This document shows positions 1 to 64,000 of a stretch of 64,000 nt of DNA, piece after piece. A program made the translations under genes and the position numbers. The notes beneath the pieces are model-generated. The model ran no database searches. It was given only the letters and a program-made list of their open reading frames with translations, and was not told the DNA's origin. Source of the DNA: Carnobacterium mobile DSM 4848 (GTDB taxonomy: Bacteria; Bacillota; Bacilli; Lactobacillales; Carnobacteriaceae); contig NZ_JQMR01000001.1 of NCBI RefSeq assembly GCF_000744825.1, positions 1 to 64,000 on the forward strand, read 5' to 3'. Within the stretch, counting starts at the first letter, position 1. Each line of letters opens with the position of its first letter.

Positions 1-169
1 AAAAAATACGTTTCATAATCAACCAAAAGGAAAGCAAACATAAAAGGAAAACTCTTTCTGTTCATGCTCATGAAAATTTGATATGATAAGAATGAAAAAA
101 AACGTTTTCTACTTTTATGCAAAAGGAAAAAAGTCAGTAAGATATTGAAATGAGCTGGAGGAGATCACT

Positions 170-1177
170 ATGGCATTACGTTTAGGAATTATTGGAACAA
201 ATTGGATCACGAATCAATTTGTAGATGCAGCAATTGAGACAGGTTTATATGAAATGGTAGGGGTTTATTCAAGAACGGTTGAAAAAGCTAAGGCATTTGG
301 AGAACCGTATGGAGCAACTGTTTTTGAAATAGACTTAGATGTTTATGCGCAACATCCAGAAATAGACGTCATGTATGTTGCATCACCAAATAGTTTGCAT
401 TTTGAACAAGCTATGACTTTGATGAAAGCCGGCAAACACGTCATCGTAGAAAAGCCGATGTTCTCGAATCCAACAGAATGGGAAGCAGCAGTAAAAGTCG
501 CGAAAGAAAATAACGTTTTTTTATTTGAAGCTGCTCGTCATATTCACGAAGAAAACTTTAACATTGTCAAAAACGAAATTAAAAATATTGAAAGCCTTCA
601 AGGCGCTAATTTTACGTACATGAAATACTCTTCGCGTTACAGTCAAGTCTTAGCGGGACACGAACCCAATATTTTTTCTTTGACTTATTCAGGCGGAGCC
701 TTAGCAGATTTAGGTGTTTACCCAATCTATGCAGCTCTTTCTTGGTTTGGTGTACCGGATTCAAGCCATTATTTCTGCACTAAGATTGCAACAGGTGTGG
801 ACGGAAAAGGAACTGCGATTCTGCGTTATCCTGATTTTGATGTAACGATCAATACCGGTAAAATCGCCAATTCTTATTTGCCTTCTGAGATTTATGGGTT
901 AAACAAAACCCTTTCAATGGATGGCGTTACCGGCATCACGACGATTGAATTGATTGATCGTAAAACCGATTTAAAAGAAAATATTGCTCAAACGATTATT
1001 GCTAATCCGATGACAGAAGAAGCACAAGCTTTTGCAGAGGTATTAAATAACCCGACTGATGAAAAACAACTGAAAAACTACACCGAATGGCAAGAGTTAA
1101 GCCGTCAAGTTAACCGCGTGTTGACGGATCTTCGCCAAGATGCTGGAATTGTCTTCGAAGCGGATAAAAAAGCGTAA
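170..1177 (+). CDS. Gfo/Idh/MocA family oxidoreductase
   Basis: Predicted cytoplasmic NAD(P)-dependent oxidoreductase of 335 residues, a normal family length. The N-terminus has a Rossmann nucleotide-binding start (LGIIGTNWI). The family EKP motif is at residues 94-96, with the lysine expected to contact cofactor and substrate. The C-terminal half fits the family's alpha/beta substrate domain. The start is supported by GGAGGAG a few bases upstream. It appears monocistronic and is followed by a hairpin terminator. The substrate, probably a sugar, polyol or dihydrodiol, cannot be read from the sequence and no neighbour suggests one. Confidence 0.9.
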   Translation: MALRLGIIGTNWITNQFVDAAIETGLYEMVGVYSRTVEKAKAFGEPYGATVFEIDLDVYAQHPEIDVMYVASPNSLHFEQAMTLMKAGKHVIVEKPMFSNPTEWEAAVKVAKENNVFLFEAARHIHEENFNIVKNEIKNIESLQGANFTYMKYSSRYSQVLAGHEPNIFSLTYSGGALADLGVYPIYAALSWFGVPDSSHYFCTKIATGVDGKGTAILRYPDFDVTINTGKIANSYLPSEIYGLNKTLSMDGVTGITTIELIDRKTDLKENIAQTIIANPMTEEAQAFAEVLNNPTDEKQLKNYTEWQELSRQVNRVLTDLRQDAGIVFEADKKA

Positions 1178-1200
1178 TTGAATTAAGAAAAGGGTTAACA

Positions 1201-1272
1201 GAACAGAAAAAGGAGAACATCTTAAAAGGAACACTTGCTTTTAGGATTGCTTCGCTTTTCCTGTTCTTTTTT
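1201..1272 (+). terminator. Terminator of the oxidoreductase gene
   Basis: GAACAG at 1201-1206 pairs with CTGTTC at 1261-1266. After one mismatch, AAAAG at 1208-1212 pairs with CTTTT at 1255-1259, and six T follow. The loop is long, so efficiency is uncertain. Confidence 0.5.
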
Positions 1273-1296
1273 ATAGAGTAGTGTATTATAAGTTTT

Positions 1297-1430
1297 TTGC
1301 ATTCGATCTCTAGCGTTCAAGCCCTGACCTCTCGTAAAAAAGATGACTACTTCCCATTGCGCAGTATGCTCATTCAGGGGCGTATTCCCTATTTTTACGG
1401 AGGTCAAGGCGGGCTTGTCTCGCTTTTTTT
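1297..1430 (+). ncRNA. Candidate structured small RNA, possibly 6S RNA
   Basis: A non-coding stretch between two genes folds into a long interrupted rod. CAAGCC (1318-1323) pairs with GGCTTG (1412-1417), GACCTC (1326-1331) with GAGGTC (1400-1405), and CGTAAAAA (1333-1340) with TTTTTACG (1392-1399). Outside these, GCG (1313-1315) pairs with CGC (1421-1423), followed by seven T. A TATTAT -10-like box lies at 1284-1289. A rod around an internal bubble recalls 6S RNA, but about 130 nt is short for that family. The SRP RNA signature loop is absent. The structure is visible; the 6S identity is a guess. Confidence 0.45.
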
Positions 1431-1531
1431 ATTTTGCTGTTTCGCTGCTTTAGCTTTTACAGCTTTTTTGGTATGATAGAAAGTAATGAACGGACCGATA
1501 ATGGAAAATAGAGAAACGAGGACAGCATAAA

Positions 1532-2839
1532 ATGAAAGAACAATTAGTGCCTGCCTTACAGCAGTATTGGGAGAAATTAGAGTATACGACACCTTCTGCC
1601 ATTCAAAATAAAGTGTATGAACCCCTAAAAGAAGGTCGAGATGTAGTGGGAATCTCTCCAACGGGAACCGGGAAAACAGTAGCGTATACCTTGCCTTCGA
1701 TTGAACAGATCCGACCAAAATCTGGTGTCCAGTTAGTGATTTTGGCTCCTTCACAGGAATTGGCAGTCCAAGTTGCAGCCGTCGTAAAAGAATGGGGCAA
1801 GCAGCTGGAATTAACAGTACAGACCATGATCGGCGGCGCAAATAAAAACCGTCAGATTGAAAAATTAAAAGAAAGACCAGAAGTGATTGTGGGAACTCCT
1901 GGCCGTATTTTGGAAATAGCAGAAACTAAAAAATTAAAACTACACCAAGTCAGAACCATTATTTTAGATGAAGCCGATCAATTATTGCAACAAGAACAAT
2001 TGAATACAGTCCGGCAAGTCGTCAGTAAATTACCTGGAGAACGCCAAATGGCTTTCTTTTCAGCTACGAGCAATGAAGTTATGCAAGAGTTGCCTAAATG
2101 GTTCAATGTAGACCCTGAATGGATCGATGTGACTGATGAAGACCAATCTAAAGGAACAGTCACTCATGCATATATTGAAACACCTACTAGAAAACGCGTA
2201 GAAGTCTTGCGCCGTTTGACACGTATGGAAGATTTTCGCGGATTGGTTTTTGTTAACAACGTCGCGAATTTAACGTTAGCTTTTGAGAAGTTGCAGTATG
2301 AAGGGATTTCAGTTGCCGTGCTGCATGCTGAAAAATACAAAACAGAACGCCAGCACGCGCTGCAACAATTCCGCGATGGAAAAGTCAAGCTGTTGTTGAC
2401 GACTGACGTGGCTTCGCGCGGATTAGATATCCGCGGGTTGCCGTATGTGATCCAATACGATTTGCCGCTGAATAAAGAAAGCTACATTCACCGTTCAGGC
2501 CGAACCGCCCGGATGGGACAAAAGGGAACGGTTTTAACCTTGGTTAATGAACGTGAATTACGTGAATTTAAAAAAATCATTTCTTCGTTAGAGTTAACTC
2601 TTACCCCATTATTTCTTTATGGCGGGAAGTTGGTTACTGAACGTCCGGAAGCGGAAGAAGCAATAGGTGACGAACAAATGAATAAATCAAAAGCCAAAGA
2701 AAAAAAAGCACCGACAAAATCAAAAATGGCTGAACCAAACACTCAATCAGCAGAGATGGCGAGCCCTATTAAGAAAAAGAAGAAACACCGCAAAAAGACA
2801 GATAAAAATAAAGGTGCTCGTAAAAAGAACAAATTTTAA
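1532..2839 (+). CDS. DEAD-box ATP-dependent RNA helicase
   Basis: A 435-residue RNA helicase with both RecA-like domains. Visible motifs are the Q-motif region near residue 25, Walker A GTGKT (45-49), PSQELA, GTPGRI, DEAD (146-149), SAT (177-179), TDVASRGLDI, and HRSGRTAR from residue 320. The last 60 or so residues are a lysine-rich tail (KKKKKHRKK type) suited to RNA binding. It likely unwinds RNA or assists ribosome assembly or mRNA decay. Length and compact tail resemble YfmL/CshB-type helicases more than long CshA proteins, but the subfamily is not certain. A perfect terminator follows. Confidence 0.94.
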   Translation: MKEQLVPALQQYWEKLEYTTPSAIQNKVYEPLKEGRDVVGISPTGTGKTVAYTLPSIEQIRPKSGVQLVILAPSQELAVQVAAVVKEWGKQLELTVQTMIGGANKNRQIEKLKERPEVIVGTPGRILEIAETKKLKLHQVRTIILDEADQLLQQEQLNTVRQVVSKLPGERQMAFFSATSNEVMQELPKWFNVDPEWIDVTDEDQSKGTVTHAYIETPTRKRVEVLRRLTRMEDFRGLVFVNNVANLTLAFEKLQYEGISVAVLHAEKYKTERQHALQQFRDGKVKLLLTTDVASRGLDIRGLPYVIQYDLPLNKESYIHRSGRTARMGQKGTVLTLVNERELREFKKIISSLELTLTPLFLYGGKLVTERPEAEEAIGDEQMNKSKAKEKKAPTKSKMAEPNTQSAEMASPIKKKKKHRKKTDKNKGARKKNKF

Positions 2840-2846
2840 TACGGAG

Positions 2847-2873
2847 AATAACGGAAGAGATTCCGTTATTTTT
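2847..2873 (+). terminator. Rho-independent terminator after the helicase gene
   Basis: Perfect 10-bp stem AATAACGGAA / TTCCGTTATT (2847-2856 and 2861-2870) with a GAGA tetraloop, followed by T residues. Confidence 0.9.
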
Positions 2874-2919
2874 CAACTAACCAAAGTATCCGGTTTCAGG
2901 AAGGAGTAGTCAGATCAGC

Positions 2920-5604
2920 ATGCTGTCTCGTAAAAAAGATATTTTAGCGTATTTAGAAAACCAAATGGAACCTTTGCCGGCTAAGGAGATAGCTGAAGCA
3001 TTAGCGTTGGACCGTGCAAATGTCAGCCGGTATTTGAATGAACTATACAAAGAAGAAAAAATTGAGAAAAGTAAAGGCCGCCCAGTGTTATACCAACTGA
3101 AACCTGGACAATCCATAAGAGAAGAAACAGAAGATCAAGGAGATGCGTTTGATCAATTAATTGGGCATAGTGCCTCTTTAAAAGTTATGATCCAACAAGC
3201 AAAAGCGGCAGTTTTGTATCCGCCGAGAGGCTTGCATACGATCATTTTTGGTGAAACAGGAACCGGTAAAACGCTCTTTGCCGAGTGCATGTACCAATTC
3301 GCTTTAGAAGCAAACGCCTTGCCGGCTGAGGCACCTTTTATCTCTTTTAACTGCGCAGATTATGCCCAAAACCCGCAATTATTGTTTGGTCATATTTTCG
3401 GTGTGAAAAAAGGGTCGTATACCGGAGCAACCGAAGACCGTTCAGGCTTGATCCATCAAGCGGATGGCGGAATATTATTCCTGGATGAAATTCATCGCTT
3501 GCCGCCAGAAGGACAAGAAATGCTTTTTACGTTTATTGATAAAGGCGTTTACCGTCCATTGGGTGAAAGCAGCGAAACGCATACCGCACAAGTGCAAATC
3601 ATCGGAGCCACAACTGAAAACTCAGATGTTTTACTGGCTACATTCAACCGGCGAATTCCGATGACGATTACGTTGCCTCCGTTAGCTGAACGAACGATTG
3701 AAGAACGCTACGAATTGGTCGCTACTTTTCTGCAGCAAGAAGCACAACGGCTGAACCAAAAAATCGTGATCGAACGCGACGGCTTATTGGCGTATATGCT
3801 CTATCCAGCTGAAGCCAATATTGGCCAAGTACAACGTGATTTAAAGCTGGTTTGTGCCAAAGCTTTTTTGCATTACCGGACACACAAAACAGACTATTTA
3901 ACGATTACGCAACAGGACTTGCCGTTAGCGGTGCAAAAAGGCTTGTTGTTAGTGAAAGAAGCCCCTGAACGGTTGGACCGATTAGTTGATCGGCATAAAT
4001 CCCATTTTTCATTTGTTCCAACCAGTCAAAAAATGGCCATCAATCAAGATGTGGTTTCGGATATGACGGTTTACAATGAAATTGAAGAACGAGTAGATGA
4101 AGCGTTAAAAATGGGTGCTTTGGAAGAAGTGGATTTAGAAGGATTTATTCAAAAAAACCTGACGCATTATTTCAGCGAATACCTTGAGCAGTTGTCGTTA
4201 TCTGATATTCATCAAGAATTGATTCCAGCCGATATCCGTAATTTGACCGAAAAAGTATACGATTTCGCAGAAGAACATTTAAATCGGACATACGAATCGA
4301 AATCCCGTTTCGCTTTTGCCTTGCATTTGCAAAGTACACTTGAGCGAATCAAAGAACAACGCCCAATCGTCCATCCCAATTTAAATGCCGTGCGAAAGAA
4401 GTATTCGAAAGAATTTCAAGTAGCGATTGATTTATCCGCCATCATCGAAGAACAGCTAGCCATAGACATTCCATTTGACGAAATCGGATTTATCACCATG
4501 TTTTTAACGTTAGATATTGAAGAACCGACTCAAGTTATGACGGAACAGGTGGGCGTGATGGTCTTGATGCATGGCAAATCAACAGCCAGCAGTATGTTGG
4601 AGACGGTTCAGGATCTGTTAGACACGACAGTCGGAACGGCCATCGATATGCCGTTAACGATGAAAGTGAAAGATATGTATGAAATTGTACGCCAAACCAT
4701 TGCGGCTAACCGGGAAACATATCAATATGGGATCTTGGTACTGACCGATATGGGTTCTTTGAATGCTTTTGGTGATATGCTGGCTCAAGAATTAGGGCTA
4801 GAAGTGCGGACTCTTTCGATGGCCAGCACACCTGTGGTTTTGGAAGCTGTCCGAATGGCTAGTGTGGGGCGTCCATTAGAAGATATTTACCAAAGCTGCC
4901 AAATGGCGATGGGAAATACTTCGCGTCCGAGTCTAGAGACAGCGGCAGAAAAGCAACCGGCTGTGGTAGTAGCTTGTTTTACCGGCGAGGGCGTTGCTAA
5001 AAAACTGGAAGAACAGTTGAAAAAGGTGCTCAATTCAAACAGTACCAACATCATTCCTATGCAATTTTTGCAACTAGAAGATTTTATCCGGCGTATTGAT
5101 CAATTAAGTGAACAGCATACGATCAAAGCCATTGTGGGAACTGTACCGGTTTATCACCGGAATATTCCTTACTTTTCCGCTTATGAAGCTTTTGATGAGG
5201 AAAAGGTAATGGAAATCAAGTACCAAGTGGAAGAACTCTCTCTTGAACAAATGAGCCAATCTTTGACCGGAACTTTAACACATGTCGGATCGGTCTACGA
5301 ATTGATGGCTGCTTTGCAAAAAGTTGTACAAGAATTAGAAAAACAATTGGGTATTCAATTGCTTTCGGGTGTGAAAACAGGTATGATCCTGCATTTAGCT
5401 TTCTTGATGGAGAGTTTAAAATCAAGCAAAGCTTTGCGTCGATTCTCTAAAGCTGATCAGTATCTACAGCAATATGCTGTAGCAGCAGAGACCGTTAAGT
5501 CTGTTTTAAATCCATTAGAAGAACAGTACCAAGTTACCATTTCTCAAGATGAACGAGCTTATCTGGTTCAAATGCTGATTGAAAACCAGCTTACGAGAAG
5601 TTGA
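2920..5604 (+). CDS. LevR/ManR-type sigma-54-dependent PTS regulator
   Basis: An 894-residue transcription activator with the full LevR-family layout. An N-terminal winged-helix DNA-binding region (about 1-75) precedes a sigma-54 AAA+ domain with Walker A GETGTGKT (111-118), the sigma-54 contact loop GSYTGA (165-170, a GAFTGA variant) and Walker B LDE (188-190). Then come PRD1 (His453 and His469 region), an EIIA-Man-like domain (LMHGKS, His551), an EIIB-like domain (Cys686 region) and a C-terminal PRD2 (His825). The PRDs and EII-like domains should sense PTS phosphorylation. An AAGGAG ribosome site supports the start. The PTS genes downstream carry a matching sigma-54 promoter, so they are its probable target. 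Confidence 0.96.
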   Translation: MLSRKKDILAYLENQMEPLPAKEIAEALALDRANVSRYLNELYKEEKIEKSKGRPVLYQLKPGQSIREETEDQGDAFDQLIGHSASLKVMIQQAKAAVLYPPRGLHTIIFGETGTGKTLFAECMYQFALEANALPAEAPFISFNCADYAQNPQLLFGHIFGVKKGSYTGATEDRSGLIHQADGGILFLDEIHRLPPEGQEMLFTFIDKGVYRPLGESSETHTAQVQIIGATTENSDVLLATFNRRIPMTITLPPLAERTIEERYELVATFLQQEAQRLNQKIVIERDGLLAYMLYPAEANIGQVQRDLKLVCAKAFLHYRTHKTDYLTITQQDLPLAVQKGLLLVKEAPERLDRLVDRHKSHFSFVPTSQKMAINQDVVSDMTVYNEIEERVDEALKMGALEEVDLEGFIQKNLTHYFSEYLEQLSLSDIHQELIPADIRNLTEKVYDFAEEHLNRTYESKSRFAFALHLQSTLERIKEQRPIVHPNLNAVRKKYSKEFQVAIDLSAIIEEQLAIDIPFDEIGFITMFLTLDIEEPTQVMTEQVGVMVLMHGKSTASSMLETVQDLLDTTVGTAIDMPLTMKVKDMYEIVRQTIAANRETYQYGILVLTDMGSLNAFGDMLAQELGLEVRTLSMASTPVVLEAVRMASVGRPLEDIYQSCQMAMGNTSRPSLETAAEKQPAVVVACFTGEGVAKKLEEQLKKVLNSNSTNIIPMQFLQLEDFIRRIDQLSEQHTIKAIVGTVPVYHRNIPYFSAYEAFDEEKVMEIKYQVEELSLEQMSQSLTGTLTHVGSVYELMAALQKVVQELEKQLGIQLLSGVKTGMILHLAFLMESLKSSKALRRFSKADQYLQQYAVAAETVKSVLNPLEEQYQVTISQDERAYLVQMLIENQLTRS

Positions 5605-5613
5605 TACAAGGTT

Positions 5614-5646
5614 AAAGCTGCAGCAAAGATTTTTTGTAGCAGCTTT
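5614..5646 (+). terminator. Hairpin after the regulator gene
   Basis: AAAGCTGC (5614-5621) pairs with GCAGCTTT (5639-5646). The T tract afterwards is weak, so termination may be partial. Confidence 0.5.
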
Positions 5647-5649
5647 AAT

Positions 5650-5694
5650 TTACACAAAACAAATTAGTGTGTAACGTTATTTGTTTGTGTGTAA
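5650..5694 (+). promoter_or_regulatory. Dyad upstream activating site for the LevR-type activator
   Basis: TTACACAAAACAAAT (5650-5664) and ATTTGTTTGTGTGTAA (5679-5694) form an imperfect inverted repeat. Its centre lies about 80 bp upstream of the -24/-12 promoter, the placement expected of an enhancer-like site for a LevR/ManR activator. Binding by the product of 2920-5604 is inferred from position. Confidence 0.7.
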
Positions 5695-5747
5695 ATGTAA
5701 CCCTATACAGAAAACGCTGACAGATAGCGATTTCAACATTAGAAAAG

Positions 5748-5764
5748 TTGGCACGGAACTTGCT
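5748..5764 (+). promoter_or_regulatory. Sigma-54 (-24/-12) promoter of the IIB-IIA operon
   Basis: TTGGCACGGAACTTGCT matches the sigma-54 consensus TTGGCAC-N5-TTGC, with GG and GC exactly 10 bases apart. Transcription should start near 5775, leaving a short leader before the IIB start at 5810. Confidence 0.95.
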
Positions 5765-5809
5765 TTATATAAAGTGTAGGAACAAATAAAATAGATGGAG
5801 TGATTAAGA

Positions 5810-6127
5810 ATGGCAGATAAAACAATTATGTTAGTATGTTCAGCAGGTATGAGTACAAGTTTATTGGTAACTAAAATGGAAAAAGCAGCAGAAGCAAGAG
5901 GCTTGGATGCAGATATCTTTGCAGTATCCGCAGCAGAAGCTGACCAAAACCTTTCTTCAAAAAACGTTGACGTTCTATTATTAGGACCTCAAGTTCGTTT
6001 CATGAAATCTCAATTTGAAAAGAAATTAGCAGATAAAAACATTCCGTTAGAAGTTATCAATATGCAAGATTATGGAATGATGAACGGCGAAAATGTTTTA
6101 AACCAAGCGTTAGCATTAATCAAATAA
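5810..6127 (+). CDS. PTS lactose/cellobiose-type IIB component
   Basis: A 105-residue cytoplasmic phosphocarrier of the Lac/Cel PTS family. The phosphorylated cysteine is Cys10 in the P-loop-like start (MLVCSAGMSTS), typical of CelA/ChbB-type IIB. It should take phosphate from the IIA encoded next and pass it to a sugar held by a membrane IIC. It is the first gene after the sigma-54 promoter. No IIC follows, so it must work with a IIC encoded elsewhere. I remember the same arrangement for Listeria lmo1719-lmo1721. Confidence 0.95.
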   Translation: MADKTIMLVCSAGMSTSLLVTKMEKAAEARGLDADIFAVSAAEADQNLSSKNVDVLLLGPQVRFMKSQFEKKLADKNIPLEVINMQDYGMMNGENVLNQALALIK

Positions 6128-6164
6128 GTAAAAAGCAACAGGCGAAATGAAAGGAAGTTTTAAT

Positions 6165-6494
6165 TTGGAAGAGCAAGAAAGTTTACAAACGATCATGGGA
6201 CTGATCATCAACGGCGGAAATGCTAAAAGTGATGCAATGGAAGCCATTCAAGCTGCTAAAACAGGAGACTTTGATTTAGCTGAACAAAAATTAGCGGATT
6301 CAGATAAAGCACTTGTGGAAGCACATCATTCTCAAACAGCTATGCTGACAGCAGAAGCTTCAGGAGAAAAAATGAATCTTAGTTTATTACTTGTTCATGG
6401 GCAAGACCATTTAATGAACGCTATCACATTCCGTGATATGGCTTCAGAAGTAGTAGACGTATACAAAAAAATCGCTGGCGTACCAGCAGAATAA
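6165..6494 (+). CDS. PTS lactose/cellobiose-type IIA component
   Basis: All-helical IIA phosphocarrier, 109 residues from the TTG start. An upstream in-frame ATG at 6147 overlaps the ribosome site AAAGGA, so TTG at 6165 is preferred. This start also puts the active-site histidine of VHGQDHLM at His78, the position known in lactose IIA proteins. The GNAKSDAMEA segment near the start is typical of the family. It lies 37 bp after the IIB gene in the same sigma-54 operon and is followed by a terminator, so the operon has only these two genes. Confidence 0.95.
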   Translation: MEEQESLQTIMGLIINGGNAKSDAMEAIQAAKTGDFDLAEQKLADSDKALVEAHHSQTAMLTAEASGEKMNLSLLLVHGQDHLMNAITFRDMASEVVDVYKKIAGVPAE

Positions 6495-6504
6495 TAAAAC
6501 AGTA

Positions 6505-6547
6505 AAAGGTCTAAAAAGAGATGCATCCTCTTTTCAGACCTTTTTTT
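6505..6547 (+). terminator. Rho-independent terminator of the IIB-IIA operon
   Basis: AAAGGTCT then AAAAGAG (6505-6520) pair with CTCTTTT then AGACCTTT (6528-6543), with one internal mismatch and a 7-nt loop, running into T residues. Confidence 0.9.
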
Positions 6548-6633
6548 GTATGAGAAGTGCGCAAAGTTGACAGTGAATGCGATTTCTAAGACAATAAAGT
6601 AAAGAAAAAACTAAATAAGCGAGGATGAGCAAA

Positions 6634-6795
6634 ATGTTGAAAAATGGGTTATTTGTCATGGCATTAGGCTTTGTAGCTCTTATTTTAGGGTTGGCTAGTA
6701 CAGACGAGCACCAGTTTCTTACCTTGTTGATTGGCATTTTATTGACCATTATTGGATTTGTGATTTATAACCAAGCGGAACAAAAAGAAGATTAA
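6634..6795 (+). CDS. Small two-helix membrane protein
   Basis: A 53-residue reading frame with a GAGG ribosome site 9 bases upstream. It has two hydrophobic segments (about residues 5-21 and 29-45) separated by a short polar turn (STDEHQ) and ends in a charged tail (NQAEQKED). That layout is a plausible small membrane protein. I recognise no family. It lies alone between the PTS terminator and a non-coding region. The clean site and sharp polar/hydrophobic pattern argue that it is real. Confidence 0.6.
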   Translation: MLKNGLFVMALGFVALILGLASTDEHQFLTLLIGILLTIIGFVIYNQAEQKED

Positions 6796-6979
6796 AAAGG
6801 TGTTGTAAATTTTAAGCAGACTGAGTGAATCGATAGAAAGACTAAATCCTCTATTTAAATTAAAGGACGATTCAGAAAGAAAACTTATCATTTCCTTTAC
6901 TTTTTGGTAACAAAAAAATCGTATTTTTCTAGTATTGTTTGGAGTGTACAAAAAGTATCTATTTTCAAGGAGATGGCCC

Positions 6980-7120
6980 ATGATGGCAATCATAATCTAT
7001 TACTTATTTTTTTCAAATTTACAACCCGTTATTGAAATTGACGAAAATAATGAACTTAAAGTTGTCTGGGAAAAGCCGAAAAACACTAGCAGAGATAAAA
7101 CACTTCATGAAAAAAATTGA
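6980..7120 (+). CDS. Possible 46-residue small protein
   Basis: AAGGAG at 6967-6972 stands 7 bases before an ATG that opens a 46-residue frame. The N-terminus is short and hydrophobic (MMAIIIYYLFF) and the rest is charged, ending HEKN. A hairpin with a loose T tract follows shortly. No family is recognised. It could equally be a chance frame after a good AAGGAG. Confidence 0.3.
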   Translation: MMAIIIYYLFFSNLQPVIEIDENNELKVVWEKPKNTSRDKTLHEKN

Positions 7121-7142
7121 ATCTGTCAGCATTAACAATAAA

Positions 7143-7168
7143 AAAACTGTCCCAAAAGGAACAGTTTT
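7143..7168 (+). terminator. Terminator-like hairpin
   Basis: AAAACTGT (7143-7150) pairs with ACAGTTTT (7161-7168), and after one mismatch CC pairs with GG around an AAAA loop. It probably closes the small-protein region. Confidence 0.5.
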
Positions 7169-7333
7169 AAACGAATTGCAGATTTTTGAATCTGCCTCTT
7201 CGAGTTTGGACAAGTCTCCTATCTAAATCAGCGAGCTTGTCTATTTTCTTGTCTATTTTTTTTGTAGAGTCAGGTAAATTGCTCTAAAAAGAAGAAATTC
7301 AGCTTTAAGGCGGCAATGAAACCAGGAAAACAC

Positions 7334-7615
7334 GAACCGTGGACGAATAGCCGCAAAGAAGCTGTGAGTTCGTCCCTAAAACAGGTTCCGTGGACGAATA
7401 GCCGCAAAGAAGCTGTGAGTTTGTCCCTAAAACAGGTTCCGCGGACGAATAGCCGCAAAGAAGCTGTGAGTTCGTCCCTAAAACAGGTTCCGTGGACGAA
7501 TAGCCGCAAAAAGCTGTGAGTTTGTCCCTAAAACAGGTTTCGTGGACGAATAGTCGTAAAAAATCCGTAAGTTCGTCCTTACTACCCGGTTTCATGAACA
7601 AATAATCGCCAATCG
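7334..7615 (+). repeat. Tandem array of 51-bp hairpin repeats
   Basis: Five units of 51 bp (one of 50) start at 7334, 7385, 7436, 7487 and 7537, with a decayed part-unit to about 7615. Each unit holds GGACGAA and TTCGTCC (sometimes TTTGTCC). These can pair within a unit across about 21 nt, or with the neighbouring unit across about 16 nt. Because 51 is divisible by 3, several frames stay open, but no ribosome site or protein character supports coding. The array ends about 25 bp from the 3' end of the tRNA-Arg gene. Confidence 0.9.
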
Positions 7616-7639
7616 AAGCAAGCCTACTTGTTTAACGAA

Positions 7640-7713
7640 TGGTCCTAGGGAGATTCGAACTCCCGGCCTAACGTTTAGGAAACGTTTGCTCTATCCAGCT
7701 GAGCTATAGAACC
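7640..7713 (-). tRNA. tRNA-Arg (anticodon CCT)
   Basis: Read on the minus strand, the acceptor stem GGTTCTA pairs with TAGGACC. The D arm is GCTC/GAGC, the anticodon stem is AACGT/ACGTT with loop TTCCTAA (anticodon CCT, reading AGG), and the T arm contains GTTCGAATC. The discriminator is A. CCA is not encoded and must be added after transcription. Confidence 0.97.
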
Positions 7714-7863
7714 AAATACTAACATCTTACATTTTCTCACGACTTCGAAAAATTGTCTAGTAAATTCAGCAGATGTTTTCAGGAAAAAGAATATGGAAAA
7801 TAAAATAAAGAAAGTTCTTTGAAACTAATGATAATTCATTTGGGTTTCTCTAGAACACTAATC

Positions 7864-7896
7864 AAAAACTTAGTTAATTAATTTAACTAAGTTTTT
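7864..7896. terminator. Perfect 14-bp hairpin, possible bidirectional terminator
   Basis: AAAAACTTAGTTAA pairs with TTAACTAAGTTTTT around a 5-nt loop. It has A-rich and T-rich ends on both strands. An operator role is also possible. Confidence 0.5.
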
Positions 7897-7992
7897 GAGA
7901 AAATGTTATGCTTTAATTGAATCAAATGCAGCTTTAAATGGAAAAGCGAAAGAAGCGATCAAATAAAAGACCGCTTTTTATAAGAAATGTAT

Positions 7993-8006
7993 AGAAAGCG
8001 CTTAAC
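7993..8006. promoter_or_regulatory. cre-like catabolite-control site
   Basis: AGAAAGCGCTTAAC resembles the CcpA consensus TGWAANCGNTNWCA, keeping the central CG and most flanking positions. It would fit catabolite repression of the former sugar PTS locus downstream. Confidence 0.45.
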
Positions 8007-8137
8007 TTTTGTTTCTATTTCTTGCTTTCCAGGAGTGCAATTAAAGAGAAGTTTATTCTTAATCGATCCTTTTGCTTTAAACAACTGAACTGGGTTGTTT
8101 AATATGGTTTGGTAGCGTTTTCCTTGAAATGTTGGAT

Positions 8138-8173
8138 AATCAAAAACAATTCTTAAAAAGAGTGTTTTTGATT
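8138..8173 (+). repeat. Inverted repeat just upstream of the mupG remnant
   Basis: AATCAAAAACA (8138-8148) pairs with TGTTTTTGATT (8163-8173) around a 14-nt loop. It may be a leader hairpin or an attenuator. It does not match a BglG-type antiterminator site. Confidence 0.5.
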
Positions 8174-8205
8174 AAAAATAGAAAAAGCAGGAGCAGTGAT
8201 TGATA

Positions 8206-8295
8206 ATGAGGAGATTGGGCATTCCAATTTATCCAAATCATAGTAAACCAGAGGAGGTAAAAAACTATATTGAGTTAGCTTCAAAATACAATTAG
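8206..8295 (+). pseudogene. 5' remnant of a MupG/DUF871-family gene
   Basis: Only 29 codons remain. MRRLGIPIYPNHSKPEEVKN resembles the extreme N-terminus of DUF871/MupG proteins (6-phospho-N-acetylmuramidase family), which normally run to roughly 350 residues. The frame stops at TAG (8293-8295), after which sequence matching the middle of a PTS IIC begins in another frame. The gene is therefore truncated by an internal deletion rather than by a point mutation. Confidence 0.65.
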
Positions 8296-8305
8296 TATCT
8301 TTGGG

Positions 8306-9013
8306 ATGATCAGAACGATTTTCTTTGCTTTCGGTGTAACCGATATCATCACTTCTTTCTATGATTTAGTTCAACAGCCATTTATGGGATTAGCGAATAC
8401 TCTCCCATCAGCTATCTTATTAGCTTTCATTGCACCTTTCTTGTGGTTCTTCGGGCTACATGGTGCAAATATGATTGAACCTTTGATGCAGTCTATCAAT
8501 GCGCCTGCAATTGAATCAAATATCGAAGCCATCAATAACGGCCTTGCAGCACCTTATATTGTAAATAAACCGTTTTTTGATTCTTTCGTTAACTTAGGCG
8601 GAACAGGTGCAACACTTGGTTTGATTATCGCTATTTTTATCTTCGGACGTCGAAATAAAGCGTACAAAGTAGTCACGAATTTAAGCTCTGCTCCAGGAAT
8701 TTTTAATATCAATGAACCTATGATGTTTGGACTACCAATCGTTTTGAATCCCATCATGTTCATTCCATTTATCTTGACACCGATCGTGCTTGTAACAGTG
8801 GCTTATACTGCAACAAAATTAGGTATGGTGCCGGTAGCAACGGCTATGCCGCCATGGGTAACACCGCCAATTATTGGAGGCTTCTTAGCTACTCAAAGTA
8901 TTGCGGGCGGGGTATTAGCAGCTGTTAACTTAGTTATTTCAGTTGTCATCTATGCACCATTTGTTAAGATTGCTGAAATCCAATCTTTGAAAATTGAAGA
9001 GTTAGCTGATTAA
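8306..9013 (+). pseudogene. 3' half of a PTS lactose/cellobiose-type IIC gene
   Basis: The 235-residue frame corresponds to the C-terminal half of a Lac/Cel-type IIC permease (full length about 430). It has the conserved LWFFGLHG and IVNKPFFDSFVNLGGTG segments and the NINEPMMFGLPI signature for sugar binding. The N-terminal transmembrane half is missing. The first ATG (8306) is internal to the family and has no convincing ribosome site. It is joined to a MupG-like remnant about 10 bp upstream. It is unlikely to form a working transporter, so the orphan IIB-IIA pair probably needs another IIC. Confidence 0.85.
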
Positions 9014-9112
9014 TTTAAAACGATAATTAAATTAGCTGTACTTTTTGAAAAAAAGTTAAGTATTTATGAAAAAAGAAAAGGATAGGACAAAGTAGTATAT
9101 CCTAAGTTTAAT

Positions 9113-9165
9113 AAAAGAATGACGCTATTTTCCTGAAAGAATAAAGGGAATAGCGTCATTCTTTT
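9113..9165. terminator. Bidirectional terminator between IIC remnant and LacI gene
   Basis: A 17-bp perfect stem, AAAAGAATGACGCTATT (9113-9129) with AATAGCGTCATTCTTTT (9149-9165). It is placed between convergent genes, with A/T tails on both sides. Confidence 0.92.
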
Positions 9166-9251
9166 ATTTATCACTATATAAAAATAATGTCCTAAGATAT
9201 GAAACGCTGATAAAGCATATTATAGGAGTATTCAAAAAATCCTAAAAAAAT

Positions 9252-10277
9252 TTATGATTTTTCTTCATTAAGAGTCTTTGTCGAAGTACGAACAATTAAC
9301 TCAGGAGTGATACTTACTTCGACAAAAGGATTATTTGGACTTTCAATTCTTTGCTCCATTAAAGTAACAGCTGTCTTGCCCATAAATTCTAAGTCAGTAG
9401 CAATACAACTGATTGGTGGCTGAGAAAGTCTAGTAAATTCAGTATCATCAAAGCACAAGACAGAAATATCATCTGGGACCAAATAGCCTTTCGATTGTAG
9501 ATAAGAATTCAAAATAAAAGCTAGACCTGAATTTACACAAAACCAAGCAGTAGGCATATTGTTTAAAGCATCTAGTCGAGCATACAACTTACTTTGATCT
9601 TCTTGTATATTAGTAATAAGGTATTCGTTATTAAAAGAAATAGAGTAATCATTTAAAGCCTTCATATAACCTAACTGGCGTTCATCATAGCTAGGCGAAA
9701 AGGTTACTTCCCCAATAAACCCAATTTTTTTATGGTTTAACTGTATTAAATACTCAACAGCGGTATATGCTCCTGTAATATTTTGGCTGGTTACTGCATC
9801 AGCTTTAAAATGAGGATGATGATGATCAACAAGAACACAAGGGTATTCTAATGAAAGTATGTTTTGGATAAAGGTATTTTCAATATGAGAGAGAATAAAA
9901 ATACCCGCCCAATCAGTAGATGATAATTTAGTTTGAAAATCTTTATCTTGAAAATCAAAATTCTTTATTTCTTTTACTGTAAGGTTATTACCAGAACTTT
10001 CCACATTTTTTTTTATACTTGATAATATAATTCCGAAAAAACTTGTTTGAGATAAAGCAAAAGTGGTAGCTAATAATAAAAACTCTTTAGGATGAGAACT
10101 GATACTCTCTTTTTTTTTTTCCACAAAGTTATACTGGTAACCTAGTTCTTCTGCAGCTTGTTTAACAAGTAGCTTGGTTTGTTCACTTACTCCATTTTTA
10201 TTTCTTAAGGCTTGGGATACTGAATTTTTTGATATGTTCAGATAATTGGCAACATCTTGCATAGTAATTTTAGTCAT
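9252..10277 (-). CDS. LacI-family transcriptional regulator
   Basis: A 341-residue repressor of normal LacI length. The N-terminal helix-turn-helix (ITMQDVANYLNISKNSVSQAL, residues 4-24) is followed by the hinge region and a periplasmic-binding-protein-like sensor domain. GAGG lies just upstream of the start. It is divergent from the sugar ABC transporter operon, so it likely represses that operon and responds to the imported mannoside or a product. I recall the Listeria lmo0858-lmo0865 locus as having the same regulator-first layout. Confidence 0.95.
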   Translation of the reverse strand: MTKITMQDVANYLNISKNSVSQALRNKNGVSEQTKLLVKQAAEELGYQYNFVEKKKESISSHPKEFLLLATTFALSQTSFFGIILSSIKKNVESSGNNLTVKEIKNFDFQDKDFQTKLSSTDWAGIFILSHIENTFIQNILSLEYPCVLVDHHHPHFKADAVTSQNITGAYTAVEYLIQLNHKKIGFIGEVTFSPSYDERQLGYMKALNDYSISFNNEYLITNIQEDQSKLYARLDALNNMPTAWFCVNSGLAFILNSYLQSKGYLVPDDISVLCFDDTEFTRLSQPPISCIATDLEFMGKTAVTLMEQRIESPNNPFVEVSITPELIVRTSTKTLNEEKS

Positions 10278-10494
10278 TTAGATTCCTCATTTTTTCGATA
10301 TTAAATAAAAATACACATTATTAATACAACTTTCATAAAACTGTACGTTAATATTCCTTTTATTAATTACAGAATACATTACTATGGACTTCTAGTCAAA
10401 TTCGAGAACACAATGACACTTGATATATTAAGCCTAAACATTTTATTTAAATTACTAACATTACAGTAATTAAATTATTTTATTTAAAATAATG

Positions 10495-10523
10495 TTGACT
10501 TTTAATCTTTGTAATGCGATAAT
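10495..10523 (+). promoter_or_regulatory. Sigma-A promoter of the mannoside operon
   Basis: TTGACT (10495-10500) and GATAAT (10518-10523) are separated by exactly 17 bp. The start point should lie near 10530, about 40 bases before the binding-protein gene. Confidence 0.85.
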
Positions 10524-10534
10524 GTGGATGTAAA

Positions 10535-10548
10535 AGAAAGCGATTACC
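10535..10548 (+). promoter_or_regulatory. cre-like or LacI operator site at the operon start
   Basis: AGAAAGCGATTACC fits the cre consensus TGWAANCGNTNWCA except at its two end positions. It sits just after the predicted start point, where bound CcpA or the divergent LacI-family protein would block transcription. Confidence 0.65.
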
Positions 10549-10570
10549 AAAAAAGACAGGAGGAAAGAAA

Positions 10571-11893
10571 ATGAAATTGAAAAAGAGAGTTTTTGGAACA
10601 GCCATTATGGCCTTATTAGGAATAACCTTAGTAGGTTGTGGAAGTAATAGTAACTCTTCGAAAAAAGAAAACGGAAAAACAGAAGTTACATTTTGGGCAG
10701 CACCTAATCCACCTCAATTAAAGTATTGGAAAGAAATGGCTGCAGAATTTGAAAAAACAAATCCTGATATCGATGTTGTGGTAACTCAGATGAAAGAAAG
10801 CCCTTCATCTGAAGCGACAATCCAATCGGCAGTTGCTTCAAAAACAGCTCCAACAATGTCAGAAAATATTAACCGTAGTTTTGGTGCACAATTAGCAGAA
10901 AGTGAAGTTATTCTTCCATTGAATAAAATTGAAGGATTTTCAGATATTGTTTCTTCAAGAAATATGAACGCTACTGTAGATAGTTGGGAATTTTCAGATG
11001 GCAGCCAGTATATTTTACCTGTTTATTCTAATCCAATTATGTTTGCTTGGAGAACAGATGTCTTAAAAGATTTAGGTTATTCTGAACCACCAAAAACATA
11101 TAGTGAATTAGTAGAAGTTGGTAAAAAGCTTAAAGAGAAATATCCAGAAAAAGTTATTTGGGCTAAAAGTGATTTGTCAGATCCTACTGGTTGGATGCGT
11201 TGGTTTGATTTCTTCCCACTTTATGATGCAGCGACTGAGGGGAACAGCTTTATTGAGGATAATAAGTTAACTGTGGATGATGAAGCAGGAGTAGAGCTTT
11301 TAACTATGATGGCTGATCTTCAAAAAGATAAATTACTACTTGCTGGTGAAGCAACGGACCCATTTGAAAACCAAGTAAGTATCATGGCAGATTTAGGACC
11401 ATGGGCATTTCCAAACTGGGAAGAAAAATTCCCGGAATTAGTTTACGGTGAAAATTATACAGTTGCTTCTCCAGTAGTTCCTGACTCTATGGCAGATACT
11501 GAAAATGTTTCAACTTATGCAGATGCTAAAGGCATAGTAATGTATACTCAAGCCACAGAAGAGGAACAAAAAGCAGCAGTAGAATTTTTGAAATTTGTTT
11601 ATGGTGATGTACAACATGATGTAGAACTATTAGAAACAACAAGTTTAATTCCTGCTCGTGATGATTCAACAGAAAATGAAGCATTTGCAGATTACTTTAA
11701 AGAACACCCTGAAATGAAATCTTTTGCTGAAAGTGTTAAAAATGCTGTTCCTGCTATGGACAACGCAAACTATAACGAATTGCAACAAATTATTGGTGAA
11801 TCTGCATGGAATCCTATCGTGAGAGGAGAAAAAACTCCTGAAAAAGCGTGGAAAGACATGAAAGCAGCATTAGAAGGAGTGCTTAAAGAATGA
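10571..11893 (+). CDS. ABC sugar transporter substrate-binding lipoprotein
   Basis: A 440-residue extracellular solute-binding protein of the CUT1 (MalE-like) class. The signal sequence ends in a lipobox (LVGC, cysteine near residue 23) for lipid anchoring, followed by a Ser/Asn linker. The mature domain has the usual family 1 binding-protein character (TEVTFWAAPNPPQ start). GGAGG precedes the ATG. It is the first gene of the operon and captures the oligosaccharide for the two permeases. No ATPase is present, so a shared MsmK/MalK-type ATPase elsewhere is expected. Confidence 0.95.
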   Translation: MKLKKRVFGTAIMALLGITLVGCGSNSNSSKKENGKTEVTFWAAPNPPQLKYWKEMAAEFEKTNPDIDVVVTQMKESPSSEATIQSAVASKTAPTMSENINRSFGAQLAESEVILPLNKIEGFSDIVSSRNMNATVDSWEFSDGSQYILPVYSNPIMFAWRTDVLKDLGYSEPPKTYSELVEVGKKLKEKYPEKVIWAKSDLSDPTGWMRWFDFFPLYDAATEGNSFIEDNKLTVDDEAGVELLTMMADLQKDKLLLAGEATDPFENQVSIMADLGPWAFPNWEEKFPELVYGENYTVASPVVPDSMADTENVSTYADAKGIVMYTQATEEEQKAAVEFLKFVYGDVQHDVELLETTSLIPARDDSTENEAFADYFKEHPEMKSFAESVKNAVPAMDNANYNELQQIIGESAWNPIVRGEKTPEKAWKDMKAALEGVLKE

Positions 11894-12768
11894 AGAAAAT
11901 GAACAATAAATTGGGCTGGTCTTTTTCCAGCCCTTACATTATTTTTACAGCTATTTTCTTTTTATTGCCATTAGGTTGGTCATTATGGCTTGCGGTAACG
12001 GATTGGGATATGATGTCGCCTAATGTAAATTTTGTAGGGGTAGGCAACTTTATTAAAGCATTCCACAGTCCTGCAATAAGAGCTTCTTTCTTTGTAACCT
12101 ATAAGTTTTTATTTATATTTGTTCCGTTGGCTCTGATCCTTTCAATGGTGATCGCTTTATTGGTTAATAGTTTACCTAAATTTAAAGGGTTATATTTAGT
12201 AGCATTTTTCTTACCATATTTATCTAGTGGGGTAGTCACATCTTTAATTGTAAAAGGTTTATTATCCTATAATGGAGCTTTTAACACACTTTTAAGAAAT
12301 AAGTTTGGTGTGGAAATTGATTGGTTAGGCAATCCTACATCGGCCTTATTAATTGTGTCGTTGATGATTGCTTGGAAGATGTCCGGTTATTATGCCTTGA
12401 TCTTAAACTCAGGGTTAAGCAGTATTAATCAAGAAATTTATGAAGCAGCAGCGATTGATGGCGCAAGTAGCTTCACCTTATTTAGAAAGATAACGATTCC
12501 AATGTTATATCCTGCCTTGTTTACTGTTATTGTAATGGCAGTAGGAGTAAGCTTCGGTATTTTTACTGAAGTTTACCAATTAACCGGTGGTGGGCCGAAC
12601 TATGCAACAAATACATGGCAAATGGAAATTTATAATCAAGCGTTTGTTAACTTACAATCTGGCTATGCATCTGCAATCGCATTGATAGCAGCAGTAGTTA
12701 CATTTATATCAATCGGAATTATTAGAAAACTTCTCGAAAAGTGGGGTGAATCCAATGGTTGGTCATAG
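11890..12768 (+). CDS. ABC sugar transporter permease, MalF-like
   Basis: A 292-residue inner-membrane permease with about six hydrophobic segments. The ATPase-contact EAA loop is visible as EAAAIDGASSFTLFRKITIP near two thirds of the length. Its ATG overlaps the stop of the binding-protein gene by 4 bases, showing translational coupling. It should pair with the next permease to form the sugar channel. Confidence 0.94.
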   Translation: MKKMNNKLGWSFSSPYIIFTAIFFLLPLGWSLWLAVTDWDMMSPNVNFVGVGNFIKAFHSPAIRASFFVTYKFLFIFVPLALILSMVIALLVNSLPKFKGLYLVAFFLPYLSSGVVTSLIVKGLLSYNGAFNTLLRNKFGVEIDWLGNPTSALLIVSLMIAWKMSGYYALILNSGLSSINQEIYEAAAIDGASSFTLFRKITIPMLYPALFTVIVMAVGVSFGIFTEVYQLTGGGPNYATNTWQMEIYNQAFVNLQSGYASAIALIAAVVTFISIGIIRKLLEKWGESNGWS

Positions 12769-13591
12769 AAATAAAAAATTGATTATTACGACAAAATATA
12801 TTGCTACTACTTTATTGCTCCTCGTTATGATTTTTCCTTTTATTTACTTGATTTTGCATTCCTTTGCAGCATGGGATCAAGTGGATCGAAATATACTACC
12901 TAGTGAGTTTTCATTGCGATCATGGATATGGTTATTCGGGGATTCTTCTACAGCAGCTAGCGCACCATGGTTAGGAGCATTTATGAATACTATTATTGTA
13001 ACAACTATATCTACTTTCTTAATGCTGATTTTTGCCATAATGGTTGCTTATGCTTTAGCAAAAGTGAACTTCAGAGGAAAAAGCTTTGTTAATAATGCTC
13101 TTTTATTTCAAATGTTTTTCCCAGCGATCATTTTATTGATCCCGCAATTTTTAATGATAACGAATGTGGGCTTAACAGACACTTATGCAGGAATGATTAT
13201 TCCGACAATGGTAAGTCTATGGGCCATTTTTATGTATACTAACTTTTTTAAAGCAGTTCCAGATTCCTTTATTGAAGCGGCAAAGTTAGATGGTGCATCA
13301 GAAATGACCATTCTTTTTAGAATTATGTTGCCTATGTCTAAGTCCATTACAACGGTAGTATTCTTATTTATGTACACTGACAGATGGACAAATTTATTAT
13401 GGGACATGATTGTATCTAAGAGTGATTCGACAGTGACCTTAAACGTATTGATTTCGCAGATGTTTGGACCATATGCAACTTATCCAGGGCCGATGTATGC
13501 TGCTTCTGTTGTTTTGACATTGCCTTTAATTATTTTGTTTTTAATCTTTTCAAAAAAATTCCAAGAAGGAATGCAATATACAACCAAGTAG
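12755..13591 (+). CDS. ABC sugar transporter permease, MalG-like
   Basis: The second permease, 278 residues from ATG 12755. An in-frame GTG at 12746 exists, but the GGGGTG ribosome site sits between the two, favouring the ATG. The EAA loop reads EAAKLDGASEMTILFRIMLP. It has about six membrane segments and overlaps the end of the preceding permease gene. With that permease it completes the CUT1 translocation pore. Confidence 0.93.
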   Translation: MVGHRNKKLIITTKYIATTLLLLVMIFPFIYLILHSFAAWDQVDRNILPSEFSLRSWIWLFGDSSTAASAPWLGAFMNTIIVTTISTFLMLIFAIMVAYALAKVNFRGKSFVNNALLFQMFFPAIILLIPQFLMITNVGLTDTYAGMIIPTMVSLWAIFMYTNFFKAVPDSFIEAAKLDGASEMTILFRIMLPMSKSITTVVFLFMYTDRWTNLLWDMIVSKSDSTVTLNVLISQMFGPYATYPGPMYAASVVLTLPLIILFLIFSKKFQEGMQYTTK

Positions 13592-13602
13592 GGGAAAGTT
13601 AA

Positions 13603-15150
13603 ATGAAAGAATGGTGGAAAGAAACAGTCTTTTATGAAATTTATATGCCTTCATTTAAAGATGGTAATGGAGATGGCTTAGGGGATTTTAAAGGAATAAC
13701 AGAAAAGCTTAGTTATTTATCAGAATTGGGAATAGGCGGTATTTGGTTAACTCCATTTTATAAATCTCCCAGAATAGATAATGGCTATGACATAAGCGAC
13801 TATAAAAATATTGATCCTATTTATGGAACAGAGCAAGACTTTAATATCTTTTTGCAAGAAGCGCATAATAAAGGAATAAAAGTGATAGTGGATTTAGTGA
13901 TTAATCATACATCTATTGAACATGAATGGTTTAAAGAATCTGCTGCTTCTCGAACAGCATCTAAAAGAGATTGGTATATTTGGAAAGATATGCCTAATAA
14001 TTGGGAATCCTTTTTTGGTGGATCTGCTTGGGAATACGATAAGCAAACAAACCAATATTATTATCATAGTTTCGCAAGAGAGCAAGCAGATTTAAATTGG
14101 AACAATCCAGAAGTACAAAAAGCTATTTTTGACGTTATTGATTATTGGTTAAAAAGAGGTATTGATGGATTTAGGCTTGATGTCATCAATAACCTTACTT
14201 TAAGAGATAGTTTCCCAGATAATCCGATTGATAAAAAGCATCATAAACAAATTCATATGTTCGATAAAAATCAAGAAGGAATCATTGAAACCATTAAAGA
14301 AATAGCAAGTTTTATTAAAAATAAAACTAACGAAGCTTTTATGGTAGGAGAAATTAGTTCGGATGAAGTTGAATTGATCGCTAGTTATTCCGAAGATGAC
14401 TTATTAGACGTAACGTTTAATTTCAATTTTGGAAGTATTGAGGATCTGGACATCAATTATCTGTTTGAAGAAATGAAAAAAATGGAAGAAGTACATTCAA
14501 ATGGTAACTATCCGACTCTTTTTTTTGGAAGTCATGATATGGGAAGACTTTGGTCTAGATTAGCATCCGAAAAAGTTGAAACTGCTGAGCTTTTAGCAGC
14601 ACTTATGCTTACAGCAAAAGGTGTTCCTTTTATATATTTTGGAGACGAAATAGGGATGGAAGATTTTGTTGCAGAAACTACAGATGATTTAAGAGACATT
14701 CAAGGAATAATGGCCTATCGTTTAGCATTAATTGATGACCAAACCCAAGAACAAGCTTTAAAGATAGCAAATGAAAAGACTAGGGATAAAGCCAGAGCAC
14801 CAATGCAATGGGAAGACGATTCTTTTTCAACAAATGCAGCGTGGATACCGAGTGCGCCTAAAGTTGGAGAAAGGCGACACCGTTTATCCTTATTTTATAA
14901 AAAGTTAATAAGGTTAAGAAAAATGCATGCTTTAAGCTATGAAACTTATGTATTTTTGAAATTGCAGAAACAGTTATTGTACTTTCAAAGAGGAAGTGTT
15001 CTTGTATTATTAAACTTTGGCTTAAATGTAGAAAAAATTAAGGGAAATTGGAAAGTAGAATCTGTGCTTCTAACTAATGCATCAGTTAAATGGAGCAACA
15101 CTGAAATTGAAATTCCGGCATTATCGGTAGCAATATTGACTTTGAGGTGA
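13603..15150 (+). CDS. GH13 alpha-glucosidase-type enzyme
   Basis: A 515-residue cytoplasmic family 13 glycoside hydrolase of the oligo-1,6-glucosidase type. The calcium-loop-like DGNGDGLGDF lies near residue 25. The catalytic triad is visible: nucleophile Asp193 in GFRLD, acid/base Glu250 in VGEI, and transition-state Asp312 in GSHD (the common form is NHD). A small beta-domain closes the C-terminus. It should cleave alpha-glucosidic bonds. It sits between the transporter and mannoside phosphorylase genes, suggesting a mixed glucose/mannose substrate or a broader role. Exact specificity is not readable. Confidence 0.93.
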   Translation: MKEWWKETVFYEIYMPSFKDGNGDGLGDFKGITEKLSYLSELGIGGIWLTPFYKSPRIDNGYDISDYKNIDPIYGTEQDFNIFLQEAHNKGIKVIVDLVINHTSIEHEWFKESAASRTASKRDWYIWKDMPNNWESFFGGSAWEYDKQTNQYYYHSFAREQADLNWNNPEVQKAIFDVIDYWLKRGIDGFRLDVINNLTLRDSFPDNPIDKKHHKQIHMFDKNQEGIIETIKEIASFIKNKTNEAFMVGEISSDEVELIASYSEDDLLDVTFNFNFGSIEDLDINYLFEEMKKMEEVHSNGNYPTLFFGSHDMGRLWSRLASEKVETAELLAALMLTAKGVPFIYFGDEIGMEDFVAETTDDLRDIQGIMAYRLALIDDQTQEQALKIANEKTRDKARAPMQWEDDSFSTNAAWIPSAPKVGERRHRLSLFYKKLIRLRKMHALSYETYVFLKLQKQLLYFQRGSVLVLLNFGLNVEKIKGNWKVESVLLTNASVKWSNTEIEIPALSVAILTLR

Positions 15151-15154
15151 AAAA

Positions 15155-16078
15155 ATGGATTATTGTGAATTACTACTAAAAGAGTATAGACAAAAGAATA
15201 CTAAAAAAGAATCAACAAAATTAATATTTAAAGATGTAGAACCTAATGACGTTTATAACATTACAGCTCCTTTTGAAACGAGAGAAGGTTTAGTTATTGC
15301 TGGTCGTGTAGAAGCCAGGGATAGTGAAGATTCAAAAGTAATGTTTTTTACTGAAACAAAAGAAAATACTTGGTGTCTTATAAAAGAAGCACCCGTATTT
15401 AAACTCCAAGACCCATTTATTACAAAAATTAAGGGGCAGCTAGTATTAGGTGGAGTTGAAGTATTTCCTAAAAAGAATCAGCCTGACTTATTGGATTGGA
15501 GAACTTGTTTTTATAAAGGCAATACGTTAAAAGAATTGGAATTGTTTTTTGAAGGTCCAATTGGAATGAAAGATATCCGATTAAAAGAATTAGAAAATGG
15601 TCAATTACTTTTATTAACCCGCCCTCAAGGTGAAAAAGGAGGACGTGGGAAAATTGGAGTTTCTATTCTAAATACTATAAGAGATCTCACGATTGAGGCA
15701 GTTGAAGCAGCGCCACTTATAGAAAATCAATTTACTGAGGGAGAATGGGGAGGCGCAAACGAAATCCACCAACTTGATGAAAATACAGTTGGGATACTTG
15801 GACATATTGCGAATTTTGATAAAGAGGGAGACCGACATTATTATTCGATGATTTTCAAATTAAATTTAAAAACTTTAGAAGCTTCACCTTTGAAAATAAT
15901 TGCTGAACGTAAAGATTTTATTATTGGCGAATCAAAAAGACCAGATCTAAGAGATGTTGTTTTTAGTGGTGGGATGATTCGACGTAACGATCAAATGAGT
16001 GTGTTATATGTAGGAACAAGTGATGCTGAAGCACAGAAAATAATAATAGAAGATCCATTTCTTAACATAAACAGATGA
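15155..16078 (+). CDS. DUF1861 family protein
   Basis: A 307-residue protein that I assign to DUF1861, which typically accompanies GH130 genes. It looks like a beta-propeller-style protein related in overall character to GH43/GH130-like folds, with GGANEIHQL and GESKRPDLRD segments. There is no signal peptide. GAGGTG precedes the ATG. Its stop codon overlaps the ribosome site of the GH130 gene, implying tight coupling. Function is unknown; context suggests a partner or accessory enzyme for mannoside breakdown. Confidence 0.75.
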   Translation: MDYCELLLKEYRQKNTKKESTKLIFKDVEPNDVYNITAPFETREGLVIAGRVEARDSEDSKVMFFTETKENTWCLIKEAPVFKLQDPFITKIKGQLVLGGVEVFPKKNQPDLLDWRTCFYKGNTLKELELFFEGPIGMKDIRLKELENGQLLLLTRPQGEKGGRGKIGVSILNTIRDLTIEAVEAAPLIENQFTEGEWGGANEIHQLDENTVGILGHIANFDKEGDRHYYSMIFKLNLKTLEASPLKIIAERKDFIIGESKRPDLRDVVFSGGMIRRNDQMSVLYVGTSDAEAQKIIIEDPFLNINR

Positions 16079-16089
16079 GGAGAAAAATA

Positions 16090-17154
16090 ATGAATATATA
16101 TAGATACGAAGAAAATCCAATGATTACACCGGTAGATGTTAAACCATATCACGAAGGATTTGAAGTAATAGGTGCATTTAATGCAGGAGTAGCAAAATAT
16201 AAAGATGAAGTACTTCTTTTATTAAGAGTTGCTGAAAGACCAATTAGTGAAAATCCCGATATCGTTAAGGTACCAATCTATAATACAGAAAGTAAGGAAA
16301 TGATCATTAAAGAATTTGACAAAAATGACAAAAATTATATTTTTGATGATCCTAGAACTTTTCGTTCTACTGACAAAGTAGAAGGATTTTCATATTTGAC
16401 TTCACTTTCATATATTCGCATTGCTCGTAGTAAAGATGGTCGTAACTTTACAGTGGATTCAGAACCGTTCTTATATCCTTTTAACGAATATCAATCTTTT
16501 GGTATTGAAGATGCAAGGGTTACACAAATGGGAGACACTTATTATATTAACTTTAGTTCGGTATCAGAAGTGGGTGTTTGTGATTCATTAGTTTCAACAA
16601 AAGATTTTGTAACATTCACAGATAAAGGCAATATTTTTGCTCCTGAAAACAAAGATGTATTGATTTTTCCCGAAAAAGTAAACGGTCTTTATTATGCGTT
16701 ACATAGACCGAGCCTTAAAAGTATTGGAAACTATGATATGTGGATCGCAACTTCTCCAGATTTACAACATTGGGGAAACCACAAACACTTAGCAGGAGTT
16801 AGAGAAGGACATTGGGACAATGGACGTATTGGTGGAGGATTAGTACCTATCAAGACTGAAAAAGGATGGTTAGAAATTTACCATGGTGCTACAAGCGAAA
16901 GTCGATATTGTATGGGAGCTATGTTATTAGATTTAGAAAATCCAACTAAAGTGATTGCACGTACCAAAACGCCAATTCTTGAACCCGAAGCAGAATATGA
17001 AAAGAAAGGTTTCTTTGGAGAAGTGGTTTTTGGATGTGGAGGAATCGTAAATGAAGATATTCTTCAAATGTATTATGGGGTTTCTGATACATCCATGGCA
17101 TGTTGTGAATTAAGTATTCAAGAAATTTTAAAACAGTTGGAAGAAGAGATGTAA
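16090..17154 (+). CDS. GH130 beta-mannoside phosphorylase
   Basis: A 354-residue five-bladed beta-propeller phosphorylase. The preferred start is ATG 16090 after GAGGAG; an in-frame ATG at 16075 lies inside the ribosome site. The GH130 signature FGIEDARV is present, as are WDNGRIGGG and YHGA segments expected around the sugar and phosphate sites. GH130 enzymes split beta-mannosides with phosphate to release mannose 1-phosphate. I recall the Listeria innocua homologue Lin0857 as a beta-1,2-mannobiose phosphorylase, so that activity is the best guess. The mutase gene immediately downstream fits this role. Confidence 0.88.
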   Translation: MNIYRYEENPMITPVDVKPYHEGFEVIGAFNAGVAKYKDEVLLLLRVAERPISENPDIVKVPIYNTESKEMIIKEFDKNDKNYIFDDPRTFRSTDKVEGFSYLTSLSYIRIARSKDGRNFTVDSEPFLYPFNEYQSFGIEDARVTQMGDTYYINFSSVSEVGVCDSLVSTKDFVTFTDKGNIFAPENKDVLIFPEKVNGLYYALHRPSLKSIGNYDMWIATSPDLQHWGNHKHLAGVREGHWDNGRIGGGLVPIKTEKGWLEIYHGATSESRYCMGAMLLDLENPTKVIARTKTPILEPEAEYEKKGFFGEVVFGCGGIVNEDILQMYYGVSDTSMACCELSIQEILKQLEEEM

Positions 17155-18882
17155 ATGGATTGGGAAAAAAAATATACAGAATGGGTTCAATTTGAACAGT
17201 TGTCGGAAAACTTAAAACAAGAATTAGATACTCTCAATGATAAAAAAGAATTAGAAGAACGCTTTTATCGTTATCTTGAATTTGGAACAGGAGGTATGAG
17301 AGGGGAACTAGGCGTCGGGACAAACAGGATAAACATTTATACTGTGCGAAGAGTAACACTTGGTTTAGCTGAATATTTATTGAAAACAGACAAAGATGCT
17401 GCTTCTAAAGGTGTGGTCATTTCATATGATAGTCGCCACTTTTCAAAGGAGTTTGCTGAGGAGACGGCATTTGTTTTAGCAGATAAAGGAATAAAAGTGT
17501 TTTTATCGGATGAGCTAAGGCCTACGCCTTTATTATCTTTCTTAGTGAGAGAATTTGGGGCAGCTGCGGGAGTAATGATAACGGCCAGCCACAATCCTTC
17601 TAGTTATAATGGGTATAAAATTTATGGAGAAGACGGCGGGCAAATTACACAGGATACTGCTAATCATATCAGTAAGTTATTAAACGAGATAGAGAATGAA
17701 CTCTTTATTACAGGTGGAGAATTGGAAAGCTTTATCAAATCTGAAAAAGTCGTTATTTTTAGCAAAGAAGTTGATCAATTATACCTTGCACAAGTAACGA
17801 AGGTTCTAAAGAAACCTCAGATCATTGAGAAGAGTGCTATGGATTTCAAAATTGTTTATTCACCATTACATGGAACAGGTTTAAAGTTAGTAGAAAGTGC
17901 TTTAAGGGAGAATGGTTTTAAAAACCTAAAAATTGTTAAAGAACAAGCAATCCCAGATGGGAATTTCCCGACTGTTTACTCTCCAAACCCAGAAGAAGAA
18001 AGCTCTTTTCTCTTGGCCATGGAATTAGGAATAAAAGAAAAGGCTAATATGTTAATGGCCACTGATCCAGATGCAGATCGTCTTGGTGTAGCTGTTTTAA
18101 ATGAACAAGGAAAGTATCAAATATTGAACGGAAATCAATTAGGTGTTCTATTATTAAATTACCTTTTATTGCATAGCGATGATGAACTGCTAAAAAATGC
18201 AGCAATTATCAAGACTATAGTAACATCAGATTTAGGTACTCTCATAGCTAAAAAATATGGAGTTAAAGTATTTAACACTTTAACTGGGTTTAAATATATT
18301 GGAGAAAAAATTACTGAGTTTGAAAAGCAAGAAAGTTTTCAGTTTCTATTTGGGTATGAAGAAAGTTTTGGCTACTTGATTCGTCCTTTTGTACGCGATA
18401 AAGATGCTGTTCAAGCAGCACTTCTAACCGCAGAAGTTGGAGTTTACTATAATGAACAAGGAAAGACCCTGTTAGAGGCTCTTGATGAAATTTATAAAGA
18501 ATATGGTTATTATTTAGAGGCCTTAGAGACAATGGTTTTTAAAGGCGCAAAAGCAGAAGCGGAAATGCTAAAAAGTATAGAAAAATGGAGAGAGACACCT
18601 CCACAATTTATTAATGGAATAAACGTCGTACAAATTGATGACTATTTAACACAAGAATCAAGAGACTTAGTAAAGAAAGAAGAAGTTGGCATCAAGTTAC
18701 CTAAGTCTAATGTTTTGAAGTTTTATTTAGCAGATGGTTCATGGATATGTATACGACCTTCAGGTACAGAACAAAAATGCAAATTATATTTTTCAGTACA
18801 CGAAGATAATGAAAGTGAAGCACAGGAGAAACTCAACAGTCTCAAAACTGCCACGATGAAAATATTCAAAGATTTTAACTAA
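17155..18882 (+). CDS. Alpha-phosphohexomutase (phosphogluco/phosphomannomutase)
   Basis: A 575-residue four-domain mutase of PgcA type. Phosphoserine loop TASHNP has Ser145, the Mg2+ loop DPDADR is at 304-309, the sugar-binding GYEESFG is at 400-406, and the phosphate-binding RPSGTE is at 534-539. All catalytic elements are intact. Its ATG directly follows the stop of the GH130 gene. In this operon it would convert mannose 1-phosphate (or glucose 1-phosphate) into the 6-phosphate for glycolysis. Confidence 0.94.
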   Translation: MDWEKKYTEWVQFEQLSENLKQELDTLNDKKELEERFYRYLEFGTGGMRGELGVGTNRINIYTVRRVTLGLAEYLLKTDKDAASKGVVISYDSRHFSKEFAEETAFVLADKGIKVFLSDELRPTPLLSFLVREFGAAAGVMITASHNPSSYNGYKIYGEDGGQITQDTANHISKLLNEIENELFITGGELESFIKSEKVVIFSKEVDQLYLAQVTKVLKKPQIIEKSAMDFKIVYSPLHGTGLKLVESALRENGFKNLKIVKEQAIPDGNFPTVYSPNPEEESSFLLAMELGIKEKANMLMATDPDADRLGVAVLNEQGKYQILNGNQLGVLLLNYLLLHSDDELLKNAAIIKTIVTSDLGTLIAKKYGVKVFNTLTGFKYIGEKITEFEKQESFQFLFGYEESFGYLIRPFVRDKDAVQAALLTAEVGVYYNEQGKTLLEALDEIYKEYGYYLEALETMVFKGAKAEAEMLKSIEKWRETPPQFINGINVVQIDDYLTQESRDLVKKEEVGIKLPKSNVLKFYLADGSWICIRPSGTEQKCKLYFSVHEDNESEAQEKLNSLKTATMKIFKDFN

Positions 18883-18897
18883 TCAATTATATAAAGC

Positions 18898-18943
18898 ATA
18901 AAACACTCCTCAAACAGCGTCAGTTGTTTGAGGAGTGTTTTAT
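18898..18943. terminator. Bidirectional terminator between mutase and pepS
   Basis: A 19-bp perfect stem (18898-18916 with 18925-18943, core ACACTCCTCAAACA) and an 8-nt loop lie between two convergent genes. Confidence 0.95.
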
Positions 18944-18958
18944 AGTATCTTTAGCACA

Positions 18959-20197
18959 TTACGCCCAGTCGCCGTTACGGAAGATTGGAACGGTACTGCC
19001 GTCTGCTCGAACTCCATCAACATCCATGTCTTTTGAACCGATCATAAAGTCTACGTGGACGGTAGAACGGTTTAAGCCAGCTGCTTTTAATTCTTCTTCG
19101 GACATTTCTGTTCCGCCGATCAAACTAAAGGCATAAGCTGAACCTAGAGCTAAATGGTTTGAAGCATTTTCGTCAAATAACGTATTGTAGAACGTAATAC
19201 CCGATTGTGAAATAGGAGAAGGGTCCGGTACTAAAGCCACTTCACCTAAGCGAGCTGCTCCTTCATCTGTTGCAATCAAGCGTTTCAAGACATCTTCGCC
19301 TTCTGCAGCAGTCACGTTTACTACTTTGCCATCTTTAAAAGTAAATTCCATATCTAAAATAGTGGTTCCAGCGTAGCTCAAAGGTTTAGTACTTCTAACC
19401 ACACCGTCAACACGATTGGCATCAGGAGCTGTAAAGACTTCTTCTGTCGGCATATTGGCCATGAAACGTTCTCCGCGAACATTATCACTACCGGCGCCTT
19501 CCCAACGGTGGTTAGCTGGTAATCCAACTGTCAAGTCTGTGCCAGGGGCTGTATAGTGTAAAGCAGAAAATTGTTCTTTGTTTAATTCGTCTGCTTTTTC
19601 ATTTAACGTCACATCTTTTTGTTCCCATGTAGCAATTGGATCAGCGTCGTACATATGAACTGCCTTAAAGATGGCATCCCATAATGCATCCACTTGTTCT
19701 TCTTCCGTTGCTAAATCAGGGAAGACTTTAGCTGCCCATTTTGCACCAGCAGCAGCGGCAACAACCCAGCTGACTTTGTTTGCTTGTGTAGCTTTCCGTT
19801 GTTCGCTTAAAGCTTTTCCAACAGCTGCTTGATAAGCAGCAACTTTTTCGCCATCTACACCCGCTAAAGCATCTGGATCAGAAGAACGCAAACTGATTCG
19901 GCTTGCGCCTTTAGCGATCATATCTAACGATTCGTCTATTTTGTATTGCGGAATATCAGTCAAAACGTCTTGTGGAGTCCCGATAAACTGTTCGCGGTTT
20001 ACGATATCATCAGACCATTTTACAATAACTTCTTTAGCTCCTAATTCATACGCTTTCTTTGTAATCAAGCGGGCAAGCGGTGCTTGATCAACATCTGTTT
20101 GAAGAATCACTGTGTGTCCTTTTTGAACGTTGATGCCTGTCTTAACGATGGCATAAGCATATTTGTTTAAAAGCTCATCAAAATTTGGTAATACCAT
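18959..20197 (-). CDS. pepS: PepS/AmpS-type M29 aminopeptidase
   Basis: A 412-residue cytoplasmic metallo-aminopeptidase of family M29. The N-terminal half has the LxxYAxxxVKTGxNVQKG pattern of this family. The metal-site region includes GLPANHRWEGAG, FMANMPTEEVFTAP and SGITFYNTLFDENASNHLALG. Length is normal. GGAGGAAA precedes the ATG. It releases N-terminal residues during peptide use and is common in lactic acid bacteria. It is convergent with the mannoside operon and apparently monocistronic. Confidence 0.94.
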   Translation of the reverse strand: MVLPNFDELLNKYAYAIVKTGINVQKGHTVILQTDVDQAPLARLITKKAYELGAKEVIVKWSDDIVNREQFIGTPQDVLTDIPQYKIDESLDMIAKGASRISLRSSDPDALAGVDGEKVAAYQAAVGKALSEQRKATQANKVSWVVAAAAGAKWAAKVFPDLATEEEQVDALWDAIFKAVHMYDADPIATWEQKDVTLNEKADELNKEQFSALHYTAPGTDLTVGLPANHRWEGAGSDNVRGERFMANMPTEEVFTAPDANRVDGVVRSTKPLSYAGTTILDMEFTFKDGKVVNVTAAEGEDVLKRLIATDEGAARLGEVALVPDPSPISQSGITFYNTLFDENASNHLALGSAYAFSLIGGTEMSEEELKAAGLNRSTVHVDFMIGSKDMDVDGVRADGSTVPIFRNGDWA

Positions 20198-20675
20198 AGT
20201 ATCATTTCCTCCAATACTCTATTTTTTACTTGCTGAAACACAAGTTAACCTAATAATCATAGCACAAGAAGAGAGCGGAAACAATTTGTTGAATTGAAAA
20301 GTTCTTAAGAACTTTCTCCTTAAAAATAAAAAGCCAAAAACTCCATTTAGTTTGTTGGTAAAATAAGAGTCCATTTGGCAAAAGGTGAATCGCTTTTTTT
20401 TTTATGACATTAGTGATAAAATACGTATAGGATTAAATGTCTAAAAAAATCCACTAAGTAACTAAACTTGTTCAACTCACCACTCACACGATTAGAGAAA
20501 ATACTAGGATAACCAGACAGGCAACTGAATAATTCACAGTAGATCAACTTACTTTTCCAGCAAGAGACAATGTTCTATGGAAAGATAAGTTTGTTTTTAT
20601 TAGTTTAAGTATAAGCAGATGCTGATGGAACTAATCAGAACGATAACCAAATAGAAATAAAAAGAGGTGAGCCAA
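20198..20675. other. Intergenic region between pepS and the tetR-type gene
   Basis: A 478-bp divergent intergenic region. Apart from the palindrome at 20298-20315 and a loose GCCAAA/TTTGGC dyad (about 20333 to 20397) followed by a T run, I see no gene or RNA. It should contain promoters for both flanking genes, but I cannot assign clear boxes. Confidence 0.5.
20298..20315. promoter_or_regulatory. 18-bp perfect palindrome upstream of pepS
   Basis: AAAGTTCTTAAGAACTTT reads the same on both strands, about 100 bp upstream of the pepS start. It may be an operator; no known regulator is matched. Confidence 0.4.
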
Positions 20676-21218
20676 ATGGCTAGAAAGAAAACAATATTAA
20701 AATCTCATATTCTTGATACCGCATATGAGGTTGTAAAAACAGAAGGATTTGAGGGATTTACAGCCCGGAATATCGCAAAAACAATGAATTGTTCGACGCA
20801 GCCCATTTACTTGGAATTTAAAAATATGGACGATTTAAAAAATGAGTTATTTGCAAAAGTTAAAGATTATTTAGTAGAAACGGTGTTTCAAAAGAAACGA
20901 ACAGATGATGCGGTATTAAATACCTGCCTCAATTACATTCATTTTGCAAAAGAGGAACCGGTCTTCTTCCGGGCGTTGTTTTTAGGAGATGAATTAGGAG
21001 CCGATCGGATGTACGCTCTTCCTTTTGAAGCCATGTTGGCTGCTTTTGAGCAAGAAGCTAAAACAAAAGAATTAACCAAAGCAGAAAAGAAACAAGCATT
21101 TGAAAAAATATGGATCGTGGTCTATGGAACAGCCGCTCTTGTAGCCCAAGGGTTGATAAAATTTGATGAAAAAGCTGTTACGGCCAATGTAAAAGAAACA
21201 ATTGCCAAAGTTAGTTAA
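20676..21218 (+). CDS. TetR-family transcriptional regulator
   Basis: A 180-residue regulator from ATG 20676. GAGGTG lies 6 bases upstream and overlaps an in-frame GTG at 20667, which is therefore less likely. The N-terminal helix-turn-helix is clear (FTARNIAKTMNCSTQPIYLEF, about residues 29-49). The C-terminal two thirds are helical and would bind an unknown ligand. No target is evident; it may control itself or an unlinked gene. Confidence 0.9.
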   Translation: MARKKTILKSHILDTAYEVVKTEGFEGFTARNIAKTMNCSTQPIYLEFKNMDDLKNELFAKVKDYLVETVFQKKRTDDAVLNTCLNYIHFAKEEPVFFRALFLGDELGADRMYALPFEAMLAAFEQEAKTKELTKAEKKQAFEKIWIVVYGTAALVAQGLIKFDEKAVTANVKETIAKVS

Positions 21219-21229
21219 CAGAATAAAAC

Positions 21230-21264
21230 AAAGAACCGGTCTGACATAATCAGGTCGGTTCTTT
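21230..21264. terminator. Bidirectional terminator between tetR-type and flavodoxin genes
   Basis: AAAGAACCG (21230-21238) pairs with CGGTTCTTT (21256-21264) and CTGA with TCAG inside, with a GT/GT mismatch. The flanking genes are convergent. Confidence 0.88.
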
Positions 21265-21291
21265 ACTTAGTACAAGATAGGAATGTCTCAT

Positions 21292-21744
21292 TTATAGTGA
21301 TGCGGCTTTTTCCACTAAAGATTTTGCAAAAGCTTGCAAGTGTTCAATGTCTTCTTCACCAGGATCTAGATCGACTTTGACACTTTCAGCGCCTTCAACA
21401 GCGCCAACTTTTTTAAATTGCTCGGTAAAGTCATCGACAGATTGACAGAATTTGTCATAAAATGTATCGCCTGAACCATAAGTACCGAATACTTTTCCGG
21501 TCAAATCAATCTCAGCCAACTCTTCATAAAAATCAACGATTTCATCTGGCAAATTGGCATCATTGCCATACGTGTAAGTTCCTACGAGACAAATATCGAC
21601 ATCTAAAAAGTCTTCCGGATCTGCTTGCATACAGTCAACAGTCTCCACTTCTACATCTAAACTCTCTAACGCTTCTTCAACGATATTGGTACATTCTTCA
21701 GTATTGCCAGTTAAACTTGCGAACACGATCATAGCAGTAGTCAC
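21292..21744 (-). CDS. Flavodoxin
   Basis: A 150-residue short-chain flavodoxin carrying FMN for low-potential electron transfer. The phosphate loop SLTGNTE is at residues 10-16, the acidic flavin-contact region GTYTYGNDANLP is near 55, and GTYGSGDTFYDKFC lies near 90. The protein is strongly acidic, as usual. The predicted start is GTG at 21744, supported by AAAGGAT upstream; an in-frame ATG four codons later has no site. It appears monocistronic. Confidence 0.94.
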   Translation of the reverse strand: MTTAMIVFASLTGNTEECTNIVEEALESLDVEVETVDCMQADPEDFLDVDICLVGTYTYGNDANLPDEIVDFYEELAEIDLTGKVFGTYGSGDTFYDKFCQSVDDFTEQFKKVGAVEGAESVKVDLDPGEEDIEHLQAFAKSLVEKAASL

Positions 21745-21891
21745 TGATCTTCATCCTTTCTTTCTTAAAAACGGGCTTCTTCTTAGCAAAGTATACCAAA
21801 GATTACAGACTTTTCGCAACGCCAATCAAGCTGGAAAAGAGGCGTAAAAAGGGCTTCAAAAAAGCAGACAGTAACAAAAAATGAAGAATGG

Positions 21892-21920
21892 TTCACTTTT
21901 TAAACTTTTAAGCCTATAAT
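21892..21920 (+). promoter_or_regulatory. Promoter of the methionine aminopeptidase gene
   Basis: TTCACT (21892-21897) and TATAAT (21915-21920) are 17 bp apart, about 45 bases before the start codon. Confidence 0.75.
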
Positions 21921-21963
21921 AGAAAGAGTTACTGTGCAAAATGAATAGAAAAGAGGAATGAAA

Positions 21964-22716
21964 TTGATTACACTAAAATCAACACGTGAAATTGATGCAA
22001 TGGCTGAATCAGGTGCTTTATTAGCCAGCATCCATGAAGCTTTACGCGACTTTATTAAACCAGGTGTAACTGGATCAGAAATCAACACATTTTTCCAAGA
22101 CCGCATTGAAGCAGGCGGCGGAATTGCTGAGCAAATTGGTTTTGAAGGGTATGAATATGCAACTTGTATTAGCGTCAATGATGAAATTTGTCATGGATTT
22201 CCACTAGACAAACCGTTAAAAGACGGCGATCTCATTAAAGTAGATACCGTTGTGAACTTACGCGGCGCCATGAGTGATTCTTGTTGGAGCTACGTGGTCG
22301 GCGAATCCACACCAGAAATAGACAAATTGATGGAAGTAACAAAACATGCACTTTACAAAGGAATTGAACAAGCACAAGTCGGAAACCGTATTGGGGATAT
22401 CGGCCATGCTATTCAAACCTATGTTGAAGGAGAAGGTTTTTCAGTCGTGCGGGAATTTGTCGGTCACGGCATTGGACCGACGATGCATGAAGCCCCTTCT
22501 GTTCCGCATTATGGCGAAGCAGGCAAAGGTTTGCGTCTAAAAGAAGGAATGGTCATTACAATCGAGCCCATGGTCAATACTGGAACATGGAAATCAAAAA
22601 TGGACGACAATGGCTGGACTGCTCGTACAAAAGATGGCGGATTGAGCTGCCAGTACGAACACACTTTAGCTATTACTAAAGAAGGCCCAAGAATCCTAAC
22701 CCAACAAAAAGATTAA
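21964..22716 (+). CDS. map: Type I methionine aminopeptidase
   Basis: A 250-residue enzyme that removes the initiator methionine from nascent proteins. TTG at 21964 is preferred over ATG 21958 because AAGAGG would touch the ATG, and the family start is MITLKS-REI. Metal ligands are visible in VDTVVNLRGAMSDS (two Asp), GHGIGPTMHEAP (His), TIEPMV (Glu) and QYEHTLAI (Glu). No zinc-finger extension is present, so it is type Ia. It has its own promoter and terminator. Confidence 0.95.
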   Translation: MITLKSTREIDAMAESGALLASIHEALRDFIKPGVTGSEINTFFQDRIEAGGGIAEQIGFEGYEYATCISVNDEICHGFPLDKPLKDGDLIKVDTVVNLRGAMSDSCWSYVVGESTPEIDKLMEVTKHALYKGIEQAQVGNRIGDIGHAIQTYVEGEGFSVVREFVGHGIGPTMHEAPSVPHYGEAGKGLRLKEGMVITIEPMVNTGTWKSKMDDNGWTARTKDGGLSCQYEHTLAITKEGPRILTQQKD

Positions 22717-22841
22717 GGATGCGGAGTGACCCTGAGAGACACACAGCTCAACTAATAGGATGCGAAGTGCTTCCGATCATTCAGTTGAAAAAACAAAGTA
22801 TTTTGCTTACAAATCAAGCACACATTCTATAGGATAATGAT

Positions 22842-22891
22842 AAAACAGCTCCAAAAGTCAGATGAAAAATCTGTCTTTTGGAGCTGTTTTT
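22842..22891 (+). terminator. Rho-independent terminator after map
   Basis: A 16-bp stem, AAAACAGCTCCAAAAG (22842-22857) with CTTTTGGAGCTGTTTT (22875-22890), plus inner AGA/TCT, ending in T residues. Between the stop codon and this terminator, two related segments start AGGATGCGGAGTG (22716) and AGGATGCGAAGTG (22757). Confidence 0.93.
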
Positions 22892-22925
22892 GTGTATATG
22901 GCGCTCAACAGTCTTTATTCCATTA

Positions 22926-22963
22926 AATATGTGCTTTTTGGAAATGACCGAAAAGCACATATT
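22926..22963. repeat. 13-bp inverted repeat
   Basis: AATATGTGCTTTT pairs with AAAAGCACATATT across a 12-nt loop. No T tract follows on the plus strand, so its role is unclear. Confidence 0.6.
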
Positions 22964-22971
22964 AAAAAAAC

Positions 22972-23160
22972 TCTCAAAAAATTAGTTTATGAACCGTAAA
23001 TACAGAGAGTTTAACCACTTAAGGTCCTTAAAAGATCTTTATGTACCGCGAATAAAAATTTTTAACTACTTGTGGTGCCTAAAGGAGGTTTATGTACCAT
23101 AGGTCAAAAAAAATTATAGTTTATAGTCCTAAAAGAAGATTAATGGGACATAACAAAGCT
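22972..23160 (+). repeat. Degenerate array of about 51-bp hairpin repeats
   Basis: TTTATGAACC (22986), TTTATGTACC (23038), TTTATGTACC (23089) and a decayed ATTAATGGGA (23140) recur every 51-52 bp. Each unit has a small stem such as GGTCC or GGTGCC with GTACC around a CTAAA...AGGTTTA-like loop. The core G-T-N-CCTAAA-N-N-AGGTT is shared with the array at 7334-7615. No gene is seen here. Confidence 0.7.
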
Positions 23161-23218
23161 TTCGTTCAATCTTCGTATGGTACTCAACCGGTTTTTATCC
23201 AGTTTAATCCCATCGGAC

Positions 23219-23248
23219 CTTTTCGGACGCAGCCGAAAAGCACTTTTT
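23219..23248 (+). terminator. Terminator-like hairpin
   Basis: CTTTTCGG (23219-23226) pairs with CCGAAAAG (23233-23240) around a 6-nt loop, followed by CACTTTTT. Confidence 0.55.
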
Positions 23249-23294
23249 AAATATCTTGATCTATAAGCACTTGATTCATACTATTTGAAAAATT

Positions 23295-23337
23295 CGAAAA
23301 CAACTAGCAAAAGTACAGTTGTTTTCGGATTTTTTTG
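23295..23337 (+). terminator. Terminator upstream of the acyltransferase gene
   Basis: An 11-bp stem, CGAAAACAACT (23295-23305) with AGTTGTTTTCG (23317-23327), is followed by GATTTTTTT. It isolates the acyltransferase gene from upstream transcription. Confidence 0.8.
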
Positions 23338-23389
23338 TTGTTTGGTATACTGAATGAGAAAAGAAGATGAGCTGGAGGGGGAGAATAAA

Positions 23390-24433
23390 ATGAAAAACAG
23401 AGTTTTATATGCAGATGTCCTCCGAGTAGCAGCTATCTTTTTAGTCATTGTGATCCATACTGTATCTCTTGATTTTGGTTCATATCCGGTTGCTTCTTAT
23501 CAATGGCAGACGTTGAACATCTATAACGGTTTCTCTCGTATTAGTGTGCCGTTATTTTTTATGGTCAGCGGCATCTTCTTTTTAGACCCTCAAAAAGAAG
23601 TCCCTATCAAAAAACTGTACCAAAAAAATATTTTTCGTATCGTACTCGCTTTTATTTTTTGGTCCGCGTTGTATGCGCTTATTTTTACAATATATGAATA
23701 CCGTACAGTCAATGGCCATGTAGTAAAACTGATGTATCAAGCATTTATTGAAGGTCATTTCCATTTGTGGTTTTTATTCCGTTTAATTGAAGTCTATGTA
23801 ATGATCCCGTTTTTAAGAAAAATTGCTGAAGACAAGCGATTAATAGAATATTTTTTGTTTTTCTGTTTTGTTGTTGGTTTCCTCAACCCGACTTATCATG
23901 CATTCCCGCTTAAATCAACCACCACGATTGTTGAAAGAGGCCTTAATTTAGACATTACATTTGGTTACCTCGGTTATTTTTTTGCTGGCTATTATTTATC
24001 GCGTTATTCCTTGTCAAAAATCGCAAAACTATTTATTTACAGTTTAGGCATAGCTGGAGTAGTTGGCACGATTTTCGTAGCGAATGTTCACTCGTTGAAG
24101 ACGGGGAAACCCTACAGTCTTTCATATGAATACCTAACACCTAACGTCTTTTTTACGAGTACAGCGGCTTTTTTATTCGTTAAAGAAAGTTTGCAACAGC
24201 ATGAATTATCTGAAAAGACAAGCAAATGGATAATTGAACTTTCTCGTTATTCATTTGGAATTTATTTAGTTCATGTACTGATTCGTTTTATTTTTACAAA
24301 ATTTGGACTAACAACTTTCATCTTCACACCGATCCTGTCTATTCCGCTACTAGCCGTTTTGTTGTTCTTAGTCAGTTATCTCTGTGTTAAGCTGTTATCA
24401 AAGATTCCTTTTCTAAAACGATTTATTTTATAA
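23390..24433 (+). CDS. Membrane acyltransferase (acyltransferase 3 family)
   Basis: A 347-residue integral membrane protein with about ten hydrophobic segments. The first one carries the family signature (RVAAIFLVIVIHTVS), whose Arg and His are expected in the active site. Such proteins transfer acetyl or similar groups to surface polysaccharides or wall polymers. The start at ATG 23390 follows GGAGGGGGAG; an in-frame ATG at 23354 is upstream of that site. It lies 2 kb before the polysaccharide region, so it may modify one of those polymers. Confidence 0.85.
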   Translation: MKNRVLYADVLRVAAIFLVIVIHTVSLDFGSYPVASYQWQTLNIYNGFSRISVPLFFMVSGIFFLDPQKEVPIKKLYQKNIFRIVLAFIFWSALYALIFTIYEYRTVNGHVVKLMYQAFIEGHFHLWFLFRLIEVYVMIPFLRKIAEDKRLIEYFLFFCFVVGFLNPTYHAFPLKSTTTIVERGLNLDITFGYLGYFFAGYYLSRYSLSKIAKLFIYSLGIAGVVGTIFVANVHSLKTGKPYSLSYEYLTPNVFFTSTAAFLFVKESLQQHELSEKTSKWIIELSRYSFGIYLVHVLIRFIFTKFGLTTFIFTPILSIPLLAVLLFLVSYLCVKLLSKIPFLKRFIL

Positions 24434-24556
24434 GCTGAATCTGATTAGGAAAAGAAAGTTTCATTGATCGAAATTTTTCCTGTCTAAGGAATTCGCTAGT
24501 TTTTTTGCGAGAGAATCAGTATAATGAAGAACAGTAATGAAAAAAGGAGTATCAAA

Positions 24557-25456
24557 ATGGCTCAATTAACGAATAAAAAGCAATCGATTAAAGTGTTTAG
24601 TCAAATTTTAAAAGTAAAATACAAAGAAGCTGAAGTAAGCAATTCAGGAGCCGTAATTGCTTATTATTTTTTATTGTCCTTATTTCCTTTATTGATCGTG
24701 ATTGGGAACTTATTGCCATTATTAAATTTATCTCCTGAATTTTTTTATCCTTACTTGGAAAATGCTATACCCAGTTACTTAGTAGAAAGTTTAAAACCGA
24801 TCATGAATCAGATTTTAACCTCAGGCAACGGAGGAGTATTGTCAATTGCAGCTATCGGAACATTATGGTCAGCAAGCCGGGGCATGAATGCTATGCAAAT
24901 GAGTATGAATAAAGCTTATGGAGTAAACCCGCGAAAAAATATCATTTTTGTTCGGTTGGCTTCTGTTACCTTCACAGTCATTTTATTGTTGGGCCTTGTG
25001 TTGTTGGTCGTTGTCTTCAGTTTTGGTCAGTTGATTTTAGAACACCTCACACCATTATTGCACTTATCTGCCGGTTTCATGGATACATTTCTTAGTATTC
25101 GGTGGCCAGTCACCATGTTTACCTTGTTTTTTGCCTTTTCTTTGTTGTATTATTTTGTGCCAAATGCCAATTTAAAATTAAAACATGTACTGCCAGGTTC
25201 TGTTTTTTCAACCATTGGCTGGATGCTGATTACTCAAGCTTTCACAATCTATGTTAGTTACTTTGCCAAAGGCACATTGAGTTATGGAGCTATCGGTACG
25301 TTGATCGTATTTATGTTGTGGCTGAACGTATTAGGTGCTTTATTGACATCAGGAGCAATTGTGAATGCTGCTATCACCGAATACAAAGACGGTGAGATTG
25401 AACAAGCCAATAGCCGGATTGGTAATTATGTCGATCGGAAGCTGAGAAGACGCTAG
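24557..25456 (+). CDS. YihY/virulence factor BrkB family membrane protein
   Basis: A 299-residue protein from ATG 24557, after AAAAGGAG. It has about six transmembrane helices. Family features are the early SGAVIAYYFLLSLFPLLIVIGN segment, the GTLWSASRGMNAM motif and the late GAIGTLIVFMLWLN helix. An upstream in-frame ATG at 24524 lacks a ribosome site. The biochemical role of this family is not settled. It is once thought RNase BN, which is now rejected. Confidence 0.9.
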   Translation: MAQLTNKKQSIKVFSQILKVKYKEAEVSNSGAVIAYYFLLSLFPLLIVIGNLLPLLNLSPEFFYPYLENAIPSYLVESLKPIMNQILTSGNGGVLSIAAIGTLWSASRGMNAMQMSMNKAYGVNPRKNIIFVRLASVTFTVILLLGLVLLVVVFSFGQLILEHLTPLLHLSAGFMDTFLSIRWPVTMFTLFFAFSLLYYFVPNANLKLKHVLPGSVFSTIGWMLITQAFTIYVSYFAKGTLSYGAIGTLIVFMLWLNVLGALLTSGAIVNAAITEYKDGEIEQANSRIGNYVDRKLRRR

Positions 25457-25483
25457 AAGAGACTTGAAAATAGTCTCTTTTTT
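25457..25483 (+). terminator. Rho-independent terminator after the YihY-type gene
   Basis: AAGAGACT pairs with AGTCTCTT (AGAGACT 25458-25464, AGTCTCT 25472-25478) around a 7-nt loop, then a T run. Confidence 0.88.
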
Positions 25484-25530
25484 GTTAGGAAAAACTTAAA
25501 CAGAATGAAGCTGAGAACACTTTATATTTA

Positions 25531-25539
25531 TGTTACAAT
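25531..25539 (+). promoter_or_regulatory. Extended -10 promoter before polysaccharide block A
   Basis: TGTTACAAT provides an extended -10 (TG-N-TACAAT) about 60 bases before the first glycosyltransferase gene. No strong -35 box is seen. Confidence 0.5.
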
Positions 25540-25597
25540 AAAAGGGCTGTTTAACTGTAAATGAATTAAAAAGTACGTGAATGAAGGGGTTAAATAA

Positions 25598-26674
25598 ATG
25601 GCTGTTGTATCTATCATTATGCCAATATTCAATGTTGAAAAATATTTAAAAAAATCGATAGAAAGCGTCTTGAACCAAACACATCAAAACATAGAATTAA
25701 TTTTAGTTAATGATGGTTCTCCTGATGATTCAGTTAAAATATGTAAATATTATGAAAAACTGGACCAGCGAGTGAGGGTAATCGACCAAGAAAATGCTGG
25801 AGTTGGCTATGCCCGCAATGCTGGCTTGGCTATAGCAAGTGGAGACTACATCTATTTTGCAGATTCAGATGACTATATCGAACCTAATTTGATTGAAGAT
25901 AATGTAAAGATTGCTGAAGAAGCAACTGCTGATTTAGTGGTATTTGGATTTTTTGAAGAAACTCTAAAAGCGGATGGAAATCATACTTATAGTGTGAAAG
26001 TTCCAAATTTGGAAAATACGAAAACTAAAGAACAATTTAGAAATGCTTTTAATTCTTTCTATTATTTCACGCCTTACGCTTTATGGAACAAGTTATATAA
26101 GCGAGAGTATTTAAAGAAAGCTGAAATTCACTTTTCGAAACAAAAAATTGGTGAAGATGCGTTGTTCAATCAGTCGGTCTATCTTAACTTAGAAAAGTCA
26201 GCTTTTAATAAAAAAGCTTATTACCATTATGTTTATAGAGAAGGTTCTGCAGTCAATCATTACTTAAAAAATCGTTTTGAACAAGAATACAATGTAGCTC
26301 AACATTTTGAAAGCTTAATGAATAAGTGGGATAAAAAAAATGAAAATCAAGACTTGATCAACAGAGAGTATTGGAATGCTATTTACTTGGAAATAAAAAA
26401 CCTAACTTCTGGTGAATGCCTTATGAGCCAAAAAGAAAAAGTAAAACGATTAAAACAAATAATGGAAAAACAAAAGTTAAAAGAAGTGATAGCAGTTTTA
26501 GATAGTGAAGATGAACAGAATAAATTCGTAAAGCTGCTCATTATGTTAGTAAAAAATGAGAAATATGATTTTGCACTAAAGTTGATGAAAGTAAGAGTGA
26601 CTATAGGAAGAAAGAATCAATCGACTTTAGCTGCTTTAAAAAGATATTTTATAAAAAATGATAAAGGAAGTTGA
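25598..26674 (+). CDS. Family 2 glycosyltransferase (block A)
   Basis: A 358-residue GT-A fold glycosyltransferase. The N-terminal VSIIMPIFNVEKYL start, LVNDGSPDDS, GVGYARNAGL and the metal-binding FADSDDYI (DxD) are all present. It adds one sugar from a nucleotide donor to a lipid-linked repeat unit. The C-terminal third is basic and helical. It is the first gene of block A, 7 bp before the flippase. Donor and linkage cannot be read. Confidence 0.93.
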   Translation: MAVVSIIMPIFNVEKYLKKSIESVLNQTHQNIELILVNDGSPDDSVKICKYYEKLDQRVRVIDQENAGVGYARNAGLAIASGDYIYFADSDDYIEPNLIEDNVKIAEEATADLVVFGFFEETLKADGNHTYSVKVPNLENTKTKEQFRNAFNSFYYFTPYALWNKLYKREYLKKAEIHFSKQKIGEDALFNQSVYLNLEKSAFNKKAYYHYVYREGSAVNHYLKNRFEQEYNVAQHFESLMNKWDKKNENQDLINREYWNAIYLEIKNLTSGECLMSQKEKVKRLKQIMEKQKLKEVIAVLDSEDEQNKFVKLLIMLVKNEKYDFALKLMKVRVTIGRKNQSTLAALKRYFIKNDKGS

Positions 26675-26680
26675 ATCAGT

Positions 26681-28108
26681 ATGAACCTAGTCGATGAATT
26701 TAAAAAGGGAGTATTTTTTAGTGCTATTGGAAAATATTCAAATATTATCGTTCAACTCCTTGTCCAAGCAATTCTTTCAAGGTTATTGACTCCAAAAGAA
26801 TATGGTGTAGTTGCTGTAGTGAATGTGTTTTTAGTTTTTTTCCAGATGTTAGCTGATTTTGGAATTGGTCCAGCTATTATTCAGAATAAAAAGCTAGCTA
26901 AAAAAGAAATCAACAGTATTTTTATTTTTTCTTGTTACTTAGCTATTGTTTTAGGAATCGTTTTTATGTTGTTAGGCTATCCTATCAGCTTGTTCTATAA
27001 CGATGCTATCTACATACCTATCAGCTTAGTGTTGGGAGTGTGCGTGTTTTTTTATGGAGTTTTAGTAGTACCTCAAAATATGTTGTTAAGAGAAAAAAAC
27101 TTTATGACGGTTAATATGGTAACCGTTATTGCCAATGTACTTTCCGGAGTTATTTCAGTCGTATTAGCTGTTCTTGGGTTTAGCTATTATTCGCTGATTA
27201 TCAGCAATACGTTGAAAGCAGCATTTTTATTCTTTGTTTTTTATTTTAAAACACAGTTAAAAATCGGTTTTAAATTAGAGATGACACCGATAAAGAAAAT
27301 ATTTTCTTTTTCTAAAAATCAATTTGTTTTTAATTTCATCAATTATTTCTCAGGAAATTTAGATAAAATTTTAATTGGCAAGTATTTTTCAACCAGTTCT
27401 TTAGCATATTACGATAAGTCTTATCAATTATCCTTATATCCTAATCAAATACTGACAAATGTGATTTATCCGGTCATTCAGCCAATCATGTCAGACTTTG
27501 AAACCCGAATGGATAAAATCAAACAAGTTTATTTATTGTTGACTCGCTTTTTAGGCACAATTGGGTTATCTCTATCCGTATTTTTAATCTTTTCTTCAAA
27601 AGAAATCATTTTTTTCTTATTCGGTGATCAGTGGGGCGGAAGTGTCCCATCATTTCAAATTTTGGCTTTCTCTGTATGGATTCAATTGATATTAACCATT
27701 ACAGGAGCAATCTTTCAATCTGCTAATCGAACAGATTTATTATTGGTTTCAGGAGTTTTGACAGCAGTAACCAATATCACAGCAATGATTATCGGAATTG
27801 GCACAGGAAAGATTGAGTTTGTGGCTTTATTACTCGTCGTCGCATTTACAATTAATTTTATGCAGACCAACTATCTTTTAATGTATCGAATGTTTGATTC
27901 AAATTATTTGGAGTTTTTTAAGATTTTATTTAAGCCAACATTAATGGCTCTCTCTCAAATAATCGTATTTGCTATGCTCCCTGTGTTGCCATTTTCGAAT
28001 TTCATTGATTTAATTGTAAAAGGATTGATTTTTGTCCTAGTATTTGGAGCAGGATTGATAGCAACAGGTGAAATGAAAGTAATTAGAAGTATCATTATAA
28101 AGAAATAA
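26681..28108 (+). CDS. Polysaccharide repeat-unit flippase (block A)
   Basis: A 475-residue MOP-superfamily (Wzx/MviN-like) protein with about 12-14 transmembrane helices, which moves undecaprenyl-linked repeat units across the membrane. The N-terminal region (SRLLTPKEYGVVAVVNVFLV) is typical of WzxC-type flippases. It is a clear paralogue of the protein at 38953-40392, with long identical stretches such as GPAIIQ and KNQF-FNFINYFS. It lies within the glycosyltransferase operon with tight spacing. Confidence 0.94.
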   Translation: MNLVDEFKKGVFFSAIGKYSNIIVQLLVQAILSRLLTPKEYGVVAVVNVFLVFFQMLADFGIGPAIIQNKKLAKKEINSIFIFSCYLAIVLGIVFMLLGYPISLFYNDAIYIPISLVLGVCVFFYGVLVVPQNMLLREKNFMTVNMVTVIANVLSGVISVVLAVLGFSYYSLIISNTLKAAFLFFVFYFKTQLKIGFKLEMTPIKKIFSFSKNQFVFNFINYFSGNLDKILIGKYFSTSSLAYYDKSYQLSLYPNQILTNVIYPVIQPIMSDFETRMDKIKQVYLLLTRFLGTIGLSLSVFLIFSSKEIIFFLFGDQWGGSVPSFQILAFSVWIQLILTITGAIFQSANRTDLLLVSGVLTAVTNITAMIIGIGTGKIEFVALLLVVAFTINFMQTNYLLMYRMFDSNYLEFFKILFKPTLMALSQIIVFAMLPVLPFSNFIDLIVKGLIFVLVFGAGLIATGEMKVIRSIIIKK

Positions 28109-28144
28109 AGAAAAATGAGAATGTATTTTCTAAAGGAGAATGAA

Positions 28145-29080
28145 ATGGATAACAACCCAGTCGTTTCAATTATTGTTCCAGTTTATAATGTTGAAGCGTA
28201 TATCGAAGAATGCTTGGAATCGATTATAAACCAAACCTATCAGCAACTTGAAATCATTGTAGTAGATGATGGCAGTACAGATAAAAGCAATGAACTTGTA
28301 AAAACTTATTTATCAGATAAAAGAATTCGTTTTATTGAACAAGAAAACAAAGGATTATCCGGAGCACGAAACAGCGGCTTAAAAGTAGCTACAGGGAAAT
28401 ATGTACTGTTTGTTGATTCAGACGATTATATTAGAGTGAACATGCTGACTGAGCTGGTTTCAAGAATAGAAGAAGGCCAGGCTGACTTGGTACGCTTTAA
28501 CGGATCAGCTTTTGTAGATGGAATGGAAAAAGTAGTGGATCATGATTATTATGATTTTAGTCATCGTTTAGAAGAAAAACATATCTACCGTGAAGATAGT
28601 TTTCAAGCTAATCGCAGAACCTTCGTTTCACCTGTCTACTTGTACCTCGTAAAACGTAGTGTTTTGACTGAACATAATCTATTGTTTAGAGAAGATATCA
28701 TCCATGAAGATGAATTATTTACTCCTCAATTGTTTCTTGCTATTCAAACGATGATTTATGTGAATGCTGCTTATTATTATCGCCGATATCGGGAAAACTC
28801 TATTATGACGATTCAAAGCACTGCACAACTGCAACGTTCATTTGATTCCTATCTAAAAATATTTAAGGAATTAGAGTTAGTGTATCAAAGTGAGGCCTAT
28901 AATAAAGAACAAAAAAAATTGATTAAACGTCAAATGCTGTCGATTTATAATGGTATGAAAGAGAACAAATTAGATAAAGAAGAAAAAAGAACAGCATTAA
29001 ATCATTTGAAATCTATTAAATTGAAAGACAAAGTTTATTTGGTACTACAAAAATTAAGATATAAAATGAAAATTGTTTGA
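28145..29080 (+). CDS. Family 2 glycosyltransferase (block A)
   Basis: A 311-residue GT2 enzyme from ATG 28145 after AAAGGAG; the in-frame ATG at 28115 lacks a site. VSIIVPVYNVEAYI, VVDDGSTDKS, GLSGARNSGL and the FVDSDDYI metal site are intact. The C-terminus is rich in Lys and Glu. It extends the repeat unit made by block A. The sequence resembles EpsJ/WaaB-type GT2 enzymes, but specificity is unknown. Confidence 0.93.
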   Translation: MDNNPVVSIIVPVYNVEAYIEECLESIINQTYQQLEIIVVDDGSTDKSNELVKTYLSDKRIRFIEQENKGLSGARNSGLKVATGKYVLFVDSDDYIRVNMLTELVSRIEEGQADLVRFNGSAFVDGMEKVVDHDYYDFSHRLEEKHIYREDSFQANRRTFVSPVYLYLVKRSVLTEHNLLFREDIIHEDELFTPQLFLAIQTMIYVNAAYYYRRYRENSIMTIQSTAQLQRSFDSYLKIFKELELVYQSEAYNKEQKKLIKRQMLSIYNGMKENKLDKEEKRTALNHLKSIKLKDKVYLVLQKLRYKMKIV

Positions 29081-29219
29081 ACTGTTTGGAATTTAAGTTG
29101 AAACGAATAAGATTTTCATGTAGAGTTGCCACTTAGAATGCCTTTCTTTACAAGCCAAATATGAATAAATCACTATCTAATATAACAAATAACTATTTAC
29201 GATATAAGGAGAGATAATA

Positions 29220-30311
29220 ATGAAAGAACCAATTAGAGTTTTACATTTTCAAGGAAGATTAGGATCTGGTGGAATGGAAACATTTATGATGAACGCTTAT
29301 CGTAGTTTAGATCGAACTAAAATTCAATTTGACTTTCTCATTTATGATGATTATGAAGATGTTAAACCTTATAATAAAGAAATTCAAAAAATGGGAGGAC
29401 ATATTTATGTCGTTCCTAATCCAAAACGTAATATTATTGCATATATTAAAGCAGTTCGTGAACTATTACGAGATAAGAAGTTTGAAGTAGTCCATAATCA
29501 AGTTTTTTTTGGCGGAGGAATCAATTTAAAACTAGCTAAAGAAGCTGGAATAAAAAAAAGAATAGCTCACAGTCATTTTACTTCTGATGGAAAAGGTAAT
29601 AGTATTCCTATTATAGTACTACGAAAAGTTTTTCATAGATTACTATTGAAAAACGCCACAGTTTTCTTAGCTTGTTCTATGGAAGCTGGGTATGGTCTAT
29701 ATGGCAAAAAACAGCCCTTTACTCTAATTCCTAATGGAATTGACCTTAATATGTATCAATCAGTTCCGGAAAGCAAAGAACAGGTTAGAGCAGATTTATC
29801 AATCCCTGAAGACTCATTAGTTGTTGGGCATGTAGGGAGATTCGACGAACAAAAAAATCACAAATTTTTAGTTGAAATATTCAAAGAAATTGTAAACAAA
29901 AAAGAAAATAGTCACCTTCTTTTAATAGGCGTAGGTAAGTTGCAAGATGAAGTAAAAGAACAAGTGAAAAAAATGGGCATTGAAGAAAAAGTTACTTTTC
30001 TTGGCTTACGAAAAGATATACCTTATGTGCTTAAATCAATGGACGTTTTTTTAATGCCGTCTTTATATGAAGGACTTCCGGTTTCAGCAGTTGAAGCACA
30101 AGCTGCTAATCTAAAACTAGTACTTTCTACAGAAGTAACTCGTGAAACCCAATTATCAGAGAATGTTCAGTTTTTATCTCTAGAAGATACTCCTCAAAAA
30201 TGGGCGTTTGCTGTAATAAGCGAACCAATGATGAATTCACCTTTTATAGAATTGGACAATTACGATATGAAGCATACAGCAAATTTGTTAGAGAACATTT
30301 ATTTAAGTTAA
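29220..30311 (+). CDS. Family 4 glycosyltransferase, EpsF-like (block A)
   Basis: A 363-residue GT-B fold transferase. The GSGGMETFMMN N-terminal loop, the PNGID acceptor-domain start, HVGRFDEQKNH, and the nucleotide-sugar EX7E-type segment (PSLYEGLPVSAVEAQA) are visible. It retains configuration and uses a nucleotide sugar, probably UDP-linked. A 139-bp gap separates it from the previous gene, and AAGGAGA precedes the ATG. Confidence 0.93.
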   Translation: MKEPIRVLHFQGRLGSGGMETFMMNAYRSLDRTKIQFDFLIYDDYEDVKPYNKEIQKMGGHIYVVPNPKRNIIAYIKAVRELLRDKKFEVVHNQVFFGGGINLKLAKEAGIKKRIAHSHFTSDGKGNSIPIIVLRKVFHRLLLKNATVFLACSMEAGYGLYGKKQPFTLIPNGIDLNMYQSVPESKEQVRADLSIPEDSLVVGHVGRFDEQKNHKFLVEIFKEIVNKKENSHLLLIGVGKLQDEVKEQVKKMGIEEKVTFLGLRKDIPYVLKSMDVFLMPSLYEGLPVSAVEAQAANLKLVLSTEVTRETQLSENVQFLSLEDTPQKWAFAVISEPMMNSPFIELDNYDMKHTANLLENIYLS

Positions 30312-30335
30312 ACAAGAAGGAGAGAAATAGAAAAA

Positions 30336-31190
30336 ATGAATGAAAGAATTGAAACATTTCCAGAGTTCAGTGTTTTAATGTCAGTATATATAAAAGAAAC
30401 TCCAACAAGGTTAGAAGAATGTCTTAAAAGTATAACAGAACAAACAATTCCACCAAACGAAATCGTTATAGTTGAGGACGGAAAATTAACAAATGAGTTG
30501 TATACTGTATTAGAAAACATTGAGAAAGAGTTTCCAAAAATTTTAAAAAGAATTCCGTTAAAAGAGAATGTCGGGTTAGGGCAGGCTTTATCAATTGGCG
30601 TTCAATCGTGTTCTTATCCTTTAATTGCAAGAATGGACACAGATGACGTGGCAGCCCCGCAAAGATTTGAAAAACAATTATTAGTATTTAAAAATAATCC
30701 TGAGATTGGGCTTTTAGGATCTGCTATTGCAGAATTTGAAGGAGACGTATCGAATGTAGTGGCATTAAGAACAGTTCCTTTAGATCATGAGGATATAGTT
30801 AAGCATGCAAAAAGAAGGAATCCATTTAATCATATGACTGTAATGTATAAAAAAGAAGAGGTCATTCAAGCTGGAAATTATCAACACCTAAATGGATTTG
30901 AAGATTATTATTTATGGGTTCGAATGCTGAAAAATGGCACTCAAACAAAAAACTTAAATGAAATACTAGTTTATGCTAGAGCAGGAAATGAAATGTTTTA
31001 TAGACGAGGAGGAATTCAGTACTTAAAAAGTTCTAAGTTAGCTAGAAAAAAAATATACGAAGTTGGATTTAACTCTTATTCTGATTACCTAATAAGTATG
31101 ATTGGTCAAGTTGTTGTGAGCATTGTCCCTAATGAAACACGAGCTTACATCTATAAAAAATTACTAAGAAGCAATAACTCAAAAAAATAA
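30336..31190 (+). CDS. Family 2 glycosyltransferase (block A)
   Basis: A 284-residue GT2 enzyme. It starts SVLMSVYIKETPTRLEECLKS, has IVEDGKLTNE in place of the more usual DDGSTD, and MDTDDVA as the metal-binding site. These are features of the galactosyl/rhamnosyl EpsE/WfgS-like subgroup. AAGGAGAG precedes the start. It is the last transferase before the block A polymerase. Confidence 0.92.
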   Translation: MNERIETFPEFSVLMSVYIKETPTRLEECLKSITEQTIPPNEIVIVEDGKLTNELYTVLENIEKEFPKILKRIPLKENVGLGQALSIGVQSCSYPLIARMDTDDVAAPQRFEKQLLVFKNNPEIGLLGSAIAEFEGDVSNVVALRTVPLDHEDIVKHAKRRNPFNHMTVMYKKEEVIQAGNYQHLNGFEDYYLWVRMLKNGTQTKNLNEILVYARAGNEMFYRRGGIQYLKSSKLARKKIYEVGFNSYSDYLISMIGQVVVSIVPNETRAYIYKKLLRSNNSKK

Positions 31191-31359
31191 ATTACTAATT
31201 TTCCTCGAAATATATATAGCTTGGATTTAAACAATATACCTATAGAGGCATCTGGGGAAGTGAAGGAACAATTATATTAAAATAGTTAAAAAAAATATTT
31301 TAAAAATTACGAAGTAGTAATTTAAATAATCTGATTTTCGACTTAGAAAGAGGTAACAT

Positions 31360-32424
31360 ATGAGTTTATATTTTTTTGTTTTAATAATATTAACTATTCT
31401 TGCGTTAACAGAAGTGTTGTTAAGAGAAAAAAAAATTTCGTTTATAACAATAAGTGTAATGAGTTTAATGGCAGGCCTTAGGTTTTTTACAGGATATGAT
31501 TTTATATCCTATAAAAATTTTTTTGAAAAGATAGATAATGTAAGTGATGTGTTCAATGGAAGTATAGACGCAGAAAAAGGTTATCTTTTTTTGAATTTTA
31601 TTTTTTCTAAATTAGAGCTAAACTTTTACTTCTTTATATTGGTCTTTTCGCTTTTAAGTATCGGTCTTCTTGGTTACTTTGTATACAAACATACACCGTT
31701 TCCCTCATTATTTTTAATGTATTACTACGCTCGCTTTTTTTTAGTACGTGACATGGGGCAAATAAGATCATCATTAGCTTGCATTATACTATTATATGCA
31801 ATTCCTTTTATGATAAAAAAGAAGCCTGCCCCATTTTTACTAATTGTTTTTTTAGCATCTTTATTCCATATAACTGCGTGGTTTTTTATTGTTGTATATT
31901 TGTTCAATATAATCTTTGAAAAGCTTACTACTAAAACTGTAATAGGATTACTGATTTTGAGCACAATTATTGGTCTGGTTATACAAATACCACAATTATA
32001 CACTTGGGCAATCCCAGATCGTTACATTGCCTACTTTACTTCACCTTCTTATACGGATGGAAGTTGGATAATGAATCCAGTTCTTTGGATGCAAGTTGGC
32101 ATTTTTTTTGGAGTATTTTACTTGTGCATCCAATCCAATCTTGAGGAACAAAAATTTATTGAAGGAATGTTGAAAGTATATCTTTTGTCGTCTCTAATTC
32201 TAATTTCAGCCGGGACTCTTGGTACAGTAGGTGGAAGAATTAGTACATTATTTTCAACAAGCGAAGTATTTTTGGTGCCATACTTGTTTATGAATCTTAC
32301 AAGAAATAAATTAAGTAATTTATTGTTATATTTTGCCTTTACATTTTTTATTTTATGCTTAATATTTGTCGTTTCAGGCACATATACAGAGTATATCCCT
32401 TATCAAACAATATTTAGTTTTTAA
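31360..32424 (+). CDS. EpsG-like polysaccharide polymerase (block A)
   Basis: A 354-residue membrane protein with about ten hydrophobic segments. It carries the EpsG-family pattern of an early GLRFFTGYDFISY loop and a central RDMGQIRSSLA loop. EpsG proteins are thought to polymerise lipid-linked repeat units, as Wzy does. AGAGGT precedes the ATG. A terminator and new promoter follow at 32565-32650, making this the last gene of block A. Confidence 0.85.
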   Translation: MSLYFFVLIILTILALTEVLLREKKISFITISVMSLMAGLRFFTGYDFISYKNFFEKIDNVSDVFNGSIDAEKGYLFLNFIFSKLELNFYFFILVFSLLSIGLLGYFVYKHTPFPSLFLMYYYARFFLVRDMGQIRSSLACIILLYAIPFMIKKKPAPFLLIVFLASLFHITAWFFIVVYLFNIIFEKLTTKTVIGLLILSTIIGLVIQIPQLYTWAIPDRYIAYFTSPSYTDGSWIMNPVLWMQVGIFFGVFYLCIQSNLEEQKFIEGMLKVYLLSSLILISAGTLGTVGGRISTLFSTSEVFLVPYLFMNLTRNKLSNLLLYFAFTFFILCLIFVVSGTYTEYIPYQTIFSF

Positions 32425-32564
32425 AAAAAATTTAAACTTTTAAGTATTTAAATATATCAGTCCATATGGTTTTGAATTGTTTTTTGTAAGAGTTAATGTA
32501 AATCTTAAAAATAGGTACAAAAAATTTTTTTGTTAAAATCTAAGTTTTTCAATTTTATAAATAT

Positions 32565-32601
32565 ACTGTAGAATTAGTCGTTTGGCGTCTACAGTTTTTT
32601 T
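32565..32601 (+). terminator. Rho-independent terminator of block A
   Basis: ACTGTAGA (32565-32572) pairs with TCTACAGT (32588-32595) around a 15-nt loop, followed by a run of T. Confidence 0.8.
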
Positions 32602-32620
32602 ATGTTAAATCAACTTAAGG

Positions 32621-32650
32621 TTAAACTTTTAACTATTTTTTTGGTATAAT
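32621..32650 (+). promoter_or_regulatory. Promoter of block B
   Basis: TTAAAC (32621-32626) and a consensus TATAAT (32645-32650) are 18 bp apart, directly after the block A terminator. Confidence 0.65.
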
Positions 32651-32728
32651 ATGAAAAGTTGTAATCAGAATAATATGGTACAATGATATTGTTTCAAAAT
32701 TTTCTAATAAATGAAAGGCGGGGAAGAA

Positions 32729-33940
32729 TTGGAAAAAGCTTCCTTAATGAATAAATGGCTGCAACTAAATGAAAAAAATCATCAAAAATGGAGTACAGTT
32801 ATTTTATTCCTTTTGAGCATTTCATTTGCAGTGACAGATTGGATGTTTGGTATATTTACTTTTACTGAGTTTTTTTTAATGTTTATTGGGATATGCTTAC
32901 TGATTAGTGGAAATTACTATATTAAAAATAAACAAATGAAATGGATAATGCTTATATTAGGTGTTATCATAGCCAATATTTTACTGAATTACTTTAACAA
33001 TGAGCAATTCGAATTAAAAGTAGGAATAGCTGGTTTAATTAAAGTAACTTTTTATGTTTTGATTGCTATGGAATTATACAATTACGTGGAAAAATACACA
33101 TTAGAAGAAAAACTACTTAAATTAATTAATATTATAGCAATAGTTGTTTGTATTATCGGACTCTATATAACCTTTTCATTATATTCGGGTGATATTTTAC
33201 CTTATGAATTTTTTTGGAAATTTACCCGATTAGATGCATCAAGCTATAGGTTTAATGAAAATGAAAGTTTGATTCGAACAAGAAGTCTTTTTTCAGAGCC
33301 TTCTTACTTAGGTTACTACTTAAATATAATTCTCGGAATGAATTTCTTTAATAAATTGGAAATAAAAATTCCAACAATAATAAATGCAATTTTGACGTTG
33401 ACTGTTATTCTAACTTTTTCTTATAGTTCAATAGCAGTATTATTCATTATTTACGTGCTGCAGTTTTTAAACATAAAACAAATAAAAACATTTAAATGGA
33501 CAAAAATAATGTGGGTCTATTTAGGTATATTTTTAGGTATCATTTTTTTATTTAAGAATTTGATTTATGAAACTGTGATACGTAGAACAATCGATATACT
33601 AAATGGGCAGGATTTTTCAACAATATTTAGAATAATTAGAAGTTGGAGTTATGTGAATAAAGAACATATTTTTATGGGAAATGGGATAGGACATACACCG
33701 AATATATGGAATATTTATGCTTATATATTATCTGATTTGGGATTAATAGCATTTGTTTTATGTTGTTTATTTAGTACTTATTTGCTTTTAAAAAATTTCA
33801 AAATGGCTATTTTGTTTATCATTTTAAATTTTCAAAAAGGTGGTTATTTATCATCTGCTTTCTGGATATATCTCTTATTATTGTTCATTTATATTAGCTC
33901 TAATAGAGAAAAAACACACTTTTTTAAAAAAATTCAATAA
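32729..33940 (+). CDS. O-antigen ligase/polymerase-like membrane protein (block B)
   Basis: A 403-residue protein with about ten to eleven membrane segments. TTG at 32729 follows the AAAGGCGG site; the in-frame ATG at 32711 overlaps that site. A large loop in the middle (RTRSLFSEPSYLGYYLN) and a late MGNGIGHTPN loop fit the Wzy/WaaL O-antigen polymerase and ligase superfamily. It probably polymerises the block B repeat unit, making it the second polymerase candidate in the window. Confidence 0.75.
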   Translation: MEKASLMNKWLQLNEKNHQKWSTVILFLLSISFAVTDWMFGIFTFTEFFLMFIGICLLISGNYYIKNKQMKWIMLILGVIIANILLNYFNNEQFELKVGIAGLIKVTFYVLIAMELYNYVEKYTLEEKLLKLINIIAIVVCIIGLYITFSLYSGDILPYEFFWKFTRLDASSYRFNENESLIRTRSLFSEPSYLGYYLNIILGMNFFNKLEIKIPTIINAILTLTVILTFSYSSIAVLFIIYVLQFLNIKQIKTFKWTKIMWVYLGIFLGIIFLFKNLIYETVIRRTIDILNGQDFSTIFRIIRSWSYVNKEHIFMGNGIGHTPNIWNIYAYILSDLGLIAFVLCCLFSTYLLLKNFKMAILFIILNFQKGGYLSSAFWIYLLLLFIYISSNREKTHFFKKIQ

Positions 33941-34111
33941 AGAAAATAAGTAAATGAGAATAGTCTTAATCATTTAGATAAACTTAATATTTATTTGTTT
34001 TACTGTGCTTAATGGAAAAATTTGGCAAGCTTAAATAAAAAATACTATAGTTAAAAAGGTTTATTTTAAAGAAGAATTATTTTTTGACAAATTGAACGGA
34101 GGAAATGAATT

Positions 34112-35491
34112 ATGTCTCAAGGAGAAACATTTAGCAAAACAAAAAAAGTATTGATAGGTGCAGTAGATATTCTATTATTTCATCTCTCCATTCTCCTTTC
34201 TTTTTATTTTCAGTTTAAAGAGAACATTCCTGACTATAATTTTGTTGCATACACAAACGCAATTGTATATATAATGGCTGTATTTGTTTTCTTGAATATT
34301 TTGTTTGGAGTATATGTCTTATATAATAAGTCTATAAGTGACTTTTTATACATTACAATCATTATCCAAGTTATCATGACTGTAGCTATAATGGCTGTTA
34401 CATTTGCCGGTCGCTGGTTTACTTTCCCCAGATCAGTACTGCTGTATAATTTGATCTTCAGTATAGTCATCTTGTTTATTTGGCGGGCAATAGTATATAA
34501 ACTATATCTAAAATTTAATGGAACAAAAAAAGTAATGCTTGTGGGAACAAAAGAAAAAGTTCGTTCAGCATTTCAGAATTTCGATGAAGCAAAAAATGAA
34601 AGACATAAAGTTGAACTGGTTGTAGTTGGACATTATTACGAAAATATTAAAGCTCATATAAACGAAATAGATATAGTCTATCTGGCAAGTCAGATAGACG
34701 AAGAAGAACGAATCAAGATTTATGATTTAGTGATTAGAAACGAAAAAAGGATATTTTTAAACACTAGTTTTGAAAATATTATAATGGTTAATCCTAATAT
34801 AATGAACATAGAAGATGAGAGTATTATTGAAATTTCTGATTTTAGAATTCCGGCTGAAGATGGACTTATTAAACGAGTGGTTGATATTATCTTTTCATTG
34901 ACGCTTATTTTGATTACTTCACCGATTATGTTGATTACAGCAATATTAGTAAAATTAACTTCAAAAGGACCTGCATTCTATAGCCAAGTTCGGATTACTC
35001 ATGATGGTAAAGAATTTAACATACTAAAGTTTAGATCAATGGCAACTACAGCTGAAAAAGACTCCGGTCCTGTATTAGCTTCTTCTAGTGATACAAGAGT
35101 CACCACAATAGGTAAGTATTTAAGGGCATTGCGTATTGACGAGTTGCCACAGTTATTTAATGTTTTGAAAGGCGAAATGTCTGTAGTTGGCCCTAGACCA
35201 GAGCGTCCATTTTTTGTTGATCAATTTCAAAAACAAAATCCTGCTTATTATTTGAGACATAATGTTCGCGCGGGAATCACAGGATATGCACAGGTTTATG
35301 GGAAGTACGCTTCTGATTTTAATAGTAAGTTGAATTTTGATTTAATTTATATTAAGAAATACAGTTTCTTTTTAGATGCTAAGATTATGTTACAAACTAT
35401 TAAAATTCTTTTTGACAAAGTTTCTTCAAAAGGCTTAGAAGAAGATGAAGTTCCAAAAGAAATTTCTAAAGAAATTACAATTTTGGATTAA
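34112..35491 (+). CDS. Initiating polyprenyl-phosphate sugar transferase (block B)
   Basis: A 459-residue polyprenyl glycosylphosphotransferase. The N-terminal part has four to five membrane segments, then a CoA-binding-like cytoplasmic domain. The C-terminal catalytic domain (from about residue 255) shows KRVVDIIFS, KFRSM, the RIDELPQLFNVLKG segment and VVGPRPE. It transfers a sugar 1-phosphate, commonly glucose or galactose, to undecaprenyl phosphate and so starts repeat-unit assembly. CGGAGG precedes the ATG. Confidence 0.94.
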   Translation: MSQGETFSKTKKVLIGAVDILLFHLSILLSFYFQFKENIPDYNFVAYTNAIVYIMAVFVFLNILFGVYVLYNKSISDFLYITIIIQVIMTVAIMAVTFAGRWFTFPRSVLLYNLIFSIVILFIWRAIVYKLYLKFNGTKKVMLVGTKEKVRSAFQNFDEAKNERHKVELVVVGHYYENIKAHINEIDIVYLASQIDEEERIKIYDLVIRNEKRIFLNTSFENIIMVNPNIMNIEDESIIEISDFRIPAEDGLIKRVVDIIFSLTLILITSPIMLITAILVKLTSKGPAFYSQVRITHDGKEFNILKFRSMATTAEKDSGPVLASSSDTRVTTIGKYLRALRIDELPQLFNVLKGEMSVVGPRPERPFFVDQFQKQNPAYYLRHNVRAGITGYAQVYGKYASDFNSKLNFDLIYIKKYSFFLDAKIMLQTIKILFDKVSSKGLEEDEVPKEISKEITILD

Positions 35492-35733
35492 ATAATAAAT
35501 TAAGAAAAATAAAAAATCTATTTTTGCTAAAATTTATAGTACTTTATGGTTCATAAATAGTTAAGAGACATAGTTTTTTGTTTCTGATTATCTAATGTTT
35601 AATTAAAGTATTATATATAGCTAAGGCATATCAATTTTATTGAAATTTAAAGAAAGAATATTCAAGTCTGACTTTAAATTATGAAATCTATAGTAAAGCG
35701 ATTAGAAATATTTTTTATTAGGGAGATTATGGA

Positions 35734-36849
35734 ATGAAAAATTTACCAGTTTGGGAAGATGTTAGGTCTTTTTTTAAAGATCACATCAAAATTATCATTA
35801 GTACAATTGCTGTTTGTATAGTGGTTTATAGTATAGGAGTCGGTTATTCTTTTTTTAGTAATACAAAACTAGAAAACTCTAACGAAATTGATTTGCAACA
35901 GGGAAGTATAAATGGTAACGAAGAAACTATACTGACAAAAAAAGAATTAGAGGAATTGCAAAAAAACATCGTTTCTTTTGATTTCTATGTAGAGAATGAC
36001 GAAGCTGTTCAATTTACTAACTATAATTTATTGAAAAAATTATTGATTGCTCCGGATACTATTAAAATGATTGAAGAAAAAGCGAACAGCTCTCTTAAAC
36101 CATCTCCAAAAATTGCTGTGAATGTAAGCTTAGACCATGAAACTTATTTATTAACACTCTCAATCGGAACGGGTGATTATAAACTTAATAAATCAATTTC
36201 AACTGCTTATTATGAAAGCTTTCAAGATGGGTCTATTCCATTCTTTAAAAATAAATTCATTTACATGACATCAACACCAAAACTCCATAAAGAAAGTGTA
36301 GAAGAAAAAGAAGAAAAACAACAAGGTACATTAGTCGAAGGTAACACTGCTCCGTCATTAACTAAAATTGCTTTATATAGCGTAATAGTTCTTGTCGGTT
36401 CAGCAATACTAGGCGTAATAATTTCACTTATATATGCTATATTTAGGAAAGAAATAATAGATTCTTTTAGTTATGCTGTAAAAGAGGATGACATTGTCTT
36501 AAACTTCACTAATTTAAAAAATATTTCGAATGAAGAGTTAGGTATTAAACTAGGCCATGCAATTAACCATCCATTTAAAAGGGTTAAAGTTATATTATCT
36601 GAACAACCTTTAGAAAAAGAGTTAGTTCATCATTTAATGCAAAATGAAAAAAAACAAAATAATGATGCTGAGGTCAATACTACAAAAATGGTGATAGCAA
36701 GTGACTTATCTGAAATTGATCCTTTGCTCCCAGTTGAAGAAGTAGTTCTAATTATTAAAAAGAAAACAACCACTAAAAATTGGTACAAAATACAACGTGT
36801 TCAATTGGAAAATTACAATGCATCTGTGAAGGTCATTCAAATTCAATAG
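35734..36849 (+). CDS. Wzz-like membrane protein with large cytoplasmic tail
   Basis: A 371-residue protein with helices at 18-41 and 212-237, an extracellular domain between them, and a 130-residue cytoplasmic C-terminus. That topology matches polysaccharide co-polymerases (Wzz/CpsC), which set chain length. The outer domain has Wzz-like LLIAPDTIKMIEEKANSSL and a TLSIGTGDYKLN segment. The usual proline-rich motif before helix 2 is reduced to one proline. The tail (EEVVLIIKKKTTTKNW onward) faintly resembles the end of a BY-kinase domain but lacks a P-loop. I cannot name a family with certainty. Confidence 0.6.
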   Translation: MKNLPVWEDVRSFFKDHIKIIISTIAVCIVVYSIGVGYSFFSNTKLENSNEIDLQQGSINGNEETILTKKELEELQKNIVSFDFYVENDEAVQFTNYNLLKKLLIAPDTIKMIEEKANSSLKPSPKIAVNVSLDHETYLLTLSIGTGDYKLNKSISTAYYESFQDGSIPFFKNKFIYMTSTPKLHKESVEEKEEKQQGTLVEGNTAPSLTKIALYSVIVLVGSAILGVIISLIYAIFRKEIIDSFSYAVKEDDIVLNFTNLKNISNEELGIKLGHAINHPFKRVKVILSEQPLEKELVHHLMQNEKKQNNDAEVNTTKMVIASDLSEIDPLLPVEEVVLIIKKKTTTKNWYKIQRVQLENYNASVKVIQIQ

Positions 36850-37074
36850 TAAATAAGTTGTTACTTTGTTTATACTTTCAATAGAATAAATAAGTTTTAA
36901 AAAAATTAAAGTGATGTACTTAATAAGGTAATATTACTTTTAACTATAAAAACTGAATAGAGTAATTACTTTTTATTTATATATATACTGTTCATTGTTC
37001 GTTACTATTATTAGTTTAGGGGCGTGACACTGCTAGAAATAAAAAATATAAATTATGCACAAGGAGAGATTGTT

Positions 37075-38010
37075 TTGGACCTACCCTTAGTTAGTGTCGT
37101 TATTCCAACTTTCGAAAGAATTTTTTTCTTAAGAAGAGCTATAATGAGCGTACTTAAACAAGATTATAAAGCGTTAGAAATTATTATAGTTGTTGATGGA
37201 TTATCCAAAAAAACAGCTATGCTGGTAGATGAATTAAATGCATTTTCATCTATCCCAATTTGCTTAATTCAGACTGAAGAAAAAGTAGGCGGAAGTGAAG
37301 CGAGAAATATTGGTGTACGACAAGCAAAAGGCGATTATGTAGCATTACTTGATGATGATGATGAGTGGTTTTCTGATAAAATAAATTGTCAAATAGAATT
37401 GATTAAGCAAAACAAATTAACTATAGAAGATGATTTTTTATGTTTTACTTCTTTAGAAAGATACCGCGATATTAACCAAAAAGTCTATGACAAATTGCCA
37501 AATATTGATTATCAATATAGTAAGAAAAAAAAAATAGCAGATTACTTATTTGAAACAAAAGGACTAAGGAATATTGGTTTTATTCAAACTTCTACAATAT
37601 TGGTTCCAAAGCGTCTTTTACTTGAATCTCCTTTTACAAAAGGATTAATAAAACATCAAGATTGGGATTGGCTTTTAAAATTAGATAAAGAACATAAATT
37701 GACTATTATTCAAGTTATAGAACCGAAAATTATTTACCATTCTGATGTTCCAGTTTCATCACGTGTAGGTAATATCAATCGTTGGCGTTTTACTGAGGAA
37801 TGGCTGACATCGCATCAGAGTGAGTTTAGTCAACAAGGTTATGAAAGTTTTATATTAAATTATATTTTATTAGGAATTGCTTCAGATCAAAGTTTAAGTA
37901 AAAAGGAAAGAAAACGAGAAATACAAAAGCGGTTCGGCAAGCTGTCCTCAAAAACAAAATTACGTCCTTATGCTTGGAAGATGATTGTTTATATGCTTCT
38001 TGGAAAATAA
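37075..38010 (+). CDS. Family 2 glycosyltransferase (block B)
   Basis: A 311-residue GT2 enzyme. TTG at 37075 stands 8 bases after AAGGAG; an in-frame GTG at 37024 is upstream of that site. VSVVIPTFERIFFL, IIVVDGLSKK, SEARNIGV and the acidic LLDDDDEW metal site are present. A 225-bp non-coding gap precedes it. It builds the block B repeat unit; donor unknown. Confidence 0.9.
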   Translation: MDLPLVSVVIPTFERIFFLRRAIMSVLKQDYKALEIIIVVDGLSKKTAMLVDELNAFSSIPICLIQTEEKVGGSEARNIGVRQAKGDYVALLDDDDEWFSDKINCQIELIKQNKLTIEDDFLCFTSLERYRDINQKVYDKLPNIDYQYSKKKKIADYLFETKGLRNIGFIQTSTILVPKRLLLESPFTKGLIKHQDWDWLLKLDKEHKLTIIQVIEPKIIYHSDVPVSSRVGNINRWRFTEEWLTSHQSEFSQQGYESFILNYILLGIASDQSLSKKERKREIQKRFGKLSSKTKLRPYAWKMIVYMLLGK

Positions 38011-38065
38011 AAAGCCGTAAATTCATTGTTTTGTCTTACTTTTTAATAAAGGAGCTTACACAAAG

Positions 38066-38938
38066 GTGAAAAAAATAGGAATAGTGATCTTAAATTATTT
38101 AAACTATCAGGATACAATTGAATGTATTGAATCTTTAAAACAGCAGACTAATCAATGTTTTGAAATCATTATTGTAGATAATGATTCTCAAAATGGTTCA
38201 TTTGAAAAACTTTGTGAACGATATGGAAAAAAAAATGGCATAAGTATTATTGAAACGGGAAAGAACCTAGGATACGCTAAAGGAAACAATGCAGGTATTA
38301 AATTTGCAAAGCAAAATTTAGGACTCAAAAATATACTTATTGTCAATAATGATGTTATTTTTACTGATGTAAATTATATTAATTTTTTAATTAACTTTGA
38401 TATTGGAAAAAAAGTGGGGGCCGTTGGTACAAAAATCATAGGAGCAGATGGCTTAAATCAAAACCCTGTATATACACCGATTACTAGAAAACGTCTTTTG
38501 AAAGATGCTATTTACTTTACTTTAGAAAAATGGAATATCCTAAGATTTTATACAGGTTTAAAAAGTAAAATCAAGCCAGCAGCCGTTATACAATCTAATG
38601 AAAATTCGACTAAAAATATGGAAAATAAGAGTTACTTTCTGCATGGATCAGCTATACTTTTAACTGAAAACTTTCTTAATGAAATAGAGGGTTTTTTTCC
38701 TGAAACTTTTTTATATTATGAAGAAAATATTTTAGCAATCATGATGGAAAAATTAAACTTGAAAATGGTATATGCAAATGGAGCAGAAATTTATCATAAA
38801 GAAGATCAATCTTCAGCATTAAGTTTTGGAAACAGCCACAAAGTTTTTAACAAATACTTAGTTCAAAGTATTTGGATAGCATTGAAGGTAAAATTATCCA
38901 GTTTGCAACAGATAAAAAAAACAGTAAATAAATCATAA
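38066..38938 (+). CDS. Family 2 glycosyltransferase, rhamnosyltransferase-like (block B)
   Basis: A 290-residue GT2 enzyme starting at GTG 38066, with AAAGGAG upstream. The motifs IGIVILNYLNYQDT, IIVDNDSQNG, NLGYAKGNNAGI and VNNDV fit the WbbL/RgpF-type subgroup, many of which transfer rhamnose. The dTDP-rhamnose operon at 44987-48338 would supply that donor, which makes rhamnose a reasonable guess. It lies 14 bp before the second flippase. Confidence 0.9.
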   Translation: MKKIGIVILNYLNYQDTIECIESLKQQTNQCFEIIIVDNDSQNGSFEKLCERYGKKNGISIIETGKNLGYAKGNNAGIKFAKQNLGLKNILIVNNDVIFTDVNYINFLINFDIGKKVGAVGTKIIGADGLNQNPVYTPITRKRLLKDAIYFTLEKWNILRFYTGLKSKIKPAAVIQSNENSTKNMENKSYFLHGSAILLTENFLNEIEGFFPETFLYYEENILAIMMEKLNLKMVYANGAEIYHKEDQSSALSFGNSHKVFNKYLVQSIWIALKVKLSSLQQIKKTVNKS

Positions 38939-38952
38939 AAGGGGCTTATAAG

Positions 38953-40392
38953 ATGAGCGTTGCAAATGAATTTAAAAAAGGAATCCTATATAGCGCCTTA
39001 GGAAAATATTCAAACGTAATCATTCAATTGTTAGTAACTGGGATTTTATCAAGACTGCTAACTCCGGCAGATTATGGAGTAGTAGCAGTAGTCAATGTAT
39101 TCCTAGTATTTTTCCAAATGCTTGCAGACTTTGGTATTGGACCAGCAATTATTCAATACAAAGATCTGAATGAAAAAGATATTGGAAGTATTTTTGCTTT
39201 TTCAATATATTTAGCTGTGACATTGGGATTGATTTTCATGTCATTAGGTATTCCAATCAGTAATTTTTATAGCAATGCAGTCTATCAACAAATATGTTTA
39301 ATTTTGGGAGTTTGTGTTATTTTCTATGCCTTATTAGTTGTGCCACAATCTATCCTTTTACGAGAGAAGAAGTTTTTTAATGTGAATATGGTAACCATTG
39401 CAGCTAACCTAGCCTCAGGTGTGTTGTCTATTGTTTTAGCGTTTGCTGGCTTTAGTTACTATGCATTGATTATTGGAAATATTGCAAAAGCTTTTGTTAT
39501 GTTTATTATCTTTTTTTATCAAGCTAAGTTGAAGGTAACATTTAAAATGTCTGGAGCACCTTTGAAGAAAATTTACAAATTTTCAAAAAATCAATTTGCA
39601 TTTAATTTCATCAATTACTTTTCTAGAAATTTAGATAAAATTTTAATTGGACGTTTTTTCAGTGAAAATGCTTTGGCTTTTTATGATAAAGCTTACCAGG
39701 TATCTCTTTATCCAAATCAAATTTTAACTAGTGTTATTACACCGGTAATTCAACCAATATTATCGGATTACGAAACAGAGAAATCTGTTATAAAAAAAGT
39801 ATATTTAAAAATTACTTTAGTACTAGGTACTTTAGGAGTTCCGATATCCGTTTTTCTATTCTTTTCTTCAACAGAAGTAGTGACTTTTTTATTTGGAAAT
39901 CAATGGGGTGGAAGCATTATAACTTTCCAAATATTAGCAGTCTCCGTTTGGGTACAAATGATATCAAGCAGTACAGGAGCTATTTTTCAGTCAGCTAATC
40001 GGACAGATCTACTGTTATTATCAGGTATTTTATCAACTGCATTAAACATTATAAGCATAGCGATCGGGATATTTCTTGGAAAAATCGAATATGTAGCAGC
40101 TATGATTGTGTTATCATTTACATTAAACTTCTTTATGAATAATTATTTGTTAATGTATCGTTTATTTAATGCAACGTTTAAAGAATATTTTAAGATTCTT
40201 ATTAAACCTATGATCATGGGATTACTTCAAATTATTTTCTTTTTGTTATTACCAGAATTACCTTTTTCCAATTTCTTTAACTTAGTGGTTAAAGGTATAG
40301 GTTTTATGGTTATCTTTTTAATGGGGATTTTGGTAACAGGTCAAGGAAAGTTGCTGAAAGAATTTCTCGGTAGACGTAATAAAAATAAATAA
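38953..40392 (+). CDS. Polysaccharide repeat-unit flippase (block B)
   Basis: A 479-residue MOP-family (Wzx) flippase with about 12-14 membrane helices. It is paralogous to the block A flippase: both begin with EFKKG, share SRLLTP-YGVVAVVNVFLVFF and LADFGIGPAIIQ, and end with similar helices. Two such flippases in one region suggest separate polymers or a duplication. It is the last gene of block B and is followed by a terminator. Confidence 0.94.
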   Translation: MSVANEFKKGILYSALGKYSNVIIQLLVTGILSRLLTPADYGVVAVVNVFLVFFQMLADFGIGPAIIQYKDLNEKDIGSIFAFSIYLAVTLGLIFMSLGIPISNFYSNAVYQQICLILGVCVIFYALLVVPQSILLREKKFFNVNMVTIAANLASGVLSIVLAFAGFSYYALIIGNIAKAFVMFIIFFYQAKLKVTFKMSGAPLKKIYKFSKNQFAFNFINYFSRNLDKILIGRFFSENALAFYDKAYQVSLYPNQILTSVITPVIQPILSDYETEKSVIKKVYLKITLVLGTLGVPISVFLFFSSTEVVTFLFGNQWGGSIITFQILAVSVWVQMISSSTGAIFQSANRTDLLLLSGILSTALNIISIAIGIFLGKIEYVAAMIVLSFTLNFFMNNYLLMYRLFNATFKEYFKILIKPMIMGLLQIIFFLLLPELPFSNFFNLVVKGIGFMVIFLMGILVTGQGKLLKEFLGRRNKNK

Positions 40393-40398
40393 AGCTAT

Positions 40399-40442
40399 AA
40401 AAAGATTTGCTCACTATAATCAGTGTTCAAATCTTTTTATGT
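40399..40442 (+). terminator. Terminator of block B
   Basis: AAAAAGATTTG (40399-40409) pairs with CAAATCTTTTT (40428-40438), with inner CACT/AGTG (40412-40415, 40422-40425). Confidence 0.85.
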
Positions 40443-40834
40443 TTTCTAAGATAAAGTAGTATCGACAGAGGTTAGAGTCTGTAGTACTATGAGATAGTAC
40501 ATAATTGAATTAGTAGCAAGGTAATGATAAATGAAAACAGGTAATTATATAAAAAATTCTTTCAAAGGACTGCCCAGTTGTCAATATAGATGTGAACGCT
40601 TTACTTAGAATAAATTATAATTTAGTGAGTTGGATCAGCAATTTGCCTATAAAGGAATTTGAGAAAATTCACATTAAAATTTCTGAATAGTTGAAAAAAT
40701 TAAAGGTAATAAAGTATTTTATTATTTAGACCTAGATATTGTTCAACCTAAATAAAAATTATAGTTGTTTTGTTATTGTTGGTATTATAGCCCAGTTAAC
40801 AATGGAAATAAATAAAAAGGAGATAAAGTCAAAA
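40443..40834 (+). other. Non-coding leader before the amidase gene
   Basis: A roughly 390-bp region without a supported gene. Two overlapping hairpins are possible. TAGTA...ACAGA pairs with TCTGT...TACTA (40457-40489), and GTACTAT pairs with ATAGTAC (40484-40500). They share bases and exclude each other. No clear promoter boxes are seen. Confidence 0.4.
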
Positions 40835-43800
40835 GTGAATAATAAAAAAGAATACTTGATAAAATGTATAACGGTTGCAATGACTATAACCTTGCTTTCG
40901 CCAATCGTTTTACCTACTGCAGTTATAGCTGCCGGCCCACCTGCTGCTTATTCAACTTCCGAAGTTTTAACAGAACAAAAAAACAAGAAGTCTGATAATA
41001 GCAATAAACAAGAAATCATTTCTGACGAACCATCACAAGAGAATGCAGTGTCTGAGTCACCAGAAGAAACTACTATTGATAGCACTTCTGAAAATCCTCC
41101 AGAAGAGGCAGAATCACAATCGGAAAACACGTCTGAAACTATCGGCTCTACTGAAGTGAAGACCGAAACAAATGAAAAAATAAAAGCAGCTTCTGAACAA
41201 CCTGTTCCAGAGGAAAAGAGCATGGCAGTACTTGCATATGACACAATTGTTTCTGATAAAAAAGTACATTATGATGCAATCGTTATTGCAGGGAGACATG
41301 ATTTATATACTAAACCAGGATTTACAGAAGGTGCAACGCAACTTGGAAAATCTGAACCTTATTTGAATCAGAAAATACAAATCATTCAAGAAGCAGTGAC
41401 AGATCGCGCAACATGGATTCAGTTTTCTATTAACGGACAAGACATCGGCTGGATGAATAAAATAGGGGCAGAAATTCAATATGATACGGTTACTGCTGCA
41501 GCCAAAACATCATATGAGGTCATTGTTTCTCAAGGACACCACGATATCTACACGTTGCCCGGCTATACAAAAGGGAACGAAATCATTACTAAGTCTTCAA
41601 CTTACTTAAATCAATCTCTTCAAGTTCTTGAAGAGAAAAAGACCAATCGTGCGACATGGTTATTAATTGCACAAAATGGCAGTGAGATTGGTTGGATGAA
41701 TAAAAACGGTGTGAAGATTCAAACGACTGAAATTACGAGCAGCAAAAAGACACATCTAGATGCTATTGTAAATAATGAGAACAAACAAATCTTTTCAGCA
41801 CCAGGCTACACCAACAATGCTGAAGTCGTTGCTCAATCTTCTAGTTACTCAGGGAAAAAAGTCCAAATTACCGAACAGAAACAAACTGCTGTAGGAACAA
41901 CATGGTTTTTAATTGTTCAAAACGGTAAAACAATTGGTTGGATTGAAAAAGACGGTGTGACGATTCAATACGATACAATCATCGAAACGCGAAATGTTCA
42001 TTATGATGCTTTAGTGTCCCAAGGAAGACACGATGTTTATTCAGCACCAGGCTACACACCTGATAATGAAATCTTGACGAAATCTAGTAGTTATTTAAAT
42101 AAAAAAGTACAAATCATTAAAGAAGTTGAAACCGATCGTGCAACGTGGGTACAGATATCAGTTGACGGAATAGCTGTTTGGATGAATAAAATAGGACTGA
42201 GAATAAAATATGATACCGTTCTATCTACTAAAGCAGTTGATTATTACGCACTGGTTCTCCATGATCGTCATGATATATACACTGTTCCTGGTTACACAAA
42301 AGGCAATCAACTTATAGAGAAATCAGCTGCATACTTAAATCAAGAAGTAAAAGTCATACAGGAAAAAGTAACCAATCGTGCGACTTGGGCTCAAATCGAA
42401 GTGAATGGAAAGACAGTAGGTTGGATGAATAAAGTTGGTTTAAAACCGATAGAAGATACAATTTTATCTAGTCAATCTGTCCATTACGAAGCGGTTCTCT
42501 CATCCGTAAAAGCAACAATTTTCACAGCACCTGGATACACTAAAAATGCAAAAGTTACTGGAGACACTTCTAAATATGTGAATCAAAAAGTCAAAATAAC
42601 AGAACAAAAAGTAACGAATCGAACCACTTGGTTTCTAGTATCTCTAATGAATGGAACATCCTTAGGCTGGATCGACAAAAATAAGTTAACTTTGCAATAT
42701 GATAAAGTGACTGAAAGCCGAGCTGTTCATTATGATGCTACAGTAGCAGAGGGTCGTCATGATATTTATACGATTCCGGGCTATACAGAAGGAAACCAAC
42801 TGATTACAAAGTCAGCAAGTTATTTAAATAAAGAAATACGTATTGTTCAAGAAAAAGTAACAGATCGAGCAATTTGGACGCAAATCTCTCTTAATGGGAA
42901 AGTCATCGGCTGGATGAATAAAAAAGGCTTAACGGTGCATTATGATACGATTTTATCCACTAAAACTGTTGATATAGACGCTAAAGTTGTTCAAGGGCAA
43001 CACGATATTTATACAGTTCCGGGATATACGAAAGATAATCGGGTAATTGATCGTTCTTCTACTTTTTTAAACCAAGAAGTTAAAATTGTTCAAGAAAAAG
43101 TAGCGAAAAATCGAGCTACTTGGGCTTTGATAACGATTAATGGGAAAACAATTGGCTGGATGAATAAAAATGGATTGGAAATTTTAAAAATAAATTATTC
43201 TGATATTGTTACATCCAGTCGTTTAGTTCACTATGATGCAACGGTCAGCAAAAGCAATCAACCCATCTACTCAGCACCTGGTTTTACCTCAGGTGCAGAT
43301 GAAGTGGGCAAGACTACTGACTATCTGAATAAATTAGTTCGTGTGACACAAGAAAAAGTAACAGATCGTGCTATATGGATGGAAATTTCTATTGATGGCA
43401 AAGCAATCGGCTGGATAGATAAAGCAGATCTGACATTGCAGTATGATGCTATTTTAAGAAGTAAAATGATTCACTATGATGCAATCATTACGGCAGGACA
43501 CCATGATGTTTACAGCGTGCCAGGTTATACGCAAAATAATGAAATTTTAACTAAATTAGCTCCATATGTAAATGAAAAGGTACAAATTATTGAAGAAAAA
43601 ATTACGAACCGTGCCACTTGGTTAAGATTTTCAGTAAATGGTAAAGTTATTGGTTGGATGAATAAAAATGGTGTAGCACTTCAACCGGATAAAATAAACA
43701 GTACAAATTCAGTTCACTTTGATGCAGTTATTACAGCTGGACACCATGATGTTTATACAGTACCGGGTTATACAATGGGAAATCAACTAATTGCAAAATC

Positions 43801-44734
43801 TTCTGCTTATATGAATAAGACAATTCAAGTCCTCAAACTGGCTCAAACAAATCGAGCAACATTTGCGCAGTTTGCTGTTGATGGAAAAACAATTGGCTGG
43901 ATGAATACAAATGGTATTAACTTTAAATACGATGCTGTAACTTCAACTAAAATAACAAATTATAATGCTAAAGTTATCCAAGGGCAACATGATGTTTATA
44001 CCGCTCCTGGATATACTCAAGGAAATACGATTATTGGAAAATCCAGTAGTTATCTAAACCAGTCAGTGAAGGTTTTACAAGAAAAAGTAACAAATCGCGC
44101 TACATGGGCGTTGATTGCAGTTAATGGCAAAACGATCGGCTGGATGAATAAAAAAGGATTAGACAGCATGTTGGTTTATTTGGACCCAGGACATGGCGGA
44201 GATGAGCCGGGTGCTATTTCAGGCGGAATCAAAGAAAAAGACATCAACTTAAAAGTGGCTTTAAAAATAGAAAAATTATTGGTTGCACATGGATACGATG
44301 TAGTCATGTCTAGAAAGACAGATACTTTTGTCAGCTTATCTAATCGGGCACAAGAAGCCAACAAAATAAAAGCTGATATATTTGTCAGTGTGCATCACAA
44401 TTCATTTGTTGGAACTTCTTACGGTATTGAAACCTATTCGTATAATCGACTTGGCAATTCGACTAATCCTATGTCAAACAATACTAAACGTTCATTAGAA
44501 AGCGGCAAACTTTCCAGTGCTGTTCATAAATCCTTATTAAGTCGTTCAGGAGCTGTAGATCGTGGAACTAGAACAGCTAACTTTCATGTTATCCGGGAAA
44601 CCAATATGCCCGCGATTTTAATGGAACTTGGTTATCTCGATAATGCGTCTGAACGCGCTAAATTAATAACTGATAGTTATCAAAATAAATTAGCACAAGG
44701 AGCTTACGAAGGGATCGTTCAATACTTTAAATAA
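40835..44734 (+). CDS. Secreted N-acetylmuramoyl-L-alanine amidase with 12 SH3/GW-like modules
   Basis: About 1299 residues from GTG 40835. The alternative ATG 40802 or TTG 40739 would add residues before the signal peptide. A signal peptide (hydrophobic core 11-31) precedes a Ser/Thr/Glu-rich linker, twelve wall-binding modules of about 81 residues, and a C-terminal Amidase_3 domain. Zinc ligands are His1120 (DPGHGG), Glu1134 (KEKD) and His1187 (SVHHN), with catalytic Glu1264 (ILMELGYLD). It should cleave the amide bond between muramic acid and the stem peptide at sites bound by the modules. AAGGAG is 12 bases before the GTG, slightly far. It stands between block B and the rhamnose operon. 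Confidence 0.92.
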   Translation: MNNKKEYLIKCITVAMTITLLSPIVLPTAVIAAGPPAAYSTSEVLTEQKNKKSDNSNKQEIISDEPSQENAVSESPEETTIDSTSENPPEEAESQSENTSETIGSTEVKTETNEKIKAASEQPVPEEKSMAVLAYDTIVSDKKVHYDAIVIAGRHDLYTKPGFTEGATQLGKSEPYLNQKIQIIQEAVTDRATWIQFSINGQDIGWMNKIGAEIQYDTVTAAAKTSYEVIVSQGHHDIYTLPGYTKGNEIITKSSTYLNQSLQVLEEKKTNRATWLLIAQNGSEIGWMNKNGVKIQTTEITSSKKTHLDAIVNNENKQIFSAPGYTNNAEVVAQSSSYSGKKVQITEQKQTAVGTTWFLIVQNGKTIGWIEKDGVTIQYDTIIETRNVHYDALVSQGRHDVYSAPGYTPDNEILTKSSSYLNKKVQIIKEVETDRATWVQISVDGIAVWMNKIGLRIKYDTVLSTKAVDYYALVLHDRHDIYTVPGYTKGNQLIEKSAAYLNQEVKVIQEKVTNRATWAQIEVNGKTVGWMNKVGLKPIEDTILSSQSVHYEAVLSSVKATIFTAPGYTKNAKVTGDTSKYVNQKVKITEQKVTNRTTWFLVSLMNGTSLGWIDKNKLTLQYDKVTESRAVHYDATVAEGRHDIYTIPGYTEGNQLITKSASYLNKEIRIVQEKVTDRAIWTQISLNGKVIGWMNKKGLTVHYDTILSTKTVDIDAKVVQGQHDIYTVPGYTKDNRVIDRSSTFLNQEVKIVQEKVAKNRATWALITINGKTIGWMNKNGLEILKINYSDIVTSSRLVHYDATVSKSNQPIYSAPGFTSGADEVGKTTDYLNKLVRVTQEKVTDRAIWMEISIDGKAIGWIDKADLTLQYDAILRSKMIHYDAIITAGHHDVYSVPGYTQNNEILTKLAPYVNEKVQIIEEKITNRATWLRFSVNGKVIGWMNKNGVALQPDKINSTNSVHFDAVITAGHHDVYTVPGYTMGNQLIAKSSAYMNKTIQVLKLAQTNRATFAQFAVDGKTIGWMNTNGINFKYDAVTSTKITNYNAKVIQGQHDVYTAPGYTQGNTIIGKSSSYLNQSVKVLQEKVTNRATWALIAVNGKTIGWMNKKGLDSMLVYLDPGHGGDEPGAISGGIKEKDINLKVALKIEKLLVAHGYDVVMSRKTDTFVSLSNRAQEANKIKADIFVSVHHNSFVGTSYGIETYSYNRLGNSTNPMSNNTKRSLESGKLSSAVHKSLLSRSGAVDRGTRTANFHVIRETNMPAILMELGYLDNASERAKLITDSYQNKLAQGAYEGIVQYFK
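41236..44164 (+). repeat. Twelve tandem GW/SH3-like coding modules with a three-module period
   Basis: Each module of about 243 bp ends in a GWMNK-type motif. Modules 3, 6 and 9 differ in the same way: they lack the (H/Q/R)HD(I/V)Y start, have IFSAPG/IFTAPG/IYSAPG instead, and end GWIEK or GWIDK. Modules 10-12 lack such a variant. Module 4 has lost the glycine (VWMNK). Confidence 0.85.
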
Positions 44735-44753
44735 ATACTCTAAGAAAATAGGA

Positions 44754-44790
44754 AAAAGGTGTCCGGCATAAAAAAACTGGATGCCTTTTC
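44754..44790 (+). terminator. Terminator after the amidase gene
   Basis: AAAAGGTGTCCGG (44754-44766) pairs with CTGGATGCCTTTT (44777-44789), with some G-T pairs, followed by CTAT. Confidence 0.75.
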
Positions 44791-44850
44791 TATATAATCA
44801 ATAAATAAAAATAAAATAAATGTGAAAGTAGTTAATTTATTGAAAACTAT

Positions 44851-44880
44851 TTGCTAAACGTTCCATTTGTGAAGTATACT
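44851..44880 (+). promoter_or_regulatory. Promoter of the dTDP-rhamnose operon
   Basis: TTGCTA (44851-44856) and TATACT (44875-44880) are 18 bp apart, about 105 bases before rfbA. Confidence 0.55.
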
Positions 44881-44986
44881 TTAAAGGATGAACTAACAAC
44901 TATGAACAAAAAACGTACTTAGAGATAGTCAATTTTTAGTAGTTCAAAGGAAGAATAAAAAAGTTAGTAAAAGGAGATTTTTCTAT

Positions 44987-45859
44987 ATGAAAGGTATTAT
45001 TTTAGCAGGAGGAAGCGGCACACGCTTATATCCTTTAACTAAAGCGGTATCGAAACAATTGATGCCGATCTATGATAAACCCATGATTTACTATCCAATG
45101 TCTATTTTAATGTTAGCAGGCATTAAAGATATTTTAATCATCTCAACACCAGAGGATACACCGCGATTTGAACAATTATTCGGTGATGGTTCAGAACTAG
45201 GTTTGAATCTAGAATATAAAGTTCAGAAAAGTCCAGATGGATTAGCACAAGCGTTTATTATCGGAGAAGATTTCATTGGAAAAGATTCCGTTTGTCTGAT
45301 TTTAGGTGATAATATTTATTATGGTGGTGGATTATCTAAAATGCTGCAAAGAGCTGCTCAAAAAGAGATTGGGGCAACCGTTTTCGGATACCATGTTAAT
45401 GACCCTGAACGCTTTGGAGTCGTTGAATTTGATGAAGAGATGAAAGCATTATCGATAGAAGAAAAACCTGAAGTGCCAAAAAGCAATTACGCTGTTACAG
45501 GATTGTATTTTTACGATAACGACGTTATTGAAATTGCTAAAAATATCGAGCCTTCTCCTCGCGGTGAATTAGAAATTACAGACGTGAATAAAGCATATTT
45601 AAAAGCTGGCAAATTAGACGTCGAAGTGATGGGTCGCGGATATGCTTGGTTAGATACTGGAACCCATGAATCACTTTTAGAAGCCGGTACATTTATTGAA
45701 ACGATTGAAAAGAGACAAAATCTTAAAGTAGCTTGTTTAGAAGAAATCGCCTATCGTATGGGATATATTTCACGGGCGCAGTTGATTAAGCTGGCGCAGC
45801 CATTGAAAAAAAATGAGTATGGTCAATATATGTTAAGATTAGCCACAACAGAATGGTAA
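44987..45859 (+). CDS. rfbA: Glucose-1-phosphate thymidylyltransferase
   Basis: A 290-residue enzyme of normal length. It makes dTDP-glucose from dTTP and glucose 1-phosphate, the first step of dTDP-L-rhamnose synthesis. The nucleotide-binding start [11 protein letters not shown], the KPMIYYP segment and the ILGDNIYYG metal site are intact. AAAAGGAG precedes the ATG. It is the first gene of the rfbACBD operon, 13 bp before rfbC. Confidence 0.97.
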
Positions 45860-45872
45860 GGAGTAGATAGAA

Positions 45873-46439
45873 ATGAATGTATTTGATACGCAATTACAGG
45901 ACGTAAAAATTATCGAAATGGATGTTTTTGGCGATCATCGCGGTTTTTTTACTGAGAGCTACACAAAAGAAAAATTCTTAGAAGCTGGTATCGCTATTGA
46001 TTTTATCCAAGACAACCATTCATTATCAGTAGAGCCGGGAGTTCTGAGAGGTATGCATTTTCAAACACCTGGAAAAGCTCAAACAAAATTAGTTCGTGTA
46101 ACGACTGGGGTTATTTATGATGTATTGGTCGATATTCGTGTCGGTTCTCCAACATATGGCAAGTGGGAAGGCTACCTTTTAAGTGAATATAATCATCGAC
46201 AATTATTAGTACCCCAAGGGTTTGCACATGGGTTCGTAACGTTAACTCCGAACTGTAATGTTCAATATAAAGTTGATGAATATTATTCGAAAGAACATGA
46301 TGGCGGGATTGCTTTTGATGATCCAGCAATTGGAATTGTGTGGCCGATGCCTATCAGTAAACTCGTGTTATCTGAAAAAGATCAACAACATCCGACATTA
46401 GCTGATTTTAACAGTCCATTTATCTGGGAGGAAAAATAA
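45873..46439 (+). CDS. rfbC: dTDP-4-dehydrorhamnose 3,5-epimerase
   Basis: A 188-residue cupin-fold epimerase. DHRGFFTESY, FIQDNHS, the catalytic-histidine segment RGMHFQ and the PQGFAHGF loop are present. It performs the third step of dTDP-rhamnose synthesis. The gene ends 2 bp before rfbB, showing tight operon packing. Confidence 0.97.
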   Translation: MNVFDTQLQDVKIIEMDVFGDHRGFFTESYTKEKFLEAGIAIDFIQDNHSLSVEPGVLRGMHFQTPGKAQTKLVRVTTGVIYDVLVDIRVGSPTYGKWEGYLLSEYNHRQLLVPQGFAHGFVTLTPNCNVQYKVDEYYSKEHDGGIAFDDPAIGIVWPMPISKLVLSEKDQQHPTLADFNSPFIWEEK

Positions 46440-46441
46440 CC

Positions 46442-47425
46442 ATGAATGTATTAGTAACAGGCGGAGCCGGCTTCATTGGCAGCAACTTTGTGCATTATAT
46501 TTTAAAAAATTATCCAGAGTACAAAGTAATCAATTTAGACTTATTGACTTATGCTGGAAACATCCATAATTTGGATGACATAATGGATAATCCAAATCAT
46601 GTGTTCGTACAAGGTAATATCACCAATAAAGAGTTGGTACGTCATTTAGTAAACGAACACGAAATTACTCATTTTGTAAATTTTGCGGCAGAATCTCACG
46701 TAGACCGCAGTATTTTAAATCCAGAAATTTTTGTGGAAACTAATATCCAAGGAACATTAGCTTTATTAAACGTGGCCAAAGAAATGAAGATTGAGAAATA
46801 CCTGCAAGTCTCAACAGATGAAGTCTATGGCTCATTAGGAGAAGAAGGGTACTTTACTGAAGAAACTCCGTTAGCGCCGAATAGTCCCTATTCTGCCAGT
46901 AAAACAGGAGCAGATTTGTTGGTTCGTTCTTACTATGAAACATATGGGATGAATGTGAATATTACCCGATGTTCAAACAATTACGGGCCATATCATTTTC
47001 CAGAAAAATTGATTCCGCTAATGATCACTAATGGAATGGATAATAAAGAATTACCGATTTATGGGGATGGCTTAAATGTGCGTGACTGGCTGCATGTACA
47101 AGATCATTGCCAAGCCATTGATTTAGTTTTGCATAAAGGATTAAAAGGCGAAGTATATAACGTTGGTGGACACAATGAACGAACTAATAATGAAATTGTG
47201 GATATCATTGTAGAAGAATTGGGATTATCACATGACCTAATCAAATATGTTGACGACCGGCTGGGTCATGATAAACGGTATGCCATTGATCCGACAAAAT
47301 TAGAAACTGAATTGGGCTGGAAACCAAAATACACTTTTGATACAGGAATTATGGAAACTATCAAATGGTACCAAGAAAACGAAAACTGGTGGCGTCCATT
47401 GAAAGAACGTGCTGGTTTAAACTAG
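46442..47425 (+). CDS. rfbB: dTDP-glucose 4,6-dehydratase
   Basis: A 327-residue extended short-chain dehydrogenase. The Rossmann motif GGAGFIGSNF is at the start, STDEVYG carries the catalytic Asp/Glu pair, and YSASKTGAD provides the YxxxK pair. It converts dTDP-glucose to the 4-keto-6-deoxy sugar. It follows rfbC almost directly; rfbD comes after a 70-bp spacer. Confidence 0.97.
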   Translation: MNVLVTGGAGFIGSNFVHYILKNYPEYKVINLDLLTYAGNIHNLDDIMDNPNHVFVQGNITNKELVRHLVNEHEITHFVNFAAESHVDRSILNPEIFVETNIQGTLALLNVAKEMKIEKYLQVSTDEVYGSLGEEGYFTEETPLAPNSPYSASKTGADLLVRSYYETYGMNVNITRCSNNYGPYHFPEKLIPLMITNGMDNKELPIYGDGLNVRDWLHVQDHCQAIDLVLHKGLKGEVYNVGGHNERTNNEIVDIIVEELGLSHDLIKYVDDRLGHDKRYAIDPTKLETELGWKPKYTFDTGIMETIKWYQENENWWRPLKERAGLN

Positions 47426-47495
47426 ATGATGGATTAAAAGATTTGTTTGAAAGCTAAGCAAGTCTTTTATCTTTACCAAAAATGGAGGTTTAAAT

Positions 47496-48338
47496 ATGAC
47501 GGCACTCATTACCGGAGGAACAGGACAATTGGGTTCTGAATTAAGAAAGTTATTAGACGAAAAACATGTAGACTATGTTTCAGTGGGCTCAAAAAATTTG
47601 GATATAACAAACAGTACAGCCGTAGACCAACTTATTCTTGAACTTAAGCCAGAAGTTATTTATCATTGCGCAGCTTACACAGCTGTAGATGCAGCAGAAG
47701 ATGAAGGTAAAGACATGAATCAGTTAGTAAATGTAACAGGAACAGAAAATGTTGCAAAAGCTGCCGAGTCTATAGGAGCGACACTTATTTATATTAGTAC
47801 AGATTATGTATTCGACGGAACAAGTCTAGGAGAGTACAAAGAAACCGATCAAACTAATCCAAAAAGCGAGTATGGAAGAGCAAAGCTAGCAGGTGAACAA
47901 ATCGTTCAGAGTTTAGTTACGAAGTATTATATTGTTCGGACGTCGTGGGTATTTGGCGAATTTGGAAATAACTTTGTGTTTACGATGCAAAGATTAGCTG
48001 ACTCTCATTCCACATTAACTGTCGTAGCAGATCAAGTTGGCAGACCAACATGGACACGAACACTAGCTGAATTCGTAAGCTATCTCGTTGAAAGAAAAGC
48101 AGATTATGGAATCTACCATTTGTCTAATGAAGATAGTTGTTCATGGTATGAGTTTGCAAAAGAAATTTTGAAAGATAAAGTTGTAAATGTTACTCCTGTT
48201 ACATCAGAAGATTATCCGCAAAAAGCGGATAGACCGAAATGTTCTATAATGGATTTGAGCAAGGCAGAAAAAACCGGGTTTGAAATACCTACATGGAAAG
48301 AAGCTCTTTTGTTATTTGAAGCATCCTTAAAATTGTAG
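47496..48338 (+). CDS. rfbD: dTDP-4-dehydrorhamnose reductase
   Basis: A 280-residue reductase making dTDP-L-rhamnose. The start GGTGQLGSEL is the Rossmann motif, STDYVFDG is the catalytic Thr region, and YGRAKLAGE carries the YxxxK pair. TGGAGG precedes the ATG. It completes a full four-gene set, so dTDP-rhamnose can be made from this locus alone. Confidence 0.97.
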   Translation: MTALITGGTGQLGSELRKLLDEKHVDYVSVGSKNLDITNSTAVDQLILELKPEVIYHCAAYTAVDAAEDEGKDMNQLVNVTGTENVAKAAESIGATLIYISTDYVFDGTSLGEYKETDQTNPKSEYGRAKLAGEQIVQSLVTKYYIVRTSWVFGEFGNNFVFTMQRLADSHSTLTVVADQVGRPTWTRTLAEFVSYLVERKADYGIYHLSNEDSCSWYEFAKEILKDKVVNVTPVTSEDYPQKADRPKCSIMDLSKAEKTGFEIPTWKEALLLFEASLKL

Positions 48339-48450
48339 ATAAAAAGATTGTTAGGTAAACAGATATGCGACAACAAAACTAAAAAAACGCGAGAGTGTCT
48401 CTAACTCTTTTATAAAATAAATCAACTAATTTAAATGATCCAATTAATCA

Positions 48451-48493
48451 GCACAAAGCATTCCTCTAGTTTGTTTAGAGGAATGCTTTGTGC
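48451..48493 (+). terminator. Terminator of the rhamnose operon
   Basis: An 18-bp perfect stem, GCACAAAGCATTCCTCTA (48451-48468) with its complement (48476-48493), a 7-nt loop, then TTTATTA. Confidence 0.93.
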
Positions 48494-48595
48494 TTTATTA
48501 GTTATAAACAGAACAAGTCACAAAAGTGTCATTAAATAACTAAATAGGTGTGTTATGATAATAAAGTATATTTTTTAAAAGGGAGAGGTAAAGAG

Positions 48596-50548
48596 TTGGA
48601 ATTTTTTTTTAATAAAGGAAGCAAAGTTTTAACAAGTATAGTTGTCACAACATTGCTGATACCAGTTGGTGCACCAACAACAGTTCTTGCAACAGACATA
48701 GACAATCAGGACAGAAAAGTTCCAGATACTCAGATTGAAACATATAGCTCAGAGACAGACAACACTGAAAGTTCAAATACATATAATACAGATGCAATTG
48801 AAGAAACACAAGAGTCAGAATTACAATCCGATGAAATAATGGATAGTAGCATAGAAGCAGACAATGATAGCAGCACAGAAACAGACAAAGTGAGCGAAGA
48901 AACAAATGAATCTTCCAAAGATAGCTCTGAAAGTGAGAGCATAGTAGAAAGCGAAGAAGTCATAGGAGAAACTGAAAAGGAAGTTTCTATAGATGCGGAA
49001 GATGAAGTAGAAGACAATACAGTGACAGAACCTGAAACAAGCTCTGAAAATCCGGCTTACGATGATAATACGATTTTTTCACTTGAAAAAAATCGAGAAA
49101 CTGCATTGGAAATTATGGAAAGTGAGATAAATGGTGTTTCGTTTTTCAGATCAAGAGCAGTTTCTTCTACAACTGCATTTATTAATAGTATTTCTTCATA
49201 TGCCGTTTCACTCGGTCAAGAGTATAACATTTACACGTCAGTAATGATTGCTCAAGCTATTTTAGAAAGTGCATCGGGTAACAGCGCTCTTGCTTCAGCG
49301 CCAAATTATAATTTATTTGGAATCAAAGGAAGTTACAAAGGAAACAGTGTAGCTTATAAAACATCAGAGTGGAGCGAGAGCAAAGGCTGGTATACTGTTA
49401 CTGCGAATTTCAGAAAGTATCCTTCTTACCGTGAGTCATTAGAAGATAATGCAAAGTTATTGAGAAATGGTTTAACTTGGAATAAAGAAAATTACTCAGG
49501 CACGTGGAGAGAAAACGCGTCGAACTATAAAGAAGCGACAGCAGGATTAGTAAAAGGTGGATACGCAACTGATCCGAGCTATGCTGCAAGTTTAAATAAC
49601 ATTATTGCAAACTATAATTTAACTCAATACGACAATGTACCAACAGTATCCTATTCTACTCACATTCAATCGAAAGGTTGGTTGCCTGTTGTCAAAGATG
49701 GAAAAGGCAGTGGTACGACAAAACAAAATAAACGTATGGAAGCTATTAAGTTATCAATTCAAAATATTGATCATTTAGGCATTCAATACAGTACCCATGT
49801 TCAATCAAAAGGTTGGACAAGTTGGAAATCAGATGGCGAAGTATCTGGGACCACTAGAGAAAATAAACGTCTTGAAGCCATTAAAATTCAATTAACGGAT
49901 ACTCAAGCAAGTAATTTTGATGTTTACTACCGTGTTCATGCACAAAGTTATGGCTGGTTAGGATGGGCAAAAAATGGAACACCTGCTGGAACTGAAGGTC
50001 TTTCTAAACGTTTAGAGGCTATTGAAGTAGTTGTTGTCAAAAAAGGATCATCAGCTCCATCTGGAACAAGTCAAGCTGCTTTTATTGAAAAAACGCCAAG
50101 TATTAATTACACAACTCATGTTCAAACAAATGGCTGGCAAAGTAAAGTATCTAATGGTAAAGGTAGTGGAACAACAAAACAGAACAAAAGACTTGAAGGA
50201 ATAAAAATTGATTTAAGTGACTTGTCTTGTGCCGGAGGAATACAGTATCGGACACATGTGCAAAGTTTAGGTTGGCAAAATTGGGCAGCTAATGGAGCTT
50301 TAAGCGGAACTATGGGTATGGCAAAACGTTTAGAAGCTATCCAAATTCAATTAACTGGCGAAATAACTAATAAATACGATGTCTATTATCGTGTTCATGC
50401 TCAAAGTTACGGTTGGTTAGGATGGGCAAAAAATGGTGAATCTGCCGGAACAGAAGGTAAAGCTAAACGCTTAGAAGCAATTGAAATTAAATTAGTTAAA
50501 AAAGGCGGAGCTGCGCCAGGAAGTACAAATAAAGCTCTCGTGAGATAG
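48596..50548 (+). CDS. Secreted N-acetylglucosaminidase with six ChW repeats
   Basis: A 650-residue protein from TTG 48596, with GAGAGG upstream; an in-frame GTG at 48548 lacks a site. A signal peptide (core about 11-30) leads to a long acidic Ser/Thr/Glu/Asp linker, then a GH73-type glucosaminidase domain with the predicted catalytic Glu224 in AQAILESASG and NYNLFGIKG. The C-terminal third holds six ChW (clostridial hydrophobic, conserved Trp) repeats. It should cut the peptidoglycan glycan chain, with the ChW repeats binding the wall or a surface partner. It is the second wall hydrolase in this polysaccharide region. Confidence 0.92.
   Translation: MEFFFNKGSKVLTSIVVTTLLIPVGAPTTVLATDIDNQDRKVPDTQIETYSSETDNTESSNTYNTDAIEETQESELQSDEIMDSSIEADNDSSTETDKVSEETNESSKDSSESESIVESEEVIGETEKEVSIDAEDEVEDNTVTEPETSSENPAYDDNTIFSLEKNRETALEIMESEINGVSFFRSRAVSSTTAFINSISSYAVSLGQEYNIYTSVMIAQAILESASGNSALASAPNYNLFGIKGSYKGNSVAYKTSEWSESKGWYTVTANFRKYPSYRESLEDNAKLLRNGLTWNKENYSGTWRENASNYKEATAGLVKGGYATDPSYAASLNNIIANYNLTQYDNVPTVSYSTHIQSKGWLPVVKDGKGSGTTKQNKRMEAIKLSIQNIDHLGIQYSTHVQSKGWTSWKSDGEVSGTTRENKRLEAIKIQLTDTQASNFDVYYRVHAQSYGWLGWAKNGTPAGTEGLSKRLEAIEVVVVKKGSSAPSGTSQAAFIEKTPSINYTTHVQTNGWQSKVSNGKGSGTTKQNKRLEGIKIDLSDLSCAGGIQYRTHVQSLGWQNWAANGALSGTMGMAKRLEAIQIQLTGEITNKYDVYYRVHAQSYGWLGWAKNGESAGTEGKAKRLEAIEIKLVKKGGAAPGSTNKALVR
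49650..50523 (+). repeat. Six ChW coding repeats in two triads
   Basis: Repeats start THIQSKGW, THVQSKGW, RVHAQSYGW, THVQTNGW, THVQSLGW and RVHAQSYGW. Repeat 4 matches 1, 5 matches 2, and 6 matches 3 almost exactly (YGWLGWAKNG). The order shows a triad duplication. Confidence 0.85.
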
Positions 50549-50579
50549 GTTTCTATAAAAGGACGCTAAGTAATTAAAA

Positions 50580-50627
50580 AAAGATACTAACCATTTCTTG
50601 GAATTAGAAGAAATGATTAGTATCTTT
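50580..50627 (+). terminator. Terminator after the glucosaminidase gene
   Basis: AAAGATACTAA then CATTTCTT (50580-50599) pair with AAGAAATG then TTAGTATCTTT (50608-50627), with one mismatch, followed by a T-rich tail. Confidence 0.92.
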
Positions 50628-50777
50628 CTTATTTTTTTCTGTTAATAAAAATCTGAAGTTAACTTCCTTATTTCTAATTAAAAACTATTATTGGATAATA
50701 TTCTTAATGTAAATTATAACTTTTTCTATTACAATAGATTAGAGGGTTTCATAAAATATTGAAAAATAGGTGTTTGA

Positions 50778-51509
50778 ATGAAAAATGAAAAAGTAAAAGT
50801 TTTAAATGTGACGTTCGATAATCTGTCTCATAAAAAATTCATGTTTCAATTAATGAAGTGCATTAAGGAAGAAAAAAAGACTTTTATAGTCACTGCTAAC
50901 CCAGAAATCGTAATGTATGCCAATACAAATCAGGAGTATATGCGAATATTAAAACAAGTCGACTATATTACTGCCGATGGAATTGGTATTGTTAAAGGAT
51001 CGCGAATGCTTGGTACGCCTATTATTGAACGAGTAACGGGATATGATTTAATGCTTGATTTATTTAAAGAAGCGAATCAAATGAAAAAAAAGGTATACTT
51101 ATTGGGCGCTAAACAAGAAGTCATTGAAGCAGTAGCAAAAAAGCTTGAAAAAGAATATCCTGGTATTGATCTAGCAGGTTATCATAACGGTTATTTTGAT
51201 TTAACTGATAAAGCTATTATGAATAAAGTATTAGGTGCAGAACCTGATTTATTGTTTGTAGGGATAGGTTTCCCTAGACAAGAAAAATGGATACAACAAT
51301 ACTTAGAACAAGCTGATAAGGGACTAGCTATGGGGGTAGGTGGAGCTTTCGATGCCTATACAGGAGTAGTTAAGAGAGCACCAGCCATCTTTATTAAACT
51401 AAACCTTGAATGGTTTTACCGTTTGATGAAACAACCTTCCAGGTTTAAACGGATGTTAGTATTGCCAAAATTTTTGATTGCTGTTCGGAAAGAAAAGAAA
51501 AAAGGCTAA
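50778..51509 (+). CDS. WecG/TagA/CpsF-family glycosyltransferase
   Basis: A 243-residue GT26 enzyme of normal length. TANPEIV, the TADGIGIVKGSR catalytic-aspartate segment, YLLGAK and the GIGFPRQEKWI motif are present. Family members add N-acetylmannosamine (TagA) or ManNAcA (WecG) to undecaprenyl-PP-GlcNAc. A UDP-GlcNAc 2-epimerase gene lies 7 kb downstream and would make UDP-ManNAc, supporting a TagA-like linkage-unit role. The C-terminus is basic, fitting membrane association. It is followed 20 bp later by a GT4 gene. Confidence 0.92.
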   Translation: MKNEKVKVLNVTFDNLSHKKFMFQLMKCIKEEKKTFIVTANPEIVMYANTNQEYMRILKQVDYITADGIGIVKGSRMLGTPIIERVTGYDLMLDLFKEANQMKKKVYLLGAKQEVIEAVAKKLEKEYPGIDLAGYHNGYFDLTDKAIMNKVLGAEPDLLFVGIGFPRQEKWIQQYLEQADKGLAMGVGGAFDAYTGVVKRAPAIFIKLNLEWFYRLMKQPSRFKRMLVLPKFLIAVRKEKKKG

Positions 51510-51529
51510 GTTGAATGAGGGAATAAGTT

Positions 51530-52612
51530 ATGAAAGTTTTACATGTGAATGCAGGTTTGGAAGAAGGCGGAGCGAAGACACATATTTTGTCTCTTTTGTC
51601 GCAGTTTGATGTTCAATCAGCAGAATTACTGGTATTAGAAGAGGGAATCGTTGCGAAAGAAGCGCGAGATTTTGGGATAACAGTTCATACTCTTGGTCAA
51701 GGATCTCGTTATGATCTATCAGTTCTAAAAAAACTGGTAACTTTTATTAATACTGGTCATTTTGATGTTGTACATACTCATGGAGCAAGGTCGAACTTAA
51801 TTCTATCTCTTATTAAAAGAAAAATCAAAGCAGCATGGATCATCACAGTTCACAGTGATCCTAAACTTGATTTTGTAGGAAAAGGCATAAAAGGAAAAGT
51901 GTTTGCTTATTTGAATGTAAGAAGTATAAAAAAAGCTGACGGTTTAATTGCAGTAACTGAAGCATTCAAAAAAGAGCTAGTGGAGATGGGAATTTCTAAA
52001 AACCGTATCTTTGTGATTTACAACGGTATCGTTTTTGACGGGCAGAGAAGTGATCAAAAAAAATATTCTACTTTTACAATCAGTTATATCGCTCGATTAA
52101 CTCCTATTAAAGGTCATGAATTTTTATTTGAAAGTCTAAAAGTTAGTTCTTTAAAAAACTTTCATTTGAATATTATAGGAGATGGAGAATTAAGGAAAAC
52201 ACTAGAACAAAAAGCTGAAGGGTTAAATCTATCAAAAAATATCCAGTTTCATGGTTTTTTAGATAAGTCAGCTATTGAAAAAATATTGCACCAAACCGAT
52301 CTTTCTGTTTTAGCTTCTTATAGCGAAGGATTCCCATTAGTTTTACTAGAATCTGCTAATCAACGAGTTCCTTTTGTTAGTACGGATGTCGGAGATGTTG
52401 CAAAGTTGGTGCCAAATGAAAGTTATGGCTGGCTGGTTCCTGTAGGAGATCAATCAGCTTTTGCAAAAGCGCTGAATGAAGCATACAACGATTGGCATTT
52501 GGGTGAGTTAGCAGAGAAAGGTGAGAAACTATTTCAGTTAGCCTCTAAGGAGTTCTCTCAAGAACGTTTCTATCAAGAAACAATAGTCGTCTATCAAAAG
52601 TATGTAAAATAG
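51530..52612 (+). CDS. Family 4 glycosyltransferase
   Basis: A 360-residue GT-B enzyme. The EEGGAKTHIL start, IYNGIVFDG, ISYIARLTPIKGHE and the ASYSEGFPLVLLESA nucleotide-binding segment mark a GT4 retaining transferase. It follows the TagA/WecG gene and probably acts next in the same lipid-linked polymer pathway. Donor sugar is unknown. Confidence 0.92.
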   Translation: MKVLHVNAGLEEGGAKTHILSLLSQFDVQSAELLVLEEGIVAKEARDFGITVHTLGQGSRYDLSVLKKLVTFINTGHFDVVHTHGARSNLILSLIKRKIKAAWIITVHSDPKLDFVGKGIKGKVFAYLNVRSIKKADGLIAVTEAFKKELVEMGISKNRIFVIYNGIVFDGQRSDQKKYSTFTISYIARLTPIKGHEFLFESLKVSSLKNFHLNIIGDGELRKTLEQKAEGLNLSKNIQFHGFLDKSAIEKILHQTDLSVLASYSEGFPLVLLESANQRVPFVSTDVGDVAKLVPNESYGWLVPVGDQSAFAKALNEAYNDWHLGELAEKGEKLFQLASKEFSQERFYQETIVVYQKYVK

Positions 52613-52687
52613 ACACAACACCTTTAAAACATGTAACAATGAATTGCATAGACTACATGCATTTTCACAGCTTAAGTAAAATTTAAA

Positions 52688-52715
52688 TTGCAAAAAGTAA
52701 AACGACTGGTACAAT
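52688..52715 (+). promoter_or_regulatory. Promoter of the LCP gene
   Basis: TTGCAA (52688-52693) and TACAAT (52710-52715) are 16 bp apart, about 60 bases before the LCP start. Confidence 0.65.
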
Positions 52716-52773
52716 AAAAGGGCAATGTGAAAAAATAACAGGTATACATAAAGATTCGGAAGAGGGGAAAGAA

Positions 52774-53739
52774 ATGGCTAAATCACGTTCAGAAATGAGA
52801 AACAGCTCCCATAAACGACCTAAGAAAAGAAAAGGTCTGAAAATTTTCTTAGGAGTTGTTATTGTATTGTTGGCTGTATTCGGTTTGTTTATTTGGAAGG
52901 TATATAGCGATGTGACCGGTACGACTGATAAAATTTATAAAGATGTTGCGGATAAAGAAGAAGTGAGAAATAAGCCAGTCAATGTGGATAAGAGTGAAGC
53001 TTTTTCTATTTTGATGTTGGGTGTGGACACAGGTGACTTAGGACGGACAGAACAAGGTCGGTCAGATACCATCATGGTGATGACAATTAATCCTAAAACG
53101 AACGAATCTAAAATTGTCAGTATCCCGCGTGATACATACACTGAAATTGTCGGTAAAGGTACAATGGACAAAATCAACCATGCTTATGCTTTTGGCGGTA
53201 CATCGATGTCAATGAATACTGTTCAAAAATTACTGAATATTCCAATTGACTATTATGTAGAAGTGAATATGCAAGGAATCAAAGACATTGTGGATGCAGT
53301 TGGTGGTATTCAAGTGACTAGTCCGTTAACGTTCACTTATGAAGACTACACCTTTACGGAAGGAAAAATTGAAGCACTTGATGGAGCAAAGGCCTTAGCT
53401 TATTCTAGAATGCGCTATGATGATCCTAATGGAGATTATGGCCGCCAAGAAAGACAGCGCCAAGTTCTTGAAGAAATCGTTAAAAAAGCTGCTACTTTCT
53501 CTACGATTGCCAAATACCAAAGTGTCCTTGGAACAATGGAAAACAATATGCAAACCAATTTATCTTTTGCTGATATGGTAGATATTTTCAGCAAGTACCG
53601 TTCTGCGGCTGGCAATATTGAACAAGTTCAATTAGAAGGCGAAGGCGTGATGATGAACGGAGTGTCTTACCAACAAATCGCGCCTGAAGAACTTAGCAGA
53701 GTATCTACTTTGTTAAGACAACAACTTGAATTAGAATAA
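52774..53739 (+). CDS. LytR-CpsA-Psr (LCP) wall-polymer ligase
   Basis: A 321-residue protein with a basic cytoplasmic start, one transmembrane helix (about 28-48) and an extracellular LCP domain. Family motifs are LMLGVDTGD, GRSDTIMVMTINP, SIPRDTY, INHAYAFGG and YSRMRYDDPNGDYGRQERQ, with the arginines expected to bind the polyprenyl pyrophosphate. LCP enzymes attach teichoic acids or capsules to peptidoglycan. GAGGGG precedes the start. Its place here implies that at least one polymer made here is wall-linked. Confidence 0.95.
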   Translation: MAKSRSEMRNSSHKRPKKRKGLKIFLGVVIVLLAVFGLFIWKVYSDVTGTTDKIYKDVADKEEVRNKPVNVDKSEAFSILMLGVDTGDLGRTEQGRSDTIMVMTINPKTNESKIVSIPRDTYTEIVGKGTMDKINHAYAFGGTSMSMNTVQKLLNIPIDYYVEVNMQGIKDIVDAVGGIQVTSPLTFTYEDYTFTEGKIEALDGAKALAYSRMRYDDPNGDYGRQERQRQVLEEIVKKAATFSTIAKYQSVLGTMENNMQTNLSFADMVDIFSKYRSAAGNIEQVQLEGEGVMMNGVSYQQIAPEELSRVSTLLRQQLELE

Positions 53740-53747
53740 TCAACAAT

Positions 53748-53791
53748 AAAAAAGAAAGCATTACAAAATAATTTGTAGTGTTTCTTTTTTT
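53748..53791 (+). terminator. Terminator after the LCP gene
   Basis: AAAGAAAGCATTACAAA and TTTGTAGTGTTTCTTT form an imperfect stem with a short loop, followed by many T. Confidence 0.85.
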
Positions 53792-53989
53792 AAAAAATTC
53801 TGCTATTCAGTATTAAAACAATGTATGGTAAAATAAAAACGTATTGTATTGTTAATAACATAGTAAACACAAAGCAAATAATTATTTTATTCATTTTTCT
53901 AAAAAAACGATCAGCAATGATAGTGAAAAACAATAGAATAATATTTCCTTTTTGATTTAGATAGAACTATTGATAAGGGAGCAGGAGAA

Positions 53990-55156
53990 ATGAAGATAAC
54001 AGTAGTAGGTACAGGATACGTGGGATTGTCTAATGCAGTCTTATTAGCTCAACACAATGAAGTAACAGCGTTAGAAATTGTTGAAGAAAAAGTAGAGTTG
54101 ATCAACCAAAAAAAATCCCCGATTGCAGATAAAGAGATTGAAGAGTACTTAGCAACTAAAGAATTAACTTTAACAGCTACAACAGATAAAAATACTGCCT
54201 ATAAAGATGCCGATTTTGTCATCATTTCAACACCAACCAACTATGATGATAAAAAGAATTATTTTGATACATCGACCGTAGAAGGTGTGATTGAAGATGT
54301 CTTAAAATACAATCCGTCAGCAACGATGATCATAAAATCGACAGTGCCTGTTGGCTATACAAAAGAAACGAAAGAGAAATATGGTGTGGAAAACATTATT
54401 TTTGCTCCTGAATTTTTAAGAGAAGGCAAAGCATTATACGATAATCTCTATCCTTCACGAATTATAGTAGGAGAAGAATCAGAAAAAGCTGCCATTTTTG
54501 CTGAACTATTAGTTGAAGGAGCAGTTAAAGAAGACATACCTGTTCTATTTATGAATTCTACTGAAGCTGAAGCAGTAAAACTATTTTCAAATACTTATTT
54601 AGCTTTAAGGGTAGCATACTTTAATGAGTTAGATACTTATGCAGAAGTAAGAGGATTAGACACAAAATCAATTATTGATGGAGTAAGTTTAGATCCTAGA
54701 ATTGGTTCTCACTATAACAACCCATCATTCGGCTATGGCGGCTATTGCTTACCAAAAGATACAAAACAATTATTAGCTAATTATGAAGACGTACCAAACA
54801 ATATTATTGGAGCAATCGTTGATGCGAATCGGACACGTAAAGATTTCGTTGCTAGTCAAATAGTCGAAAAACATCCAAAAGTTGTGGGCATTTACCGTTT
54901 GACGATGAAAAAGGATTCCGATAATTTCAGAGCTTCTTCTATTCAAGGCATCATGAAACGAATCAAAGCCAAAGGAATTGAAGTTGTAGTCTATGAACCA
55001 GTCTTAAAAGAAGCTACTTTTTACAATTCAAAAGTAGTAAATGATTTTGAACAATTTAAACAACTATCAGATATCATTGTTTCTAATCGTTTAGAAGAAG
55101 AATTAGTCGATGTAAAAGAAAAAGTCTATACTAGAGACTTGTTCAATAAAGATTAA
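53990..55156 (+). CDS. ugd: UDP-glucose 6-dehydrogenase
   Basis: A 388-residue nucleotide-sugar dehydrogenase of the compact type. The Rossmann motif [38 protein letters not shown] and the catalytic Cys253 in [10 protein letters not shown] are intact. It oxidises UDP-glucose to UDP-glucuronate; galU nearby makes the substrate. It has a likely separate transcript. GGAG sits close upstream of the ATG. Relatives act on UDP-ManNAc, but the PEFLREG and short length favour UDP-glucose. Confidence 0.92.
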
Positions 55157-55252
55157 GAACAGTCTAAGATATAAAGAATCACTGTGAAATGAGATTGCGG
55201 TGGTTTTTTATTAGTTGATCAGTAGACAACGGTACCAAAACGAGTCTTACGA

Positions 55253-55281
55253 TTGTTATTTCAGTGGTTGTATATTATGAT
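55253..55281 (+). promoter_or_regulatory. Promoter of galE
   Basis: TTGTTA (55253-55258) and TATGAT (55276-55281) are 17 bp apart, about 50 bases before galE. An AATCAC/GTGGTT hairpin with a T run (55177-55210) closes the ugd transcript. Confidence 0.6.
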
Positions 55282-55333
55282 TGTAAGGCAAAGTATTTCA
55301 ATGAGAGTTAAATAAATTCAAAGGAGCGTTTAG

Positions 55334-56344
55334 ATGGCTATTCTCGTTACGGGTGGTGCTGGTTATATCGGCAGCCACACAACAGTTGAATTATTAAATG
55401 CAGGCTATGAAGTAGTAATCGTTGATGATTATTCAAACAGCAAACCAGAAGTATTAAGTCGTATTAAAGAAATCACTGGGAAAGACTTTAGTTTTCATGA
55501 AGTGAATATTTTAGATAAAGCGGTTCTTGAAGAAGTCTTTCAAGCGCATAAATTGGATGCAGTGATTCATTTTGCAGGCTATAAAGCGGTGGGGGAATCT
55601 GTTGCTGAACCGTTGAAGTATTACCATAATAATCTAACCGGTACATTTGTCTTAGCAGAATTAATGGAAAAGTATAATGTAAAAAAAATGGTCTTTAGTT
55701 CTTCGGCAACCGTATACGGCATGAATAATGTATCACCACTGACAGAAGATTTACCATTGAGTACCACAAATCCATATGGTACAACTAAAATGATGATTGA
55801 ACAAATTCTGCAGGATGTTTACAAAGCAGACAATACTTGGAGTATCGCATTACTCCGTTACTTCAATCCAATTGGAGCACATGAAAGTGGTCGAATCGGT
55901 GAAGATCCAAATGGCATCCCTAATAACTTGATGCCATATATTACGCAAGTAGCAGTCGGCAAGCGCAAGGAATTGAGTGTTTTTGGCAATGACTATAGTA
56001 CTCCAGATGGAACAGGAGTCCGCGACTATATTCATGTCGTTGACTTAGCCAAAGGACATCTAAAGGCTGTTGAAAAAGTTCTCAAGTCGGAACAAATTGA
56101 AGCCTACAACTTGGGTACAGGAAAAGGTTACAGCGTATTAGATGTAGTAACGAACTTTGAAAAAGCAACTGAACAAAAAGTACCATATGTTATTGTTGAC
56201 AGACGTCCTGGAGATATTGGAACGTGTTATTCAGATGCTTCGAAAGCAGCAACTGAATTAGGCTGGAAGGCTTCATATAATTTGGAAGAAATGTGCCGTG
56301 ATTCTTGGAGATGGCAAGAAAACAATCCGAATGGATACGAGTAA
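55334..56344 (+). CDS. galE: UDP-glucose 4-epimerase
   Basis: A 336-residue epimerase of standard length. GGAGYIGSHT binds NAD, SSSATVYG and NPYGTTK carry the catalytic Ser and YxxxK pair, and RYFNPIGAH is characteristic. It interconverts UDP-glucose and UDP-galactose, and in many Gram-positives may also act on the GlcNAc pair. AAAGGAG precedes the ATG. galU follows 67 bp later. Confidence 0.97.
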   Translation: MAILVTGGAGYIGSHTTVELLNAGYEVVIVDDYSNSKPEVLSRIKEITGKDFSFHEVNILDKAVLEEVFQAHKLDAVIHFAGYKAVGESVAEPLKYYHNNLTGTFVLAELMEKYNVKKMVFSSSATVYGMNNVSPLTEDLPLSTTNPYGTTKMMIEQILQDVYKADNTWSIALLRYFNPIGAHESGRIGEDPNGIPNNLMPYITQVAVGKRKELSVFGNDYSTPDGTGVRDYIHVVDLAKGHLKAVEKVLKSEQIEAYNLGTGKGYSVLDVVTNFEKATEQKVPYVIVDRRPGDIGTCYSDASKAATELGWKASYNLEEMCRDSWRWQENNPNGYE

Positions 56345-56411
56345 GTAAACCAAAATGAATTAATAAAAGTATCGTAATTACTTTTTAGATCATGTTAATG
56401 GAGGAAGTCAA

Positions 56412-57296
56412 ATGCAAAAAGTTAGAAAAGCGGTTATTCCCGCAGCAGGTTTAGGAACACGTTTTTTACCAGCGACAAAAGCAATGGCCAAAGAAATGCT
56501 GCCAATTGTAGATAAACCTACGATTCAATTTATTATTGAAGAAGCAATCGAGTCAGGAATAGAAGAAATCTTGATTGTTACAGGGAGAAGCAAACGATCA
56601 ATTGAAGATCACTTTGATTCAAACTTTGAATTAGAACAAAATTTAAAAAGCAAAGAAAAATGGGATTTATTGAAATTGGTTGAAAGTACTACTAAGATCA
56701 AATTGCATTTTGTACGTCAATCTTATCCAAAAGGTTTGGGCGATGCTGTCCTACATGCGAAAAGCTTTGTTGGAAATGAACCGTTCATTGTTTTATTAGG
56801 TGATGACATGATGAAAGATGAGGTGCCTTTAACGAAACAATTAATTAACCAACATGATAAAACCGGTTTATCAGTTTTAGCTACTATGCGAGTGCCTGAT
56901 AAAGATACATCAAAATATGGAATCGTAGACCCAGCAGAAAAATTAGAAGAAGGACTATATGAGGTCAACCAATTTGTTGAAAAACCCAAAGCTGAAGAAG
57001 CACCAAGCAATTTAGCTATCATTGGACGGTACTTATTAAATCCTGAAATCTTTGAAATGCTGGAAAAACAAGCACCTGGAGCAGGAAATGAAGTTCAATT
57101 AACGGATGCCATCGAGCAGTTAAATAAAACTCAAAAAGTATTGGCTCATGAATTTAAAGGAACACGCTACGATGTGGGAGATAAATTCGGCTTTATGACT
57201 ACGAGTATTGAATATGGCTTAGGTCATCCAGAAGTAAAAGATGACTTAAAAGAATATTTAATCCAACTGAGTAAAGAATTACGTACAAAAGAGTAA
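56412..57296 (+). CDS. galU: UTP-glucose-1-phosphate uridylyltransferase
   Basis: A 294-residue enzyme making UDP-glucose. The nucleotide loop [20 protein letters not shown], the KPTIQFI segment, [10 protein letters not shown] and the GDDMM metal site match GalU/GtaB. It links glycolysis to galE and ugd products encoded just upstream. GGAGG precedes the start. A terminator follows. Confidence 0.97.
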
Positions 57297-57303
57297 GCAA
57301 AAT

Positions 57304-57350
57304 GAAAGCATAGTCTAAAGCAAAATTGGCTGTGCTTTCTTTGTCTTTTT
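57304..57350 (+). terminator. Terminator after galU
   Basis: GAAAGCATAGTC (57304-57315) pairs with GGCTGTGCTTTC (57328-57339), including G-T pairs, followed by TTTGTCTTTTT. Confidence 0.85.
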
Positions 57351-57392
57351 AAAGCCGTTGCGGTTTATGGATGAAGAAAGGAGTTAAAAGAA

Positions 57393-58010
57393 ATGGCGGA
57401 AAGAGTAGCTGTTTATGGTCAAGGGGGTCATAGCAAAGTTATTCAAATGATGCTCAATGACAGTGTTGATCAACAAATCGGTTTGATAGCAGATGATGAT
57501 CAAGCAAAAGTAAATGAACAAGCAACCGTAAAAATAGTTCTTGCTGACAAGTTACCAGATTACCAAAAAGAGTTTGACAGCCTGATCATAGCAATTGGAA
57601 ACAATGAGATTAGAAGAAAAATTGCTGGAAAATATCAAAGCATGCAATTTGCCACTGTAATTGCAACAACTGCAGTAGTAGCTAAGGATGCTATCCTTAG
57701 AGAAGGAACGGTTGTGATGGCAGAAACAGTTATTAATCCTGATGTGCAAATCGGTAAACACTGTATTATCAATACAAGTGCGGTCGTCGAACACGATTGC
57801 AGGATAGGGGACTACTCTCATGTTTCCCCGGCAGCAGTTTTAACTGGAAATGTTCAAGTAGGAAACAATGTACATATTGGAGCAAACGCAACGATTTTAC
57901 CTGGTATAAGGATCGGCGATTATGCCGTGATTGGTGCAGGAGCAGTGGTCATTAAAGATGTAGCAGCCGGCAGTGTACTGGTAGGTAATCCGGCACGAAA
58001 GATAAAGTAG
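57393..58010 (+). CDS. NeuD/PglD-family sugar O- or N-acetyltransferase
   Basis: A 205-residue enzyme. The N-terminal Rossmann-like PglD domain (YGQGGHSKVI) precedes a left-handed beta-helix of hexapeptide repeats (about residues 90-195) ending in VLVGNPARKIK. The catalytic His of the family lies in VVEHDCRIGD. It acetylates a sugar intermediate or nucleotide sugar. It is 24 bp before the epimerase gene, so it may act on a ManNAc-related or amino-sugar product. Substrate unknown. Confidence 0.88.
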   Translation: MAERVAVYGQGGHSKVIQMMLNDSVDQQIGLIADDDQAKVNEQATVKIVLADKLPDYQKEFDSLIIAIGNNEIRRKIAGKYQSMQFATVIATTAVVAKDAILREGTVVMAETVINPDVQIGKHCIINTSAVVEHDCRIGDYSHVSPAAVLTGNVQVGNNVHIGANATILPGIRIGDYAVIGAGAVVIKDVAAGSVLVGNPARKIK

Positions 58011-58034
58011 AAAATGGTAGAAAGGAAGAGGGAA

Positions 58035-59180
58035 ATGAAAAAAATTAAAGTAATGACTATTTTTGGTACACGGCCAGAAGCCATTAAAATGGCTCCGCTT
58101 GTATTAGAGCTAGAACGACAATCAGACCGTTTTGAATCAGTAGTTGTGGTTACTGCGCAACACCGTCAAATGTTAGATCAAGTACTAGACATATTTAAGA
58201 TTCAGCCGGATTATGACTTAGACGTGATGAAAAATCAGCAAACCCTCGCGCAAATTACTGCAAATGTGTTGATTGGATTAGAGGATGCAATGAAACATGA
58301 AAAACCTGATATTGTTTTAGTACATGGTGATACAACAACCACATTTGCGGCTGGTATTTCAGCTTTTTATAACCAAATTAAAGTTGGCCATGTTGAAGCT
58401 GGTTTACGTACATGGAACAAACAATCGCCTTTTCCTGAAGAAATGAACCGGCAAGTAACCGATGTGTTATCGGATATTTATTTTGTACCGACAAAAGAGA
58501 GTGCCGCTAATCTGCTAAAAGAAAATCATTCGTCAGAGCATGTTTATATTACTGGAAACACTGTAATTGATGCCTTAAAAGAAACTGTTAAAGAAGATTA
58601 TCAGCATGAAATACTAGATAAAATAGCTGACGGAAATCGATTGATTTTAATGACCATGCATCGAAGAGAAAATCAAGGTAAACCAATGGAACGTATTTTC
58701 CGAGCTGTCCGTCAAGTAGTTGATAGTCATCCGGATGTGGAGGTGGTTTATCCCGTTCATCTAAATCCAGTTGTTCAAGAAATGACAATTAAAGAATTAG
58801 GCGATCATGAACGTATACACTTAGTTAATCCGCTTAATGTCATTGATTTTCATAATATTGCTGCCAGAAGCTTTATAATTATAAGTGATTCTGGCGGAGT
58901 CCAAGAAGAGGCTCCTTCATTAGGAGTTCCAGTTTTAGTCTTGCGAGATACGACAGAACGTCCAGAAGGGGTAGCTGCTGGTACATTGAAACTTGTGGGG
59001 ACAGAAACGGTCAATGTTTTAGATGCCATAACAGAATTACTGGATGTTTCCGAAATACATCGCAAAATGGTAGAAACGGCTAACCCTTATGGTGATGGAA
59101 AGGCTACTAAACGTATATTAGATGTTATTGCATATGAATGGAATATGTCAACATTGAGGCCTGAAGATTTTAATTGTTAA
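58035..59180 (+). CDS. wecB: UDP-N-acetylglucosamine 2-epimerase (non-hydrolysing)
   Basis: A 381-residue GT-B-like epimerase from ATG 58035, after AAAGGAAGAGGG; an in-frame ATG at 58014 is upstream. GTRPEAIKMAPL, VHGDTTTTFA, HVEAGLRT, the MTMHRREN loop, SDSGGVQEEAPSLGVPVLVLRDTTERPE are family hallmarks. It makes UDP-ManNAc, the donor expected by the TagA/WecG-type enzyme at 50778. A strong terminator follows. Confidence 0.96.
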   Translation: MKKIKVMTIFGTRPEAIKMAPLVLELERQSDRFESVVVVTAQHRQMLDQVLDIFKIQPDYDLDVMKNQQTLAQITANVLIGLEDAMKHEKPDIVLVHGDTTTTFAAGISAFYNQIKVGHVEAGLRTWNKQSPFPEEMNRQVTDVLSDIYFVPTKESAANLLKENHSSEHVYITGNTVIDALKETVKEDYQHEILDKIADGNRLILMTMHRRENQGKPMERIFRAVRQVVDSHPDVEVVYPVHLNPVVQEMTIKELGDHERIHLVNPLNVIDFHNIAARSFIIISDSGGVQEEAPSLGVPVLVLRDTTERPEGVAAGTLKLVGTETVNVLDAITELLDVSEIHRKMVETANPYGDGKATKRILDVIAYEWNMSTLRPEDFNC

Positions 59181-59283
59181 GTAGAAAAACGGGATATGAT
59201 AGAGCATCAGATATTGAAAATATAGCGTACCAAAACGCAATTTAATTAATAAAAATATAGCACGTAAAAATAGAGAAAAATGA

Positions 59284-59320
59284 AAAAATACTTTTCTTTA
59301 TTAAAAGAAAAGTATTTTTA
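59284..59320 (+). terminator. Terminator before block C
   Basis: A 16-bp perfect stem, AAAAATACTTTTCTTT with its complement AAAGAAAAGTATTTTT, and ATTA loop. Confidence 0.92.
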
Positions 59321-59361
59321 TGTGAAAAGTTATTAAAAATTGCCGAATATTACTGGCATTA

Positions 59362-59370
59362 TGATATACT
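59362..59370 (+). promoter_or_regulatory. Extended -10 promoter of block C
   Basis: TGATATACT (TG-N-TATACT) lies about 65 bases before cpsC. A possible TTGCCG -35 at 59340 is 19 bp away, which the extended -10 could offset. Confidence 0.6.
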
Positions 59371-59434
59371 ATGGAAGTATTTATTTGAAAAGAAGAAAGA
59401 ATAAAATTTAAAAGGGTATGTGTAGGAGGAAATC

Positions 59435-60172
59435 ATGGAAGAAGAAATTAGTTTAGCGGAATTATTCGCTATTTTAAAGAAAAGAATGACGATGATTATT
59501 AGTATAGGTTTAATAGGAATTATCTTAGCGGCTGGCTTTACTTTTTTTATAGCAACACCGAATTACAGTTCATCCGCCCAAATATTGGTCAACCGTACAA
59601 CAGAATCAGCAGAAGGTATGCAATTGAATGATATCAACACAAATATCCAAATGATCAATACATATAAAGATATTATTAAAGGTCCAGTTATTTTAAATCA
59701 AGTTAGTGAAAGATTGGAAACAAATTTGACGACAGCTCAACTATCAGACAAAATCGAAATTGAGACACAAGCTAATTCACAAGTTTTTTCGTTGGTAGTA
59801 ACGGATGTAAGTCCTTTAGACGCAGCTGAAATAGCCAATGAAGTCGCAACAACTTTTCAAAACGAAATCGGTAATATTATGAATGTGGAAAACGTAACTA
59901 TTATTTCTGAAGCTGTTCCTAATAATAATCAAATTTCTCCCAACAATTCGCTAAACTTAATTATCGGTTTGTTAAGCGGGTTGATAATTGGGGCCATTGC
60001 AGTATTTTTAATTGAATTTATGGATAAAACTGTCCGAGACGAACGATTTATTACAGAAGAATTGGGTTGGACAAGCTTAGGAAATGTCTCTGAAATGACT
60101 CAAGCAGAATTAGTGTCAACAGTAGAAACAGCTAAACAAAAAAATACACGAAGAGCTCAAAGTAGAGTATAA
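59435..60172 (+). CDS. cpsC: Polysaccharide co-polymerase / BY-kinase modulator CpsC-like
   Basis: A 245-residue Wzz-family membrane protein. Helix 1 (about 20-42) and helix 2 (about 172-193) flank an extracellular domain, with the NNNQISPNNSLN proline region before helix 2. The cytoplasmic tail should activate CpsD, encoded 13 bp later. Together they set capsule or EPS chain length and export. TAGGAGG precedes the ATG. The tail of about 50 residues is normal for CpsC, unlike the protein at 35734. Confidence 0.94.
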   Translation: MEEEISLAELFAILKKRMTMIISIGLIGIILAAGFTFFIATPNYSSSAQILVNRTTESAEGMQLNDINTNIQMINTYKDIIKGPVILNQVSERLETNLTTAQLSDKIEIETQANSQVFSLVVTDVSPLDAAEIANEVATTFQNEIGNIMNVENVTIISEAVPNNNQISPNNSLNLIIGLLSGLIIGAIAVFLIEFMDKTVRDERFITEELGWTSLGNVSEMTQAELVSTVETAKQKNTRRAQSRV

Positions 60173-60185
60173 GAGGTGAAGAGAA

Positions 60186-60890
60186 GTGTTTAAAAAGAAA
60201 CCTAAAGAATTGAACAATGAACGTCCTAGTTTGATTACATTAACAAGACCTAGTTCAGTAATAGCAGAACAATTCCGTACCATCCGTACCAACATTCAAT
60301 TCTCGATGGTCGATAATGATTTGCAAACCATGATAGTGACGTCGGCAGGACCAGGAGCAGGGAAATCAACAATTTCAGCTAATCTGGCCGTGACGTTTGC
60401 GATGCAAGGAAAGCGTGTTTTATTAGTGGATGCAGATATGAGGAAACCAACTGTTCATAAAACTTTCCGCCTAACCAACAGTGATGGTTTGACTACTTTG
60501 CTAACAGAACGCAACATTAGTATTGGTGATATTGCTCACCGAACGCCAACAGAGGGACTGTTTGTTATTACCAGTGGTATCATTCCACCGAACCCTTCAG
60601 AATTATTAGCTTCTAAACGCATGGATCAATTGATGAAAGAATTTGAAGAATTATTTGATTTAATTATTTTTGATATGCCACCAGTGATAGCCGTAACAGA
60701 TGCACAAATTATGGCTAGTAAAGTCGATGGCACGATTTTTGTTATCAATAAAGGCGGAGCTGATAAAGAGATGGTACTAAAATCGAAAGAATTTTTGGAA
60801 ATGGTAGATGCCAACATAATTGGAGCTATTTTTAATCGTGTGGAGTTATTAGGTGATAATTACTATTATTATTACGGAGAAAAGGAGTAA
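60186..60890 (+). CDS. cpsD: Tyrosine autokinase CpsD-like (BY-kinase)
   Basis: A 234-residue cytoplasmic bacterial tyrosine kinase starting at GTG 60186. Walker A GPGAGKST has Lys60, Walker A' is LLVDADMRKP, and Walker B is IIFDMPPV. The C-terminus carries the autophosphorylation tyrosine cluster at residues 226-230. It controls polymer length through CpsC. No PHP-type or low-molecular-weight tyrosine phosphatase gene follows in the window, which is unusual for such operons. Confidence 0.96.
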   Translation: MFKKKPKELNNERPSLITLTRPSSVIAEQFRTIRTNIQFSMVDNDLQTMIVTSAGPGAGKSTISANLAVTFAMQGKRVLLVDADMRKPTVHKTFRLTNSDGLTTLLTERNISIGDIAHRTPTEGLFVITSGIIPPNPSELLASKRMDQLMKEFEELFDLIIFDMPPVIAVTDAQIMASKVDGTIFVINKGGADKEMVLKSKEFLEMVDANIIGAIFNRVELLGDNYYYYYGEKE

Positions 60891-61541
60891 TTAATATATT
60901 CAATTTGCATTGTCACGTTTAATCTTATTTCTAGGAGAAGGAACCGAGATCGGTAAAAGAGTGCTGAAAACAATTAATATTGATAACATGTAGTATTATG
61001 ATAAGAACTCTTTAAATGAAATAAGCGCAACAAAAATAAAAAAGACATTGGTTAAAAAAATGGTGAAACCTCCGACAAGCTTTTAAAGATTGGTTCCTTA
61101 GTAAAACGATTATTCCTCTATCACCTAATTATTGGAATAACCTGTAATTTTGCGTTTTTTAATTAAAGTAATATTTCTAATAATTAAAAAAGGGTTAGAG
61201 TATAAAAATGTAAGAGAATATGTAAGTAATTGACAGGTAGTTTTCCTATCAATTACTTATTTTGAAAGAACAAATAAGTAATGATTAACAATGGCATAGC
61301 GCTTAAATCAAAAAAAAGATTATTAGGAAAAGTCTATCAAATATTATCAAAGCTGTTTTTAACCAAATAAAAAGATGCTTAATTCTAAGTGTTTTGATAT
61401 GAATCTTAATAGGTATAAAGAATTCAATTTTGAGAAAACATTATTTTAATGGAATTCTTTCTTGTAGATACCGGGAATATTATGTCATAAATATTTGTTT
61501 TATAGATGACTATTAAGGAACCAAGAAAGGGGAAGAAATAT
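60891..61541. other. 650-bp gene-free gap within block C
   Basis: No open frame with a ribosome site and protein character is seen. It contains a hairpin, AAGTAATTGA (61224-61233) with TCAATTACTT (61249-61258) plus inner AGG/CCT, probably a terminator or leader element. The gap is where a phosphatase gene would commonly lie. Confidence 0.55.
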
Positions 61542-62204
61542 ATGATCTCGGAGGAGTTATATGTTAAAGAAGATCTGAAAATTGAAATAAGAGAAAGGAT
61601 CAGTTATAACATAACAAAAAGATTCATTGATGTTATTCTAGCATTAGCTGGTTTAAGTATCTTAGTTCCTTTGTTTTTAATTGTTGCAATTATAATTAAA
61701 ATTGATGATCCGAATGGTCCCATTGTTTTTTCGCAAATAAGAGTAGGGAAAAACGGAGAGTTATTTAAAATGTTTAAGTTCCGTTCAATGTATGCTGATG
61801 CTGAAACAAAGTTGGCAAGTCTATTGGAATTGAATGAAATCGAAGGCTCGATGTTTAAAATGCGAGAAGATCCTCGTATTACTCGCATAGGAAAATTTAT
61901 CCGTAAATGTAGTATCGATGAACTACCTCAATTATTTAATGTGCTATTAGGAAACATGAGTCTCGTTGGACCAAGGCCGGCACTGCCAAGAGAAGTAGCG
62001 ACTTACAGTGATTTTGATAAGCAAAGACTTTTGGTTATTCCTGGAATTACAGGTTTATGGCAAGTCAGTGGAAGAAATTCATTAACATTCCAAGAAATGG
62101 TCGCTTTAGATTTAAAATATATTCAGTTAAGATCTATAAGACTAGATTTTAAATTACTTTTTAGAACTATTAAAGAAGTTATTAGCCATCAAAACGCTTA
62201 CTAA
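61542..62204 (+). CDS. Initiating undecaprenyl-phosphate sugar transferase (block C)
   Basis: A 220-residue short-form phosphoglycosyltransferase (CpsE/WbaP catalytic domain only). ATG 61542 follows AAAGGGG; the in-frame ATG at 61506 is upstream of that site. KRFIDVILALAGL is the single re-entrant membrane segment, followed by KMFKFRSM, SIDELPQLFNVLLG, LVGPRPALPRE and the WQVSGRN end. It starts repeat-unit synthesis for block C, independent of the longer transferase at 34112. Confidence 0.95.
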   Translation: MISEELYVKEDLKIEIRERISYNITKRFIDVILALAGLSILVPLFLIVAIIIKIDDPNGPIVFSQIRVGKNGELFKMFKFRSMYADAETKLASLLELNEIEGSMFKMREDPRITRIGKFIRKCSIDELPQLFNVLLGNMSLVGPRPALPREVATYSDFDKQRLLVIPGITGLWQVSGRNSLTFQEMVALDLKYIQLRSIRLDFKLLFRTIKEVISHQNAY

Positions 62205-62654
62205 TATTTTTATGAAATAAGATTGTTACATATCATTAATTAAAAGAATATAAGTATTTTGAGGACAATATGAATAGAAATTGCATTATTAATTATCAAA
62301 AGATTACTTAGTAAAGAAACATGATTTATGGCAATATAGAATAAATTGAAGTTGTTGATTAAATATGAGTCACTTTAATTTCCTTTCTACTTGTGATTAT
62401 ACATTCCTCTCTATAGCAGAAATAGAGAATATAATAAAGCAGAATTTTTTTCAAATGTTCCTTTCCAATTTCTCAATTTGATAAAAATTTGGATACAATT
62501 GATTCAAACTTTTTATCCTATTTATTAATATTGGGGATTTTATAATCAAGATTAAAGTTTTATATTATGGAAAAAGTCATAGCAGAGTATTGAGATTTGT
62601 ATTTTTAAAGTAGCAAATCATAGAAGAGAATCAGTTTAATTTGGAGGCGTAGTT
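62205..62654. other. 450-bp AT-rich gene-free gap
   Basis: No gene, RNA or clear hairpin is recognised. The sequence is markedly AT-rich, as is everything to the right edge. Confidence 0.5.
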
Positions 62655-63590
62655 TTGAAAGTATTTTTAAAAAAGCACTTTAGTATATTATTTAGGATTC
62701 GGAATGGTATAATAAGCAGAAAATCTTATTTATATTTAAAGAATTTAACACCTAACAAATATAAGTTGAATATAGAAGAAGAATATAAAAAGAAAACGGG
62801 CTTTGATTTAAATCTTGATAATCCTAAAACTTATACGGAAAAAATGCAATGGGCAAAATTATATGAGAATACTCCACTTAAAACGGAGTTAACAGATAAA
62901 CATTTAGTAAGAGAATGGGTAAAGCAAAAAATAGGTTCCGAATATTTAATACCAATATATGGTGTTTGGGAAAAATTTGAAGACATTGAATTTGATAAAT
63001 TACCTAATTCATTTGTTTTAAAAGCCAATCATGCTTCAGGATGGAATATAGTAGTAAAAAATAAAGTGAATTTTGAATATAACCTTGCGAAAAAAAAATT
63101 CAATAAATGGATTAAAAAAAATTATGCTTATATATATGGATTACAACTACATTATAAAAATATAAAACCTCTTATTGTTTGCGAAAAGTATATAGAAGAT
63201 AGTAACGGTGAGTTAGTAGATTATAAATTTATGTGTTTTGATGGAAAAGTATATTATTGCTGGGTTGACGTTGGTAGATTTGAAGATCACAGGCGTAACG
63301 TATATAATACTCAATGGGAATTGCAGCCCTGGATTCAACACAATTATAAAAATACAGATTATACCATTGAAAAACCAAAGAATTTTGAAAAAATGCTTGA
63401 AATAGCTGAAAAATTATGTCAAAATTTCTCACACGTTCGTGTTGATTTATACAATGTTGATGACAAAATTTACTTTGGAGAAATGACTTTTACTAATGGT
63501 TCAGGTTATGAATTAATATATCCTAATAAATATAATTATATGTTAGGCAATTTATGGAAATTACCTTTAAAGCACAGCAGAAACGAATAA
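62655..63590 (+). CDS. TupA-like ATP-grasp family protein
   Basis: A 311-residue protein starting at TTG 62655 with GGAGG upstream. It fits the ATP-grasp TupA-like family found in polysaccharide and teichuronopeptide loci. The KTYTEKMQWAKLY, DKHLVREWV, FVLKANHASGW and VDYKFMCFDGKVYY segments are typical. ATP-grasp enzymes form amide bonds, so it may attach an amino acid or peptide to a uronic-acid sugar; ugd nearby could provide that uronate. The acceptor and amino donor are unknown. Confidence 0.82.
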   Translation: MKVFLKKHFSILFRIRNGIISRKSYLYLKNLTPNKYKLNIEEEYKKKTGFDLNLDNPKTYTEKMQWAKLYENTPLKTELTDKHLVREWVKQKIGSEYLIPIYGVWEKFEDIEFDKLPNSFVLKANHASGWNIVVKNKVNFEYNLAKKKFNKWIKKNYAYIYGLQLHYKNIKPLIVCEKYIEDSNGELVDYKFMCFDGKVYYCWVDVGRFEDHRRNVYNTQWELQPWIQHNYKNTDYTIEKPKNFEKMLEIAEKLCQNFSHVRVDLYNVDDKIYFGEMTFTNGSGYELIYPNKYNYMLGNLWKLPLKHSRNE

Positions 63591-63618
63591 AAAAATATAT
63601 AAATAGGGAGGAATTACT

Positions 63619-64000
63619 ATGATTCCTAAAAAAATTCACTATTGTTGGTTTGGTGGTGGTGAACCAACTGAAAGCGTGCTTAAATGTATAGAAAGTTGGA
63701 AAAAAGTTTGTCCAGAATATGAAATAATTCAATGGAATGAAACAAATTATAATATTGATCAAAATGAATATATAAAACAAGCATATAATAGTAAAAAATG
63801 GGCTTTTGTAAGTGATTATGCACGTCTAGATATATTATATAATCACGGTGGTATATATCTGGATACAGATGTTGAATTAATAAAAAATTTGGACCCATTA
63901 CTTAAAAACAAAGCTTTTGTTGGAAAAGAAGGTGTTGATAGCATATCTACAGGGCTTGGGGTAGGATCAGAAAAAGGGCTACCAATAGTTAAAGATTTAA
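63619..64000 (+). CDS. Family 32 glycosyltransferase (partial, runs off the edge)
   Basis: The first 127 codons of a DxD sugar transferase (GT32, capsular polysaccharide synthesis type). MIPKKIHYCWFGGGEP, the WAFVSDYARLDILY helix and the GGIYLDTDVE metal-binding DxD are clear. GGAGG precedes the ATG by about 7 bases. The gene continues beyond 64000. It would add a sugar, often mannose or galactose type, to the block C repeat unit. Confidence 0.9.
   Translation, partial: MIPKKIHYCWFGGGEPTESVLKCIESWKKVCPEYEIIQWNETNYNIDQNEYIKQAYNSKKWAFVSDYARLDILYNHGGIYLDTDVELIKNLDPLLKNKAFVGKEGVDSISTGLGVGSEKGLPIVKDL

Follow-up and report, generated by a model that had tools for sequence, protein, structure and literature searches.

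The window, as the whole analysed stretch of 64,000 nucleotides is called here, covers positions 1 to 64,000 of contig NZ_JQMR01000001.1 of Carnobacterium mobile DSM 4848. A gene for a GW-module N-acetylmuramoyl-L-alanine amidase is located on its forward strand at 40739..44734; all features below lie on the same (+) strand. The open reading frame opens at TTG 40739, and GTG 40835 is the more likely start according to a by-eye line-up with the start of relatives. The segment 40835..41233 begins like a signal peptide and continues as an acidic linker rich in Ser and Glu, the GW array of 12 modules extends over 41234-44164, in agreement with the span of 41236-44164 given in the first-pass annotation, and the Amidase_3 catalytic domain (PF01520) with the stop codon lies at 44174..44734. 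The domain match is near full length (1.9e-53, profile 1-173 of 174), and amidase activity on peptidoglycan and secretion of the product are predicted from these features. All 12 modules score 57-69 bits against the PF13457 profile (cut-off 21), and NF033202 is also over its cut-off in the protein.

The gene is placed between a flippase-like polysaccharide transporter (38953..40392) and the dTDP-L-rhamnose genes rmlA (44987), rmlC (45873), rmlB (46442) and rmlD (47496), which together span 44987..48338 and each score above the NCBIfam cut-off. It lies beside wall-polymer sugar genes; the polymer of the locus may be a teichoic acid. A glucosaminidase with six ChW repeats (48548..50548) marks the end of a block that is shared with two genomes of another genus (G008 and G011). 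The order flippase, amidase, rmlA, rmlC, rmlB, rmlD, ChW glucosaminidase is common to all three, and the flippase upstream and rmlACBD downstream of the amidase are kept as neighbours in both relatives. The closest LCP ligase is within 16 kb of the GW array in 12 of the 15 GW-bearing family genomes, a raw count with no chance expectation; it is far away in one of the other three and on a different contig in two.

Three module classes, A, B and C, seem to be present. Class C comprises modules 3 (41720..41965), 6 (42449..42694) and 9 (43196..43438), which the first-pass annotation had singled out as a distinct form. That distinction is borne out: HD[LIV]Y occurs in 0/3 of them vs 9/9 of the others, and they end in GWIEK, GWIDK and GWIDK, respectively. 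The start reported for them, IFSAPG or IFTAPG, is that of modules 3 and 6, respectively, and module 9 reads IYSAPG. HD(I/V)Y and GWMNK, given for the remaining modules, apply to most of these, the exceptions being module 1 (HDLY), module 4 and module 11 (GWMNT). The Gly-Trp dipeptide is present in 11 of the 12 modules; the G is gone in module 4 (VWMNK). Class A contains module 1 (41234..41476), module 4 (41966..42205) and, by position, modules 7 (42695..42937) and 10 (43439..43681). Class B contains module 2 (41477..41719), module 5 (42206..42448; by position), module 8 (42938..43195), which has the longest linker ahead of the next C, and module 12 (43925..44164), which groups with the last module of G008 and G011 (99/91). 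Module 11 (43682..43924) is an extra A-like module, A'.

The order in the window is A-B-C-A-B-C-A-B-C-A-A'-B. G008 and G011 have 10 modules each, of the same kinds, in the order C-A-B-C-A-B-C-A-A'-B. The natural unit appears to be better written C-A-B than A-B-C, because C comes first in the relatives and [YF]D is missing from the linker into C. Growth by three-module blocks, as first proposed, stands as far as the higher-order repeat and the class of modules 3, 6 and 9 are concerned, with apparently three classes in place of two and the unit probably shifted to C-A-B. The suggestion that the last block lost or never had the variant is rejected; the last block is C9-A10-A'11-B12, and C7-A8-A'9-B10 stands at the same place in the relatives.

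HD[LIV]Y is found in 23 of the 32 modules of the window, G008 and G011 proteins (A 10/10, B 10/10, A' 3/3, C 0/9) and was not found among the 258 modules of the 34 other arrays that were analysed. In the same three proteins [YF]D is present in the linker of 9/10 A, 10/10 B, 2/3 A' and 0/9 C modules. The HD.Y and GW[IV] marks that separate C from A and B hold in all 32 modules of the two genera. The 32 modules are not independent cases, since those of G008 and those of G011 are 75-88% alike. The GW end of C is the ordinary type, GW[IV]D being common in other arrays, and it is the HD.Y/GWMN modules that stand out as unusual. The classes are separated by module columns 22-23, 34, 39, 77-78 and 81, and most columns do not separate them; the signature residues may face a ligand. 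Joints leading from B into C vary in length, five of seven exceeding 82 residues between PG marks (83-86), and no other joint does so.

Identity within the window is 55.1% for same-class pairs vs 44.5% for others, and between the window and G008/G011 it is 53.9% vs 44.4%; neither difference was reached in 5000 label shuffles (0/5000 each), a result that is flattered, since labels were set after viewing the identities, with A' left out. When 17 columns (the class-marking columns and their neighbours) were removed, 5/5000 shuffles were as high within the window and 0/5000 between the window and the relatives. Free of label-choice bias is the position-only partition test, in which {1,4,7}{2,5,8}{3,6,9} comes first in mean identity among all 280 triple splits of modules 1-9, for protein and DNA; without the 17 columns it ranks 7 of 280. 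With modules 3, 6 and 9 set aside, {1,4,7}{2,5,8} is the best of 10 splits. Chance as the cause of the order in the window is rejected by the partition test and the class-label shuffles. Over all 12 modules the period-3 test gives p 0.011 (amino acids) and 0.11 (nucleotides), and 0.007 (amino acids) in a second run; it is weaker there because modules 10-12 break the phase. Periods of 2 or 4 are rejected for this array (period 2 p 0.49 vs period 3 p 0.007).

A and B appear only weakly distinct from each other, although the split between them comes out first among the 35 possible ones within the window and is reached by 3/5000 shuffles between genera. Modules 3, 6 and 9 share 40-44% mutual amino acid identity (rank 155 of 220 triples) and are grouped mostly by their difference from the other modules. 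Module-by-module orthology with the relatives is not clean. The best G008 match is the expected partner for 4/10 window modules, and, with module 11 excluded, the best match is of the same class for 7/11 modules in G008 and 8/11 in G011. Modules 5, 7 and 10 match the opposite one of A and B in both relatives: the best match of module 5 is an A module and that of modules 7 and 10 a B module.

A quick tree was built from 79 modules of nine arrays chosen from the larger array sample. All nine C-type modules, six from the relatives and three (3, 6 and 9) from the window, form one branch with an SH-aLRT of 99, so the grouping of 3, 6 and 9 that the first-pass annotation had made its check is recovered with all columns. 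Without the 17 columns seven of the nine C modules still group, with weak support (51/84), whereas numbers 3 and 6 of the window fall apart from the other C modules; a single clade is not rejected (p-AU 0.31). The amidase tree included L009 and L010, taken from 53 loci matching the amidase domain in genome contigs; an ORF scan of these two gave no GW match. The window, G008 and G011 are on one side of a branch of weak support (64/19), and a grouping of the window amidase with only its congeners is rejected (p-AU 0.001). This tree, in which the outgroup is scattered, makes transfer from one genus to another likely.

Shared residues of window modules at lag 3 use identical codons at a frequency of 0.50 vs 0.47 expected from codon usage, and at every lag the codons approach saturation. 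Being barely above expectation, these values show that the blocks are old and the copying is not recent; recent block duplication or gene conversion is rejected by the same comparison. The congeners G001, G003 and G002 show recent two-module copying, with 0.82, 0.93 and 0.80 identical codons at lag 2, respectively. Period 2 was the commoner higher-order unit among the arrays examined and was found at uncorrected p<0.05 in 10/37 of them, some with near-identical copies; the 37 arrays came from 36 hand-picked loci, with long genes favoured, and fractions are not prevalence estimates. Arrays of fewer than 6 modules and module matches of ≤46 residues were dropped. The array of G014 has no period. 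Two arrays (L170 and L179) gave period-3 p values of 0.063 and 0.062, and neither has HD[LIV]Y or GWMN. No published higher-order unit in GW arrays was found in a thin literature search.

Structure prediction for modules 5-8 (B-C-A-B) gave a mean pLDDT of 94.9 with no residue below 70. The three top-ranked structure matches of this model are Listeria Lmo1076 (5jqc; Z 16.1, rmsd 14.0, 239 aligned), Listeria InlB (1m9s; Z 15.2, rmsd 13.2, 227 aligned) and staphylococcal Atl/AtlE (4epc; Z 11.0, rmsd 10.6, 145 aligned), which suggests an SH3-like fold as in InlB and Auto. The SH3 groove of InlB GW modules is reportedly blocked. According to excerpts of PMC10335673 and PMC10714868, the Listeria proteins Ami, Auto, IspC, LygA and InlB are likewise held in the wall by GW arrays and are often peptidoglycan hydrolases, module number affects retention, and aut, ispC and lygA adjoin wall teichoic acid glycosylation clusters. 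In excerpts of PMC7238011 and PMC10335673, the Listeria GW proteins are retained by rhamnose or galactose on wall teichoic acid, and GW number matters; PMC10335673 names array composition besides number, the main variable. Lipoteichoic acid is named as the ligand of GW modules in an excerpt of PMC10714868. Auto is described in PMC10335673, as excerpted, as binding galactosylated and not rhamnosylated wall polymer even though a WTA glycosylation cluster adjoins its gene, and adjacency therefore does not fix the ligand. Whereas Listeria GW proteins named in the literature, as excerpted, have 3 to 8 modules, the window protein has 12, a three-class order and a C-terminal Amidase_3 domain. In Atl/AtlE (R1ab, R2ab, R3ab) paired SH3-like units target an amidase, the pairs being joined by flexible linkers; the repeats reportedly have lipoteichoic acid as a ligand and are repelled by wall teichoic acid (excerpts of PMC7679415). 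The Atl unit is of two modules and that of the window of three, and the Atl amidase domain stands ahead of its repeats. The proteins of the congeners G001, G002 and G003 and that of G014 carry the same amidase family at the C-terminus (63, 54, 54 and 52% identity, respectively) and a GW array near the same LCP ligase gene. They differ in a fused glucosaminidase-like region and, in G001-G003, in period 2 with recent copies; HD[LIV]Y modules were not found in the four arrays. The gene is an unusual arrangement of well-known parts.

The reading we favour, with a probability of about 0.55, is an autolysin anchored in the wall, with an array that binds the polymer of its own locus and module classes that selection keeps apart. 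In the secreted enzyme the long GW array would anchor the Amidase_3 domain to the wall. The array would have grown long ago by copying of a C-A-B unit, before the versions of the two genera parted; the last unit has an extra A', and an additional pair of modules (A-B) stands at the N-terminal end in the window version. Synonymous sites of the copies have since come close to saturation, whereas the residues that separate C from A and B have not changed, which suggests that selection keeps the module types in order. The ligand is likely a wall glycopolymer of the surrounding locus, rhamnose genes included, and many weak contacts between modules and polymer would give tight, polymer-specific retention, C presumably differing from A and B in ligand contact. 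Different wall partners for two module types, as proposed at the outset, are possible. Old as the copies are, the order of the module types has been retained in both genera, beside genes for a rhamnose-containing wall polymer, and this offers a testable case in which array composition, besides length, may help to decide the polymer gripped. A bolder version is quite improbable: the C-A-B trio would be a reading frame for the sugar repeat, each class gripping a different residue of the rhamnose-containing unit, so that the array would be in register with its ligand, and array and cluster would move together from genus to genus as one allelic cassette of polymer and hydrolase.

A neutral origin, in which the C-A-B order is no more than what old block copying left behind and the classes are functionally equivalent, is unlikely. 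Copying of units is common in the arrays examined, as the period-2 count (10/37, uncorrected p<0.05) indicates; most columns do not separate the classes, and A and B are only weakly distinct. Yet with codons near saturation at every lag, the C marks hold in all 32 (not independent) modules. It is also doubtful that C serves as a spacer or hinge, itself not polymer-binding, between A-B pairs that bind as in Atl, a reading compatible with the main ligand claim, so that the odds do not sum to one. Only B-into-C joints vary in length, C starts without [YF]D, two is the commoner unit elsewhere, and the Atl repeats, in the PMC7679415 excerpt, are paired via flexible linkers; in the model of modules 5-8, however, C is predicted to be fully folded and confidence is high throughout, the B-C joint there being a short one, unlike that of modules 8-9. 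Separate shaping of every third module by positional selection, with no block copying, is very improbable: the failure of window modules 3 and 6 to join the other C modules without the 17 columns would fit it, but the ordered recurrence tends to extend to A and B, the class shuffles hold up without those columns, and all nine C modules form one branch when every column is used.

In a class-wide sample of 398 genomes, drawn evenly, the window itself was the sole match at E≤1e-30 (1/398), and G008 and G011 were not reported by this sample. The plasmid search returned three Listeria records of 29-32% identity, and in the phage search 226 records matched the amidase domain, all at <60% identity.

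The GW-module amidase is encoded by an open reading frame on the + strand (40739-44734) with a signal-like start, an acidic linker, 12 GW modules (PF13457), each about 81 residues long, and an Amidase_3 domain at the C-terminus. Every module scores above the PF13457 family cut-off, and no second GW protein was found in the genome at E ≤ 0.001. Translation probably does not begin at the listed TTG: GTG 40835, which we infer to be the likelier start, aligns by eye with the relatives' own start. Modules 3, 6 and 9 (class C) lack HD[LIV]Y and carry GWI[ED]K at the GW dipeptide, whereas HD[LIV]Y and WMN are present in all nine other modules; the distinct type described in the first-pass annotation is thus borne out, with small errors in its motifs. 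Identity among the three C modules is only 40-44%. With the HD[LIV]Y modules divided into classes A and B, and module 11 set apart as an extra A-like module (A'), the order is A-B-C-A-B-C-A-B-C-A-A'-B. By the same class marks, the ten modules of each of two relatives in another genus, G008 and G011, read C-A-B-C-A-B-C-A-A'-B. Module 4 of the window (41966-42205; VWMNK) has lost the Gly of its GW dipeptide, as has the A' module (module 9) of the relatives' loci L131 and L134 (IWMN, VWMN).

Among 280 3 × 3 partitions of the first nine modules, the period-3 grouping ranked first at both protein and DNA level, and {1,4,7}{2,5,8} ranked first of ten splits once modules 3, 6 and 9 were omitted. The signal is weaker over all 12 modules (amino acids p 0.011, nucleotides p 0.11; second test, amino acids p 0.007), and the 3 × 3 partition drops to rank 7 of 280 without 17 alignment columns (those of the class marks and the linker, with their neighbours). 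The unit is best written C-A-B, because the arrays of both relatives open with a C module, linkers into C never start with [YF]D (0/9, against 19/20 into A or B and 2/3 into A'), and the PG-to-PG distance exceeds 82 residues in five of the seven B-into-C joints of the three proteins and in no other joint. The proposed growth by three-module blocks is partly supported, with the unit recast and the repeat an old one. The suggestion that the last block lost or never had the variant does not hold, since the tail C-A-A'-B is common to all three proteins.

The age of the array follows from codon agreement at shared residues, which at lags 1 to 7 is 0.46-0.52 in the window, close to the 0.46-0.48 expected from codon usage; the array is thus an ancient repeat that shows no trace of having been homogenised recently. 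Agreement is 0.45-0.54 in G011 (expected 0.48-0.49), slightly above expectation in G008 (0.53-0.63; expected 0.50-0.53), and 0.80-0.93 at lag 2 for the two-module unit of the congeners G001, G002 and G003. The G003 array (L130 2992-5151) consists of five copies of a two-module 465 bp unit, of which three match the reference copy at 94% DNA identity, so that a GW array has grown recently there. Among 37 hand-picked arrays of at least six modules, period 2 was detected in ten and period 3 in three (p < 0.05, uncorrected), namely those of the window, G008 and G011. Of the 32 modules in these three, 23 carry HD[LIV]Y, against 0 of 258 modules of the other arrays. The conservation of the C marks across all 32 modules suggests selection, short of proof because G008 and G011 modules resemble each other at 75-88%.

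GW modules were found in 15 of 18 family genomes (E ≤ 0.001), G008 and G011 among them. Modules 3-5 of the window matched G008 at 54% identity (274 bits) and G011 at 53% (267 bits); the next-best genome of the order sample (n = 395) reached 154 bits. At E ≤ 1e-30 this trio was matched in 20 of the 395 genomes, window counted, and by the window alone in an evenly drawn class sample (n = 398). Class labels agreed with identity in the window (0 of 5000 shuffles as high), G008 (16), G011 (13) and between genera (0), results that are optimistic because the labels, drawn from position and motifs, were assigned after identities were known and A' modules were excluded. For A versus B alone the counts were 125 in the window, 514 in G008 and 506 in G011, each the floor for its number of splits (35, ten and ten), and 3 between genera. 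Without the 17 columns they were 5 (window), 0 (between genera) and 10 (A versus B between genera). In G008, 7 of 11 window modules had their best match within their own class, and in G011 8 of 11 did (module 11 excluded); modules 5, 7 and 10 best matched the opposite one of A/B in both, and module 11 is nearer the relatives' A modules (54.1%) than their A' (47.5%). These sequence matches count against a crisp class picture.

In a tree of the 32 modules, the last module of the window groups with the relatives' last module (99/91), module 2 with their module 3 (87/89), and module 9 is placed within their C modules (90/83), with the long-branched modules 3 and 6 left outside. In a quick tree with 47 outgroup modules, the nine C modules form a single branch (99), as do all 32 modules (89). 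Without the 17 columns, modules 3 and 6 are not joined and the other seven C modules group weakly (51/84); the AU test does not reject a single clade for all C modules (p-AU 0.31).

The amidase gene is flanked by a flippase gene and rmlA-C-B-D; next comes a gene for a glucosaminidase bearing six ChW repeats. Each rml product exceeds its own NCBIfam cut-off. This order is kept in G008 and G011, with rml proteins 75-93% identical; the G008 match to the glucosaminidase contains one in-frame stop. The glucosaminidase (48548-50548) is a separate gene in the window, where the congeners fuse a glucosaminidase-like region to the GW amidase. At E ≤ 1e-30, rmlD was found in the window alone among five genomes of its genus, and in G008, G011 and G012 among six of the other genus, in G012 about 19 kb from the GW array. 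The congener G002 has an rmlB relative (85%) near its GW gene. Identity of the amidase is 71% with G008 and 70% with G011, versus 63, 54 and 54% with G001, G002 and G003; for the LCP ligase nearby it is 86, 80 and 77% with congeners, versus 68% with both G008 and G011. The locus looks like a mosaic, for which cassette exchange is the simplest account and old paralogy with loss a possible one. The closest LCP gene lies within 16 kb of the GW array in 12 of 15 genomes. Two flippase-like transporters lie in one cluster (26681-28108 and 38953-40392), which may represent two polymer loci or one composite locus.

A predicted model of modules 5-8 (B-C-A-B; mean pLDDT 94.9, pTM 0.77) best matched Lmo1076 (5jqc; Z 16.1, rmsd 14.0, 239 aligned), followed by InlB (1m9s; Z 15.2, rmsd 13.2, 227 aligned) and the AtlE repeats (4epc; Z 11.0, rmsd 10.6, 145 aligned). 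In this model the class-marking residues fall in the first short strand (HD.Y) and the turn following GW, which would correspond to two edges of the SH3 ligand groove. In InlB this groove is reportedly blocked. By analogy with Listeria GW proteins, the array would most likely anchor the amidase to the polymer that the same locus encodes. Proper retention of Listeria Ami and InlB is described as requiring rhamnose on wall teichoic acid, GW modules sufficing for this in some GW proteins and not in every one (PMC7238011). For LygA and Auto, whose genes adjoin the glycosylation cluster, PMC10335673 gives a galactosylated polymer as ligand and less retention as modules are removed. A simple own-locus reading is opposed by reports that Auto does not bind the rhamnosylated polymer (PMC10335673), that IspC binds lipoteichoic acid (PMC10714868), and that the Atl repeats have lipoteichoic acid as ligand, with wall teichoic acid repelling them (PMC7679415).

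Elsewhere in the window, a 51-bp unit is repeated 4.8 times (7337-7578, +) beside a tRNA gene (7640-7713, -). Its 24-base core (≤ 3 mismatches) occurs in one of the 18 family genomes, the window's own. The unit can form a hairpin (GGACGAA...TTCGTCC), with z -3.35 for RNA of the + strand.
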